From assembly GCA_015056925.1 (NCBI GenBank), contig SVFJ01000013.1, positions 1 through 53,412 on the forward strand: a stretch of DNA of 53,412 nt, given 5' to 3'. Below, piece after piece: positions 1 to 53,412 of the stretch (the first letter of the stretch is position 1; each line of letters opens with the position of its first letter). The notes beneath the pieces were generated by a model. That model was given only the letters and a program-made list of their open reading frames with translations. It did not search any database and had not been told where the DNA came from. The position numbers were made by a program, and so were the translations under genes. Origin of the DNA: Lachnospiraceae bacterium. Lineage in GTDB: Bacteria > Bacillota > Clostridia > Lachnospirales > Lachnospiraceae.

Positions 1-186
1 GGTCTTAGAGGTTTTCAGGTTGGTGGTGCACAGGTATCAGAGAAGCACTGCGGTTTTGTGATTAATAAAGAACAGGCAACGGCTACGGATATTTACCGGC
101 TGATTCAGGAGGTTCGTACAAGAGTGGCGGCAGAGTTTGGAGTGACTCTTGAGACAGAAGTGATTTGTTTAGGAGAGTTTTCGTAG
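1..186 (+). CDS. murB: UDP-N-acetylenolpyruvoylglucosamine reductase, C-terminal part
   Basis: The last 61 codons of a gene cut by the window start. MurB reduces UDP-GlcNAc-enolpyruvate to UDP-MurNAc with NADPH and FAD, an early cytoplasmic step of peptidoglycan synthesis. The visible residues match the MurB C-terminal domain: a GGAQVSEKHCGFVIN stretch, then a helix, and a final LETEV segment whose glutamate corresponds to the family's catalytic acid. It lies 28 nt before rapZ, the usual murB-rapZ-whiA order of Firmicutes, so they are probably one operon. The identification is firm; nothing can be said about the N-terminus. Confidence 0.93.
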   Translation, partial: GLRGFQVGGAQVSEKHCGFVINKEQATATDIYRLIQEVRTRVAAEFGVTLETEVICLGEFS

Positions 187-214
187 TTTTCATACATGAG
201 AAAGGAATGTTTGT

Positions 215-1072
215 ATGAGATTTGTCATAGTGACCGGTATGAGCGGTGGCGGTAAGAGTATTACCATGAAGATGTTGGAGGATGCAGGATATTATTGTGC
301 AGATAATATGCCTGTTGCTTTGATTGAAAAGTTTATGGAACTGTTATCCATGCCAAGCTGTGAGATAGAGAAGGTTGCTCTTGGATTGGACGTTAGAGCG
401 GACCAGTCCTTTGATGATGTGAATAGTCTGATTGAGAGATTACGTGCAAATGGATATCCGTTTGAGGTTTTATTCCTGCAGGCGTCAGATGAAGTGCTTT
501 TAAAGCGATATAAAGAAACCCGTCGTCTTCACCCGCTTTCTTCGGATGGAGACCTGATGCGTGGTATTCAACAGGAGCGTAAGGTGCTAAGCTGCATTAA
601 GACACAGGCAGATTATATTATTGATACAACCAATCTTTTGACAAGAGAGCTTAAGGAAGAGCTTGACCGTATCTTTGTAAAGGATGAAAAGTATAACAAT
701 CTGATGGTAAATATTGTATCCTTTGGGTTTAAGCATGGTATTCCACAGGATGCAGATTTGGTATTTGATGTCAGATTTTTGCCAAATCCATTCTACATCG
801 ATGATTTAAAGCAGAAGACAGGTCTTGATAAAGAGGTACAGGACTATGTTATGGGGTATGATGAAGCAAAGGAATTCATGGTGAAGCTTGAGGATATGGT
901 GCGCTTTCTCATTCCACAGTATGTGAAAGAAGGGAAGTACCAGTTGGTCGTAGCCATTGGCTGTACGGGTGGACAGCATCGAAGTGTTACACTTGCAGGA
1001 GAGCTTTATCATCGTTTGTATAATAATGGTGAGTATGGTGTGACATTGCGTCATCGAGAGATTAAGTCATGA
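215..1072 (+). CDS. rapZ: RapZ/YvcJ nucleotide-binding protein
   Basis: 285 aa, normal family length. The Walker A loop GMSGGGKS is at residues 8-15, and the C-terminal half carries the conserved VAIGCTGGQHRSV motif of the RapZ second domain. In E. coli RapZ is an adaptor that delivers small RNAs to RNase E to control glucosamine-6-phosphate synthase; in Bacillus the homologue YvcJ binds and hydrolyses nucleotides. Which role applies here is not visible. The start ATG has an AAAGGAA ribosome site about 9 nt upstream. In many Firmicutes glmR (yvcK) follows, but here whiA follows directly after 28 nt. Confidence 0.95.
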   Translation: MRFVIVTGMSGGGKSITMKMLEDAGYYCADNMPVALIEKFMELLSMPSCEIEKVALGLDVRADQSFDDVNSLIERLRANGYPFEVLFLQASDEVLLKRYKETRRLHPLSSDGDLMRGIQQERKVLSCIKTQADYIIDTTNLLTRELKEELDRIFVKDEKYNNLMVNIVSFGFKHGIPQDADLVFDVRFLPNPFYIDDLKQKTGLDKEVQDYVMGYDEAKEFMVKLEDMVRFLIPQYVKEGKYQLVVAIGCTGGQHRSVTLAGELYHRLYNNGEYGVTLRHREIKS

Positions 1073-1100
1073 TTTAGAAGGAAGGCAAAGGGGTAGACAG

Positions 1101-1991
1101 TTGTCATTTTCAGCAGAGGTAAAGGAAGAATTAGTAAAGCAGATGCCTGGAGCAAAGCATTGTCAGATAGCAGAGCTGGCGGCAATATTACAGTATGCAA
1201 TGGCAGTACATAAGGATGAAAAGGGGCATTTTTACATTGAAATGCATGAAGAATCTCTTTTTCCAACAAGAAAATGCTTTACAATATTGAAGAAAACATT
1301 TAATATAGGCAGTGTGGCTGAAACTCTTACAGAGCTGTTGACAGATGGCGAAGTAGTGAATAAGATAATAATGTCCATTAAGTATCAGGACGACAGCCAT
1401 ACAGTGAGTCCTTTGGTTGTGAAGAGTGCCTGCTGTAAGAGAGCGTTTTTAAGAGGTGCGTTCTTAAGCATTGGTTCCATGAGTAATCCTGAGAAGGGAT
1501 ATCATCTGGAGTTTGTATGTGAGAATTGGAAGCAGGCAGTTCAGATACAGGATATGCTACATACATTTGATATAGAGGCTAAGATAGTACAGCGTAAGCG
1601 TTATCAGGTGGTTTATATCAAGGAGAGTGAAGGCATTGTTGAGCTTTTGAATGTTATGGGAGCTCATGTCGCATTGATGAATTTGGAGAATCTGCGTATT
1701 CTAAAGGATATGCGTAACTCCATTAACAGAAGAGTTAATTGCGAGGCTGCAAATATTACTAAGACAGTTAATGCAGCAACGAAGCAAATAGAGGATATTG
1801 AGTATATCAGGGACCACTATGGATTTGATAGCTTGTCTGATAATCTGCGAGAGATTGCAGTGGTCAGATTAGAATATCCGGAAGCAACACTTAAAGAGCT
1901 TGGTGAGTGCCTGGAGCCTAAAGTAGGTAAGTCAGGTGTGAACCATCGCCTGCGTAAGCTGAGTGAATTAGCAGACAGATTACGCGGCTAA
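1101..1991 (+). CDS. whiA: DNA-binding protein WhiA
   Basis: 296 aa with a TTG start (SFSAEVKEELVKQ), preceded by a GGCAAAGGGG ribosome site. WhiA proteins combine a LAGLIDADG-homing-endonuclease-like N-terminal fold, without nuclease residues, with a C-terminal helix-turn-helix, here around residues 255-290 (LKELGECLEPKVGKSGVNHR). In actinobacteria WhiA activates sporulation septation; in Firmicutes it influences cell division and metabolism by a less clear mechanism. It sits between rapZ and the Crh-like gene, in the classical cluster. No anomaly apart from the missing glmR between it and rapZ. Confidence 0.95.
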   Translation: MSFSAEVKEELVKQMPGAKHCQIAELAAILQYAMAVHKDEKGHFYIEMHEESLFPTRKCFTILKKTFNIGSVAETLTELLTDGEVVNKIIMSIKYQDDSHTVSPLVVKSACCKRAFLRGAFLSIGSMSNPEKGYHLEFVCENWKQAVQIQDMLHTFDIEAKIVQRKRYQVVYIKESEGIVELLNVMGAHVALMNLENLRILKDMRNSINRRVNCEAANITKTVNAATKQIEDIEYIRDHYGFDSLSDNLREIAVVRLEYPEATLKELGECLEPKVGKSGVNHRLRKLSELADRLRG

Positions 1992-2006
1992 AGAGGAGGA
2001 AAAACT

Positions 2007-2267
2007 ATGATTCAAAAATCTATGACAATCCATTTAGATAATGGATTAGAGGCAAGACCGGTAGCTGTATTTGTACAGGTAGCCAGCCAGTACGAGAGTT
2101 CAGTTTTCGTAGAGGTAGAGGATAAGAAGGTCAACGCGAAGAGCATTATGGGTATGATGAGCCTTGGACTTGATAATGGTGAAGAGCTCACAGTGGTTGC
2201 AGACGGCTCTGATGAGGCAGATGCTATCGCACATATCGAGAGATTTTTAAACGGACAGGATGAATAA
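2007..2267 (+). CDS. crh: Crh-like HPr-family protein (Glu15, Ser46)
   Basis: 86 aa HPr fold. The normal PTS active-site histidine in GL-H-ARP is replaced by glutamate (GLEARP, Glu15), so it cannot carry PTS phosphate on His15. The HPr kinase target serine is kept (KSIMGMMSLG, Ser46). That combination is the hallmark of Crh, the catabolite-repression HPr of Bacillus, which has Gln15 and sits in the same cluster as yvcJ and yvcL. Predicted role: after Ser46 phosphorylation by HprK it acts as CcpA co-repressor. A strong ribosome site AGAGGAGG lies upstream. It could also have been annotated simply as HPr; the residue-15 change argues against a PTS role. Confidence 0.85.
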   Translation: MIQKSMTIHLDNGLEARPVAVFVQVASQYESSVFVEVEDKKVNAKSIMGMMSLGLDNGEELTVVADGSDEADAIAHIERFLNGQDE

Positions 2268-2274
2268 GACATAT

Positions 2275-2304
2275 AAAAAAACTCCGCAGCATGCGGAGTT
2301 TTTT
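2275..2304 (+). terminator. Terminator after crh
   Basis: Perfect stem ACTCCGCA / TGCGGAGT with loop GCA, flanked by six A on the left and six T on the right. It can work in both directions, and it ends the rapZ-whiA-crh operon. Confidence 0.9.
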
Positions 2305-2336
2305 ATTTCATAAATTCGGGTTTGCATGAGCCATGC

Positions 2337-2438
2337 ACATCTATGTCGAATAGTCTGTGGGAGCTTGCTCACAAACAGACATATTCGTGCATAGATGTAT
2401 ACGGCGACGCCGTTCGATGAACAAGCGCCGTAGGCGCT
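2337..2438. other. Hairpin cluster in left part of the structured element
   Basis: A nearly continuous hairpin occupies 2337-2398: ACATCTATG/CATAGATGT, then CGAATA/TATTCG, GTCTGT/ACAGAC and GAGC/GCTC around a TT loop. It is followed by ACGGC/GCCGT around GAC (2401-2413) and AGCGCC/GGCGCT around GTA (2424-2438), the latter nested inside a TCGAT/ATCGA pair. The two homologous units do not contain this part. Confidence 0.6.
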
Positions 2439-2480
2439 GTGAATCGAGCATGCGAATGCAATGTCGAGCTAACGGACGGC

Positions 2481-2746
2481 ACTCTGCCCTTCTCCACGAA
2501 ACGGTCTATGGTTTAACACAAAAGTAGACGCTACGAGTAAAGTTTTTCTAAGCGTTTTTATTTAGGGAGTCTAAGACATACGCAACCGACACATATTCGG
2601 CGTCCATGCCTCACTATGTGTCTGCCGCCTTCATCCAAGCGGCGGCTTGCTATATACTCTAAAAACACCAAGAAAAACTAGCTACTCTCCGCAATACTTT
2701 TGCTTATAAATCCATAGACCTTTTCTGTTGTGGAGAAGGGCAGAGT
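2481..2746. ncRNA. Structured unit 1 (putative RNA, plus orientation)
   Basis: Outer stem: 17 bp perfect (2481-2497 with 2730-2746), continued by GAAA/TTTC and GGTCTATGG/CCATAGACC (2503-2511 with 2712-2720). A large internal loop follows, then a second stem AGTTTTTCT/AGAAAAACT (2541-2549 with 2671-2679) extended by a T5/A5 helix. A multibranch region carries hairpin A (GACACATA/TATGTGTC, 2588-2622) and hairpin B (GCCGCC/GGCGGC, 2624-2646). Hairpin A's 18-nt loop matches unit 2 in 17 positions. A T-run at 2769-2774 after a weak 5-bp hairpin (2743-2766) might terminate a plus-strand transcript. Confidence 0.5.
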
Positions 2747-2787
2747 TCCTGTGTACATAATAACTCCGTTTTTTATTCGACGCACTA

Positions 2788-3021
2788 GGCGCAAGCCCTA
2801 ACAGGTTTCATGCAGAAAGCATTGCGTAGGGTGTTAGAGTTTCTTAGTGCTTTTAGAGTACATAGGAAACTGCCGACTGGACGGAGGCAGTAGGCGACAA
2901 TCTGAGGCATGGATGCCGAATCGTCGCCGGTTCCGTACGTAGAGGATACTTAAATAAAAGCACCTAGAAACTCTTAGCCCGAAGCTCTAGCTTTCGAATG
3001 AAACCTGTTAGGGCGGACGCC
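2788..3021. ncRNA. Structured unit 2, inverted divergent copy of unit 1
   Basis: The reverse complement of this unit aligns with unit 1 along its core. Outer stem: GCCCTAACAGGTTTCAT (2795-2811) with its exact complement 2998-3014, and GGCG/CGCC outside it. Second stem: AGAGTTTCT/AGAAACTCT (2836-2844 with 2966-2974), then GTGCTTTTA/TAAAAGCAC. Hairpin B': ACTGCC/GGCAGT with an 11-nt loop (2869-2891). Hairpin A': GGCGAC/GTCGCC (2893-2898 with 2923-2928), enclosing the conserved loop at 2903-2920. Stem sequences differ from unit 1 but pairing is kept, which is compensatory change. Confidence 0.5.
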
Positions 3022-3048
3022 GAGACACCTCGACAAACCCGAATTTGT

Positions 3049-3085
3049 AAAAAACATCGCATCTGCAATGCAGGTGCGATGTTTT
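3049..3085 (-). terminator. Terminator after fba
   Basis: Stem ACATCGCA/TGCGATGT with inner TGCA/TGCA. Read on the minus strand it is followed by a run of T (A-run 3049-3054 on plus). The plus-strand side also ends in TTTT, so it can act in both directions. Confidence 0.85.
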
Positions 3086-3113
3086 ATAAGTGTGCTGTAA
3101 AGCGCACGAGTTA

Positions 3114-4049
3114 TTAAGCTTTGTTTTCGCTTCCGAGTACGTTTGTAATCTTGTGAGCAACAAGAGCCTTAACGTTAGCACGACCAACCTTGAGATATTC
3201 TCTTGGGTCGAAAGCTGCAGGATTGTTGTATAATACTTCACGAACACCAGCTGTCATTGCAAGACGAAGGTCTGAGTCAATGTTAATCTTACATACAGCA
3301 CTTCTAGCTGCCTGTCTTAACATCTCTTCCGGAATACCGATAGCATCGTCAAGCTTACCACCATTAGCATTGATTGTCTTAACATACTCCTGTGAAACGC
3401 TTGATGCGCCATGAAGTACGATTGGGAAGTTAGGAAGACGATTGCTGATTTCGTCAAGGATATCAAAACGAAGCTGTGGCTTCTGACCAGGCTTGAACTT
3501 GAAAGCACCGTGGCTTGTTCCGATAGCAATAGCAAGGGAATCAACACCTGTCTTCTCAACGAACTCTTCAACCTCATCTGGATGTGTATAGCTAGCATCT
3601 TCAGCAGATACATTAACATCATCTTCAATACCTGCGAGCTGTCCAAGCTCACCTTCTACTACAACACCCTTTGAATGAGCGTAATCTACAACTCTTCTTG
3701 TTAATTCGATATTATCCTTAAATGAATGGTGAGAACCATCAATCATAACGGAAGTAAATCCGCCGTCGATACATGACTTACAGATTTCAAAATCTGCACC
3801 GTGGTCTAAGTGAAGTGCTACAGGAATATCATACTGCATTAAAGCTGCTTCAACGAGCTTTACTAAGTAATTGTGATTTGCGTAGTTTCTAGCACCAGCA
3901 GATACCTGAAGAACGATAGGAGAGCGAAGCTCACCAGCTGCTTCTGTGATACCCTGCACGATTTCCATATTGTTTACATTGAAAGCACCAACTGCATAGC
4001 CGCCTGCATATGCCTTGGCAAACATGTCTTTAGTAGTAACTAATGCCAT
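3114..4049 (-). CDS. fba: Class II fructose-1,6-bisphosphate aldolase (311-aa type)
   Basis: 311 aa zinc aldolase. The metal-binding LDHG is at residues 81-84, GSHHSF follows at about 106, the second histidine motif SHGAFK is near 178 and VLHGASS near 210. It reversibly splits fructose-1,6-bisphosphate into DHAP and glyceraldehyde-3-phosphate in the cytoplasm. It is monocistronic, with its own promoter, leader hairpin and terminator. A second class II aldolase (25303-26169, 288 aa) is only distantly similar, so either one may prefer another substrate such as tagatose- or other ketose-bisphosphates. The ribosome site AGGGATGG precedes the ATG. Confidence 0.9.
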   Translation of the reverse strand: MALVTTKDMFAKAYAGGYAVGAFNVNNMEIVQGITEAAGELRSPIVLQVSAGARNYANHNYLVKLVEAALMQYDIPVALHLDHGADFEICKSCIDGGFTSVMIDGSHHSFKDNIELTRRVVDYAHSKGVVVEGELGQLAGIEDDVNVSAEDASYTHPDEVEEFVEKTGVDSLAIAIGTSHGAFKFKPGQKPQLRFDILDEISNRLPNFPIVLHGASSVSQEYVKTINANGGKLDDAIGIPEEMLRQAARSAVCKINIDSDLRLAMTAGVREVLYNNPAAFDPREYLKVGRANVKALVAHKITNVLGSENKA

Positions 4050-4094
4050 AGTTAAACCATCCCTTCTCGATTTAAATTTATTTTATTACATCAT

Positions 4095-4125
4095 AAAATA
4101 CTTTAACTAATAATTAAAGTATTTT
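4095..4125 (-). promoter_or_regulatory. 12-bp leader hairpin of fba
   Basis: Perfect inverted repeat AAAATACTTTAA/TTAAAGTATTTT with a 7-nt loop, lying just after the predicted transcription start of fba. It is all A/T and not followed by a T-run, so it looks more like a 5' mRNA stabilising hairpin or an operator than a terminator. Confidence 0.5.
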
Positions 4126-4135
4126 ATCTATGCCT

Positions 4136-4164
4136 ATAATATACCCAGTGATACAAATAGTCAA
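4136..4164 (-). promoter_or_regulatory. Sigma-A-type promoter of fba
   Basis: On the minus strand: -35 TTGACT (4159-4164), 17-nt spacer, -10 TATTAT (4136-4141). Confidence 0.7.
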
Positions 4165-4346
4165 GTTATGCGAAGAGAAAACAATAAACTAAGCAATAAA
4201 TGGGAAGTACGTAAGATAATTTGAAAAAAGGTAGATAGTATTCGTAATCCGTAGTTCGATATGAAATAAAAGTGCGTAGTGAGAATATTTATGGTAAACT
4301 TAAAAATATCTATGAGAGCAGAAGATGAAAGGGTAAGGTTATTGGG

Positions 4347-6242
4347 ATGAATTACGACAAAATACTACAGTTTAAAGGGACATGGAGAAACTATCAGGCG
4401 AGAGCCTTAGAGAATGCGGTGAAGTATTTGCAGGATGGAAAGGTACATATTGTAGCGGCACCGGGGTCAGGTAAGACTACACTTGGAATAGAGTTGATTA
4501 AGAGAATGCAGAGTCCGACGTTGGTGCTTGCACCGTCTATTACGATTCGTGAACAGTGGGTAGCTCGTATTGTATCGGGATTCTTATGCGAAGGCGTGAA
4601 GGCAGAGGACTATATTTCACAGGATTTACGAGACCCAAGAGTCATTACCGTTGTTACTTATCAGGCACTTCATAGTGCACTTAGACGTGAGAAATGTGAT
4701 GGTAAGGGTGAAGAGGATGAGGGAATTGATTATACAGACTTTGATGTGATAGCCATGATTCGTGACAATGCGATTGGTGTATTCTGTCTGGATGAGTGTC
4801 ATCATCTGCGAAGTGAATGGTGGAAGGCATTAGAAGAAGTCAGAAATGCCTGCAACGGCATTCGCATGATTTCACTTACAGCAACACCGCCATATGATTC
4901 TTCACCGTCTATGTGGAAGCGTTATATAGATATGTGTGGTGAGATTGATGTGGAGATTAGTATTCCGGAGCTGGTAAAGGAGGGAAGCCTTTGCCCTCAT
5001 CAGGATTATGTATATTTTAATTATCCGACAAAGGAAGAGCAGAAGCTGGGCGATAAAGAGCTTCTGAAGTCTAAGGGGAAGATTCAGAGTATTCGTGACA
5101 TTGTAGCGCATGAGCATAAGTCCTTTGGGGATGAGCTGAGACTGTTGATTTTGACCGACTTTATTAAGAAGGAATATGAGAAGGCGGTAGGTGACGAGAC
5201 CAAGGAGGTTTACGAGCTTGGCGTTGTTCCTTTCTTTGAGATATTGAGAAGGGATATTGAAGAGAGGTTAAAGCAGCCACAGACCACGGAGACAGAAGTG
5301 CAGAAGGAGAGTACCGCAGAGCAGTTTGAGAAAGCGGATAGTGCATCGGTTGGACAGACAGATTTGTCACAGGTTGGTGTACAGCAGGTTAAGAAATTAA
5401 GACTTGGTGTCTTATGTGGAACTTTAGTAGTTATCCCAGCGGAGGCAAAGGAAGCTTTAGAAAAAGCAATAGAAGGTATTGGAAGAGTCACCTTATCTAG
5501 TATAGGACAGCTTGCAGAGACAGATTATCTTAAGGTTGATGCAGTAGGTGATGCACATTTCCTGACCGCAGCAGTAACGGAAATCTTTACACAGGGTTAT
5601 ATGCAGGTATTGGTTGGAACAAAGTCGCTCTTAGGTGAGGGCTGGGATTCACCATGCATCAATTCACTGATACTTGCAAGCTTTGTTGGCTCTTTTATGC
5701 TGAGCAATCAGATGCGTGGCCGTGCGATTCGTGTATTCAAAGATAAGCCTGATAAGACCAGTAATATCTGGCATTTGGTATGTATCAATCCGTCTCACTA
5801 TGATAGCGGAGCGATGCGCTTGCTGTCTACCTTGCAGGAGGACCAGCAGGAGAACGATGACATGGCACTGTTGGAGAGACGTATGGAGCATTTCATGGGG
5901 CTTCATTATACGAAGGAAACCATTGAAAGTGGTATGGGCAGAATGAGTATTATCAAGCCTCCATACACACCGGAGCATATTGCCCAGATGAATGCCCAGA
6001 TGCTGGCACTGTCTGCCGACCGTGATGACTTAAAGGAGCGTTGGCAGAAGGCACTTGCCATCTATAAGAAGCCAAAGCTTTCAGGACGTGAAGAAGCAGA
6101 GCGCGAGAAGCAGGCTGAAAAGAAGGAAAAAGAAAAGAAGAAAAAGAACAAGAAGCGTAAGAAGAGCTTTTGGAAGAAGGCATGGAAGTTTCTTGCAGGT
6201 GCAGCAGCTGTGGGGTATGTGCTGTTGAAGTTTTTCTTGTAA
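4347..6242 (+). CDS. Superfamily 2 DEAD/DEAH-type helicase with C-terminal membrane anchor
   Basis: 631 aa. Motif I is APGSGKTT (38-45), motif II DECHH (149-153), motif III SLTATPP (near 178); the helicase C domain includes GTKSLLGEGWD and the arginine-finger region NQMRGRAIR. The core resembles Rad25/XPB-like ATP-dependent DNA translocases. Residues about 315-350 form a low-complexity Glu/Gln/Ser insertion. The last 60 residues are odd: a charged Glu/Lys stretch, a dense lysine/arginine run, then a hydrophobic segment (about 610-630, FLAGAAAVGYVLLKFFL) that looks like a membrane anchor. A weak ribosome site precedes the ATG. Function is not known; a role in DNA repair or defence is possible but nothing nearby supports it. 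Confidence 0.85.
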   Translation: MNYDKILQFKGTWRNYQARALENAVKYLQDGKVHIVAAPGSGKTTLGIELIKRMQSPTLVLAPSITIREQWVARIVSGFLCEGVKAEDYISQDLRDPRVITVVTYQALHSALRREKCDGKGEEDEGIDYTDFDVIAMIRDNAIGVFCLDECHHLRSEWWKALEEVRNACNGIRMISLTATPPYDSSPSMWKRYIDMCGEIDVEISIPELVKEGSLCPHQDYVYFNYPTKEEQKLGDKELLKSKGKIQSIRDIVAHEHKSFGDELRLLILTDFIKKEYEKAVGDETKEVYELGVVPFFEILRRDIEERLKQPQTTETEVQKESTAEQFEKADSASVGQTDLSQVGVQQVKKLRLGVLCGTLVVIPAEAKEALEKAIEGIGRVTLSSIGQLAETDYLKVDAVGDAHFLTAAVTEIFTQGYMQVLVGTKSLLGEGWDSPCINSLILASFVGSFMLSNQMRGRAIRVFKDKPDKTSNIWHLVCINPSHYDSGAMRLLSTLQEDQQENDDMALLERRMEHFMGLHYTKETIESGMGRMSIIKPPYTPEHIAQMNAQMLALSADRDDLKERWQKALAIYKKPKLSGREEAEREKQAEKKEKEKKKKNKKRKKSFWKKAWKFLAGAAAVGYVLLKFFL

Positions 6243-6288
6243 AGCAAAGAGATAGAATAAAGGTAATTCGGAAAGAGAAGGTATCAGG

Positions 6289-6984
6289 ATGAGGCAGGGA
6301 TTATTGGAAAAGGTGAGGCTAGGAAAAGTATTATATGAAAATCCGCTATCAGGAGATTTGGATATAGCAGATTTTCATTTGGAAGGAAGAGCAAAGATTA
6401 CCTTTCCGAATGGACGTATGAGAATGGAAAATGAGTTGGATGCTACACAAGGACAGAAGGCAAATTATGTGCTATGGTGTCCGGAAAGCTTTCCTTCAGA
6501 CGTTTATATAGAATGGGATTTTCTCCCGATTCAGGAACCGGGCTTATGCATATTATTTTTTGCAGCACAGGGACGAAATGGTGAGGACTTATTTTCTGAG
6601 GCATTGGTACCTAGAACGGGAGAATATGTTCAGTATCATCATGGGGATATAGATGCATTCCATGTATCTTATTTTAGAAGAAAAGAATTGGATGAGAGAG
6701 CTTTTCATACCTGTAATCTTAGAAAAAGCTATGGATTTCATCTTGTAGCACAGGGAGGAGATCCCATTCCGGATGCAGATGAGGTGACTGAACCATATAA
6801 GATATCTGTCTTAAAATATAAGAATCAGGTAGCATTTTATATAAATGAATTGGAAATCTTTTCTTTTGAAGATGATGGAACAACATATGGTCCTATGCTG
6901 AATGGAGGAAAGATAGGGTTTAGACAGCTGGCACCGTTGGTTGCGGAATACGCAAATTTAAAGGTTTACAACGTAGAAGAATAA
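6289..6984 (+). CDS. YesU-like protein (DUF1961)
   Basis: 231 aa, no signal peptide. It resembles Bacillus YesU, a DUF1961 protein with a concanavalin-like beta-sandwich, found in the yes rhamnogalacturonan operon. Recognisable features are an N-terminal LYENPLSG, a central FFAAQGRNGEDLF and the C-terminal GKIGFRQLAPLVAEYANLKVY typical of laminarin/lectin-like folds. Activity is not established; binding or processing of pectin oligosaccharides is inferred from neighbours. It lies 46 nt after the helicase and 18 nt before the AraC regulator start used here. Ribosome site AGAAGG. Confidence 0.75.
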   Translation: MRQGLLEKVRLGKVLYENPLSGDLDIADFHLEGRAKITFPNGRMRMENELDATQGQKANYVLWCPESFPSDVYIEWDFLPIQEPGLCILFFAAQGRNGEDLFSEALVPRTGEYVQYHHGDIDAFHVSYFRRKELDERAFHTCNLRKSYGFHLVAQGGDPIPDADEVTEPYKISVLKYKNQVAFYINELEIFSFEDDGTTYGPMLNGGKIGFRQLAPLVAEYANLKVYNVEE

Positions 6985-7002
6985 TGGGTGGAATATAGTA
7001 AA

Positions 7003-9327
7003 ATGGATATCAATCAATTATTAAAGACAAAGAAAAAAGTAACCTATAAGGTGCTTGTATTTCGATATATTTTTCTATTTGCAAGTGTTGTTTTGTTGAC
7101 ATTTGGAATATATGCAGTCTACGATTATCATCAAGGGGTAAAAGAAAATGCTAAAAGGCAGGCACAGAATACAGCAGTCAGAATAGTATCACTAAACGAT
7201 GAGAGGCTAACGAATTTAAGACAGTATTACGTGACCATGGCGGAGAATGATTCGATACAGTGGATGCTCGACAATAGCATTGAATATTCGAATTACAGTA
7301 ATTATAAAGCAGCATATGATGATATGTGTTCTAAAGGCATTTTTGGTGATTATATAGGTAATTTTACATTTGCTAATTTTAAAACCGGATGGGTATTAAG
7401 TAATAAAGGAATGTTTCCGTCATATGAGACCTATAATTGGGATACGTTAGTCGGTATTTATGAAGAGAAGAACGAAATTGCGAAAAAAAACTATTGGTCA
7501 TATGATGAAGGAGTCCAATTAAAAAGTGCAGTAGATCGGAAATATCGTGTGACGGTAGAAAACGATGGATTGAATTTTATAATGCATCTTCCTTTTTCAT
7601 CATTTAATACGTTTGCAGTGTTTATTGCCAACATTGACATGGATACTTGGCGAGGATGGCTACACGAGGGATTGGGAGAATCAGAAAAGATAGCAGTCAT
7701 CAGTCAGGAAGGAGAGGTAATATATGCTTCAGATGATGATATAAAAGCAGAAGGACTTGCATTATTGCAGAAGGATGAAATAGAAGGATTTACTAAGATT
7801 GATACAAATCGTTATGCAATATATGGTTCAGATTCAGAGATTCTTGGTTGGAGGTATTATATATTCAGTGAAATTGGCGGTGGACAGGCAAAGATGAAAT
7901 TTCCAAATACAATCTTGTTTGTCATGTTTTTGCTGATTGCATTATGTTTTTATATAACCAGTCATCTGATTTATTTACCGATTAATACATTGATGAAGGA
8001 TGTTGCAGGAGCAGATGGTGAAAGAAAGATTATTGATGGAAATGAGTTGGAATATCTTGCAGGAAGCTATCAGAATCTAAAGCAGGATAAGCAGGCACTG
8101 GAAGGACTTTTGTATCAGCAACAGGATAAATTGCAGGAGCTCTTTGAACTGCGTCTGCTTCATGGCGAGGTAAGTACAGATGAATGGGATGAGTATTTGG
8201 AAGGATTTAAGCTTCGTTCATGGAAATATTTTGCTACAGCAGTAGTAATTCTGAATCTTCGAGATGAAGAAGTACAGAGTATGGTAAATGAAGATGTAAT
8301 CTGTCTTAAATTGTTACAAGAGCTTCCTGAAGAAATTAAGAAAAAAGCATGGATGCCGCCAATTTATAATGCTAGTGCGATTTTTGCAATCTTTGCTGAG
8401 GATGATGAAGATGCTTTATTACATAAAATCAGAGAGTTCTATTGCGAGATGCAAGAGTATTCTAAGAAAATGTGCGATTATCATATTCTGATGGGAGTCA
8501 GTGCAACACATACGAAGTATCATCACATTAGAAACGCATACAGAGAAAGCATACATGCATTAACAATCAATAATGAAATGATTATTTCCTCTCAGGACAA
8601 GAAAGAAAATGAGAATCAAGAGAGTATCATGCCGGATTGTCGTTTTTATCTAACAAGAAATGTTAGCGTAGGAAGTCACTACGAGTATAAATTTGAAGAA
8701 GAGATTAGAACAGCGATTAAGTCGGTAGATAAGATACGATGCTATGATATTACAGATGCTTTTACTAGATATCTTTCACAGACACAAGAGAGTAATGAAG
8801 CTTTGTTGATTTATACCTTGCGTTATGTGAATACCATTTTGCTGACAGCAGTAGAGGCAGACATCAATCTGTCAGAGCTGTATCCAGATGGGTTAAAGAA
8901 AATATATCGCGAGTTGTGGGAAGTAATAGAGCCTGATAGAATCAGACGATATATAAAGTGGAAGTTTATCGATCCTGTGATTTTAAAACGTACTGAATAT
9001 ATGGAGCAGCATACATATTCTATGATTGAAGAAATAGAGAAACTGATTGCGGATCGATGTGGAAATATTTCTTTGACAGAGTGTGCAGATATACTAGGTG
9101 TGCATCAGACTTATATTTGGAAAGTGTTAAAGATGGAACGGGGAAAGGCCTTCAGTGATTATGTGGAAGAGTATAAGTTAGAGGAAGCAAAGCGTTTATT
9201 ATTAGAAACCAAGCTTACAGTTGCAGAGATTGCAGAACAGTTAAATTATACAAATGCGCAAAATTTCATTCGTTTCTTCAGTAAGAGTACTGGTGTCACA
9301 CCGGGAAAATTTCGCAAATTGTATTAA
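7003..9327 (+). CDS. Membrane-anchored AraC-family regulator (YesS-like)
   Basis: 774 aa from this ATG (GGGTGG ribosome site 11 nt upstream; an in-frame GTG at 6988 would add 5 residues). Layout: transmembrane segment about 18-40, extracytoplasmic sensor about 41-300, second transmembrane segment about 302-325, a cytoplasmic linker, and an AraC DNA-binding domain in the last 100 residues (ISLTECADILGVHQTYIWKVLK, then LTVAEIAEQLNYTNAQNFIRFFSK). Same architecture and context as Bacillus YesS, an activator of rhamnogalacturonan genes. It probably senses RG-I oligosaccharides or the binding protein and activates the ABC transporter promoter just downstream. Confidence 0.88.
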   Translation: MDINQLLKTKKKVTYKVLVFRYIFLFASVVLLTFGIYAVYDYHQGVKENAKRQAQNTAVRIVSLNDERLTNLRQYYVTMAENDSIQWMLDNSIEYSNYSNYKAAYDDMCSKGIFGDYIGNFTFANFKTGWVLSNKGMFPSYETYNWDTLVGIYEEKNEIAKKNYWSYDEGVQLKSAVDRKYRVTVENDGLNFIMHLPFSSFNTFAVFIANIDMDTWRGWLHEGLGESEKIAVISQEGEVIYASDDDIKAEGLALLQKDEIEGFTKIDTNRYAIYGSDSEILGWRYYIFSEIGGGQAKMKFPNTILFVMFLLIALCFYITSHLIYLPINTLMKDVAGADGERKIIDGNELEYLAGSYQNLKQDKQALEGLLYQQQDKLQELFELRLLHGEVSTDEWDEYLEGFKLRSWKYFATAVVILNLRDEEVQSMVNEDVICLKLLQELPEEIKKKAWMPPIYNASAIFAIFAEDDEDALLHKIREFYCEMQEYSKKMCDYHILMGVSATHTKYHHIRNAYRESIHALTINNEMIISSQDKKENENQESIMPDCRFYLTRNVSVGSHYEYKFEEEIRTAIKSVDKIRCYDITDAFTRYLSQTQESNEALLIYTLRYVNTILLTAVEADINLSELYPDGLKKIYRELWEVIEPDRIRRYIKWKFIDPVILKRTEYMEQHTYSMIEEIEKLIADRCGNISLTECADILGVHQTYIWKVLKMERGKAFSDYVEEYKLEEAKRLLLETKLTVAEIAEQLNYTNAQNFIRFFSKSTGVTPGKFRKLY

Positions 9328-9350
9328 ATATAGTAGTAAAACAAATAAAA

Positions 9351-9417
9351 GAGAATAATCATTTTGTTTATCGCTCATAAATTGAGTATATAAAATGATT
9401 ATTCTCCTTTTCTTTTG
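9351..9417 (+). terminator. Terminator after the AraC regulator
   Basis: 15-bp perfect stem (9351-9365 with 9392-9406), inner CTCA/TGAG, followed by CTTTTCTTTT. It separates the regulator from the transporter operon. Confidence 0.85.
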
Positions 9418-9503
9418 CACAAAAACAGGTTACATAATTGTATACTTTGTACAAAAAATACGGCTAAATGGGGGTAAAAAAGAAAATGATTATAGATGTT
9501 ATG

Positions 9504-9582
9504 TTGACTGCGAGGTAAAATTGCACCATAAGTTAATGCGAATAAAATAATTTGTGAGCAATTTATCCAAATGTATTCGCAT
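9504..9582 (+). promoter_or_regulatory. Promoter/leader of the RG-I transporter operon with long inverted repeat
   Basis: Candidate promoters are TTGCAC (9521-9526), 16 nt, TAAAAT (9543-9548), or TTGACT (9504) with a poor -10. Overlapping is an interrupted inverted repeat ATGCGAATA (9536-9544)/TATTCGCAT (9574-9582) with inner ATTTG/CAAAT. It could be an AraC-regulator site or a leader hairpin ahead of the AGGAAAGGTGG ribosome site. Confidence 0.45.
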
Positions 9583-9610
9583 AAGGTATTTATAGGAAAG
9601 GTGGTTTCTT

Positions 9611-10579
9611 ATGTTTGGAAGGAAAGCAAAAAATGTTGTCATTCTTTCTGATGGAAGAACAATTACACTAAATAGGATGAGTACATGGCAGTACATGAAG
9701 CAGCATAAGTGGTTGTACATAATGCTTTTGCCAGGACTTTTATACTTTATCCTGTTTAAGTATGTGCCAATGGGAGGATTGGTTATCGCATTTAAGGATT
9801 ACAGTCCATTTTTAGGAATATGGGACAGTAAATGGGTAGGTTTTGGACAGTTTAAAAGGTTCTTTGATACACCTGATTTCTTCCGATTGCTGAGAAATAC
9901 TTTAGGAATTAGCTTGATGCAGTTAATAGTGTATTTTCCGGCACCAATTATTCTTTCATTATTTTTAAATGAAGTAAGACATAACGGTTACAAGAGAACA
10001 GTGCAGACATTGGTATATATACCACACTTTGTATCATGGGTTATTGTTGCCAGCTTGACATATCAGCTATTTAATGTTTCAGATGGTGTAATAAATGTTA
10101 TCTATAAGGCAATTACAGGTAGTACATTTGATGTTTTATCTAAGGGAACAGCTTTTTGGGGATTAATCGTAGGGCAGGATATCTGGCGTGAAGCTGGATA
10201 TGGAACGATTATTTACCTTGCAGCTCTGGCAGGTGTAGACCAGGAGATGTATGAGGCGGCAAGAGTTGATGGAGCTGGAAGATGGAGACTTATGTGGAAT
10301 ATTACATTACCTGCAATCAAAGGAACTATCATTATGATGTTAATCCTTAGGGTCGGTGGATTGTTAAATACAGGTTATGAGCAGATATTCTTAATGAGAA
10401 ATGATTTGAATATTGCGTTTGCAGATGTATTTGATACCTATATTTATACTCGTGGTATTCAAAATGGACAATATTCATTCTCATCTGCAGCAGGTATGTT
10501 TAAGTCAATTGTCGGTTTAATCTTGGTGCTTGGATCTAATAAGATAGCAAAGATGACTGGTGAAAGCGGAATCTATTAA
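9611..10579 (+). CDS. Sugar ABC transporter permease (YesP/LplB-like)
   Basis: 322 aa integral membrane protein with six predicted hydrophobic segments, starting near residue 35 (WLYIMLLPGLLYFILFKYVPMGG). The EAA loop that contacts the ATPase is YEAARVDGAGRWRLMWNITLP near 215-235. This is the LplB/YesP type of CUT1 permease, used for pectin-derived oligosaccharides. It pairs with the next gene (9 nt gap) and the binding protein; no ATPase gene is present, so a shared MsmX-like ATPase elsewhere is likely, as in Bacillus. Strong ribosome site AGGAAAGGTGG. Confidence 0.9.
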   Translation: MFGRKAKNVVILSDGRTITLNRMSTWQYMKQHKWLYIMLLPGLLYFILFKYVPMGGLVIAFKDYSPFLGIWDSKWVGFGQFKRFFDTPDFFRLLRNTLGISLMQLIVYFPAPIILSLFLNEVRHNGYKRTVQTLVYIPHFVSWVIVASLTYQLFNVSDGVINVIYKAITGSTFDVLSKGTAFWGLIVGQDIWREAGYGTIIYLAALAGVDQEMYEAARVDGAGRWRLMWNITLPAIKGTIIMMLILRVGGLLNTGYEQIFLMRNDLNIAFADVFDTYIYTRGIQNGQYSFSSAAGMFKSIVGLILVLGSNKIAKMTGESGIY

Positions 10580-10588
10580 GGAGGTCTT

Positions 10589-11500
10589 ATGGCAGGATTA
10601 GTTAAAACACAAAAAGGTAGTAAAGTGAAAAAAAGCACCGGCGATAGGATTGTAGATGTCATTATTTATATCGTGTTAGGTTTAGTTGCTTTATCAACAG
10701 TATTACCGTTCTTATATGTATTGGCAGGCTCTTTTGCAACAGATAAGGAGCTTACAGAGAAAGCATTTTTCATTATCCCAGAGGTATGGTCTTTAAATGC
10801 ATATAAGTATGCGATTAAAACAGCAAATATTTTGCGTGGATTACGTAATTCCGTTATATTGACTTTGGCAGGAACAGTTTTGTGCATGGTATTTTCTTTA
10901 ACATTTGCATATCCATTGTCAAAGAAGCATTTTAGAGGACGTAATCTGGTATTAAATATGGTTATCATTACCATGCTATTTGGTGGTGGTATGATTCCAT
11001 GTTACTTGGTATATAACGCATATGGATTATATGACAGCTATTGGGCATTAATTTTACCAGCATTAATCAATCCTTTTAATATGATTATTATTAAGAATTT
11101 CTTCCAAGAGCTTCCACAGGAGCTAGAGGATGCAGCTTATATTGATGGATGTAGTGATTTAAGAACCTTCACACATATTATACTTCCATTGTCAAAGCCG
11201 GTAATTGCTTCTATTTCTTTGTTTTATGGAGTAGGATTTTGGAATGACTATTTTTCTTCTATGATTTATTTAAAATCAGCAGAAAAATTTCCGATTCAGA
11301 TTCAGTTAAGATCTATTATTCTGTTAACCTCACAGGTATCAGAGGTTGCAATGGATTATTATGATATGAATGGAGCACCACCTGATAAGGCGGTGAAGAT
11401 GGCATGTACTGTTATTGCAACAGTTCCGATTCTTTGTGTGTATCCATTTGTTCAGAAATATTTTACTAAGGGTGTTATGGTTGGTGCAGTAAAAGGCTAA
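10589..11500 (+). CDS. Sugar ABC transporter permease (YesQ/LplC-like)
   Basis: 303 aa, six predicted membrane segments, first at about 25-48. The EAA loop is LEDAAYIDGCSDLRTFTHIILPL near 180-200, and the C-terminus ends KGVMVGAVKG, typical of the LplC/YesQ/YtcP branch. It is the second half of the importer channel. AAGGAGG ribosome site; 9 nt after the partner permease and 31 nt before the binding protein. Confidence 0.9.
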   Translation: MAGLVKTQKGSKVKKSTGDRIVDVIIYIVLGLVALSTVLPFLYVLAGSFATDKELTEKAFFIIPEVWSLNAYKYAIKTANILRGLRNSVILTLAGTVLCMVFSLTFAYPLSKKHFRGRNLVLNMVIITMLFGGGMIPCYLVYNAYGLYDSYWALILPALINPFNMIIIKNFFQELPQELEDAAYIDGCSDLRTFTHIILPLSKPVIASISLFYGVGFWNDYFSSMIYLKSAEKFPIQIQLRSIILLTSQVSEVAMDYYDMNGAPPDKAVKMACTVIATVPILCVYPFVQKYFTKGVMVGAVKG

Positions 11501-11531
11501 CCAAAATGTTAAATATAAGGAGGAAAAATTT

Positions 11532-13082
11532 ATGCAGAAAAAGAAATTTCAAAGAGTGATGGCACTTGTTGTGGCAATGGGAATGATGGCAGGTTTGACT
11601 GCTTGTGGTGACAGTGCATCAACAGGAGGTTCCGCAAAAGGAAGAGAGACAGTTACCTTTATGACAATTGACTTTAATGCCGGTGCGTCAAATACAGGTG
11701 ACTATGCAGAACAAATCCTATCAACTGTAGAAGATGCTGCAAATGTTGAAATTCAACTTGAGTGGGTTCTTTCAGATGTATTGGAGGAGAAGGTTACTTT
11801 AGCGATGGCAAATCCATCTACTATGCCAATGGTTATTACCCACAGTGGTTCTTTAACCGGTAATATCGTAAGTGCTGCTAAGTCTGGTGCTTTTGTTGAT
11901 TTGAATGATTATATCTGGGATGCTGAAAAGTACCCAAATCTTTCTAAGATGAATAAGGCTGTAGCAGATACATTAACAGTTGATGGTAAGCTGATTGCGA
12001 TTCCTCGTACAAGAGATATTGGACGTTATGGTTTGTCCTATAGACAAGACTGGGCTGATAAGGTTGGTATTACAGAGGAGCCAAAGACAGTTGATGATGT
12101 ATATGAGATGTTATACAAGTTCACATATGAAGATCCGGATGGAAATGGTGTAGATGATACATTTGGTATGGAAATGACATCCTATACAGGACCGTTTGAT
12201 ATTATCCAGACATGGTTTGGTGTTGGTAATGGCTGGGCAGAGATTGATGGAAAGTTAGTTCCTGTACATATGCAACCTGAGTATAAGGAAGCTCTCGACT
12301 GGATTAAGAAGGTATATGATGATGGTTTGATGCCACAGGATTGGGCTGTTCGTACAACTGATACATGGTCAAACGGCTGTAAGACAGGTGAAAGTGGAGT
12401 ATATATTGATGTTATGGATGGTGGTCGTCGTATTTGGGATTACTTCACAAAGACAGAGACCTTTACACCATCGGTTGTAAATCCTGAAGAATCAGCATCT
12501 ATGAATCTTTTAGGTGCTATTAATGGAAAGACACTTGCTACTTCCGGTTATAACGGATACTTTACATTAAGTGCATCAACATGTGATACACCAGAGAAGG
12601 TTGAAGCTACTTTAAGATTGCTTGACAGATTAAATGACAATGATACAAGACTTTTGGTTGAATATGGTCTTGAAGGAATTAACTGGGAGAAGGATGAGAA
12701 TGGTAACTTAGTAGACCTTGACGTAGAAGACCTAGCGCTTACAGCAAACTACGCAGGATTAAACCAGATGCTTGCATATTTACCAAGATATGATCTTAAT
12801 CCATCACCAGCTAAGAATGAGCGTACACAGGCTCAGGCTGATGTATATGTAGAGAATGAGCAGTATGCAGTATTTAATCCAGCATCTTCTTATCTTGCAA
12901 ACTCTGCAACATATGCAGATATCGGAGCAACACTGGATGAGATTGTTACACAGGCTAGAACACAGTATATTTGTGGTGAAATTGATGAGGCAGGTTTAGA
13001 GACAGCTTGGAACAACTGGTTAAGTCAGGGTGGACAGACAATCATTGATGAAGTAAATGAACAGCATGCAGCAAATAAATAG
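11532..13082 (+). CDS. Extracellular sugar-binding lipoprotein (YesO/LplA-like)
   Basis: 516 aa. Lipoprotein signal peptide with lipobox LTAC (Cys25), then a Ser/Gly-rich linker and a type 1 extracellular solute-binding fold. It captures oligosaccharides outside the membrane and hands them to the two permeases. The gene order permease-permease-binding protein and the length match LplA/YtcQ-type proteins; the substrate, RG-I oligosaccharide, is inferred from the downstream lyases. The DPDGNGVDDTFG stretch (about 207-218) is a calcium-binding-like loop common in this group. AAGGAGG ribosome site. A strong terminator follows, suggesting higher expression than the enzymes downstream. Confidence 0.9.
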   Translation: MQKKKFQRVMALVVAMGMMAGLTACGDSASTGGSAKGRETVTFMTIDFNAGASNTGDYAEQILSTVEDAANVEIQLEWVLSDVLEEKVTLAMANPSTMPMVITHSGSLTGNIVSAAKSGAFVDLNDYIWDAEKYPNLSKMNKAVADTLTVDGKLIAIPRTRDIGRYGLSYRQDWADKVGITEEPKTVDDVYEMLYKFTYEDPDGNGVDDTFGMEMTSYTGPFDIIQTWFGVGNGWAEIDGKLVPVHMQPEYKEALDWIKKVYDDGLMPQDWAVRTTDTWSNGCKTGESGVYIDVMDGGRRIWDYFTKTETFTPSVVNPEESASMNLLGAINGKTLATSGYNGYFTLSASTCDTPEKVEATLRLLDRLNDNDTRLLVEYGLEGINWEKDENGNLVDLDVEDLALTANYAGLNQMLAYLPRYDLNPSPAKNERTQAQADVYVENEQYAVFNPASSYLANSATYADIGATLDEIVTQARTQYICGEIDEAGLETAWNNWLSQGGQTIIDEVNEQHAANK

Positions 13083-13119
13083 TATATTTTATAGTAATCC
13101 GTGAGGAATACTGATGAAG

Positions 13120-13148
13120 GCCGGTATCCATTGAGGATACCGGCTTTT
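13120..13148 (+). terminator. Terminator after the binding protein
   Basis: 10-bp stem GCCGGTATCC/GGATACCGGC, loop ATTGA, followed by TTTT. Its last four stem bases also form the left end of the next palindrome, so the two structures exclude each other. Confidence 0.85.
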
Positions 13149-13183
13149 AGAATAATAGGAATTTCCTATTATTCTAAAAGCCG
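13141..13183. repeat. 43-nt near-perfect palindrome
   Basis: Perfect inverted repeat with 21-nt arms (13141-13161 and 13163-13183) and a single central T. It overlaps the preceding terminator by CGGC. It may be a second, mutually exclusive terminator/attenuator arm between the transporter and enzyme genes, or a cruciform repeat. Confidence 0.8.
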
Positions 13184-13263
13184 CTCCGCAGGATGCGCAC
13201 TCGCGCGAATTTGTACATTTCGCAAGCGAACGCGCTCGGCGCAGAAATGTGCTTTGCACATTT
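13184..13263. repeat. GC-rich palindromic leader before GH2 gene
   Basis: Unusually GC-rich for this genome, with TTCGC/GCGAA (13219-13230 region), GCGC/GCGC and, just before the ribosome site, AAATGTGC/GCACATTT around TTT (13245-13263). It resembles intergenic palindromic repeats rather than coding DNA. An open frame starting at GTG 13249 uses this hairpin as codons and is rejected as the true start. Confidence 0.55.
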
Positions 13264-13281
13264 TATATGGAGGAGAGTTAT

Positions 13282-16200
13282 ATGTATATAGATTTATCAG
13301 GAGTGTGGAAAATTCAGTTACATACAGATCTAGGGTTTCAAGAAGGAGATATTCGGTTACCTGGAGTACTTCAGGCACAGGGCTTTGGCAATGAAATAAC
13401 GTACAAAACGCCTTGGGTTAGTGGTCTGCATGATCCCTATTGGTGGGAAAGAGAAGAATATCAGTATGCGCAGGAGGAAGGAACAAAGGTATCATTTTTA
13501 GCACAGCCTCCGAAGCATTATTTAGGAAAGGCACTATATAAGAGAGAGTTTGAGATTGAAGAGGAAATAAATGATACGTGGTATCTTTATATAGAGTTGA
13601 CACATTGGAGAAGCAAGGTGTGGATAGATGAGCAGGAGATGGGAGAGGACTGCTCTCTTTGTACTGCACACAGAATAGAATGTGGATACATGACAAAGGG
13701 AAAGCATATAGTTGAAGTAGAAATTGATAATGCCATGCAGTATCCCTATAGACCGGACGGACATGGCGTATCCGATGCGCTTGGTGCGACTTGGAACGGT
13801 ATGGTAGGAGAGCTTGCACTTATTACAGAGAGTAAACTATTAGAAAGAGATTTGCAGAAATGGATTTATGCCAAGGAACATGCCAGACATATAGAGGTGA
13901 AGGATGGGAAATTTTATGTGGATGGGGTGCCGGAGTACTTTAGAGGGACACATTTTGGTGGTGATTATCCGCTTTCAGGATATCCATCTACGGACAAAGC
14001 ATGGTGGAGAGAGAAGTTAGGGATTATAAAGGCATGGGGACTTAACTTTGTTCGATGTCATTCCTATTGTCCACCCGAGGCTGCTTTTCAAGTGGCTGAT
14101 GAGATGGGAATCTATCTTCAGCCTGAATGTAGTATGTGGAATCATTTTGAGGATGGCATACCAATGCTGGAGGTCTTGCGGGAGGAGACTAGAAGGATTC
14201 TGGAACAGTTCGGCCATCATCCGTCTTTTGTATTGTTTTCACCGACCAATGAACCGTCAGGCAATTGGTATCAGGTACTAAGGAAGTGGGTAGATGAAAC
14301 TAGGGAATATGATAAGTGGTTAGGATACGAGAATAGGCGAGTATATACTGCACAATCCGGCTGGTATTATGAGGTTGCACCGGCCAAAGTGAAAGGAACG
14401 GATTATTTATATTTTCACAGGTCAAATTTTGGACCGATTTTTGGCGGAATGATTCGTAATTCTTTGGGATGGAAAGGAAAAAATTACTCACCATCTGTTA
14501 TAGGAACTGACAAGCCTGTCATTTGTCATGAGCTAGGACAATGGTGTGCTTATCCTGAGTTTAATCAGATAGAGAAATTTACAGGATATTTGAAGCCGGG
14601 GAATCTGGAAGTGTTCAGAGAAAATTGTAAAGCAAATGGATTGCTAGAGCATAATGAGCAGTTTGCGTGGTGTTCAGGACGAAATCAGGTAAGATTATAT
14701 AAAGAGGATATAGAGGCAAATCTAAGAACTCCTGAAATATGTGGTTATGAATTATTGGATTTACATGATTATCTTGGTCAGGGAACTGCTCTGGTGGGAG
14801 TATTAGATGCCTTTTGGGATGAAAAGGGCTATGTTAAGCCAGCAGAGTTTAGACAGTTTTGTAACGAAACAGTATTGCTGGCAGCTTTTGAAGGGTATGT
14901 CTACACGAATCGACAGAAGATAAAGGTTCCGATTCGTATTTGCCATTACGGGAAAGCCCGGCTTCATAATGCGACAATCAGCTGGAGTCTGCTACAAGGT
15001 GAGAAAGTTTTGAGATTGGGTGAAGTGTCGTGTCAGAATATTGACTGCGGAAAGAATACAGAGCTTGGTTATGTGGATTTGGATTTTGATGTGGTAAAAG
15101 GAAATCAAATCCTGACCTTTAGATTGCAACTGGAGGATATAGCGCAGAATGAGTGGGAGTTGTATGTCTATGAGGAAATGAAGCTTCCAAAGGATGAAGG
15201 GGTTCTCTATACAAGGGATTGGACTCAGACGAAGGAAGGTTTACAGCAGGGAAGAAAAGTGGTATATGCACCATATTTATCAGAACTGGATTATGAATGT
15301 CCGCCTGTTTCAATGAAGAATGTTTTCTGGAATGCCCAGATGGGACCAAAGTGGGGAAGAAGTCTGGGACTGGTTGTTGAACAAGATAGCCCATTATTTC
15401 ATTATTTTCCAACGATGATGGATGGTGGCTGGCAATGGGAGGATATTTTAGCTTATGCAAGAGGATATTGCATGCGAGGAATGGAGCAGGTGCAACCACT
15501 GGTAAGGGTGATAGACGATTGGAATAGAAATTTACCTTTAGCTCTTATCTGGGAGGCTCAGGTTGATCAGGGAAAGCTGCTGGTAATAGCGGCTGACTTG
15601 GATGGGGAATTTGAGGAAAGACCGGCGGCATATGCTTTGAAAGAAGCTATTTTAGAGTATGCATCCTCAGAGTATTTCAATCCAAAGGATAGAGTTACCT
15701 ATGAATCCATAGAACAGCACTTATTTCCAATGAATCGTATGGAGGAGTTGACAGAGACGATATTTTACGATAAGGATGCGAGTATTGAGCATGAGAAGGC
15801 ACTGGTTACAGCGGACCCCGGGCAGGTTGTATGTATAGAGAAAAAGGATTTTCCAATCACAGTAACGATTCAGTTGAAGGAAGCTGTAGAGATGGAAGGC
15901 CTATTATTTGTGCCTGAACAGAGAGATAGATTTCGGTATGCATTTCCCAAGAATTATGAGGTTTTCCGTTGGGATGAGAGTAAAAGCTGTTGGAATAAGA
16001 TTGAGGTAGCAGGCAATGGAAGCCTTAAAAATAGCAGTTTATCTCAGAAAATTATATTTAAAGAGTCATATACGACAAGGTTTATCAAGCTCGTCATTTT
16101 ATCATGCTATGGAAGTCTTAGGCGTGAGGATTGGGAAGAAAGGCAAGATGGCTATTATAAAGTAGAAAAGACATATGATGCATGCGTAAAGATAGGTGGT

Positions 16201-16293
16201 ATCCATGTGCTTTGTAAACATAGCAGCGTTTCCAATCAGCATAATTTTGAGATGAGGCAGCAGAGAAGCCTAACCAAAGAGATAGAAGAGTAA
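13282..16293 (+). CDS. Glycoside hydrolase family 2 protein
   Basis: 1003 aa from ATG 13282 (ribosome site GGAGGAG at 13269-13275). GH2 order: N-terminal sugar-binding jelly roll (about 1-190), then a TIM barrel with acid/base SPTNEPSG (Glu324) and candidate nucleophile CHELGQW (Glu417), followed by a long C-terminal region of about 500 residues. No signal peptide, so it is cytoplasmic. GH2 includes beta-galactosidases, beta-glucuronidases and other pectin side-chain enzymes; the linkage cut is not readable. Context (PL26- and PL11-like lyases downstream) suggests removal of galactose or uronic side groups from RG-I oligosaccharides. The long C-terminal extension is larger than in classical GH2. 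Confidence 0.8.
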   Translation: MYIDLSGVWKIQLHTDLGFQEGDIRLPGVLQAQGFGNEITYKTPWVSGLHDPYWWEREEYQYAQEEGTKVSFLAQPPKHYLGKALYKREFEIEEEINDTWYLYIELTHWRSKVWIDEQEMGEDCSLCTAHRIECGYMTKGKHIVEVEIDNAMQYPYRPDGHGVSDALGATWNGMVGELALITESKLLERDLQKWIYAKEHARHIEVKDGKFYVDGVPEYFRGTHFGGDYPLSGYPSTDKAWWREKLGIIKAWGLNFVRCHSYCPPEAAFQVADEMGIYLQPECSMWNHFEDGIPMLEVLREETRRILEQFGHHPSFVLFSPTNEPSGNWYQVLRKWVDETREYDKWLGYENRRVYTAQSGWYYEVAPAKVKGTDYLYFHRSNFGPIFGGMIRNSLGWKGKNYSPSVIGTDKPVICHELGQWCAYPEFNQIEKFTGYLKPGNLEVFRENCKANGLLEHNEQFAWCSGRNQVRLYKEDIEANLRTPEICGYELLDLHDYLGQGTALVGVLDAFWDEKGYVKPAEFRQFCNETVLLAAFEGYVYTNRQKIKVPIRICHYGKARLHNATISWSLLQGEKVLRLGEVSCQNIDCGKNTELGYVDLDFDVVKGNQILTFRLQLEDIAQNEWELYVYEEMKLPKDEGVLYTRDWTQTKEGLQQGRKVVYAPYLSELDYECPPVSMKNVFWNAQMGPKWGRSLGLVVEQDSPLFHYFPTMMDGGWQWEDILAYARGYCMRGMEQVQPLVRVIDDWNRNLPLALIWEAQVDQGKLLVIAADLDGEFEERPAAYALKEAILEYASSEYFNPKDRVTYESIEQHLFPMNRMEELTETIFYDKDASIEHEKALVTADPGQVVCIEKKDFPITVTIQLKEAVEMEGLLFVPEQRDRFRYAFPKNYEVFRWDESKSCWNKIEVAGNGSLKNSSLSQKIIFKESYTTRFIKLVILSCYGSLRREDWEERQDGYYKVEKTYDACVKIGGIHVLCKHSSVSNQHNFEMRQQRSLTKEIEE

Positions 16294-16306
16294 GGAGGAT
16301 GTTTTT

Positions 16307-18946
16307 GTGAAATTACATAATATTCGAAGTGAGTCAAAGGGTTATACAACCTGGGGATGCATGTGGAAAAAAGGTGAGCTTTCATTGGTTGATGGTAAGC
16401 CTGCGAAGTCTTTCTTTTGTAAAAACAAAAAAGGGGAAGCGGTACTGATGCAATCAAGGGTTACTTCCTTCTGGCAGGATGGTTCAGTAAAGTGGACTGC
16501 GCATACAGCTGATGCTGCATTGCTTGGAGAGCAAATCGAAGTAAGGCTGGCAGATGAATGTGAGCAGGAGGGGGACTATGGTATTCGTATTCAGGAGACA
16601 GAACAGAAGCTAACTATTTATGCAGGAGAGTTGGAATTATATATTACAAAGAATACGAACAATCTTGTGGATGCTGTTAAAATAAAGGGAAACACAGTTT
16701 TGACAGATGCAAAGCTGGTTCTTGAATTAGAAGAGCCTATGTTGATAGAGGGAAATAAAGCAAAGGTTAATAGAGAGTATCTGGGACAAATCGAGCATAT
16801 TACCATAGAGGAAAAGGGACCTTTGCAGGCAATTTTGAAGTATGAAGGAAGTCATATATCTGCAACGGGAGAGCGCAAGATGCCATTTATTATTCGCATG
16901 GTAATAGGTATGGATTGCTCAGATATAAAGCTTACGCACACCTTTTTATATGATGGAGACGAGGAAAAGGATTATTTAAAAGGACTTGGTATCCGTTTTC
17001 AGACTCCAATAAAGGGCGAACTATATAATCGCCATGTGAAGATTACAAATGATTATGGATGCTTTCATGAAGGATTAGTACCTTTGATTTCGTGGCGTCC
17101 TAGAGTTCCACAGGGGCTTTATGAAAGGCAGATACAGGGAGAGAAGCTGATACTTGAAGGAAACGATAAGGAAATTGTAGATCAGGTGTTAGAGGATACA
17201 CCTTATTGGAGTGAATATAGCTTATGTCAGGATAGTGTTAGTCATTTTGTAATTCGTAAGAAGCTCGCAGAGGAGAACTGTTGTTATATAGATAGTCTCC
17301 ACGGATATCGCACACATGGCGGTTTTGCATTTGGCAGTGAAGGCGGAAGTATACTGCTAGGCATACGTGATTTCTGGGAGAAATATCCGTCAGGCTATGA
17401 TGTAAAAGGCTTAGACCTAGATGAGGCAGAGGCAACCATCTGGTTCTGGTCCCCGAAGGCAGAGAGTATGGATTTTCGCCATTATGCCAACAGAGGCTAT
17501 AATCAGGTTTGTTATGAAGGCTATGACTATAAGGGTGCAACCCCTTATGGAATCGCTTGTACCAATGAATGTATGATTCGTTTTGATGAGAAAATCATAC
17601 CGACGGATAGAGAATTGGATGCTTTTTGTAATCAGGTGAATAAACCAGCACTTTTTGTTGCAGAACCGGAATTTTATCATAAGATGCGAGCCTTTGGATA
17701 TTGGTCTGTGCCCAAAAAGGATACGCCGATGGAAATATGGCTGGAAGAACAGCTTGAACGAGCAGCAGACTTTTATCTTAATGAGGTAGAGCAGCGTGGC
17801 TGGTATGGTATGTTTAATTATGGTGATTTCATGCATACCTATGATCATCAGAGGCATCAGTGGCGCTATGATATTGGTGGATATGCGTGGGATAACACAG
17901 AGCTTGTACCGACTCTTTGGCTATGGTTATATTTTATGAGAACCGGAAGAGAAGATATTTTTACGTTGGCAGAGAAGCTGTCACGACATGCCGCAGAGGT
18001 TGATGTATATCATTTTGGAAAATATAAAGGCCTTGGCTCCAGACATAATGTGCGTCATTGGGGATGTCCTTGTAAAGAGGCAAGAATTGCCATGGCAGCG
18101 CATCATAGATTCCTATATTATCTGACAGGCGACCGTAGGTTTGAGGATATTTTTGACGAGCTTAAGGATAATGAAATGAGCTTTTTAAATAAGGATCCAC
18201 TTGGTGATTTTTATGAGAAGGAAGAGATGGTTTATCCAAGCCATGCAAGAAGTGGTCCTGACTGGTCTTCACTATGCTCTAATTGGATGACCGAGTGGGA
18301 ACGAAAAAATGATATCAGATATCGCGATAAGATATTGGTTGGAATGAATGATATTAAGAAGGCACCACTGCAGCTGACGTCTGGCCCGGATTTTGAATTT
18401 GAACCACAGACTTGTCATCTGCGATATATCGGTGAGAGGACAACTGGTGGTACCCATTTGCAGATTTGTATGGGGGCGCCGCAGGTTTGGATGGAGCTTG
18501 CAGATTTATTAGAGGATGAAGAATTTAAGAAAATGATAGCAGATTATGGTCGCTTTTATTATCTTCCAAAAGAAAAGCAGCTGGAAGAGTCGCAGGGAAT
18601 CATTGGAGACAGAGAGTTTACGTTACCGTTTATGTCAGCAGCAATGGGAGCCTATGGCGCATGGTATCTTAAGGATGAATGGCTTGCGAAGCGTACCTGG
18701 CAGATTCTGTTGGAAACGATGATACATGATGGAAATCATGAAGGATTTGCCACTAAAAAAATACCTAACTGTGGAAATCAGAAGGAATTAGTAGAAATAG
18801 CGTGGATATCTACAAATTTTGCGGCACAATGGTGTTTGAATGTTATTATGGTATTAGAGTTTATCAGAGATGCTTTGCCATCGACTATGGAAGAGGCAGA
18901 AGTGCTGACGGATGGTGCGGATGCATTTTATTTTCGAAAGGCATAG
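16307..18946 (+). CDS. YetA/PcRGLX-like exo-rhamnogalacturonan lyase (PL26-like)
   Basis: 879 aa, GTG start 8 nt after an AAGGAGG site that overlaps the GH2 stop. The N-terminus (GYTTWGCMWKKGEL, then FWQDGSVKWTAHTADA) matches the RIFT-barrel domain shared by Penicillium exo-rhamnogalacturonan lyase (PL26) and Bacillus YetA, which sits beside lplABC. The central and C-terminal parts form an alpha/alpha-barrel-like region rich in Trp and His. No signal peptide. Expected role: intracellular release of unsaturated galacturonyl-rhamnose units from RG-I chain ends. Activity is inferred from the family; the exact residues are not assignable from the sequence alone. Confidence 0.75.
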   Translation: MKLHNIRSESKGYTTWGCMWKKGELSLVDGKPAKSFFCKNKKGEAVLMQSRVTSFWQDGSVKWTAHTADAALLGEQIEVRLADECEQEGDYGIRIQETEQKLTIYAGELELYITKNTNNLVDAVKIKGNTVLTDAKLVLELEEPMLIEGNKAKVNREYLGQIEHITIEEKGPLQAILKYEGSHISATGERKMPFIIRMVIGMDCSDIKLTHTFLYDGDEEKDYLKGLGIRFQTPIKGELYNRHVKITNDYGCFHEGLVPLISWRPRVPQGLYERQIQGEKLILEGNDKEIVDQVLEDTPYWSEYSLCQDSVSHFVIRKKLAEENCCYIDSLHGYRTHGGFAFGSEGGSILLGIRDFWEKYPSGYDVKGLDLDEAEATIWFWSPKAESMDFRHYANRGYNQVCYEGYDYKGATPYGIACTNECMIRFDEKIIPTDRELDAFCNQVNKPALFVAEPEFYHKMRAFGYWSVPKKDTPMEIWLEEQLERAADFYLNEVEQRGWYGMFNYGDFMHTYDHQRHQWRYDIGGYAWDNTELVPTLWLWLYFMRTGREDIFTLAEKLSRHAAEVDVYHFGKYKGLGSRHNVRHWGCPCKEARIAMAAHHRFLYYLTGDRRFEDIFDELKDNEMSFLNKDPLGDFYEKEEMVYPSHARSGPDWSSLCSNWMTEWERKNDIRYRDKILVGMNDIKKAPLQLTSGPDFEFEPQTCHLRYIGERTTGGTHLQICMGAPQVWMELADLLEDEEFKKMIADYGRFYYLPKEKQLEESQGIIGDREFTLPFMSAAMGAYGAWYLKDEWLAKRTWQILLETMIHDGNHEGFATKKIPNCGNQKELVEIAWISTNFAAQWCLNVIMVLEFIRDALPSTMEEAEVLTDGADAFYFRKA

Positions 18947-18973
18947 TAGGAGTTAAGGAATAGGTGTAAAGGA

Positions 18974-21415
18974 ATGAGCAGTAATAGAAATTTGCGAATA
19001 AAAGAGATTACAGAAGATAAGGTAGTCATTACTTGGAATCAGGAAGAGGATGCAGACAGCTACCGTGTGTATTGGGCTGATGCAGATACACCAACCATGA
19101 AATACCGATTGATGGAAGAAACGAAAGAGAACAGCTACATATTAAAAAGAGCAACTCATGTGCCACATTTTCTAAAGGTTTCATCGGTAAAAAATGGGGC
19201 GGAATCAGTATGTAGCGATGTGTTGCAAACACCGGTAAAAAAGGTGTTCCATGAACAGTTAGAAAAGCTAAGTAGAGGTTTGGTGGCTATAAAGGTAGCC
19301 AATGGTATCTTTGTAAGCTGGCGTTTGTTCTTGGATGAAGTCAAGGGCTATAGTCAAACGGGATTAACAGGAACTGATTTCTATCTTTATCGTAATGGAA
19401 AAGAGATTGCATTGGTAACAGACAGTACCAATTATCTTGATGCAGAGGGTACACAACAGGATGAGTATTCTGTGGCAGCAGTATGCAATGGGAAAGTAGA
19501 AGAGAAGTGTGAGCCTGTAAAGGTATGGGGTAAGGAGTATCTGGATATTCCGATTCAAAAACCGGAAGGTGGTGTGACACCAGCAGGACAATGCTATGAA
19601 TACAGTGCAAATGATATGAGTGTAGCTGATGTGGACGGAGACGGAGAATATGAATATATTGTAAAGTGGGACCCATCAAATTCCCATGATGTGTCCATAA
19701 AAGGCTATACAGGTAAGCAGTATCTTGATTGCTATAAGCTGGATGGAACCTTACTCTGGAGATTGGATATGGGCGTCAATATTCGTGCAGGTGCTCATTA
19801 TACACAGTTTATGGTGTATGACTTTAATGGAGATGGTAAGGCAGAAATGGCTGTAAAGACAGCACCGGGAACTAAGATGACGATATTTGGTTCGGATGGA
19901 AAAGCGACGGAAGAGTATTATATTACGATGCCACAAACAGATTTGGAGGCAGGATATTCGCATGAAGATAATTATGTATGTTCTGCGAAGGACTATAGAT
20001 GCCACCTGATTACGATGTTTATGGAATGGCATGAGCATCCAGAGGTAAAAAGAGGGCAATGGCCATCCACTCTTGAAGAATGCTTTGGAATAGAGAAACA
20101 GTATACCTATCCGCTAAGCTATGAGGATGCCGAAAAGCTGGTGGAGTATTTTATTCATGTATATGCTCCAGCAAGAAGCCCGAAGAATGAGCTTGATCAA
20201 TTTGAGGGCTTTATATATGAAGGTCCTGAATATCTGACGATGTTTGCGGGGGACGGTAGTGAGCTGGAAACAATACCTTTTAAATATGAACGAGTAGACG
20301 ACGGATTGATGTGGGGAGATTATGCATTTAACAGAATAGAGCCTTGTAATCGCGTGGATAGATTTTTATCAGGAGTTGCTTATTTGGATGGTGAGAGACC
20401 ATATTTAATCATATGCAGAGGGTATTATACAAGAACAACAATTGTTGCATATGATTTCTTTGGAAATGCATTTCATGAGGTGTTTGCAATCGACAGTGGT
20501 TTTGTGCCGATGAAGAATCCTTTTGACAGTCGGGAGGCACATGATTCAATAGGTACAGACCCGGTATATGGTGTGTTGGCAGGTCAGGGAAATCACAGCC
20601 TGGCAACGGCAGATATAGATGGCGACGGATGTATGGAGATTATCTATGGGGCGGCAGTCATCGACCATGATGGAAGTCTTCTTTACAGTAGCTATGGATA
20701 TAGACCGGATGGGGTATATGCCAAGCTTGGACATGGAGATGCGATGCATGTAGCGCGTATTGATCCGGATAGACCGGGATTTGAGATTTTTAATGTATTT
20801 GAGGGAGGAGCAGCAGTGCCTTATGGCTTTGCTCTTCGAGATGCAGAAAGCGGAGAGCTGATTTTTGGAGAATATGCAACAACGGACTTGGGAAGATGTA
20901 TGATAGGCAAAATAGATCCTAACACAAGAGGTCTGCAGGTGTGGGTCAAGGATGTATTTGACTGTAAGGGAAATAAGCTGGATGTACCGCTATTGGGAAC
21001 CAATCAAAGTATTCGTTTTGCAGCAGATTTGACGACTCAGGTAACGGATGGCGTGGAATATATCGGAACAGTACAACCAGGAATCGTAAATGATACGATT
21101 CATGGAACTATGTTAATTCCTGAAAATACCATGACCAATAACGGAACAAAGGGAAATCCTTGCTTGGTTGCAGATATCTTTGGTGATTTCAGAGAGGAGC
21201 TGTTACTTAGAACAGAGGATAGCAGTGCAATCAGAATCTATATGAATACGGACATTACAAAGCATAAGCTCTTTACGCTAATGCATGACACGCAGTATCG
21301 TTGCAGTGTTGCTTGGCAGAATAATTGTTACAATCAGCCGGGATACACCAAGTACTATTATGGAAGTGATATGGACTTTAAATATGTGTTACCGCAGTTG
21401 TGCGGGGAAAAGTAA
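18974..21415 (+). CDS. Rhamnogalacturonan lyase, PL11 family (YesW/YesX-like)
   Basis: 813 aa. An N-terminal fibronectin-III-like domain (about 1-85) precedes the PL11 eight-bladed propeller. Several calcium-binding Asp-rich loops are visible: DVDGDGEYE (about 219), DFNGDGKAE (about 287), DIDGDGCME (about 550). The propeller also carries the RGYYTRTT and GQGNHSLATADIDGDG motifs of the family. It cuts the rhamnose-galacturonate linkage by beta-elimination. There is no signal peptide, so it is intracellular like Bacillus YesX, which is exo-acting; endo versus exo cannot be decided here. 27 nt after the PL26-like gene, with a weak ribosome site. Confidence 0.9.
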   Translation: MSSNRNLRIKEITEDKVVITWNQEEDADSYRVYWADADTPTMKYRLMEETKENSYILKRATHVPHFLKVSSVKNGAESVCSDVLQTPVKKVFHEQLEKLSRGLVAIKVANGIFVSWRLFLDEVKGYSQTGLTGTDFYLYRNGKEIALVTDSTNYLDAEGTQQDEYSVAAVCNGKVEEKCEPVKVWGKEYLDIPIQKPEGGVTPAGQCYEYSANDMSVADVDGDGEYEYIVKWDPSNSHDVSIKGYTGKQYLDCYKLDGTLLWRLDMGVNIRAGAHYTQFMVYDFNGDGKAEMAVKTAPGTKMTIFGSDGKATEEYYITMPQTDLEAGYSHEDNYVCSAKDYRCHLITMFMEWHEHPEVKRGQWPSTLEECFGIEKQYTYPLSYEDAEKLVEYFIHVYAPARSPKNELDQFEGFIYEGPEYLTMFAGDGSELETIPFKYERVDDGLMWGDYAFNRIEPCNRVDRFLSGVAYLDGERPYLIICRGYYTRTTIVAYDFFGNAFHEVFAIDSGFVPMKNPFDSREAHDSIGTDPVYGVLAGQGNHSLATADIDGDGCMEIIYGAAVIDHDGSLLYSSYGYRPDGVYAKLGHGDAMHVARIDPDRPGFEIFNVFEGGAAVPYGFALRDAESGELIFGEYATTDLGRCMIGKIDPNTRGLQVWVKDVFDCKGNKLDVPLLGTNQSIRFAADLTTQVTDGVEYIGTVQPGIVNDTIHGTMLIPENTMTNNGTKGNPCLVADIFGDFREELLLRTEDSSAIRIYMNTDITKHKLFTLMHDTQYRCSVAWQNNCYNQPGYTKYYYGSDMDFKYVLPQLCGEK

Positions 21416-21419
21416 AGCC

Positions 21420-21448
21420 AAAGGGCGCCCATCATTTTAGGCGCCCTT
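21420..21448. terminator. Bidirectional terminator between PL11 and agcS
   Basis: Stem AAGGGCGCC/GGCGCCCTT around a 10-nt loop. The stop codon of the minus-strand symporter (TTA on plus, 21437-21439) lies inside the loop, so the hairpin overlaps the end of that gene. Confidence 0.8.
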
Positions 21449-22885
21449 CTTCATTTCATTTATTTCATTTTTCTCTTCATTCTTAAAGTTCTTAAAGAAA
21501 TCCTTCGTCTCCTTAGCAACAACACCACTTAAAGCAAAGAGTGCAATCATATTAGGAATTGCCATAAGGCCGTTGAAGATATCAGCGATGGTCCATACAG
21601 CAGATACTGTAAGGAATGGGCCGATAAATACAGCGAGGATATATAACCATCTGTATACCTTGATTGCCTTCTGATTCTTGTTAGTAAGGTATTCAAGACA
21701 TCTCTCTGAGTAGTAATCCCAGCCAAGAATAGTTGTAAATGCAAAGAATACAAGGCAAAGCATCAGTGCAAATGCAGATACCTGTGATGGGAATGGAAGA
21801 CCATTCTGGAATGCGTAAGAGGTAACTTGAACGCCCTCTAAGCCTTCTACCTGCCAAGCACCTGTTACTACAATAGAAATACCTGTCATGGTGCAGATAA
21901 TGATTGTATCGATAAATACACCTGTCATAGAAACCAGTCCTTGACGTACAGGGCTGTTTGTCTTAGCTGCAGCTGCTGCAATAGGAGCAGAACCAAGACC
22001 TGCTTCATTAGAGAAGATACCTCTAGCAACACCCTTCTGCATAGCAACAAGCATAGTACCTACAACACCGCCGGTTACTGCCTGAGGATTGAATGCTCCC
22101 TTAACAATTGTAACAACAGCAGCTGGAACTTCTGTAATATTTGTGATAATCAGAACCAGACAGAATACAACGTAAAGGATTGCCATAAAAGGTACAATGA
22201 TTTCTGAAACCTTAGTGATTCTCTTGATACCACCAATCAGAACCAGTGCAACGCATACAGTAACTAATACAGCGGCAATCACAGTAGTCCATGAGTATTC
22301 ACCGATTAAAGGAATGGCAACTGTATTCACCTTATTTGGATCAAAGAATCCCTGAATTGCAGATGAAATACCGCTAATCTGAGTAATTGTACCAATTCCG
22401 AGTAAACCTGCACAGACACCAAAGATGGCAAATAATTTTGCAAGCCACTTGAAGTTTTTGCCCATTCCTTGCTCTATGTAATAGAATGGTCCACCAAGTG
22501 AATGATTATTCTCATCAATTACACGATACTTAATTGCTAAAAGTCCCTCTGCATACTTTGTTGCCATTCCAAGGAATGCTGCAACAATCATCCAGAATAA
22601 AGCACCAGGACCACCTGCGCATACAGCGGTAGCAACACCAACGATGTTACCTGTACCGATAGTGGCAGAGAGTGCTGTACAAAGTGCACCAAATGAGGAA
22701 ACCTCACCTTTACCGCCTTCTTCGTTTTTAACCATCCATTTGAGAGCTAAAGGAAGTTTTCTTACCTGTAATACTCCTAAACGTAATGTCAATAAAAGAC
22801 CACCTGCTAAGATGAGTACCATAAGAGGTACACCCCATACAAAGTCATCGATTTTGACTAAGATGTTATTAAAATTTTCCCACAT
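21437..22885 (-). CDS. Alanine/glycine:cation symporter (AGCS family)
   Basis: 482 aa, about 10-11 membrane segments. AGCS signature regions include ALSATIGTGNIVGVATAV (about 68-85), GGPGALFWM, a KYAEGLLA motif and FSNEAGLGSAPIAAAAA (about 294-310). It imports glycine and/or alanine with sodium or proton. The glycine riboswitch in its leader points to glycine as the physiological substrate. The AAGGAG ribosome site lies about 8 nt before the ATG. Monocistronic and divergent from the GH13 gene. Confidence 0.93.
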   Translation of the reverse strand: MWENFNNILVKIDDFVWGVPLMVLILAGGLLLTLRLGVLQVRKLPLALKWMVKNEEGGKGEVSSFGALCTALSATIGTGNIVGVATAVCAGGPGALFWMIVAAFLGMATKYAEGLLAIKYRVIDENNHSLGGPFYYIEQGMGKNFKWLAKLFAIFGVCAGLLGIGTITQISGISSAIQGFFDPNKVNTVAIPLIGEYSWTTVIAAVLVTVCVALVLIGGIKRITKVSEIIVPFMAILYVVFCLVLIITNITEVPAAVVTIVKGAFNPQAVTGGVVGTMLVAMQKGVARGIFSNEAGLGSAPIAAAAAKTNSPVRQGLVSMTGVFIDTIIICTMTGISIVVTGAWQVEGLEGVQVTSYAFQNGLPFPSQVSAFALMLCLVFFAFTTILGWDYYSERCLEYLTNKNQKAIKVYRWLYILAVFIGPFLTVSAVWTIADIFNGLMAIPNMIALFALSGVVAKETKDFFKNFKNEEKNEINEMKKGA

Positions 22886-22985
22886 AATATTTACTCCTTA
22901 TATATTATTTTACTCTCCAGATTTAGCTTGCCGCGTGTGCATTTCCGCGGAGCTTTTATTTTATTAAGATACACCATATTAACAA

Positions 22986-23014
22986 AATAAAAAGCGAAGT
23001 AAATATACTCCGCT
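22986..23014 (-). terminator. Riboswitch-controlled intrinsic terminator
   Basis: On the minus strand, stem AGCGGAGTA/TACTTCGCT with loop TATT, followed by TTTTATTTT. It lies between the glycine aptamer and the symporter start, the expected place for a transcription-termination expression platform. Confidence 0.75.
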
Positions 23015-23087
23015 CAGCTTCAATAAATATCTGTACAAAAAAGTATTTCATGCATGCAAATGGTTTGCATATTACATGAACATATAA

Positions 23088-23210
23088 CCTTCCCTGTCCT
23101 TTTGCCTGAGAGATTAGCATAATGCCTTGCCCCTTCGGCACCCACAAGTGAGCTTCTCCAGAGTTACATCCACTCACAGTTCCGTGTGGTTCTGCAAGCT
23201 TCCTATGTAT
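23088..23210 (-). promoter_or_regulatory. Glycine riboswitch (gcvT element)
   Basis: The minus strand shows the glycine aptamer consensus in order: CTCTGGAGAAGCTC, GTGCCGAAGGGGCAAGGC, then AATCTCTCAGGCAAAAGGACAGGG. Only one full aptamer is seen; the GC-containing hairpin 5' of it (about 23166-23205) may be the helper 'ghost' helix found with singleton glycine riboswitches. Downstream terminator at 22986-23014. Predicted to switch the symporter in response to glycine. Confidence 0.92.
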
Positions 23211-23305
23211 ATTTTTTTACTATAAAACCTTACAATATCCACTAAGGATAGTCAAGTAGAAGAATTTTAGTAAATGTTCACAAGGAAGAGTTGAACAGAA
23301 ACTAC

Positions 23306-23334
23306 TTGTTTTATTTTTGAAATAGGTGTATGAT
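23306..23334 (+). promoter_or_regulatory. Promoter of GH13 gene
   Basis: -35 TTGTTT (23306-23311), 17-nt spacer, -10 TATGAT (23329-23334). Confidence 0.6.
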
Positions 23335-23346
23335 AACAAAAAGCAT

Positions 23347-23366
23347 AAAGGAAAACGTTTTCCTTT
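23347..23366. promoter_or_regulatory. Perfect palindromic LacI-family operator
   Basis: 20-bp perfect palindrome with core GGAAAACGTTTTCC and central CG, just downstream of the predicted transcription start of the GH13 gene. The form is that of LacI/MalR/CcpA-type operators, so it probably represses the gene without maltodextrin or under glucose. Confidence 0.75.
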
Positions 23367-23443
23367 TGATAAAATATGCAATTATGGGAATAAAAAAATA
23401 GAAACTTAGAAGTCTATAGACGGCGGAAAGAAGAGGTTTTGTA

Positions 23444-25204
23444 ATGGAATTTGGAGCAGTATTTCATAGAGCGACAGACAATTATTGTTATGCATTGGAC
23501 GAGAATCAGTTAATTATCAATATAAAGACAGGCTATGATGTGAAGGAGGTTAACATCATTTATGGTGACCCGTTTGCAAACGGTATCCTTGGTGGTGGTG
23601 AGGAGTGGACAGGTGATAAGACAGGTATTCCTTATAAGAAGCGTTTGAAGCATCAGCTTTGGTGGACGACTACGATTGTACCGGAGTTTAAGCGATTGAA
23701 GTATTATTTTGAATTGATTACAGAGGATGAGAAGTGGTATTACTTTGAGGATGGTTTTGTTAGTGAGGAGCAGATGCAGCTTAGTGGCAGAAGCCGTCAG
23801 TGCTTTACCATGCCGTGGCTGAATCCATCGGATGTGAATAAAACGCCTTATTGGGTAAATGAAACGATTTGGTATCAGATTTTTCCAGATAGATTTTGCA
23901 ATGGTAATCCGGATATTAATCCAGAAAATGTATTAGAATGGGGTTCTAAGAAAAAGATAGAAAATCGTGATTTATATGGTGGAGATTTACAGGGAATTCT
24001 GGATAGGCTGGATTATTTACAGAGACTTGGTATTACTGGAATCTATCTTACACCGATTAATGAGTCACCTTCTAATCATAAGTATGATACAACAGATTAT
24101 GAGAAGATAGACCCTCATTTTGGTAATGAGCTGATGATGAAGACATTGGTACAGAGTGCACATAGCAAAGGCATTCGTATTATGTTAGATGCAGTATTCA
24201 ATCATAGTGGATTTTATTTTAAGCCTTGGCAGGATGTGTTGGAGAAAGGACCGCAGTCGGAGTATTATGATTGGTTTATGATTAATCAATGGCCATTGGA
24301 AAAGGGGGCGGCAAAGAAGGGACAGCTTTATACCTTTGCTTTCTTTGATGGTATGCCAAAGCTTAATACGAATCAGCCTAAGGTAAGAGAGTATTTGATT
24401 GGTGTAGTGTGTGACTGGGTGCGTAAATATGATGTGGATGGTATTCGTATCGATGTGGCAAATGAGATTTCCCATACCTTCTGTAAGGAACTTCGTACAG
24501 CATTAAAGGCAATTAAGCCTGATATTTATATCTTGGGTGAGATTTGGCATGATGCCATTGCGTGGCTTCGCGGTGATGAATATGATGCAGTGATGAATTA
24601 TCCTCTAGCTGGCAGTATGAAGGATTTCTTTATTGATGAGAGTTTAACTGGCGAGGACTTTGAGTATATGGTAAACCGCTGTTACACAAACTATATGCAG
24701 CAGAGCAATGATGTACTCTTTAATATGTTGGATTCTCATGATACCATCAGACTTCGCAGTGTAGTGAAGAATGAGGAAGAGTATCGTGCATTGCTAACAC
24801 TTTTGTTTACGATGCCAGGAAGTACCTGTATTTATTATGGTACAGAAATTGGTATGGAGGGTGGATTTGATCCTGATTGCCGTAGATGTATGCCTTGGAA
24901 TCAGATAGAGGAAGGTGTATTTGATGAACGGATTAAGTTTATGCGCGAGTTGATTACTCTTAGAAAGTCACAGCCTCTTATGCGTGAGCGTAATTTCCAT
25001 TTCCCTTCAGAGTATGAGAATCCAAGAGTGATTCAGTTCTGGAAGATGGGTTGGAGTGAGAAGCTGGAAATAGTGGTAAACAGTAGTGATGAGGAGATAG
25101 AGCTTTTAAAATGCAAGGAAGGCAAGGTGTTGTTTTCACAGAAGCTTGAGAATGGCGTCTTGCAGTCAGGTGGAGTTTGTGTCAGATTTTTTGATAGGAT
25201 ATAA
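23444..25204 (+). CDS. GH13 cyclomaltodextrinase/neopullulanase/maltogenic amylase
   Basis: 586 aa, no signal peptide, so intracellular. The N-terminal about 125 residues fit the CBM34-type domain of this group; the TIM barrel starts at about ETIWYQIFPDRFCNG. Catalytic residues: Asp337 (DGIRIDVANE), Glu366 (ILGEIWHD), Asp433 (LDSHDT). It hydrolyses alpha-1,4-linked maltodextrins, cyclodextrins or pullulan fragments. Monocistronic, with its own palindromic operator at 23347-23366. Ribosome site GGAAAGAAGAGG. The subtype within GH13_20 cannot be fixed from sequence alone. Confidence 0.9.
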   Translation: MEFGAVFHRATDNYCYALDENQLIINIKTGYDVKEVNIIYGDPFANGILGGGEEWTGDKTGIPYKKRLKHQLWWTTTIVPEFKRLKYYFELITEDEKWYYFEDGFVSEEQMQLSGRSRQCFTMPWLNPSDVNKTPYWVNETIWYQIFPDRFCNGNPDINPENVLEWGSKKKIENRDLYGGDLQGILDRLDYLQRLGITGIYLTPINESPSNHKYDTTDYEKIDPHFGNELMMKTLVQSAHSKGIRIMLDAVFNHSGFYFKPWQDVLEKGPQSEYYDWFMINQWPLEKGAAKKGQLYTFAFFDGMPKLNTNQPKVREYLIGVVCDWVRKYDVDGIRIDVANEISHTFCKELRTALKAIKPDIYILGEIWHDAIAWLRGDEYDAVMNYPLAGSMKDFFIDESLTGEDFEYMVNRCYTNYMQQSNDVLFNMLDSHDTIRLRSVVKNEEEYRALLTLLFTMPGSTCIYYGTEIGMEGGFDPDCRRCMPWNQIEEGVFDERIKFMRELITLRKSQPLMRERNFHFPSEYENPRVIQFWKMGWSEKLEIVVNSSDEEIELLKCKEGKVLFSQKLENGVLQSGGVCVRFFDRI

Positions 25205-25229
25205 ATATGTTAAAAAAATGACAATTTTA

Positions 25230-25258
25230 TTTACAAGACGCAAAGAAAAGGGTATACT
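25230..25258 (+). promoter_or_regulatory. Promoter of second aldolase gene
   Basis: -35 TTTACA (25230-25235), 17-nt spacer, -10 TATACT (25253-25258); about 45 nt before the ATG with a GGAGG ribosome site. Confidence 0.75.
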
Positions 25259-25302
25259 TAACGTATCAGAGTGAAAAATAATAATAATCGGAGGTTTGAA
25301 TT

Positions 25303-26169
25303 ATGTTAGTTTCAGCTACAGAAATGCTTAAAAAAGCAAAGGCAGGCCACTATGCAGTAGGTCAGTTCAACATTAACAATCTTGAGTGGACAAAGTCTAT
25401 TTTACAGACAGCACAGGAGTTAAACAGCCCTGTAATCCTTGGTGTATCTGAGGGTGCCGGTAAGTATATGTGCGGATATAAGACAATCGTTGGTATGGTT
25501 AACGGTATGATTGAGGAGATGGGAATTACTGTTCCGGTAGCTCTTCATTTAGACCATGGTAGCTATGACCACTGCTACAAGTGCATCGAGGCTGGTTTCT
25601 CTTCAGTTATGTTCGACGGTTCTCACTACTCAATCGAGGAGAATGTTGCAAAGACTAAGGAGTTAGTTGCAGCAGCTCATGCTAAGGGACTTTCTATCGA
25701 GGCAGAAGTTGGTTCTATCGGTGGAGAAGAAGACGGTGTTGTTGGTGCTGGTGAGTGTGCAGACCCGGATGAGTGTAAGTCAATTGCTGATCTTGGTGTT
25801 GATATGCTTGCAGCAGGTATCGGTAATATTCATGGTAAGTATCCTGCAAACTGGGCAGGTCTTAGCTTTGAGACTCTGGATGCTATCCAGCAGAAGACAG
25901 GTGAGATGCCTTTAGTTCTTCACGGTGGTACAGGTATCCCTGAGGATATGATTAAGAAGGCTATCTCTCTTGGTGTTGCTAAGATTAATGTTAACACAGA
26001 GTGTCAGTTATCATTTGCGGCAGCTACACGTAAGTATGTAGAGGCTGGTAAGGACTTAGAGGGTAAGGGATTTGACCCACGTAAGTTACTTGCTCCGGGT
26101 GCGGAGGCTATCAAGGCTACTGTTAAGGAGAAGATGGAATTATTTGGTTCAGTTGGTAAGGCTAACTAA
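25303..26169 (+). CDS. fbaA: Class II fructose-1,6-bisphosphate aldolase (288-aa, FbaA type)
   Basis: 288 aa, the length of Bacillus FbaA. Zinc site LDHG at 83-86, GSHYSIEEN near 110, catalytic region EAEVGSIGGEEDG near 138-150, then NIHGKY and VLHGGTGI. Glycolytic/gluconeogenic aldolase of the cytoplasm. Codon use is strongly biased (GGT, GTT, CTT, AAG), as expected for a highly expressed central gene, more so than in the other aldolase (3114-4049). Own promoter; several hairpins in its 3' region. Confidence 0.93.
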   Translation: MLVSATEMLKKAKAGHYAVGQFNINNLEWTKSILQTAQELNSPVILGVSEGAGKYMCGYKTIVGMVNGMIEEMGITVPVALHLDHGSYDHCYKCIEAGFSSVMFDGSHYSIEENVAKTKELVAAAHAKGLSIEAEVGSIGGEEDGVVGAGECADPDECKSIADLGVDMLAAGIGNIHGKYPANWAGLSFETLDAIQQKTGEMPLVLHGGTGIPEDMIKKAISLGVAKINVNTECQLSFAAATRKYVEAGKDLEGKGFDPRKLLAPGAEAIKATVKEKMELFGSVGKAN

Positions 26170-26173
26170 TTAT

Positions 26174-26310
26174 ATTACAGGAACCACTTCGTGAACCCTG
26201 TAATCGGATGCACGGCACAAAATGTGCCTTTTATGAGAATTTGCTTTGCAACATCTCATAAGTTATATTATGTAATCATTTGGGCTGCGTCAGTATGACG
26301 CAGCCTTTTT
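26174..26310 (+). terminator. Hairpin-rich 3' region and terminators of fbaA
   Basis: Four hairpins in a row: ATTACAGG/CCTGTAAT (26174-26204), GGCACA/TGTGCC followed by TTTT (26214-26232), TTATGAGA/TCTCATAA (26231-26261), and a strong 10-bp terminator GGCTGCGTCA/TGACGCAGCC with T5 (26283-26310). The last is the main terminator; the others may stabilise the mRNA end. Confidence 0.8.
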
Positions 26311-26354
26311 ACATAAAAGCAGTACATGCTGTTGATAATCAAGTATCTTTCTTG

Positions 26355-26383
26355 TTGACATAAGAATACCACAATCATAAGAT
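26355..26383 (+). promoter_or_regulatory. Promoter of the 26422-29105 cassette
   Basis: Consensus -35 TTGACA (26355-26360), 17-nt spacer, -10 TAAGAT (26378-26383), 38 nt before the GTG start. Confidence 0.75.
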
Positions 26384-26421
26384 GAAATTACTACAGAGGA
26401 TGAAATACGGAGGAAAAAGTA

Positions 26422-28011
26422 GTGAGAGAGCAAGATTTAGCAGCTATGTCATCATCCCAGCTGGAAAAAGAGTTGGAGAAGGCATTGCAGTCTGTGGAGC
26501 AGGCAAAGACAGCCTATACGGATGCCTGCAAGCAGGGAATCTTTGCACGCTTTGGTGAAGCGGCAAAGGAGAAGAAAGGGCTTGTAGCAGATGCTGAGGC
26601 ATATGAAACACAGGTAAGAGGCGCACTCTTTAAGGCAAATCAGTCAGAGACATTAAGCAGTCTGTCTAAGGAGAGTCTGGATGCGCTGGCAAGCGGAGTA
26701 GGAACAGAGACAGTGGAAGCTGTGGTAACGAATGTGATAAAGCAGTCAAGCATCGAGGGAGCAGAGGAAGCGGTAACTACTCTTGGAAGTACCATGGCAG
26801 ACTTTGCGATGAATGGAGCATATGCGGTGAATGATGTGACTGTAGTGAATCAAGTGTATAATACGCCGGATGATGTTATAAAATTTGTGAAAGGATGGCG
26901 AGATAAAAAGGGAATAGCAGATGATGTAGAGCTGACAGATGAACAATTAGACATGTTTCAAGGTGAATTATTAGCAGAAGTTGGGAAAATGGATTTTTCA
27001 GTACCTAAGGGGACTGTGATAATTGCATATTCTGGTTCTCATGGTGTTGATGACATAGAGCCTGAGAAATCGCTTGGAGCATGGAAGATTGCGAGAAATA
27101 CTTCTGAAAAATTAGGGGATGGAGCAACGTATATCAGTAATTTACCTGCAGGGGAGTTGATAGGAGCGAAAAGGCAATTATTAGAAAATGCTATAAAGAA
27201 AGTAGTGGGCGATGATGATGATTTAGTAAATCGAATAATAAGTGGAACGGATATTAATTGGAATCGATTAGATAGAGCAGGTACTTGTGGCTTTTGTGAT
27301 AGACCTGCAGTAGATGATTTTGTATCAAAAAAATTAATGGGTGAGTCTCAAAAGGTATCGGATAATATAATCGTATTGATTCCACAACCAATTGAAGAAA
27401 TAAAAGATTTTAACAAAAAAGTATTTGCAGTAACAGAGTTGGAACAAATATTAAAAAATGATACATACCAATATATTAATGGAATTCCTAAGGAACAGCT
27501 AGAAAGTATTTATAGGGAATCGGATATAGGTAAGGAGAGTGTGTACAATATTTTTTCCAAAACATCTCAAGAAGTAGTGGGAGATGATATGACTTTGGAT
27601 GGGCAGAGTGATTTATTAGCAAAAGCTATTACCGAAGAAGGTATATTAACAAAGGAAAGCGCAACCTTTACTGTAAATAAGTGTTATGATGAACAGAATC
27701 ATTTTGTGGGAGTGGAGTTATTATCAAAGAGTCAAGAGCAACCATTGATTAAGGCGCCGGAAGAAACTGTTAGTAAAGTTGGACACGAAGCTGTAGAGTC
27801 AAACAAGTTAGATAAGATTTTTGATATATTTAATCCGAGAGAAAAGTTGAATATATATGCTGACGTAGATGGTAAACTTAAGTTTGGGGAACCTGAGAAA
27901 TATATGATTACTCAAGGCTTAGATGGCGAATTTAAGCTTGAAAAGGCGACAATAAAGGATATTGAAACCCCATTAGAAAAAATAATAATAAAAGAATTTA
28001 CAAGACAGTAG
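26422..28011 (+). CDS. Unrecognised 529-aa protein, head of a three-gene cassette
   Basis: GTG start with an ACGGAGGAA ribosome site. I do not recognise the family. No signal peptide or membrane segment. Residues about 10-65 look like a charged coiled coil (QLEKELEKALQSVEQAKTAY), then an Ala/Val/Glu-rich helical stretch to about 150. From about 155 the composition changes to AT-rich codons and a mixed alpha/beta sequence with GTVIIAYSGSHG (about 200) and a CGFC pair (Cys289, Cys292). Two small genes follow at 14 and about 78 nt. The layout, a conserved-looking helical N-terminus with a divergent C-terminus plus small downstream genes, resembles polymorphic toxin/immunity cassettes, but no toxin motif or LXG/RHS head is seen. 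Confidence 0.6.
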   Translation: MREQDLAAMSSSQLEKELEKALQSVEQAKTAYTDACKQGIFARFGEAAKEKKGLVADAEAYETQVRGALFKANQSETLSSLSKESLDALASGVGTETVEAVVTNVIKQSSIEGAEEAVTTLGSTMADFAMNGAYAVNDVTVVNQVYNTPDDVIKFVKGWRDKKGIADDVELTDEQLDMFQGELLAEVGKMDFSVPKGTVIIAYSGSHGVDDIEPEKSLGAWKIARNTSEKLGDGATYISNLPAGELIGAKRQLLENAIKKVVGDDDDLVNRIISGTDINWNRLDRAGTCGFCDRPAVDDFVSKKLMGESQKVSDNIIVLIPQPIEEIKDFNKKVFAVTELEQILKNDTYQYINGIPKEQLESIYRESDIGKESVYNIFSKTSQEVVGDDMTLDGQSDLLAKAITEEGILTKESATFTVNKCYDEQNHFVGVELLSKSQEQPLIKAPEETVSKVGHEAVESNKLDKIFDIFNPREKLNIYADVDGKLKFGEPEKYMITQGLDGEFKLEKATIKDIETPLEKIIIKEFTRQ

Positions 28012-28025
28012 GAGGATATAGAAGT

Positions 28026-28472
28026 ATGGCATTTGTAGGAGAATGGATAGAAAGAGAAGAGGATAAAAAATATATAGCGTCGAAAGGATTTACTTATATA
28101 ACAGGAAAAGAAATGACTGATGCGGGGCTTGGAGTTATTGATAGAGAAAGAGATATTATTTTAGTTCCAAGAGGAGGTGGTGGTTTGGATATGCCTGAGT
28201 CATATGGATTATATCTAGACGGATTTTTGATAGATATGGAAGGGCATAAAAGAAACGAAGGAACACGTTTTAAAAATAATTTAAAAGTTCATTGGTATAT
28301 CACATGGATAGGAGTGCCTAAGACATGGTTTGAAGCCAATTGCAGTGTAGATAAGTTGAAGCAGGTAATAACAGAGGCGTTTACGGCATATGCATATATT
28401 GACCTTAAAGCATCACAGGTATTGGAAGTAACTGTAGATATCAGTGTAGACCCTGTTGAGAAGCTGAAATAA
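28026..28472 (+). CDS. Unrecognised 148-aa protein, candidate partner/immunity
   Basis: The ribosome site AGGAGGA overlaps the stop region of the 529-aa gene, so the two are translated from one message. Soluble, acidic N-terminus, with a glycine patch (VPRGGGGLDMPE, about 49-60), then YGLYLDGFLIDMEGHKRN and an aromatic stretch (VHWYITWIGVPKTWFEAN). No family recognised. Small size and position directly after a larger unknown protein make an immunity or chaperone role possible; this is inference. It is followed by a hairpin containing a 16-nt repeat also found after the next gene. Confidence 0.65.
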   Translation: MAFVGEWIEREEDKKYIASKGFTYITGKEMTDAGLGVIDRERDIILVPRGGGGLDMPESYGLYLDGFLIDMEGHKRNEGTRFKNNLKVHWYITWIGVPKTWFEANCSVDKLKQVITEAFTAYAYIDLKASQVLEVTVDISVDPVEKLK

Positions 28473-28478
28473 CTGAGT

Positions 28479-28516
28479 AAGCATTACAGAGATAAAGAAA
28501 AGGCTTTGTAATGCTT
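28479..28516 (+). repeat. Hairpin with 16-nt repeat, copy 1
   Basis: AAGCATTACA (28479-28488) pairs with TGTAATGCTT (28507-28516), followed by ATTTT, so it may terminate weakly. Its first 16 nt (AAGCATTACAGAGATA) recur exactly at 29125-29140. Confidence 0.75.
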
Positions 28517-28550
28517 ATTTTGACTTGTGAAAGGAATGTGGAGAAAAGCT

Positions 28551-29105
28551 ATGTTAGATATTAATACAGGAAGATTTGTAATGGGAGAGGGATTAGAGTT
28601 ATATCCTGGAATGAAAAGAGAAGATTTTTATAAGTCGAAGATATTCAAAGAGGAGTTAAGACATTCAGAAGATAAAGATAATTATACAGATAGATTGTAT
28701 GACCTTAGGGTGCAAAATATTGACGGGTTTTTAATGGATATTTCAGTTATGTTTTCTTCTCACGATTATTTAGAAGAAATAACATTAAGTAAGCCAGAGT
28801 ACTATGACTGGCCGAATTGGCCAGAAGATAAAACAGAAGAGGAGTATGCTTATGAAATAAAAGCATACAATGATGCTTTTGTAGCAAAGCAGTTAGAGGG
28901 AACAGAAGGAATGGGTCCAAATTTAGGATATTATCCAACCAAACCGTGGGGATATATTAGGTCAAATTTTAATCTGCGCCATATGCCTCATGTGGAGGTT
29001 GTGATTTCGTATAACAAGGTTCCTATTTTGGAAGCAGCGGGATATACTTTTGGAAAAAGGTCTCCACTTGATATAATAAGAGGAAATATGAATAAGGAAG
29101 AGTAA
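28551..29105 (+). CDS. Unrecognised about 184-aa protein, third gene of the cassette
   Basis: Start placed at ATG 28551 (MLDINTGRFVMGEGL) because GTGGAG lies 7-12 nt upstream; in-frame starts at 28527 (GTG) and 28536 (ATG) would add 8 or 5 residues but have poorer ribosome sites. Soluble, acidic, rich in aromatic residues (PEYYDWPNWPEDKTEEEYAYE), no membrane segment. Contains IDGFLMDIS, reminiscent of LDGFLIDME in the preceding protein, too short to prove homology. Family not recognised; the general look, small and acidic after a larger unknown gene, fits an immunity-like protein. Followed by a second copy of the 16-nt repeat. Confidence 0.6.
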   Translation: MLDINTGRFVMGEGLELYPGMKREDFYKSKIFKEELRHSEDKDNYTDRLYDLRVQNIDGFLMDISVMFSSHDYLEEITLSKPEYYDWPNWPEDKTEEEYAYEIKAYNDAFVAKQLEGTEGMGPNLGYYPTKPWGYIRSNFNLRHMPHVEVVISYNKVPILEAAGYTFGKRSPLDIIRGNMNKEE

Positions 29106-29124
29106 GAGTATATCTAAGAGATAA

Positions 29125-29168
29125 AAGCATTACAGAGATAGTAAGCTCTTGATAATGTTACTTTTATT
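29125..29168 (+). repeat. Hairpin with 16-nt repeat, copy 2 (degenerate)
   Basis: Exact 16-nt copy (29125-29140) of the repeat at 28479-28494; the 3' arm is decayed, with only AGCATTA/TAATGTT (7 bp, one G-T) remaining, then ACTTTTATT. Suggests duplication of a gene-plus-terminator unit or a shared insertion point. Confidence 0.65.
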
Positions 29169-29196
29169 GATATCAAAATACCCCATAAAAGGGAGG

Positions 29197-29230
29197 ATGC
29201 CAAGTAACCTTTGGTTACTTGGCATTTATT
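29197..29230 (+). terminator. Terminator of the cassette
   Basis: 13-bp perfect stem (29197-29209 with 29213-29225), TTT loop, followed by TTATT. Confidence 0.8.
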
Positions 29231-29361
29231 ATGAAAAAGTTATTATAAGTAATGTTATCACTTATGTGTTTGCTGTATCTTATGGTTATAGTATAGATAA
29301 ATTTCGTGTCTAAATCGTGTGTAGTTCTTGAACATTTTTGAAAAGAATTATGAACAAAATA

Positions 29362-29392
29362 TGAATAAGCTCTTGAAAAAATTCAAGAGCTT
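29362..29392. repeat. 13-bp palindrome in the 29231-29460 gap
   Basis: ATAAGCTCTTGAA/TTCAAGAGCTTAT around a short A-rich loop. Together with the AT-rich flanks it is the only structure in this gene-free stretch; it may serve as the terminator of the minus-strand cyclophilin or be a spare one. AAGCTCTTGA also occurs at 29143-29152. Confidence 0.6.
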
Positions 29393-29460
29393 ATCAGAAA
29401 TTAAATAATATTGTCGAAAAATAACTATAAATAAATAAAAAAACACAAATAAAAGTCTTT

Positions 29461-29988
29461 TTAGAAACCGTATTTTACAGGCTCTTCGTAGGTCTCTCCG
29501 AAACAATCAACAGTAACCTTCTTCATAACCTGTGGCTCTATAGGTCTGTCAGCATAGTCAGTCATAGTCTCTGCAATCTTGTTCACATTCTCCTGACCTT
29601 CGATAACCTTACCGAATGCAGCATAAGCGCCATCAAGGTGTGGAGAGTTCTTATGCATAATGAAGAACTGAGAGCCTGCTGAGTTAGGCATCATGCTTCT
29701 TGCCATTGATAATACACCCTCAGTATGCTTTAAGGCATTTGCAAAGCCGTTCTGTGCGAACTCGCCTGCGATAGAGTAGCCCGGACCGCCCATACCGGTT
29801 CCGTCAGGACATCCGCCCTGAATCATAAAGCCATTGATGACTCTGTGGAAAATTAATCCGTCATAATAGCCACGACTTACAAGGCTGATAAAGTTATTTA
29901 CAGTATTTGGAGCGATTTCAGGATAAAGCTCAGCTTTAATGATATCGCCATTTTCCATTTCAAATGTTACAACAGGATTCTGTGCCAT
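29461..29988 (-). CDS. Peptidyl-prolyl cis-trans isomerase, cyclophilin type
   Basis: 175 aa from ATG 29988 (MAQNPVVTFEMENG), about 9 nt after AAAGGAG; the longer upstream frame has no ribosome site. Cyclophilin core: FHRVINGFMIQGG (catalytic Arg), SMARSMMPNSAGSQFFI and HLDGAYAAFGKV. No signal peptide, so a cytoplasmic protein-folding helper that isomerises Xaa-Pro bonds. Monocistronic. Confidence 0.93.
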   Translation of the reverse strand: MAQNPVVTFEMENGDIIKAELYPEIAPNTVNNFISLVSRGYYDGLIFHRVINGFMIQGGCPDGTGMGGPGYSIAGEFAQNGFANALKHTEGVLSMARSMMPNSAGSQFFIMHKNSPHLDGAYAAFGKVIEGQENVNKIAETMTDYADRPIEPQVMKKVTVDCFGETYEEPVKYGF

Positions 29989-30046
29989 TTTCATAATCTC
30001 CTTTATTCTATAATAGGGGTGATATAAGCGATTCACCACAATTATT

Positions 30047-30075
30047 ATCTTATCCTATTCCTAATATTTCGTAAA
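30047..30075 (-). promoter_or_regulatory. Promoter of cyclophilin gene
   Basis: Minus strand: -35 TTTACG (30070-30075), 17-nt spacer, -10 TAAGAT (30047-30052). Confidence 0.6.
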
Positions 30076-30248
30076 GTTAAATCTTTTGATTTGTATCATG
30101 ATATGTGGTGGAGACAGGGGATTGCTATTTGAAAGATTTTTCGTTATGCTTGAAATAGTATAAAATCATATGTTGAATCGATGTGGATAGGCTTGCAAAG
30201 TATAGCTGTATGATGATAAGTGACAAGAGTAAAGGATGAGCGAATGCC

Positions 30249-31130
30249 ATGAAGGGTGTATGTACATATTTTCCAAGACTAGAGTGGGAGCTTGGAGATG
30301 TTAATTATGCGATGGTGATGGAACAATTGCAGAATAAAATTGCAGAGAGAGAGACTGATTTTTGCGAAGTCATTGCATATTCGGAAGAATCAGCGTTAGA
30401 AATAATAGACCGGGAAGTTATGAGCAATGAGAGACAGCTTTTAATATTGACAGATTCCTCAAGGATGGCACAGCATTGTGCGGATTGGCAGATACCTTAC
30501 GGAGTGGTGTTATGTAAGGGGAATCAGCAGGATTCCTTTCCGCAAGGGGCATATTGTATGGAATCTCTGTTGGATGTGGATTATGAATATCTGGAACGCA
30601 TCTATCAAAGAGGAAAGGAGCTTCCGTGGATAATAGCTGAGACAGAACGTTTAATCATTCGGGAGATAACCAAAGAGGATGTACCGCGTTTGTATGAGTT
30701 GTATGCAGACGAAGAAATTACCAGATATATGGAGTCCTTGCTTCCGACATTACAGGAGGAGGAAGAGTATACCAAGAATTATATTCGTAATGTATATCAG
30801 TTCTATGGTTATGGCATATGGGTATTGATAGAGAAGACCTCGGGAGAGTTAATAGGCAGAGCGGGACTTGAATATCATGATGATTTCGATGGATTGGAGC
30901 TTGGATTTATGTTGGGGAAGAAGTACTGGCATAAGGGATATGCATATGAAGCCTGCCGGGCAGTGCTTGCTTATGGCAGGGAAGAGCTTGAGCAGAAGTA
31001 TTATCGTGCATTGGTGCATGTGCAGAATGCGGCGTCCCAAAAGCTATGTGAGCGATTGGGTTTTGAGGAATGCGGAAGAGTTGATTTAAGCGGTATTTGC
31101 CATATAGACTATCGAAAGTGCGAAGAATGA
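30249..31130 (+). CDS. GNAT-family N-acetyltransferase with extra N-terminal domain
   Basis: 293 aa. The C-terminal half (about 128-293) is a RimJ/RimL-like GNAT domain: ETERLIIREITKEDV, then the acetyl-CoA loop region LGKKYWHKGYAYEACRAVL and VQNAASQKLCERLGFEECGR. The N-terminal about 125 residues form a separate alpha/beta domain with LLILTDSSRMAQHCADWQIPYGVVLCKGN, similar in feel to HAD- or receiver-like folds. Substrate unknown; acetylation of a small molecule or protein amine. Weak ribosome site AAAGGA 12 nt upstream. Confidence 0.82.
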   Translation: MKGVCTYFPRLEWELGDVNYAMVMEQLQNKIAERETDFCEVIAYSEESALEIIDREVMSNERQLLILTDSSRMAQHCADWQIPYGVVLCKGNQQDSFPQGAYCMESLLDVDYEYLERIYQRGKELPWIIAETERLIIREITKEDVPRLYELYADEEITRYMESLLPTLQEEEEYTKNYIRNVYQFYGYGIWVLIEKTSGELIGRAGLEYHDDFDGLELGFMLGKKYWHKGYAYEACRAVLAYGREELEQKYYRALVHVQNAASQKLCERLGFEECGRVDLSGICHIDYRKCEE

Positions 31131-31145
31131 ATATTATGAAAAAAT

Positions 31146-31186
31146 AAGAGCTTTACGAGAGGGGTATGCCCTACGTAAAGCTCTGT
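31146..31186. terminator. Bidirectional terminator between GNAT and HD-GYP genes
   Basis: Stem AGAGCTTTACG/CGTAAAGCTCT followed by GTTTTT on plus; serves the two convergent genes. Confidence 0.8.
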
Positions 31187-31188
31187 TT

Positions 31189-32331
31189 TTAGATTATTGA
31201 CTCAATTGAAACATTTTTCTGGTTAGATAGCTTCATGATGTTTTTGTAATATTGGTCCTGAAGATTAATTATTTCGTCATTGTCACATTTGATAATTGGA
31301 AGAGAGTAATCACTTTGGTTAATGAAGATAACATTTCCTTCCATTCCGTTGCTTAATGAAACCCTATGATTCAAATATGAATTTGCAACATTCTCAAGGA
31401 ATGTCAAAATATACTTAGCATCGTATTTCTGAATACCCTCATCTTCAAAGGATTTAATAACGGTAAATGGACACATTGCGGAACGATATACTCGTTCACT
31501 TGTCATTGCATCAAAGATGTCTGCGATGGTAACAATCTTGGAATATTTATCAATTTCATCACCCTTGAGACCGTATGGATAACCGCTTCCATCGCATTTC
31601 TCATGATGCATGAGAGCTGCATTTCGGACTTCCCTTGGAATATTGCTAAATTTACTGAGAAGATGAAGTCCTTCTGTGGTATGTGTTTTTATGATTTCAA
31701 ACTCTTCGGGAGTCAGTCTGTCAGGCTTTCGTAAGATTGTCTGTGGCAGCATGAACTTTCCGACATCATGGAAAAGACCACATGCTGTTGCAAGACGCTG
31801 TTCCTCCTCTGAAAAATGAAGCCATCTGGCTAACATATTGGAAATCAGTGCAACATCAATGCAGTGGGCATAAATAGAGTCGTCAATGTTTCTCATATTC
31901 AGAAGCATGTCAAATACGCTGACATGGGTTTCTCCCTGCCTCATCAATTGCATAGTCTCAGACAAAAGTCCATCGGCATTAAAAGGCTCATGCTTGTAGA
32001 GCGCTTTCATCAGACTGTCCTTAAAGTGGTCGGCGCACTGGTTAAAGTCACGCGAAAATACAGCGAATTGCTCGCTGTTGTAAATTCTTGACTTGCTTGA
32101 TTCTTTTGCGGATGTTTCCTGTTTTACAGCTGTTTCAATAGATTTGTTATAAAGCTGTTCCATCACTTCATTTTCAACGGAAACATAGTAGATAGAGTAG
32201 GATTCAAGTCTGGATATGATATTTTCGGTTAAAACAACACCTTTGGGTACCACCATTTTCATGTCGTAGTTTAAGACATCTTCTGCGGTTACCATGCCGG
32301 GTTTTAATTCGATAAGAGACACCTTTTTCAT
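31189..32331 (-). CDS. HD-GYP domain protein, probable cyclic-di-GMP phosphodiesterase
   Basis: 380 aa from ATG 32331, preceded by GGAGGTCATT; the extra seven residues upstream lack a ribosome site. The N-terminal about 80 residues resemble the small domain often found before HD-GYP (LKPGMVTAEDVLNYDMKMVVPKG). HD motif FHDVGK (His188, Asp189), HHEKCDGSGYP with GYP at 250-252, and other metal histidines (THTTEG, MHH). It should hydrolyse c-di-GMP, linking to motility or adhesion control. No receiver or membrane domain is visible. Confidence 0.9.
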   Translation of the reverse strand: MKKVSLIELKPGMVTAEDVLNYDMKMVVPKGVVLTENIISRLESYSIYYVSVENEVMEQLYNKSIETAVKQETSAKESSKSRIYNSEQFAVFSRDFNQCADHFKDSLMKALYKHEPFNADGLLSETMQLMRQGETHVSVFDMLLNMRNIDDSIYAHCIDVALISNMLARWLHFSEEEQRLATACGLFHDVGKFMLPQTILRKPDRLTPEEFEIIKTHTTEGLHLLSKFSNIPREVRNAALMHHEKCDGSGYPYGLKGDEIDKYSKIVTIADIFDAMTSERVYRSAMCPFTVIKSFEDEGIQKYDAKYILTFLENVANSYLNHRVSLSNGMEGNVIFINQSDYSLPIIKCDNDEIINLQDQYYKNIMKLSNQKNVSIESII

Positions 32332-32380
32332 AATGACCTCCGGACAAAACATATATCAAATACGATGAAATGAATTTCAA

Positions 32381-32410
32381 TCGACAAAAGTACTAATATG
32401 TATATATAAT
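32381..32410 (+). promoter_or_regulatory. Promoter of Nudix gene
   Basis: -35 TCGACA (32381-32386), 18-nt spacer, -10 TATAAT (32405-32410); 49 nt before the ATG. Confidence 0.5.
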
Positions 32411-32459
32411 ACTATTATAAAATTACAACCTAGAAAAGTCAAACAACGGGAGAAATAAA

Positions 32460-33074
32460 ATGAAAAAATATAAGAAAATAAGCAAGTTATCTAATAATAG
32501 ATTTTTGAATTTGTTTAAATTGGATGCACTAACGGACAAGGGAAGAGAGTTTGAGTATTTTTTTGTATCAAGACGCGAGGAAAATGCATTAAAAATGCTC
32601 ACAAAGGATAAGCGCCCGGAGGGAGTGGTAATCTATCCGATATGGAAAGAGGAGCCGGATAAAATCGTTATGATTCGTCAGTATCGTTACCCATTGGATG
32701 ATTATTTATACGAGCTTCCGGCAGGGTTGATTGATGAGGGGGAGCAACCGTGGGAGTCAGCAGTTCGGGAGATGAAGGAAGAGACCGGGCTTTGCCTTGA
32801 GGTTTATCAGGGTGGTGATAAAGCGTGGAGAAATCCCTTTTTTATGGGAGCCGGCTTCACTGATGAAAGCTGTAGTACAGTGTATGGTTATGCTTCCGGC
32901 AGATTTGGTGCGGAACAAATGGAAGATACGGAAACAATTCAGGTGTTTTTGGCGGACAAGCAGGAGGCAGCAAGGATTTTACGCGAAGAAAAGGTTTCCA
33001 TTCGTGCAGCATATCTATTAATGCAGTTTATTCATTCGGATAAAGAGAAGCCTTTTTCGTTTTTGGAAATGTAA
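32460..33074 (+). CDS. Nudix hydrolase, ADP-ribose pyrophosphatase-like
   Basis: 204 aa. Complete Nudix box at residues 89-111: Gly89, Glu95, then REMKEETGL. The preceding QYRYPLDDYLYELPAGLID is typical of ADP-ribose/NDP-sugar pyrophosphatases (NudF type). Cytoplasmic, divalent-metal dependent. GGGAGAAATAAA ribosome site. Its end is followed by the operator-like region of the LacI gene. Confidence 0.85.
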   Translation: MKKYKKISKLSNNRFLNLFKLDALTDKGREFEYFFVSRREENALKMLTKDKRPEGVVIYPIWKEEPDKIVMIRQYRYPLDDYLYELPAGLIDEGEQPWESAVREMKEETGLCLEVYQGGDKAWRNPFFMGAGFTDESCSTVYGYASGRFGAEQMEDTETIQVFLADKQEAARILREEKVSIRAAYLLMQFIHSDKEKPFSFLEM

Positions 33075-33087
33075 TTTGGTTAACATA

Positions 33088-33173
33088 ATGCACACAAATG
33101 CACATATAAAAATAAAAAGTTTTGCGAAATAATGCACACCTAATTGACAAGATTGGTGTGCATTTTGTAATAT
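33088..33173 (+). promoter_or_regulatory. Promoter and ATGCACA repeats before LacI regulator 1
   Basis: -35 TTGACA (33144-33149), 18-nt spacer, -10 TAATAT (33168-33173). The -35 and spacer are straddled by a 10-bp inverted repeat AATGCACACC (33131-33140)/GGTGTGCATT (33155-33164), and ATGCACA also occurs at 33088 and 33098. This suggests autoregulation by the downstream regulator; the hairpin could also terminate the Nudix transcript. Confidence 0.6.
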
Positions 33174-33205
33174 GAGAATAGAAAACAAAAGAAGGAGGAA
33201 ATACG

Positions 33206-34225
33206 ATGAAGCGTGTAACGATACAGGATATTGCCAAGGAAATGGGTTTGAGCCGTAATACAGTAGCAAAAGCATTGAGTGATGGTGCGGTTTCTGCGCA
33301 GACAAAATATGCGGTAGTCCAAAAGGCAATGGAAATGGGCTATGCAAAGCTGGATGATAGTCTGGTGACAGAGTATCAGGAGAAGAGGAAGCGAACCAAT
33401 TCAGGAACTATATTAGTGCTGTTTAATCATTGGCAGTCTGTGTTTTGGAACAGAGCTTTGGCCGGTATCAGTACGGGTGTCAGTGAAGAAGGGTATCGCA
33501 TGCAGCTGCATATTGTAGATGATGCAGATGAGGATGGCGAAGAAACGCTACAGGTAATTGGACCGGATGTAAAAGGAATCCTCTTTTTATGTATTTTCCC
33601 GATTCGTTTTGTGAAGGGGATTGAAAAGGCGGGATTACCGATGACCTTTTTTAATACTCCGGTAAATGCAATAGAGTATATTGAGCGGGGCGATGTTTAT
33701 AATGTGGAGAGTTTTTATTCCATGAATCATTTGACAAGCTATGTGATAGAGAAGAAGGATTGCCGCAAATTAAGCTTTATCGGGTATGCTGAAGGTTCTC
33801 GAGTGGTGCAGGCAAGATTTTTGGGATATATGAATGCCTGTAATCAGCATGGTATTCAGCTGGATGATGCGATGCAGTTTACCAGACCGTCCAATCAGAC
33901 CTATTTTTCATATGGTATGGTGGAGGAGGCAATTAACCGTATGCCATATATGCCTGATGCCATTATTTGTGAGAATGATGATATTGCAAAGTGTGTTGCA
34001 TTGGTATTGGTGCAGAGAGACCCTGATTTGGCAAGGCGTATGGTAATTACAGGATTTGATAATACAATAGAGGAGGATTTTTTTAAGAAAGACATTATTA
34101 CGGTAGAAGTACGTATAGAGGAGCTTGGTAAGCGGCTTGTGAGGTCGCTGATTGACAGAGTGAAGAATCCGCAGATGGATATTGCCTTTGTGACAGTGGC
34201 AACCTATCCTGTGTTGGATAAATAA
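33206..34225 (+). CDS. LacI-family transcriptional regulator 1
   Basis: 339 aa. N-terminal HTH VTIQDIAKEMGLSRNTVAKAL (about 4-24), then a periplasmic-binding-like effector domain. AAGGAGG ribosome site. It precedes the GH36 alpha-galactosidase by about 105 nt, suggesting control of that gene or the whole mannan/galactomannan block by galactoside or mannoside effectors. Overlapping -35 repeats (33131-33164) suggest it controls itself. Confidence 0.9.
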   Translation: MKRVTIQDIAKEMGLSRNTVAKALSDGAVSAQTKYAVVQKAMEMGYAKLDDSLVTEYQEKRKRTNSGTILVLFNHWQSVFWNRALAGISTGVSEEGYRMQLHIVDDADEDGEETLQVIGPDVKGILFLCIFPIRFVKGIEKAGLPMTFFNTPVNAIEYIERGDVYNVESFYSMNHLTSYVIEKKDCRKLSFIGYAEGSRVVQARFLGYMNACNQHGIQLDDAMQFTRPSNQTYFSYGMVEEAINRMPYMPDAIICENDDIAKCVALVLVQRDPDLARRMVITGFDNTIEEDFFKKDIITVEVRIEELGKRLVRSLIDRVKNPQMDIAFVTVATYPVLDK

Positions 34226-34241
34226 AATAGAGATGGGTATA

Positions 34242-34302
34242 GTGTGAAAAATCCATATATGGAAGATTTTTCACACAGAAATTTGTGCTTGCGCCCAAAT
34301 TT
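34242..34302 (+). repeat. Dispersed two-hairpin element, copy A
   Basis: Hairpin 1: GTGTGAAAAATC (34242-34253)/GATTTTTCACAC (34265-34276) with loop CATATATGGAA. Hairpin 2: AAATTTG/CAAATTT (34279-34302). A related element lies at 48331-48391 with two compensated stem changes and a nearly identical loop. Located 29 nt before the GH36 start; the upstream open-frame extension of GH36 would translate this element. Confidence 0.75.
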
Positions 34303-34330
34303 CCGGGTTGCAGCAAGAATGGAGATTAAG

Positions 34331-36520
34331 ATGAGTATTACATATTTTGAAAAAGAGAGAATTTTTAAACTGGATACACCCAATACAAGCTATTTGTTGG
34401 GATTGGTAGATGAGGAGAATTTTGTAGGACATATCTATTACGGTAAGCGTCTAAAGGGGCATGAAGCAGGCTATCTTATGCGAACTCAGGAACCGCCTTT
34501 TGTACCAAGTAAGAATGATAGGGAGAGAGGTTCATTCTATGATTGCTTTCCGTTTGAATATCCGACAGGTGGCTTGGGAGATTACAGAGACAGTTGTTTC
34601 AGCCTTCGTACAGCGAATGGTAATGTGGGGGCTTCTTTATCCTACGTATCTCATAAAATATACGGTGGAAAGCCGGCATTAGAGGGATTGCCTGCAACCT
34701 TTGGAGAGGCTGACAGCTGTGATACCTTAGAGCTATACTGTGAAGACAGATATGCAGGTGTAGAGTATGTGCTGATTTATACGGCGTTTAAGGATACAGA
34801 TGCAATTACCAGAAGTGTACGTATTAGGAATATCGGTAATGAGCCTGTTTATCTGACAAAGGTTTATTCTGCTTGTCTTGATATGGACAATAAGGATTTT
34901 GATATGATTACACTTCATGGAAGCTGGGCAAGAGAGCGCCATATTCAGAGAAAAACTCTTGGATTTGGAATGCAGGGAGTGACCTCTTTCAGAGGAAAGT
35001 CCAGTCATCAGAATCATCCGTTTCTTGCACTGGTAACGAAGAATACGACACAGGAGACCGGCGAGGTCTATGCAATGAATTTTGTATATTCCGGAAATTT
35101 TTGTGCGCAGGCTGAGGTGTCCCAGTTTGACAGTGTAAGAATGGCAATGGGTATTCATACAGAGAATTTCTGTTGGAAACTGGAGTGTGGCGAGAGCTTT
35201 CAGACACCGGAAGCAGTTATGGTATATTCTGCAGCAGGACTTGACGGAATGACAACTGCTTTCCATCGTTTGTATAAGAAGCATTTGATTCGTGGAGAAT
35301 ACAAGGATAAGAAGAGACCGATTCTGATTAATAACTGGGAAGCAACTTATTTTGACTTCGATACACAGAAGCTTCTTAGTATCGCAAGAGAGGCATCCAA
35401 GCTTGGTATTGAGATGCTGGTTATGGATGACGGATGGTTTGGTAAGAGAAATAGTGATAATTGTGCACTGGGTGACTGGGTTGTTAATGAAGAGAAGATA
35501 CAGGGCGGCTTAAAATATCTCGTGGATGAGGTTAATAAGCTGGGTATGAAGTTTGGTATTTGGTTTGAGCCGGAAATGATTTCACCGGATTCGGATTTGT
35601 ATCGTGAGCATCCTGACTGGGCGATTGCGATTCCCGGACGTAAGGCAACGGAGTCCAGACAGCAGTATGTTTTGGATTTATCAAGGCCTGAGGTTGTGGA
35701 CCATGTTTATGAGAAAATGGCAGCTGTGCTTCGCAGTGCTAATATCGAATATGTAAAGTGGGATATGAACAGAGAACTGACAGACCTTGGAAGCTATTGC
35801 CTGCCGGCAGACAGACAGGGCGAGCTGTATCACAGATATGTGCTTGCGGTGTATGAATTACAGGGAAGACTGGTAAAGGAATTTCCACACCTGTTATTGG
35901 AAAATTGTTCGGGCGGTGGTGCACGTTTTGACCCGGGTATGTTGTATTATAGTCCGCAGATTTGGTGCTCTGATGATACAGATGCAATAGAACGTCTGGA
36001 AATTCAGGAAGGTACAGCGCTTATTTATCCGTTGTCTACAATGGGAGCACATGTGTCAGATTGTCCGAATCATACAGTGGGAAGAATAACGCCGTTTGAG
36101 ACAAGGGGGATTGTAGCTTTGGCAGGAACCTTTGGTTATGAACTTGATGTTACAAAGATTCCGCAAGAGGACAGGGATATGATTCCGCAGCAGGTAGCGA
36201 TGTATCATAAGTATAATGATTTGGTGAGACAGGGCGATTATTATCGTATCGCATCTTATTCGCAGAATCGTCAATATGATTGTTGGGAGATTGTGAGCGA
36301 AGACAAGCGGGAGGCACTGGTTACTTATGTGCAGGTATTAAACAGACCTAACTTTAAGTCAAGACGTATTTACTTAAAGGGATTGGATGCGGATAAGCTT
36401 TATCGTATTGAGTCAGATGATGCTGTTTATAGTGGTGAAATGCTGATGAATGCAGGATTGCAGGTAGCTAATCCTTGGGGCGATTTCCGGGCAAAACTGA
36501 TTCATTTGACAGAAGCATAG
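34331..36520 (+). CDS. Alpha-galactosidase, GH36
   Basis: 729 aa from ATG 34331 (MSITYFEKERIFKL), the usual length of this GH36 type, with a GGAG ribosome site; the 29 extra codons upstream run through the hairpin element and are rejected. Nucleophile Asp478 in VKWDMNREL, acid/base Asp548 in CSDDTD, and LVMDDGWFGKR at the barrel start. No signal peptide. It removes alpha-1,6-galactose from galactomannan or raffinose-type oligosaccharides inside the cell. First enzyme of the mannan-related block. Confidence 0.95.
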   Translation: MSITYFEKERIFKLDTPNTSYLLGLVDEENFVGHIYYGKRLKGHEAGYLMRTQEPPFVPSKNDRERGSFYDCFPFEYPTGGLGDYRDSCFSLRTANGNVGASLSYVSHKIYGGKPALEGLPATFGEADSCDTLELYCEDRYAGVEYVLIYTAFKDTDAITRSVRIRNIGNEPVYLTKVYSACLDMDNKDFDMITLHGSWARERHIQRKTLGFGMQGVTSFRGKSSHQNHPFLALVTKNTTQETGEVYAMNFVYSGNFCAQAEVSQFDSVRMAMGIHTENFCWKLECGESFQTPEAVMVYSAAGLDGMTTAFHRLYKKHLIRGEYKDKKRPILINNWEATYFDFDTQKLLSIAREASKLGIEMLVMDDGWFGKRNSDNCALGDWVVNEEKIQGGLKYLVDEVNKLGMKFGIWFEPEMISPDSDLYREHPDWAIAIPGRKATESRQQYVLDLSRPEVVDHVYEKMAAVLRSANIEYVKWDMNRELTDLGSYCLPADRQGELYHRYVLAVYELQGRLVKEFPHLLLENCSGGGARFDPGMLYYSPQIWCSDDTDAIERLEIQEGTALIYPLSTMGAHVSDCPNHTVGRITPFETRGIVALAGTFGYELDVTKIPQEDRDMIPQQVAMYHKYNDLVRQGDYYRIASYSQNRQYDCWEIVSEDKREALVTYVQVLNRPNFKSRRIYLKGLDADKLYRIESDDAVYSGEMLMNAGLQVANPWGDFRAKLIHLTEA

Positions 36521-36540
36521 TTGAAAAAACAATGAGTTTA

Positions 36541-36574
36541 TGGCAGAAGTTGCAGTAAGGACTTCTGCCATTTT
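36541..36574 (+). terminator. Terminator after GH36
   Basis: 10-bp stem TGGCAGAAGT/ACTTCTGCCA with a 10-nt loop, then TTTT. Confidence 0.85.
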
Positions 36575-36616
36575 AAATGGAAAAAATATTTATGCAGATT
36601 TGTAGGCTCTAACACC

Positions 36617-36700
36617 TTGACAAATATATTTAACTAAATTATATTAAAATTAATTTAAAATTACGAGTTAATTTAATTAATTTAAGTAAGGCGTAATACA
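36617..36700 (+). promoter_or_regulatory. Promoter and AT-rich repeats before LacI regulator 2
   Basis: -35 TTGACA (36617-36622), 17-nt spacer, -10 TATATT (36640-36645). Downstream, 36646-36690 holds repeated TTAATTTA words (AATTAATTTAAAATTACG, then GTTAATTTAATTAATTT). Similar words (GTTAAATTAGCT, AGCTAAATTAATC) occur in the AraC-epimerase gap at 38799-38863, suggesting a shared operator. Confidence 0.6.
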
Positions 36701-36728
36701 GGATTGACGGAAAGGTATAGGTATTAAT

Positions 36729-37751
36729 ATGGTAAAATCAGTGAAGCTGGCTGATATAGCAGCAGAGTTGAACGTCAGTGTAGTTACGGTGTCCAAAGCA
36801 TTGGCCGGACAAAAAGGGGTAAGCGAGGAGCTAAGAAAGAAGATTAAGGACTTAGCAGATGAGATGGGGTATACACCGATTCATGGCTCCCGCAAGGAAA
36901 AGAGTAAATCATATACAATAGGGGTAATTAGTTTAGAAAGCTATTTTGCTAAGTTTGCATCCTTTTACTGGAAGATGTATCAGGAGATTGCAACAAGTGC
37001 TGTGAAGAAGAACTGCTTTACGATGCTGGAGGTAATTAGTGACCAGGATGTAAAGAATTTACAGACACCTAAGCTTTTACAGGAGGACAAGGTGGATGGT
37101 ATTATCATTATCGGTCAGCCAAGTAAAGAGTATTTAAAGCTTCTTTATCAGTATAAGAAGACTCCGATGATTTTCCTTGATTTTTATGATGGGGAAGAAG
37201 ATTGTGATTTTGTAGTGTCTGAGAGCTATTATGGCTCTTACAAGGTGACGAATTATCTGATTCGTAAGGGACATAGGAAGATTGCTTATGTGGGAACTCT
37301 CATGAGTACGGAGAGCATTACGGACAGATATCTTGGCTATCGCAAGGCTCTTATGGAGGCCGGGATTGAGCTGAGAGATGATTGGATTCTGGAGGACAGA
37401 GAAAAGTCCAGCGGTAAGACAATTGAAAAGGGCTTTGGTTTCGAATTGCCTAAGGAGATGCCGACAGCGTTTGTATGTAATAATGATATTACGGCATATG
37501 GAGTGATTAAGCATCTTGAGGAGGCAGGCTATCGAGTGCCGGAGGATGTTTCTGTAGTAGGATATGATGATTATCTTCATCCTGAATATGGTGATTCTAA
37601 GATTACAACGTATGCAGTGGATATGGCGGAGATGTCCCGTATCACACTTCGTAATCTGATTAAGAAGATGGAAAAGGTAAGCTACAATGAAAGTATTCAT
37701 GTAGTACCGGGCAGATTAATCGAGCGTGAGACGGTAAGAGAACTGAATTAA
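36729..37751 (+). CDS. LacI-family transcriptional regulator 2
   Basis: 340 aa. HTH KLADIAAELNVSVVTVSKALAG (about 6-27), hinge, and sugar-binding domain with YTIGVISLESYF and CNNDITAYGVIKHLEEAGYRVPEDVSVVGYDD, both typical. Ribosome site GGAAAGG. Its neighbours are GH36 upstream and the AraC/epimerase block downstream, so it likely controls the mannan locus; in Roseburia mannan loci LacI regulators are also present. The effector is unknown. Convergent with the AraC gene, 9 nt apart. Confidence 0.9.
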   Translation: MVKSVKLADIAAELNVSVVTVSKALAGQKGVSEELRKKIKDLADEMGYTPIHGSRKEKSKSYTIGVISLESYFAKFASFYWKMYQEIATSAVKKNCFTMLEVISDQDVKNLQTPKLLQEDKVDGIIIIGQPSKEYLKLLYQYKKTPMIFLDFYDGEEDCDFVVSESYYGSYKVTNYLIRKGHRKIAYVGTLMSTESITDRYLGYRKALMEAGIELRDDWILEDREKSSGKTIEKGFGFELPKEMPTAFVCNNDITAYGVIKHLEEAGYRVPEDVSVVGYDDYLHPEYGDSKITTYAVDMAEMSRITLRNLIKKMEKVSYNESIHVVPGRLIERETVRELN

Positions 37752-37760
37752 TAAAAGAAA

Positions 37761-38660
37761 TTATAGAATGGGCGTTGCCTTGCGGAAATAGAGCGGGGTA
37801 ACGCCTGTCTTATCTTTGAACAGACGGATAAAATGATTGGTATTATCAATACCTACACGTTGACCAATGACACCAATCTTATCATCGGTGGATAAAAGCA
37901 GTTCCTTTGCTTTTTCAATGCGTACCTGATTAATGTATTGCAAAGGAGTTTCCTGGAAGTATTGAGAAAATTCGCGGCATAATCGATACTTACTGATTTG
38001 ATATTTGCGAGCCAGTTCGTCTAAAGAGAAGGGCTCATAGTAAGCAGTGTCAAAGCTTTTCTTCATATCTGACAGATAAGTAGGGATATGATAACTGTCG
38101 GATGCTTCCAGCGAGCGCAGTAAAAACAGCTCAGTGTATAGCTGAACCAATAGTTTTGCACGTATGAGAGCATGGGTATAGTCATTGGCATCTTCCTTGC
38201 GAAGCTGTTCCCATAGCGGTAAGAAATTAGAATAGGAAGTAAGCTTGAAGACGCAGGAGTCATCACAGAGCTTGGAATAATAATAATCGGTTACAGGACG
38301 ACTGACAAAGAAAATCGTATATTCCCATGTAGGGTGGGAGCATATCAGTTTATGCGGATTAAGACAGTCTATAAAAGCGAAAGTATTTGCTGTAAGTTCA
38401 TACTCGTGATTCTGATATAGGAGTTTCCCGCTTCCCTTTGTGGTGAGAATCAGACAATATGCATTGAGGTTTTGTAATTCATAAGAAAATGGGGAGGTAA
38501 CCAGAAGGTTTTTGCTGCTGTACAGCAGAGGTAAAAGCTCTTGAAAGTCATAATCATTGTGATACAGCGTACCCGGATACTCCTGAAAGGAAAATCGGGA
38601 ATGTGCTTCCGTATGAGTAAGATTTTTAAGAAATTCTTCCTGAATATGAAATGTCTGCAT
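37761..38660 (-). CDS. AraC-family transcriptional regulator
   Basis: 299 aa soluble regulator: N-terminal cupin-like sugar-sensing domain (about 1-180), two HTHs at the C-terminus (FSLDELARKYQISKYRLCREFSQYF, then KIGVIGQRVGIDNTNHFIRLFKDKTG). Divergent from the epimerase/GH130/esterase/GH1 operon, the classical position of an activator for that operon. Ribosome site CAGGAGAAA. Own promoter at 38711-38739. Confidence 0.9.
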   Translation of the reverse strand: MQTFHIQEEFLKNLTHTEAHSRFSFQEYPGTLYHNDYDFQELLPLLYSSKNLLVTSPFSYELQNLNAYCLILTTKGSGKLLYQNHEYELTANTFAFIDCLNPHKLICSHPTWEYTIFFVSRPVTDYYYSKLCDDSCVFKLTSYSNFLPLWEQLRKEDANDYTHALIRAKLLVQLYTELFLLRSLEASDSYHIPTYLSDMKKSFDTAYYEPFSLDELARKYQISKYRLCREFSQYFQETPLQYINQVRIEKAKELLLSTDDKIGVIGQRVGIDNTNHFIRLFKDKTGVTPLYFRKATPIL

Positions 38661-38710
38661 ATGAATTTTCTCCTGATATATGTGGATGAATCATTAATAT
38701 CTCTAAGAAT

Positions 38711-38739
38711 AGTATAAATCTTATGATATAAGAAAGCAA
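38711..38739 (-). promoter_or_regulatory. Promoter of the AraC gene
   Basis: Minus strand: -35 TTGCTT (38734-38739), 17-nt spacer, -10 TATACT (38711-38716). Confidence 0.65.
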
Positions 38740-39032
38740 GAATTGTATATAAATTATAATAATGGAATATTATGTTAGGGACCGGATTTACTCAATGTTA
38801 AGTTAAATTAGCTGATATATAAATTAAAATAAGGTAAAAAACCAAGCGGAACAAGCTAAATTAATCTAAATAACTTATACATATTAAACAATTTTTAGTT
38901 AGTTTTATTGTGTAAATGGAGGAAAAGGAGACGAATTGCAATATTTGAATATTATTCACAATTTTAATTGATGACTAAATGATAAAGTAATTTTAAACTG
39001 TTTTTAGGTTAATGAAAGGTGGTGCTCTATTT
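38740..39032 (+). promoter_or_regulatory. Regulatory gap before the mannan operon
   Basis: About 290 nt, very AT-rich, no gene. It holds GTTAAATTAGCT (about 38799) and AGCTAAATTAATC (about 38851), an imperfect inverted pair that shares words with the LacI-2 promoter. No -35/-10 pair stands out clearly for the operon, as expected if an activator is needed. The ribosome site AAAGGTGG precedes the epimerase. Confidence 0.45.
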
Positions 39033-40220
39033 ATGAACATACAGAAGTGGAAAAATGAAATATGTCAACATTTGACAGAGGATATCATCCCTTTTTGGAA
39101 GGGGCTTAGAGATGACGAGTTTGGCGGATATTATGGTTGGATGGATTATGATTTGACAGTAGATAAAAGAGCAGCAAAGGGCTGTATATTGAACAGCCGT
39201 ATTACATGGTTCTTTTCTAATGCATATACTTTGTTAAAAGACGAAACCTTGCTAGAGGAGGCAAAGCATGGATTTGAATTTTTGAAGAATCATTGTTGGG
39301 ATAAGAAGAATGGTGGTGTATATTGGTCTGTTGCATATGACGGTATACCGGAAGAAACGATAAAGCATACTTATAATCAGGCATTTTCGATATATGCACT
39401 TTCATCTTATTATGAGGCAAGTGGAGATGATGAGGCATTGCAGATGGCGTATTTGCTGTTTGATTTGATAGAGGGCAGAATGCGTGATGAGCTTGGATAT
39501 AAGGAAGCCTTTGATGAAACCTTCCATGAGATTGATAATGAAAAGCTTTCGGAGAATGGTGTCATTGCCTTAAAGACCATGAATACTTTATTGCATGTGT
39601 TTGAAGCATATACAGAGCTTTACAGAGTCGATGGTAATCCCAAGGTTGCCGAGAAGATAAAATGGATGATGGATATTATTGCTGATAAAGTATATAATCC
39701 TAAGCTTCATCGTCAGGAGGTGTTCTTTGATGATAAGTGGAACACCATTATTGATTTGCATTCCTATGGTCATGACATTGAGACAGCTTGGCTGGTGGAC
39801 AGAAGCCTGGAAGTGCTTGGAGACAAGACATATGAGGCGAAACTTTCGCCCATTACAAAGGATTTGACAGAGCAGATTTACAAGGTAGCGTTTAATGGAG
39901 AATCCCTTGCAAATGAGTGTGAGCGAGGAGTGGTAAATGACTGGCGTATCTGGTGGGTACAGGCTGAGACTGTAGTTGGTTTTCTTAACGGTAGTCAGAA
40001 GAATGCTGAGGATAAAGAAAAGTCAGAGAAGTATCTGGATGCGGCCTTTGCGCAGTGGGAGTTTATCAAGAAGTGCGTGATTGATAAGAGAAATGGTAGT
40101 GAGTGGTACTGGCGTGTGGATGCACAGGGAAAACCCGATGAGGAGAAGCCTATCGTAGAGCAGTGGAAGTGTCCGTATCATAATGGAAGAATGTGTTTTG
40201 AAGTAATAAAGAGATTGTAG
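39033..40220 (+). CDS. Cellobiose/mannobiose 2-epimerase (AGE family)
   Basis: 395 aa from ATG 39033, which has AAAGGTGG at a proper distance; an earlier ATG at 39012 overlaps that site. (alpha/alpha)6 barrel of the AGE superfamily: [17 protein letters not shown], the catalytic-histidine motifs [11 protein letters not shown] and [13 protein letters not shown]. These fit cellobiose 2-epimerases rather than GlcNAc 2-epimerases. In mannan loci this enzyme converts mannobiose to mannosyl-glucose, the substrate of the GH130 enzyme encoded 13 nt downstream. No signal peptide. Confidence 0.88.
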
Positions 40221-40233
40221 TGGAGGAACAAAG

Positions 40234-41406
40234 ATGTTTGAACAGAATAAGAAAGCGGTAATGGATAAATATGAAGCGATTGTAAATCGCAAGAATAAGA
40301 AATCGGATTTTTATAATGGTATTTATGACAGATATGAGTATCCTGTATTAACAAGAGACCATATCCCGCCATTTTGGAAATATGATATGAATCCTGAAAC
40401 AAATCCGTATTTTATGGAAAGACTGGGAGTGAATGCAGTATTTAACTCAGGAGCTATTGAGTTAAACGGTAAGTTCTATCTTGTTGCCCGTGTGGAAGGA
40501 AATGACAGAAAGTCCTTCTTTGCAGTGGCAGAGAGTGATAATGGTATTGATGGATTTAGATTCTGGGATTATCCGATTTTATTAGATGATGTATGTCCTG
40601 AGGAAACTAATGTATATGATATGCGTTTGACAAAGCATGAGGATGGATATATTTATGGTGTATTCTGCTCGGAGAGCAAGGATACTTCTGTGAATGACTT
40701 GTCAGCAGCGGTAGCAGCAGCAGGTATTGTGAGAACAAAAGATTTGAAGACATGGGAGAGATTGGATAATCTCAAGACCTTGAACTCACCACAGCAGAGA
40801 AATGTGGTATTACATCCTGAGTTTGTAAATGGTAAGTATGCGTTCTATACCCGTCCGATGGATGACTTTATTGAGACAGGAAGCGGCGGAGGAGTTGGTT
40901 TTGGATTATGTGATGATATTGAGCATGCTGTAATTGATGAGGAAATTATGACGAGCAGAAGAAAATATCATACGATTACGGAGGCTAAGAACGGTGCCGG
41001 TGCAACACCGATTAAGACAGATAAGGGATGGATTCATATTGCTCATGGTGTTAGAAATACGGCAGCAGGCTTAAGATACGTAATTTATGTATTTGCAACC
41101 AGCTTAGAGGATCCTACAAAGGTTATCGCAGAGCCAAGCGGTTTCTTTATTGCACCGCTTGCTGAGGAGAGAGTTGGAGATGTATCGAATGTAGTATTTA
41201 CTAACGGTGCTATTGCAAGAGATAATGGAGAAGTATATATTTATTATGCATCTAGTGATACAAGACTTCATGTTGCAACAACAACAATTGATAAGTTGAT
41301 TGATTATACCTTTAATACACCAACAGATCCGCTTCGTTCTGTGAAGTGTGTAGAGCAGAGATGTAACTTTATTAAGGCAAACCTTGATGTTATGAAGAGA
41401 GGATAA
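40234..41406 (+). CDS. GH130 4-O-beta-mannosyl-glucose phosphorylase (GH130_1 type)
   Basis: 390 aa five-bladed propeller. The N-terminus with [25 protein letters not shown] and [12 protein letters not shown] is typical of GH130_1. Proposed acid Asp is in the YDMRLT segment (Asp131). It phosphorolyses mannosyl-glucose to mannose-1-phosphate and glucose, saving ATP. Its position directly after the epimerase (13 nt gap, GGAGGAAC ribosome site) matches the pathway epimerase then phosphorylase. The subfamily is inferred by context and N-terminal signature. Confidence 0.9.
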
Positions 41407-41422
41407 TAGTGTGAATATTGTG

Positions 41423-41459
41423 CCTGCATAAGATGCTAAAGCATCTGAAAGTTCGCAGG
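41423..41459 (+). repeat. Intercistronic hairpin
   Basis: CCTGC/GCAGG enclosing AGATGC/GCATCT with a TAAA loop, between GH130 and the esterase. No T-run, so likely mRNA processing/stability or partial attenuation. Confidence 0.6.
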
Positions 41460-41484
41460 TTATGGAAAGGGCATGGTTATTAGT

Positions 41485-42594
41485 ATGAGAATTGAACCTG
41501 AAAAAGGCATATTAAACAAAGGAAATTGGTACCGCTTGAAAAGAGTGATGCGCAAGGCACAGTCAGGAGAGGAAATTACAGTAGGCTTCTTAGGTGGTTC
41601 TATTACACAGGGATGTTTGTCATCTACACCAGAGACCTGTTACGCTTATCTTGTGTACGAGTGGTGGATGAAGAAGTTCCCTGATACAAAGGTGAACTAT
41701 GTGAATGCCGGAATTGGTGGTACAACCTCACAGTTTGGTGTTGCGAGAGCAGATAAAGATTTGCTCAGGTTTGATATTGATTTCAGTGTGGTAGAGTTCA
41801 GTGTAAATGATGTAAATAATGACCATTTTCAGGAAACATATGAGGGCTTAATCAGAAAGCTGTATGGCTCTAAGACTGCGCCGGCACTATTGATTGTAAA
41901 CAGTGTACAGTATAATGATGGTGTAAATGCCGAGGAGAAGCATAATGAGGTTGGTAAGCATTATCAGATTCCTTGTGTAAGTATGAAGCCGACCATTTAC
42001 GCAAAGGTAGAAAGAGGAGAGATTAAGAATACAGATATTACGCCGGATGATTTGCATCCAAATGATGCAGGTCATGCATTGATGGCAGAGGTAATTATCT
42101 GTTTCTTGGAGCAGGTATATGCTGACCTTGCAAATGAAGCAGACAAGGAGTACGAGATGCCTGTGCCAATGACAAAGAACGCTTATGAGAATTCTGTCAG
42201 ATATCAGAATAACGAAGCATATCCTATTAATAGAGGCTTTGATTCGGATGAGACACCTCAAAATGATATCAGAGAAATCTTTAGAAACGGTTGGACAGCG
42301 TCAGAAAAGGGGGCAAGTATTACCTTTATGGTGGAGGGAACCTGTCTTGCTGTGCAGTATCGTAAGTCTGTGGTGCAGCCAACACCAATTGCCAAGGCAG
42401 TGATTGACGGCAAAGAGAAGGAAGCAGTTATTTTAGATGGTAATTTTGAGGAGACATGGGGAGATAGCCTGCATCTTGAGACAATTGCAGAGCATATCGC
42501 AGGTGGTCTTCATGAGGTAAAGATTGAGATTATTGAAACACATGAGGATGATAAGGTTCCGTTCTATTTGACATCTATTATTGCTTCAAAGTAA
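41485..42594 (+). CDS. SGNH acetylmannan esterase, CE17-like with C-terminal CBM35-like domain
   Basis: 369 aa from ATG 41485; an ATG at 41473 is only 2 nt from GGAAAGG and less likely. N-terminal SGNH hydrolase: GGSITQG with Ser39, then GTTSQFG, SVNDVNND and DDLHPNDAGH (Asp/His). The C-terminal about 130 residues (from TASEKGASITFMVEGTC) look like a beta-sandwich of the CBM35 type. This domain order is that of the Roseburia intestinalis CE17 acetylmannan esterase, which works with a CE2 partner. No signal peptide. It removes acetyl groups from mannooligosaccharides, allowing phosphorylase action. Confidence 0.8.
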   Translation: MRIEPEKGILNKGNWYRLKRVMRKAQSGEEITVGFLGGSITQGCLSSTPETCYAYLVYEWWMKKFPDTKVNYVNAGIGGTTSQFGVARADKDLLRFDIDFSVVEFSVNDVNNDHFQETYEGLIRKLYGSKTAPALLIVNSVQYNDGVNAEEKHNEVGKHYQIPCVSMKPTIYAKVERGEIKNTDITPDDLHPNDAGHALMAEVIICFLEQVYADLANEADKEYEMPVPMTKNAYENSVRYQNNEAYPINRGFDSDETPQNDIREIFRNGWTASEKGASITFMVEGTCLAVQYRKSVVQPTPIAKAVIDGKEKEAVILDGNFEETWGDSLHLETIAEHIAGGLHEVKIEIIETHEDDKVPFYLTSIIASK

Positions 42595-42625
42595 GGAAAG
42601 AGCGCAGTACCAAAGTGAGGGTTAT

Positions 42626-43726
42626 ATGGAAACAGCAGTAAAGGATATACAGGAATTAAAAATACATGGCAGAACAACAGCTTGTAGAGAGCCGTTGACA
42701 CTGTTTTGGACAGCAAGCGGCTTTGAGTGCAATGTGTCTGGTTCTGAGCTATGGGTAGAAGTAGAGGTTACCTATGCTTGTTATGAGCCGTGGTTTAGCT
42801 ATACGATAAATGGTGACTGGATAGGAAGACAGATGCTTCCAAAGGGAAGATACTGGATACCGCTATTCAGAGGTATGAATCCTGAAAAGATTAAGAATGT
42901 CAGATTTTATAAGGATTTACAGGCGATGAGTGATGATGGAGAGTCTTATATTCACATTCATGCATTGCGTCATGATGGAGCATTTTATCCTGTAGTTGAA
43001 AAGCTTTTAAAAATTGAGTTTATTGGTGACAGTATTACCTCGGGAGAGGGTACCTTTGGTGCAAAGGAGGAGGAGGATTGGATACCGATGTTCTTCTCTG
43101 CACTTAGAACCTATGAGCATTTAACATCTACAGCATTGGACGCAGAGTATAGAGTATATTCGCAGAGCGGCTGGGGTGTCTATAATACATGGGATAATAA
43201 TAGAAAGGGGGCATTACCGAGATTTTACCGTCAGATATGTGGCCTGATGCCGGGAGAGACTAATGAGAAGCTTGGAGGAACGCAGCTTCATGACTTTAGT
43301 CAGTGGCAGCCACAGTTTGTGGTAGTAAATCTTGGAACAAATGATGCCAGTGCATTTGAACAGCCAGAATGGGTGGATGAGACGACAGGTGAACGTCATA
43401 AGATGCGTAAGAATCCGGATGGCAGTTATTGTGAGGAGGATGTGCAAGCATTTCAGGGGGCAATGAAGGAGTTTCTTTATACCTTACGTGAGTGCAATCC
43501 GACGGCACAGATTATCTGGTGTTATGGAATGCTGGGACTTCCTTTTGAAAAGCCAATTAAGGACGGTCTTGCAGCATATTGCAAGGAGTCAGGTGATTCT
43601 AAGGTGACGTATTTGGAACTTCCTAATACGGATGAGACGAATGTAGGTTCCAGATGGCATCCGGGTGCATTGAATCATCAACAGGCAGCAGGTGTATTAA
43701 CGGAGTATATCAAAGGTTTGATGTAA
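42626..43726 (+). CDS. CE2-like acetylesterase (jelly-roll plus SGNH)
   Basis: 366 aa from ATG 42626 with a short GAGGG site; upstream codons overlap the preceding gene and are rejected. N-terminal beta-sandwich (about 1-125), then SGNH domain with IGDSITSGEG (Ser136), NLGTNDAS and the C-terminal SRWHPGALNH histidine. This reversed domain order is that of carbohydrate esterase family 2. With the CE17-like neighbour it forms the pair known from R. intestinalis that together remove acetyl groups at all mannose positions. No signal peptide; intracellular. Confidence 0.82.
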   Translation: METAVKDIQELKIHGRTTACREPLTLFWTASGFECNVSGSELWVEVEVTYACYEPWFSYTINGDWIGRQMLPKGRYWIPLFRGMNPEKIKNVRFYKDLQAMSDDGESYIHIHALRHDGAFYPVVEKLLKIEFIGDSITSGEGTFGAKEEEDWIPMFFSALRTYEHLTSTALDAEYRVYSQSGWGVYNTWDNNRKGALPRFYRQICGLMPGETNEKLGGTQLHDFSQWQPQFVVVNLGTNDASAFEQPEWVDETTGERHKMRKNPDGSYCEEDVQAFQGAMKEFLYTLRECNPTAQIIWCYGMLGLPFEKPIKDGLAAYCKESGDSKVTYLELPNTDETNVGSRWHPGALNHQQAAGVLTEYIKGLM

Positions 43727-43742
43727 TGAAGGAGAGAGTACT

Positions 43743-46049
43743 ATGTTTCAAAAGGATTTTGTATGGGGTGTTGCCAGCAGCGCCTATCAGATAGAAGGAA
43801 CAGATTCACAGGATGGCAGGGGTAAGAATATATGGGATACCTTTGCAGAGCAGGGAAGAATCTACGAGAATCAGAATGCAGATATTGCCTGCGACCATAT
43901 ACATAAATATAAGGAAGACTTTGCATTAATGCGTCTGCTTGGTGTGAAAGCATATCGCTTTTCTGTCAGCTGGGCAAGAATTATGCCGGAAGGTACAGGA
44001 AGAGTAAATGAGAAAGCGATAGCGCTGTATCGTGATATGATTCTGGAAATGAAAAAGAATGGCATTGAGCCTTATGTAACCATGTATCATTGGGAATTTC
44101 CTCAGGCGCTTCAGGACAAAGGTGGCTGGTTAAATGAAGAGGTTATTGAATGGTTTGGTGAGTATGCCCGTGTGGTTGCAGAGAATTTTTCGGATATTGC
44201 CAAGTACTTTATCACTTTGAATGAGCCACAGTGCTTTGTGGGACTTGGTCATTTGAGTGGTGTACATGCGCCGGGTTTGAAGCTTGAGCCTAAGGATGTA
44301 TTCCAGATTTCTCATAATGCGCTTCGCGCCCATGGACTTGCGGTAAAGAAGCTTCGCGAGTTTGCAAAGCAGCCGATTAAAGTAGGGTATGCTCCGACCT
44401 GTGGTGTGGCGTATCCATATACGGATTCGCCGGAGGATATTGAGGCAGCAAGAAGTATTTACTTTGGCTTCGACCAGCCGATTTCTAACTGGACATGGAA
44501 TGTAGCATGGTTCTCTGACCCTGTATTTTTAGGTGAATATCCAAAAGAGGCGTTGGAGAAATATAAGGAATATCTTCCTGAAATCACCAAGGAGGATATG
44601 GAATTAATTCATCAACCGCTTGATTTTATGGGACAAAATATATACAATGGCTACTATATTCGAGCTGGCAAGGATGGCAAGCCTGAATATGTAGATAGAG
44701 GACCTGGTTTTCCTAAGACTTCAACCAATTGGCCGGTTACGCCCGAGTGCTTGTACTGGGGTGTGAAGTTTATCTATGAGAGATATCATATGCCGATTTA
44801 TATTACGGAGAATGGTATGGCATGTCATGACCAGATTTCAGCAGATGGTAGAGTGCATGACAGCAATCGTATTGATTTTCTTGATAAGTACTTGTCCTGC
44901 ATTCAGAAGGCTGTGGATGAAGGCGTTGATGTACAGGGTTATTTCTTATGGACATTCTTAGATAATTTTGAGTGGGATAAGGGATATAGTGAAAGATTTG
45001 GACTCGTCTACGTTGATTATAATACCCAGAAGCGAATCGTGAAGGATTCAGCTTACTGGTATCAGAAGGTAATGGAGACGAATGGAATGAATTTGAGTGT
45101 AAATCAGCCAAAACAGGAAATTCTGCGGATGGAGCCCGTGTTTAAGCAGATGATTTGGGGCGGCAATAAGCTGGGAACCCAGTGGGGATATGAAATCCCT
45201 GGAGATAATACAGGAGAGTGCTGGGCGGTTAGTGCACATCCAAACGGAGATTGTAAGATTGCAGAGGGTAGCTTTGCGGGGAAAACCTTGAGCCAATTGT
45301 GGAAAGAACAGCCTGAATTATTTGGTAATGTGGATAGTGACCGATTCCCGCTTTTGATTAAGATTATTGATGCGAAGGATGATTTGAGTATTCAGGTACA
45401 TCCTGATGATACATATGCAGCAACAAATGAGAATGGTTCTCTTGGTAAGACAGAGTGCTGGTATATTCTGGATGCTTCTGAAGGAGCAACCCTTGTGATT
45501 GGTCATAATGCCAAGGATAAAGCAGAGCTGGATGGAATGATTCGTGAGGGAAGATGGCAGGAGTTTATTCGTGAAGTACCTGTAAAGGTAGGCGATTTTA
45601 TACAGATTGACCCGGGAACTGTTCATGCAATCAAGGGTGGTATCCAGATACTTGAAACACAACAGAACTCTGATATTACATATCGTGTGTATGACTATGA
45701 CAGATTAACGGATGGTAAGCCAAGAGAGCTTCATGTAGAGAAGAGTCTTGATGTGATTACGGTTCCGGCTAAGTCTGTAGCGGAAAGTATTGTCGCAGTG
45801 GATGCATCAAAGGAAAATGTGTTCAATGAGTTGATTTCTTGCGATTATTATCGTGTATGGAAGCTTGATGTGACGAACAAGATGCAATTTATGCAGGAAT
45901 ATCCTTTCCTGATTATGAGTGTGCTTTCAGGTGACGGTTTGATGAATGGTCAGTATATTAAGAAGGGCGACCATTTCATATTACCTAGCGGATATGGTAT
46001 GGTTGATGTGCAGGGTAAGCTGGAAGTAATTGCGTCAACAATTGCATAA
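43743..46049 (+). CDS. GH1 beta-glycosidase fused to mannose-6-phosphate isomerase
   Basis: 768 aa, one uninterrupted frame. Residues 1-about 450 are GH1: acid/base Glu161 (TLNEPQ), nucleophile Glu356 (YITENGM), and NFEW at 408-411, the glucose-contact motif of non-phosphorylated beta-glucosidases rather than 6-phospho-beta-glucosidases. From about 459 a type I phosphomannose isomerase follows: QVHPDD (Gln551, His553), GKTE (Glu571), GTVHAI (His628), the zinc ligands. So one chain hydrolyses a beta-glycoside and interconverts mannose-6-P and fructose-6-P. GGAGAG ribosome site; 16 nt after CE2-like. Confidence 0.92.
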   Translation: MFQKDFVWGVASSAYQIEGTDSQDGRGKNIWDTFAEQGRIYENQNADIACDHIHKYKEDFALMRLLGVKAYRFSVSWARIMPEGTGRVNEKAIALYRDMILEMKKNGIEPYVTMYHWEFPQALQDKGGWLNEEVIEWFGEYARVVAENFSDIAKYFITLNEPQCFVGLGHLSGVHAPGLKLEPKDVFQISHNALRAHGLAVKKLREFAKQPIKVGYAPTCGVAYPYTDSPEDIEAARSIYFGFDQPISNWTWNVAWFSDPVFLGEYPKEALEKYKEYLPEITKEDMELIHQPLDFMGQNIYNGYYIRAGKDGKPEYVDRGPGFPKTSTNWPVTPECLYWGVKFIYERYHMPIYITENGMACHDQISADGRVHDSNRIDFLDKYLSCIQKAVDEGVDVQGYFLWTFLDNFEWDKGYSERFGLVYVDYNTQKRIVKDSAYWYQKVMETNGMNLSVNQPKQEILRMEPVFKQMIWGGNKLGTQWGYEIPGDNTGECWAVSAHPNGDCKIAEGSFAGKTLSQLWKEQPELFGNVDSDRFPLLIKIIDAKDDLSIQVHPDDTYAATNENGSLGKTECWYILDASEGATLVIGHNAKDKAELDGMIREGRWQEFIREVPVKVGDFIQIDPGTVHAIKGGIQILETQQNSDITYRVYDYDRLTDGKPRELHVEKSLDVITVPAKSVAESIVAVDASKENVFNELISCDYYRVWKLDVTNKMQFMQEYPFLIMSVLSGDGLMNGQYIKKGDHFILPSGYGMVDVQGKLEVIASTIA

Positions 46050-46057
46050 GATAACAA

Positions 46058-46090
46058 TAGGGCGTCGTCGTGGGATGATGCTCTTTTGTT
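46058..46090 (+). terminator. Terminator of the mannan operon
   Basis: 10-bp stem with three G-T pairs (GGGCGTCGTC with GATGATGCTC), loop GTGG, followed by TTTTGTTT. Confidence 0.7.
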
Positions 46091-46147
46091 TGGGTAAGGG
46101 ATTTTATTGTTTGTATGTGTTGGGCTATGTAAATATGATATTTTATG

Positions 46148-46176
46148 TTGACGAATCTTCCCAAATGAAGTAACGT
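46148..46176 (+). promoter_or_regulatory. Promoter of aminotransferase gene
   Basis: -35 TTGACG (46148-46153), 17-nt spacer, -10-like TAACGT (46171-46176); alternative -10s nearby. Confidence 0.4.
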
Positions 46177-46240
46177 TAAAATGTTATGGTTCGCATAATG
46201 ATACATGAGTGTAGAGAGCGCATAGAAAGGTGTGAGGTCA

Positions 46241-47428
46241 ATGGTTTCGCAGAAATATAAGGATATGCTGCAGGCAAAGTCGGTTATTCGTGAGATGTCT
46301 GCATGGGCAAATAAGAGAGGTAGCGAGATTGGCTACGATAATGTATTTGATTATAGTCTGGGTAATCCGTCAGTTCCTGTTCCGCAGGCATTTACAGACA
46401 AGATGATTGAACTTTTGCAAACAAGAGATACGATGGAGCTGCATGGTTACAGCCAGTCACAGGGGATTCCCTCAGTACGTGCAAAGTTTGCAGAGTATTT
46501 GAATAAAACATATGGAATGAATTACACGGCAGAGCATATATTTATGACAACAGGGGCAGCAGGTGCGGTAGCACATGCGGTGCGTGTTGTAACACAGCCG
46601 GGGGATGAGGTAATCACATTTGCGCCATTTTTCCCTGAGTATAATCATTATATCAATCAGTCAGGCGCAGTACTAAAGATTGTTCCGGCAGATACAGAGA
46701 GCTTTCAGATTAACTTTGAGGCTTTCGAACAGATGATAAACGAGAAAACAATGGCGATTCTGGTGAACACACCAAACAATCCGTCAGGTATTGTATATTC
46801 AGCAGAGACTTTGACAAAGCTCGCATCTGTTTTGGAGGCAAAACAGAAGGAATATGGCCATGATATCTTTATTATTTCAGATGAGCCGTATCGTGATATT
46901 GTATTTGATGGGGTGGATGCGCCATATGTATCAAAGTTCTATGATAATACACTTTCCTGTTATTCCTTTGCAAAGTCACTGTCTATTCCGGGAGAGCGAC
47001 TTGGTTATGTGGCAGCGAATCCAAAGTGTACGGATGCAGAGCTGATTTCGGTGATGTGTTCGCAGGTGTCACGAGGTATCGGACATAACTGCCCGCCATC
47101 TATTATTCAGATTGCGGTAGCTGAGGTGCTTGGTCTTGCGGCTGATTTGGATGTATATGAGAAGAATATGAAGCTTTTGTATGATGAACTGGTGAGTCTT
47201 GGATTTACCTGTGTAAAGCCGGGCGGAACCTTCTATATCTTCCCGAAGGCATTAGAGGAGGATTCGATTGCATTTTGCCAGAAAGCATTAAAATATGACT
47301 TGGTGTTGGTGCCGGGAGATTCCTTTGGCTGTCCGGGATATTTTAGAATGGCATATTGTGTGACTACTGAGAAGGTAGAGCGTTCATTGGCTGCGTTGCG
47401 CAGGTTTGTTGAGGCAGAGTACCGATAA
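46241..47428 (+). CDS. PLP-dependent aminotransferase, class I/II
   Basis: 395 aa from ATG 46241 (AAAGG upstream; a GTG at 46232 is possible). Fold-type I aminotransferase: TGAAGAVAHAVRV cofactor loop, NTPNNPSG, ISDEPYRDIVFDG (Asp/Tyr of PLP binding), the Schiff-base lysine in SFAKSLSIPGERLGY, and FRMAYC with the substrate Arg near the end. Substrate not readable; aspartate/aromatic-type transamination is likely. Monocistronic-looking, 30 nt before the patatin gene. Confidence 0.9.
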   Translation: MVSQKYKDMLQAKSVIREMSAWANKRGSEIGYDNVFDYSLGNPSVPVPQAFTDKMIELLQTRDTMELHGYSQSQGIPSVRAKFAEYLNKTYGMNYTAEHIFMTTGAAGAVAHAVRVVTQPGDEVITFAPFFPEYNHYINQSGAVLKIVPADTESFQINFEAFEQMINEKTMAILVNTPNNPSGIVYSAETLTKLASVLEAKQKEYGHDIFIISDEPYRDIVFDGVDAPYVSKFYDNTLSCYSFAKSLSIPGERLGYVAANPKCTDAELISVMCSQVSRGIGHNCPPSIIQIAVAEVLGLAADLDVYEKNMKLLYDELVSLGFTCVKPGGTFYIFPKALEEDSIAFCQKALKYDLVLVPGDSFGCPGYFRMAYCVTTEKVERSLAALRRFVEAEYR

Positions 47429-47458
47429 GATTAACTAAGAGTAAGAGAGGCGAAATAC

Positions 47459-48307
47459 ATGATAGATGCAGGTCTTGTGTTGGAAGGCGGCGGAATGAAG
47501 GGAATCTATACTGCAGGGGTATTGGATTACTTTATGGAGAAGAATGTGTATTTTAAGAACAGCTATGGAGTGTCTGCGGGTTCGTGCCATTTGGCAAGTT
47601 ATATATCGAAGCAGCATGGCAGAGCAAAAAGAGTATCCCTGGATTATCTTCGAGAGAAGAATTATTGCAGTGTGTACAGTTTGCTTACTTCGGGTGACAT
47701 TTTTAATGTTAAGTTTTGTTATGACAGGATTCCGAATGAGCTGGCCCCATATGATTATGAGACTGCATATACATTTGAAGGAAATGCCTATGCGGTTGTG
47801 ACCAATATTGAAACAGGTAAGCCGGAGTATATGCCGTTAAGGGAGATGCATAAGGATATTATTGGCGTAAGAGCGTCTTCTTCATTGCCGATGGTTTCCA
47901 GAAATGTGGAGATTGATGGTAAGTTTTATCTGGACGGTGGGATTTCTGATGCAATTCCGATTCGTAAATCGGTAGAGGATGGCAATCAGAAGAGTGTGGT
48001 TGTTCTTACTAAGGAGGTAGGCTATGTGAGGAAGCCTTCTTCGCATTTGGGACTGATTAAAACAATGTATAAAAAGTATCCAAAGGTTTATGAACTGATG
48101 AGAGACCGACACATTATTTACAATGATACGTTAGAGTATCTTGCAAAGGCTGAGAAGGAAGGAAAGGCCTTTGTGATTAGACCACAGCAGGTGAGTGATG
48201 TAGGAAGAATCGAAAAAGACAGAGCAAAACTGGAAGCCTTATATGAAGTGGGCTATGAGGATGCAAAGCGCTGCTATGAAGATATGATGAGATTTTTAGA
48301 GCAGTAA
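47459..48307 (+). CDS. Patatin-like phospholipase
   Basis: 282 aa. Oxyanion loop GGGMKG (10-15), nucleophile motif GVSAG with Ser39, and catalytic Asp in DGG near 160 (LDGGISDAIP). No signal or membrane segment; a cytoplasmic lipid acyl hydrolase of the YjjU/RssA-like bacterial group. Substrate unknown. Ribosome site AGAGAGG. It ends 23 nt before the two-hairpin element. Confidence 0.9.
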   Translation: MIDAGLVLEGGGMKGIYTAGVLDYFMEKNVYFKNSYGVSAGSCHLASYISKQHGRAKRVSLDYLREKNYCSVYSLLTSGDIFNVKFCYDRIPNELAPYDYETAYTFEGNAYAVVTNIETGKPEYMPLREMHKDIIGVRASSSLPMVSRNVEIDGKFYLDGGISDAIPIRKSVEDGNQKSVVVLTKEVGYVRKPSSHLGLIKTMYKKYPKVYELMRDRHIIYNDTLEYLAKAEKEGKAFVIRPQQVSDVGRIEKDRAKLEALYEVGYEDAKRCYEDMMRFLEQ

Positions 48308-48330
48308 AGAAAGAGTTATTTGGGAGTACA

Positions 48331-48391
48331 GTATGCAAAATCCATAAATGGAAGATTTTGCATACGGCAAAATTGTGGCTTGGGCCACAAT
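48331..48391 (+). repeat. Dispersed two-hairpin element, copy B
   Basis: Hairpin 1: GTATGCAAAATC (48331-48342)/GATTTTGCATAC (48354-48365) with loop CATAAATGGAA. Hairpin 2: ATTGTGGC/GCCACAAT around TTGG (48372-48391). Compared with copy A (34242-34302), both stem strands change together at two pairs, and the loop differs at one base. Lies 34 nt before the uppP start. Confidence 0.75.
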
Positions 48392-48424
48392 GTTTGAGGT
48401 TTGTTTGGAAAGGTAAGGGTTTTT

Positions 48425-49264
48425 GTGATTGAAATTTTAAAAGCAATTTTATTTGGTATTGTTGAGGGAATCACGGAGTGGTTACCTGTCAGCAGTACGG
48501 GACATATGATTATTTTGGATGAGTTTATTAAACTGAATTGTTCACCTGAGTTTTTGGAAATGTTTTTGGTGGTGATTCAGTTAGGTGCTATTCTTGCGGT
48601 TATTCTGCTGTTTTGGAATAAGATATTTCCATTTCAGTTTCAGGATAAGAAAAAGCCTGTGATTGAGATGGATAAGATTCTTCTTTGGTGCAAGATTGTT
48701 GTGGCTTGCATTCCGGCAGGATTGATAGTGGTTTTGGGACTGGATGAGGTTTGTGAAGAGAAGTTTTATCATGCGATTCCGGTAGCAATTGCTTTGATAG
48801 TATTTGGCGTCGCGTTTATTGTTATTGAACGTAAGAACAAAGGGAAGCAGGCACAGATTGATTCCTTAGAGGCACTTACCTTTAAGACGGCATTTCTTAT
48901 CGGTATGTTTCAGCTGATTGCAGCGATATTCCCCGGAACTTCACGCTCGGGAGCGACAATTGTGGGAGCGTTGTTGATTGGAGTATCAAGAACAGTAGCT
49001 TCTGAGTTTACTTTCTTCCTTGCAATTCCGGTTATGTTGGGTGCTAGTCTTTTAAAGATGCTGGATTTTGGTTTTGCTTTTTCGGGTATGGAATTTACTG
49101 TGCTTGGAGTCGGCATGGTGGTGGCTTTTGTAGTATCTGTTATTGTAATCCGCTTCCTGATGGATTATATTAAGAAGCATGACTTTCAAGTGTTTGGTTG
49201 GTATCGTATCGCTCTTGGTGCATTGGTGATAGCACTCGGCTTAACAGGCGTGATAGGTGCATAA
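48425..49264 (+). CDS. uppP: Undecaprenyl-diphosphatase UppP/BacA
   Basis: 279 aa, GTG start with GGAAAGG 11 nt upstream; an earlier in-frame TTG at 48401 overlaps that site. Polytopic membrane protein; signature motifs EGITEWLPVSSTGH near the N-terminus and FPGTSRSGATI near 170. It removes a phosphate from undecaprenyl pyrophosphate to recycle the cell-wall lipid carrier, and can give bacitracin resistance. The two-hairpin element sits in its 5' region. Confidence 0.95.
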   Translation: MIEILKAILFGIVEGITEWLPVSSTGHMIILDEFIKLNCSPEFLEMFLVVIQLGAILAVILLFWNKIFPFQFQDKKKPVIEMDKILLWCKIVVACIPAGLIVVLGLDEVCEEKFYHAIPVAIALIVFGVAFIVIERKNKGKQAQIDSLEALTFKTAFLIGMFQLIAAIFPGTSRSGATIVGALLIGVSRTVASEFTFFLAIPVMLGASLLKMLDFGFAFSGMEFTVLGVGMVVAFVVSVIVIRFLMDYIKKHDFQVFGWYRIALGALVIALGLTGVIGA

Positions 49265-49278
49265 TATTATTTGATTTT

Positions 49279-49308
49279 AAGGTGCAGTCGTATCGGCGGC
49301 ACCTTTTT
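49279..49308 (+). terminator. Terminator after uppP
   Basis: AAGGTGC/GCACCTT with inner GTCG/CGGC, followed by TTT. Confidence 0.8.
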
Positions 49309-49328
49309 ACGTTAGTGGATTCAATTGT

Positions 49329-49358
49329 TTTACAAGGTAACATAATATGTGATAGAAT
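49329..49358 (+). promoter_or_regulatory. Promoter of ktrB-ktrA
   Basis: -35 TTTACA (49329-49334), 18-nt spacer, -10 TAGAAT (49353-49358). Confidence 0.55.
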
Positions 49359-49391
49359 ATGAGGAGATTTATTGAAATGGGGAGGGCTTAC

Positions 49392-50753
49392 ATGAAGAGA
49401 ACTTTATTTATCAAATTATCTACAACACAGATTATCATGTTGAGCTTTTTGATTACTATTTTACTGGGGAGTATACTATTATTTCTTCCTGTGAGCAGTG
49501 CAACCGGAGGTTCGGTTTCGTATATGGATGCTTTGTTTACAGCGACGACCTCTGTTTGTGTGACGGGGTTAGTGACTGTACCAACTGTATCTACTTGGAG
49601 TATATTTGGGCAGGTAGTTATTTTGATATTAATACAAGTTGGTGGTCTTGGCGTGATTACAATTATGTCGATGATTATGATTGGTTTCCATAAGAAGATG
49701 GGAATAGGAGAGAGAATGCTGCTTCAGGATGCATTTAATCTGAATACAATGTCAGGACTTTCTGAGTTTGTGCGTAAAGTAGTAGGGGGCACTCTTTTGG
49801 TTGAGATGGTGGGAGCAATAGGATATATGACAGTGTTTGTACCACGATATGGTATTAGAGGGGTATGGATATCTGTTTTTAATGCAGTTTCAGCATTTTG
49901 TAATGCAGGTATGGATGTGATTGCAGAAAATAGTCTCTGTGATTATGCACTGAATCCTATGGTGAATGTGGTTACATGCACGCTTATTGTTGTGAGTGGC
50001 ATTGGGTATATAGTTTGGTGGGATGTGCTTAATGCCTTGACGAAATGGAAGACTCATAAGCTGAGGTGTTTTCGGAGTATGACTCTTCATAGTAAGATTG
50101 CAATTGGGTTCACTGTTATTTTGATAGTGGCTGGAGCGGTTTCGTTTTTTGTGTTTGAGTATAACAATCCTTTGACCATGGCGAATTGTTCTTTGGCAGA
50201 TAGGATACAGCTTTCTGTATTTCAGTCTGTTACGACAAGAACGGCAGGGTTTGCGACGATTCCTCAAGAGAATTTGACGAATGCATCAGCTTTAGTTTCG
50301 TTGTTGCTTATGTTTATTGGTGGGTCACCTGTAGGTACAGCAGGTGGTGTTAAGACGGTTACGATGGCAGTGTTAATTATGTCAGCGTTGGCAACTATTC
50401 AGGATAAGAATGAGGTTAGTTTGTTTGGTAGAAGTATATCAAAACAAGCGGTTAGCAAATCTGTTGCGGTTGTAAGTATGGCTTTTGTAATTATGTTTAT
50501 TTCCACATTATTGCTTGCAGGAGTTACAGATGCTGATTTGCTTGATATTATGTATGAAACAGTTAGTGCGACTGCAACAGTAGGATTGTCGAGGAATCTA
50601 ACGGCTTCTTTAAATACATGGGGGAAAATAATTATCGTTATAACAATGTATCTTGGGAGAGTAGGACCGATTTCTCTTGCAGTAGCGATGAATATGCATA
50701 AAGAAAAGAAAAATATTGTATCTAATCCTGTTGAGATGATTAGTATCGGATAA
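49392..50753 (+). CDS. ktrB: Potassium uptake channel subunit KtrB (TrkH family)
   Basis: 453 aa from ATG 49392 (GGGGAGGG ribosome site; upstream codons rejected). Four channel-like repeats with filter-like motifs TSVCVTGL, AFCNAGMD, TRTAGFAT and TATVGL. Length fits KtrB rather than the longer TrkH. Imports K+ coupled to Na+, with the KtrA subunit encoded 12 nt downstream. Confidence 0.93.
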   Translation: MKRTLFIKLSTTQIIMLSFLITILLGSILLFLPVSSATGGSVSYMDALFTATTSVCVTGLVTVPTVSTWSIFGQVVILILIQVGGLGVITIMSMIMIGFHKKMGIGERMLLQDAFNLNTMSGLSEFVRKVVGGTLLVEMVGAIGYMTVFVPRYGIRGVWISVFNAVSAFCNAGMDVIAENSLCDYALNPMVNVVTCTLIVVSGIGYIVWWDVLNALTKWKTHKLRCFRSMTLHSKIAIGFTVILIVAGAVSFFVFEYNNPLTMANCSLADRIQLSVFQSVTTRTAGFATIPQENLTNASALVSLLLMFIGGSPVGTAGGVKTVTMAVLIMSALATIQDKNEVSLFGRSISKQAVSKSVAVVSMAFVIMFISTLLLAGVTDADLLDIMYETVSATATVGLSRNLTASLNTWGKIIIVITMYLGRVGPISLAVAMNMHKEKKNIVSNPVEMISIG

Positions 50754-50765
50754 GGAGGGTGTCCA

Positions 50766-51419
50766 ATGAATAAGAAACAAACTTATGCAGTGTTTGGTTT
50801 GGGAACATATGGTAGTGCAGTAGCAAAGGAACTCGTGAATAATGGAGTAGAGGTACTGGCAGTAGATGTGGATGAGACGGTTGTGAATGCGGTAGCATCA
50901 GATTTTCCGTATTGTAAATGTGCCGATATAACAGATGCAGAGGTGATGAGACATTTAGGAATAGAGAATATTGATGTTGTAATTATTGCTATGGCGAATT
51001 ATTTAGAAGAAAGTGTTATGGCGACAATGCTTTGCAAGGAAGCAGGTGTAAAAACAGTGATTGCAAAGTGTGCTAATGAAATGCAACGTAAGATATTAAC
51101 GAAGGTTGGAGCTGATAGGGTAGTTTTCCCGGAGAGCGAGTCGGGGGTTAGATTAGCAAAGAACTTATTAAGTTCCGGATTTTTGGATGCGATGGAGCTT
51201 GCAAAGGATGTTGCGCTAGTTGAATTGGAGGTAATTCCTGAATGGGAAGGCAAGAATCTGATTGAACTTGATTTGAGAAAGAAATATTCGATTAATGTAG
51301 TGGCTGTATGCCGGGGAGAAGAGGTTAATATCAATATAGACCCGGAACAGGCATTGGAGAAAAATATGCATTTAGTAGTTATTGGTAATCCGTCGAAATT
51401 AAACAGATTGAAAGTATAA
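50766..51419 (+). CDS. ktrA: Potassium uptake regulatory subunit KtrA (RCK domains)
   Basis: 217 aa. Rossmann nucleotide-binding motif GLGTYGSAVAKEL (12-24) and DVDETVVN, then a C-terminal RCK-C domain. It gates KtrB by ADP/ATP and probably c-di-AMP. AAGGAGGG ribosome site; same operon as ktrB. Confidence 0.93.
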   Translation: MNKKQTYAVFGLGTYGSAVAKELVNNGVEVLAVDVDETVVNAVASDFPYCKCADITDAEVMRHLGIENIDVVIIAMANYLEESVMATMLCKEAGVKTVIAKCANEMQRKILTKVGADRVVFPESESGVRLAKNLLSSGFLDAMELAKDVALVELEVIPEWEGKNLIELDLRKKYSINVVAVCRGEEVNINIDPEQALEKNMHLVVIGNPSKLNRLKV

Positions 51420-51467
51420 GCTGTTTAAGAAGGGGCGATTTTGTATATATCGGAATGTGGACAAAAC

Positions 51468-51504
51468 ACAAGGAGCTGCGCACACATGTGTGACAGCTCC
51501 TTGT
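51468..51504. terminator. Bidirectional terminator between ktrA and arsR-type gene
   Basis: Stem ACAAGGAGCTG/CAGCTCCTTGT with inner CACACA/TGTGTG; both sides AT-rich. Confidence 0.75.
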
Positions 51505-51528
51505 ATTATCGTACCTAACGGTACATGT

Positions 51529-52446
51529 TTATTCTTCATCATAATAGGTCTTAATACGAATCGCCTGATTATGGTCACCGAAGTCTTCGCCGAAGAGGGT
51601 ACATCCGCCGACATTGGCTGTGTCCTTCGGAACCTCGATGCGGAAGGTTATATAGCTGTTATAATTAATGTTCAAATCCTGAATGGTTACATCTGAAATC
51701 TTATTAGTACCATCAATGAAGCAACCCTCGCTGTTGATAATTAATGTCTTTAGCAAACCATACTGATTTAATAACTCAGGCCACCACTGCGGAGAAACAT
51801 ATCCCGGTCTTGCACCGTAATCCCCCGGACTAATCCACATACCAAGCGGTATGCCGTTGATACTAAAATAAATATCAGACGGATAGTCTTCGTTGGTCTC
51901 CGGACATTCTGAGGAAATCTCAAAAGAGATATGCAGCTCAGTAAGTGTTTGCCCTGCCTGAAGGTGATTGGGTAAATTATACTCTACATAGCCGCTGGCA
52001 AACCATAGGATACCTGCCTGAAAACGGTCCGGAAAAGAGAATACTCTAGGGTCGTCCAAAGAACCAATAATTTCTTTGCTTGTGGCAAGACCACAGGTTG
52101 GTGTACCGTGGCAGGCTGTATAATAACCAACACGAATATCATCTGTATAACAATGTCTTGCCTCCGTGGCAGGAGCAAGGTCAATCATAAGACGGTCGAA
52201 ACGAGGACGAACAATCTTCATCGTACCTCTCTTGCCGGATGTTATCTTAATCTGTACAAGACCGGCTTCTTCTAACTTATTCACGTGCATGGAAATGGCA
52301 CCGTTGGTAAGTCCAAGTGCTTCCGCTAAGTCGTTCATACTTAACGTGTCATCTTCGTATATCATTTCCATGATTTTGAGACGCATAGGTGTGCTGAGTG
52401 CCTTGAAGACAGTTTCAGCTTCCCCTATTGAACGAAAATATAACAT
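51529..52446 (-). CDS. ArsR-type regulator with large C-terminal domain
   Basis: 305 aa from ATG 52446 (AGGGGG ribosome site; the 33 codons upstream are rejected). N-terminal winged helix: STPMRLKIMEMI, then SMNDLAEALGLTNGAISMHVNKLEEAGLV. The C-terminal about 220 residues are not a usual ArsR part; they include several Gly/Trp/Pro-rich beta-like segments (GIPLGMWISPGDYG, CTLFGEDFGDHNQ), suggesting a beta-sandwich ligand sensor. Divergent from a GH43 gene, so it probably controls arabinan use by sensing sugar. No metal-binding ArsR site recognised. Confidence 0.8.
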   Translation of the reverse strand: MLYFRSIGEAETVFKALSTPMRLKIMEMIYEDDTLSMNDLAEALGLTNGAISMHVNKLEEAGLVQIKITSGKRGTMKIVRPRFDRLMIDLAPATEARHCYTDDIRVGYYTACHGTPTCGLATSKEIIGSLDDPRVFSFPDRFQAGILWFASGYVEYNLPNHLQAGQTLTELHISFEISSECPETNEDYPSDIYFSINGIPLGMWISPGDYGARPGYVSPQWWPELLNQYGLLKTLIINSEGCFIDGTNKISDVTIQDLNINYNSYITFRIEVPKDTANVGGCTLFGEDFGDHNQAIRIKTYYDEE

Positions 52447-52516
52447 AGTAACCCCCTGTATATTATGTGCTGTTTTCTTCAATTTATTTATAACATAATA
52501 TATTTTTCTATTTCTT

Positions 52517-52545
52517 ATAATAAACAATGTGATTATTAAAGTCAA
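52517..52545 (-). promoter_or_regulatory. Promoter of the ArsR-type gene
   Basis: Minus strand: -35 TTGACT (52540-52545), 17-nt spacer, -10 TATTAT (52517-52522). Confidence 0.65.
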
Positions 52546-52657
52546 TGCTATAATAATTAAAAACCTGATAAAATTATGAAAAGATTATTTGTGCAAAATA
52601 TTCAACAAAAATTGAAAGGTTTTTCATATATACGGTCATTATTTATAAAGCATATTA

Positions 52658-52686
52658 TTGACTTTTTGAGATAGTCATAGTATGTT
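52658..52686 (+). promoter_or_regulatory. Promoter of the GH43 gene
   Basis: -35 TTGACT (52658-52663), 17-nt spacer, -10 TATGTT (52681-52686). The gap 52447-52757 holds these two divergent promoters and AT-rich DNA, with no gene. Confidence 0.65.
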
Positions 52687-52757
52687 TTAATTATTATTAA
52701 AATATTTTAGTAGTTTTTCGATACAAAATATTTAGAAAAAGAGAGGAAGATATTATT

Positions 52758-53412
52758 ATGAAGAAAAAGCTGATTTCTACTATGTTATGTATCTGCATGG
52801 CAACATCTGTGTGTGCATGTGGACAGACAACGCAGGAGCAGGCTGAAGATACAAAGGAAACAGAGACATCAGAGGAGACTGGGGCAGCAGAAGAGACTAA
52901 GGAAGAGGTGGAAAGACCTGTTCTTGAGGTGAATTATGACGGAATTGCTACAGGGACTGTGAATGCAAGGGTTGCTGTGCATGACCCATCGATTATTAAA
53001 GCGGATGGAAAGTATTATATCTTCGGCTCCCACATGGTAGGAGCGTCTACGGATGATTTGCGTTCTTGGACAAGACTGGGAAATGGATATACAGAGACAA
53101 ATACAATCTACGGTAACTTATATGAAGAAGGACTTGGTGTATTTGATTATGCGGGAAACGGAGATAGTCTGATTAAGACGGATGACGGTGGAACTCACGT
53201 ATGGGCACCGGACCCGATTTATAATGAAGAAACAGGATTGTACTATTTATATTATTGCACTACTTCTACATGGAATGCTTCTAATTTATGCTATGGTGTG
53301 TCAGAAAGTGTGGAAGGACCGTATGAGTGGCAGGGCGCGTTGATTTACTCGGGATTTACAGAGGAGACAATAGGTGCAACGGATGTATATGATTATGTAT
53401 CTGAAGAATACG
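52758..53412 (+). CDS. GH43 lipoprotein, arabinanase-like (cut by window end)
   Basis: About 218 codons visible, incomplete at the C-terminus. Lipoprotein signal peptide with VCAC lipobox (Cys21), then an acidic Glu/Thr linker, so it is displayed on the outer face of the membrane. GH43 propeller: VHDPSIIKADGKYYIFGSH with the general-base Asp near 75, and HVWAPDPIYNEETGLYYLYYC with the second Asp. These fit endo/exo-arabinanases, releasing arabinose oligomers from pectic arabinan. Ribosome site AGAGAGGAAG. Divergent from the ArsR-type regulator. Confidence 0.85.
   Translation, partial: MKKKLISTMLCICMATSVCACGQTTQEQAEDTKETETSEETGAAEETKEEVERPVLEVNYDGIATGTVNARVAVHDPSIIKADGKYYIFGSHMVGASTDDLRSWTRLGNGYTETNTIYGNLYEEGLGVFDYAGNGDSLIKTDDGGTHVWAPDPIYNEETGLYYLYYCTTSTWNASNLCYGVSESVEGPYEWQGALIYSGFTEETIGATDVYDYVSEEY

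Follow-up and report, generated by a model that had tools for sequence, protein, structure and literature searches.

Between two converging genes of a Lachnospiraceae bacterium lies a stretch in which two long hairpins with matching cores mirror each other, and the question is what these folds are, why they occur as an inverted pair, and whether they act as RNA or as DNA. The window analysed here is a whole 53,412-nt stretch of contig SVFJ01000013.1 (GenBank assembly GCA_015056925.1), and all positions refer to it. A preliminary description had placed the pair at 2481-3021, and its basic observation of two mirrored conserved folds is confirmed: the 17-bp outer stems are both perfect (inside inverted repeats I4 and I3), the earlier account of the inner stems and of hairpins A and B holds (repeats I5, I8 and I25, and computed folds), and folding is far beyond chance, with 0 of 200 shuffles of either unit being as good. 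The hairpin A loops share a block with identity at 17 of 18 positions (TGAGGCATGGAYGCCGAA), and their size, given earlier as 18 nt, is in reality 19 nt for the first unit and 24 nt for the second. The extent had to be enlarged, because the feature reaches out to a pair of 13-bp inverted ends that delimit an element of 735 bp (2312-3046), as judged from the inverted-repeat list and the comparison of copies.

The fold is not novel, because the Rfam family TwoAYGGAY (RF01731) matches both units over its full 168-position model, well above the cut-off of 43 bits; the Rfam search that had been named as the check for novelty thus shows the fold to be already catalogued, and the suggested new class of non-coding RNA is abandoned. 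AYGGAY-like terminal loops are present in two hairpins, strict for A in both units of the window and merely relaxed for B. This is therefore a known motif in a setting undescribed in the literature passages on it: those in PMC2864571, PMC4333381 and PMC11701678 make no mention of inverted pairs, high copy number, terminal repeats or mobility. The pair had also been called convergent; on the strand modelled by Rfam it is divergent, with unit 1 on the minus and unit 2 on the plus strand.

The layout is summarised in Table 1, in which the names hpr and aldolase are presumed from the respective protein sequences. The longest listed open reading frame fully within the element has 56 aa and overlaps the structures. 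No match to a sigma-70-type promoter was found at 2250-3120, where shuffled sequences average only 1.1 matches. Elsewhere in the window, a glycine riboswitch aptamer is located at 23084-23171 on the minus strand (55.6 bits).

Table 1. The element, its parts and its immediate surroundings.
Feature	Position	Strand	Remark
hpr (presumed)	2007-2267	+	Left neighbour, faces aldolase gene
Terminator-like hairpins	2276-2304 and 3048-3088		Inverted repeats I11, I6; enclose the 735-bp element
Left terminal inverted repeat AAATTCGGGTTTG	2312-2324	none	Repeat I9; end motif recurs in other Clostridia records
Module resembling Clostridiales-1 RNA (RF01699), below cut-off	2322-2461	+	Near-identical stretches beside other copies
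Unit 1, whole hairpin	2481-2746	-	17-bp perfect outer stem 2481-2497/2730-2746; fold z -13.2
Unit 1 core, TwoAYGGAY (RF01731)	2528-2694	-	92.4 bits
Unit 1 hairpin A loop CATGGACG	2601-2608	-	Fits CANGGANG (sequence)
Unit 1 hairpin B loop CTTGGATG	2632-2639	-	Off CANGGANG at the A (sequence and loop survey)
Spacer, 41 nt	2747-2787	none	Separates two divergent units; array there in some other copies
Unit 2, whole hairpin	2788-3021	+	17-bp perfect stem 2795-2811/2998-3014; fold z -9.0
Unit 2 core, TwoAYGGAY (RF01731)	2822-2987	+	83.7 bits
Unit 2 hairpin B loop region CTGGACGG	2877-2884	+	Degenerate (sequence)
Unit 2 hairpin A loop CATGGATG	2908-2915	+	Fits CANGGANG (sequence)
Right terminal inverted repeat CAAACCCGAATTT	3034-3046	none	Repeat I9
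aldolase gene (presumed)	3114-4049	-	Right neighbour, faces hpr

The window pair is one of many copies. Its own genome contains 43 TwoAYGGAY matches, 42 of which are above the cut-off; for 24 of them a contig end lies at most 750 nt away, in 23 of the 24 on the 5' side of the core, as expected if assembly halts within inverted pairs. Many of these copies have common inverted ends and form a few subtypes differing in their outer stems, and other copies have unrelated, equally long outer stems and are without those inverted ends. Neighbours within 1 kb are divergent in 6/6 cases in this genome and 16/16 in another genome, G030, and the total of 22/22, counted over the 43 own-genome matches and 101 listed of the 102 in G030, rules out convergent pairing. 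Full scans gave 102 matches in G030, 18 in G096 (a one-contig genome), 16 in G028, 12 in G140, 9 in G084 and 2 in G279. When 60 genomes including its own were searched, TwoAYGGAY was found in 12 of the 36 belonging to the genus of the window and in none of the 24 that represent other families of the order. Matches occur in 28 of the 291 genomes of an even, class-wide sample (above the cut-off in 20), with more than one match in 21 of the 28 even though at most nine candidates were scored per genome, and families of the class other than that of the window also show the core fold. Some copies carry tandem arrays of 51-53-bp hairpin repeats between the units (L019 2428-2725, L024 2404-2652 and L029 2433-2650); such spacer arrays differ in sequence among copies and are present in three of five pairs of this genome for which the middle was examined.

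On the basis of copy number, divergent pairing and direct repeats in relatives, TwoAYGGAY probably forms the central part of small mobile elements that are non-autonomous. The element shares the traits of MITEs in being short and non-coding, in having terminal inverted repeats, which recur among copies, and in occurring as dispersed multiple copies. The test for direct repeats covered copies in which both ends could be recognised within the mismatch limit, which excluded two of the nine loci of G096 and seven of the 19 loci of G030; L084 was also left out. G096 has near-identical elements of 284-285 bp with CTGCAATTCGTAAT-like ends, and exact direct repeats of 8-10 bp flank five of its seven testable copies (one at a 1-nt offset); in G030, where the ends are GTAACAGTTCAGCC, repeats of 7-8 bp flank three of the 12 testable copies. 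As a control, none of 110 mismatched flank pairs from these two genomes reaches 6 bp. One G030 copy (L079 1222-1640) has a left unit without the core, and has kept the outer stem and a perfect 8-bp flanking repeat. For G030, where the ends start with GTAAC and the repeats are about 8 bp, IS66-type mobilisation may be considered a candidate.

Direct repeats were found at none of the five two-ended elements in the genome of the window and at none of 13 elements with similar ends that were picked by hand from other Clostridia records; one of these 13 (L244) holds a TwoAYGGAY core of 97.4 bits. Mobility is well supported in relatives and likely in the genome of the window. Elements of several kinds thus seem to carry the core, and the kind in the window seems to insert without visible duplication or to have lost it. 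The genome collection has 48 stretches with the end motif CTCGACAAACCCGAATTT, and the titles of 35 of these name Clostridia, Lachnospiraceae or Oscillospiraceae; a collection of this size should contain some matches by chance. Other uncultured Clostridia (L214, L219, L225, L226, L237 and L246) have elements of about 210-340 bp whose ends are similar and in which no TwoAYGGAY match exceeds the cut-off.

No empty site was found at the place between hpr and the aldolase gene; in three relatives, G020, G013 and G023 (loci L057, L058 and L059), an extra gene, presumably similar to a diacylglycerol kinase, follows hpr directly where the window has the element, so a clean empty-site comparison is not available. 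A search with the pattern of the G096 ends, allowing two mismatches, identified no transposase-bearing autonomous relative among the matches listed (none of which came from G096), and its counts against a reversed control (137 vs 89 in G000, 67 vs 66 in G030 and 125 vs 70 in G096) indicate that the pattern is too loose to use. The phage and plasmid collections contain no match to 2304-3050, and the 18-base end motif is not matched exactly in any of the viral contigs.

The loops of TwoAYGGAY read C-ANGGAN-G. In the passage of PMC6692469 on CsrA/RsmE, the published consensus is (A/U)CANGGANG(U/A), and the free positions of our loops vary while the fixed ones hardly do, which is the same pattern. 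Binding of CsrA to TwoAYGGAY has already been proposed from motif matching, according to a passage of PMC4333381. We surveyed 141 units, after dropping two of the 43 own-genome units (length below 120) and none of 58, 22 and 20 others. Two strict CANGGANG motifs were found in 84 units, three in 3, one in 53 and none in 1, and therefore at least one in 140/141 and at least two in 87/141, while 96% of mono-nucleotide shuffles had none. In the genome of the window only one strict loop is present in 38 of 41 units, hairpin B being degenerate, and each unit of the window pair likewise has one. The loop-to-loop spacing is 28-31 nt in 93 of the 96 units holding at least two relaxed loops. Within genomes, where families were restricted to clusters of at least five members with 60 nt upstream, the A and GGA positions of the loops are invariant in four of five families, and paired sites there vary by 3-16%.

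Occurrence of the csrA gene points in the same direction at the level of the class, where it was found in 24/28 genomes with TwoAYGGAY and 71/263 others (p 1.5e-9). The figures are 17/20 vs 78/271 (p 8.5e-7) when only carriers above the Rfam cut-off are considered, 21/22 vs 66/215 for genomes of good quality, and 20/20 vs 44/161 when counted by genus; all are raw counts that ignore shared descent and motility, genomes of one lineage not being independent. It should be noted that csrA may simply track motility. The genome of the window has one csrA, and within its genus the gene does not discriminate, being present in 33/36 genomes (12/12 carriers and 21/24 non-carriers). Four TwoAYGGAY genomes of this genus (G016, G019, G026 and G028) have 4-8 csrA-like genes, and the other 32 genomes have 0-3. 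In four TwoAYGGAY genomes of family f45 (G235, G277, G316 and G333; 80-95% complete) csrA was not detected, and 13 of their 15 surveyed units still have two strict loops.

Our best explanation, to which we assign a probability of roughly one half, is that 2312-3046 is a mobile MITE-like element carrying a CsrA decoy. It would be a small non-coding, non-autonomous DNA element in which two divergent TwoAYGGAY cores each tip a giant hairpin, and its copies would spread as DNA with the help of an enzyme, a view suggested by copy number, conserved ends and the direct repeats that flank copies in relatives only. The tip, once transcribed, would most likely present the CsrA dimer with as many as two C-ANGGAN-G hexaloops, set a fixed distance apart, and so titrate CsrA, as the loop consensus and the csrA association suggest. 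Among the functional readings we favour the decoy, with odds close to even, and for it we infer both transcription and CsrA binding. The long stems may stay complementary largely through a process with little G-U preference, possibly template switching during replication or selection on folded DNA. Several points speak against this explanation: the absence of direct repeats at the five own-genome elements and at the 13 with similar ends elsewhere, the lack of an empty site, the four carriers without detected csrA, the failure of csrA to discriminate within the genus, the single strict loop in most units of the genome of the window, the missing promoter match, and the small amount of G-U in the stems.

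The last point concerns what the compensatory changes mean. The earlier claim of such changes holds in number, since 26 of the 33 pairs of the consensus structure show two-sided changes among 26 dereplicated units, and is weakened as to what they imply, since the pattern, with little G-T, is untypical of RNA. Over all pairs on the Rfam strand, the G-T share is 3.2-3.4% in TwoAYGGAY and 11-12% in 6S and TPP. This low share is robust, and the exact ratio of G-T to A-C depends on alignment and structure: in the dereplicated core set it is 36:45, against 62:14 for 6S and 21:4 for TPP in the same pipeline, and in well-aligned pairs only it is 27:40, against 56:7 and 6:1, while the 33-pair consensus structure on alignment A1 gives 26:12 and helix P1 13:4. 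For the 6S control, 29 sequences (13 dereplicated) gave 62:8, and 18 chosen sequences (12 where dereplicated) were used for the pair-ratio and folding-strand tests; for TPP, 25 of 29 hits entered the pair ratios and 16 the folding-strand test. The reverse-strand fold of TwoAYGGAY gives 61:38, or 33:27 in well-aligned pairs, and the outer stems of 96 units give 184:240. Hairpin B shows 216 Watson-Crick cells, no G-T, no A-C and 12 others in 27 units, those out of 38 in which it could be located, these tallies being preselected because GGA and a paired closure were required (hairpin A was located in 37/38); the 141-unit loop survey is unbiased in this respect. Within families, 126 two-sided changes restore pairing, vs 80 one-sided changes to G-T and 75 to A-C, and there are also 108 one-sided transversions and 33 other double changes. 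Because the stems hold only about 3% G-U, the compensatory changes argue only weakly for an RNA. The pattern fits double changes made in a single step, e.g., by template switching, which a passage of PMC8794818 describes as a mutation able to do so, or selection on DNA.

These statistics underlie the main rival to the CsrA decoy, namely that the structure acts at the DNA level: the transposition machinery, or host proteins during transposition, would recognise a single strand in its folded form or the tip of a cruciform, the loops would be DNA-protein contacts, and the link with csrA would be a by-product of lineage or lifestyle. G-T is not clearly above A-C in the core, unlike in 6S and TPP, nor in the outer stems, hairpin B has neither mismatch, and the loops remain intact in the four genomes where csrA was not detected. 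This rival must be set against the excess of G-T under alignment A1 and in helix P1, the agreement of the loop and CsrA consensuses at fixed and free positions alike, and the strong csrA association across the class. It must also be set against folding stability, which is greater on the Rfam strand for 18 of the 26 cores (mean difference -1.7 kcal/mol per 100 nt, p 0.0035; 16 of 26 with 60-nt flanks, p 0.13) and on the sense strand for 9 of 11 units from other families (-3.1; controls -4.3 for 6S and -3.8 for TPP). This modest preference leaves room for an RNA, and we regard a DNA-level role as possible though doubtful.

An ordinary family of host non-coding RNAs with a housekeeping role, amplified by many duplications and with the inverted ends as incidental, appears distinctly improbable. 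Copies without the inverted ends of the window do lie beside genes (e.g., C106, C172 and C48), and the recurrence of the core fold in other families of the class would suit such a reading, but the direct repeats and conserved ends that border copies have already weakened it, and only a third of the genus (12/36 genomes) carries TwoAYGGAY, one genome has 102 matches, and pairing is strictly divergent. A cis-regulatory leader, favoured by the Rfam label 'Cis-reg' alone, is hardly tenable and is rejected by position and copy number, since the genes on either side of the window pair converge, which places it 3' of both, terminator-like hairpins occur within 75 nt outside 8 of 31 own-genome element ends vs 3 of 620 control windows, and the table of the discovery paper, in the part bearing on TwoAYGGAY, has 'n' for cis-regulation (PMC2864571).

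The preferred reading, a mobile CsrA decoy, can be compared with known systems. CsrA-titrating sRNAs of the CsrB/RsmZ type resemble the element in having ANGGAN loops closed by C-G; the TwoAYGGAY core differs from them in having at most two or three strict sites inside repeated elements, in that the window copy is without a promoter match, and in that putative CsrA binding is here read from sequence. A MITE with a minisatellite in Porphyromonas gingivalis, as described in passages of PMC4596501, is similarly short with inverted ends, and some of our copies also have a tandem array; the present element differs from bacterial MITEs with internal repeats in bearing a conserved branched tip on one or two giant hairpins. 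The module weakly similar to Clostridiales-1 RNA, inside the window element and beside other copies, stays below the cut-off, its 25.8 bits (E 0.0023) falling short of the gathering score of 48, as do all 11 matches of RF01699 in the same genome. Such modules lie within the element ends of several copies, including L017, L019, L027 and L033. With a G-T:A-C ratio of 40:18 and the sense strand more stable in 14/14 (not dereplicated), they look more RNA-like than TwoAYGGAY.

A more general proposal is that TwoAYGGAY is a transposable CsrA decoy whose copy number, from tens to about a hundred per genome, sets the level of free CsrA across csrA-bearing Clostridia, with hairpin complementarity kept at the DNA level and covariation not arising from selection on RNA; in this full form it is unlikely to hold. 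The share of G-T and the G-T:A-C ratio at covarying pairs offer a simple check to separate covariation born in DNA from that selected in RNA. In the present reading, a catalogued 'cis-regulatory RNA' of obscure role would become a mobile element with a candidate partner protein. A passage of PMC4333381 describes CsrB-type sponges as identified only in Gammaproteobacteria, and, if the reading is true, Clostridia would gain a counterpart to them that has been spread via transposition.
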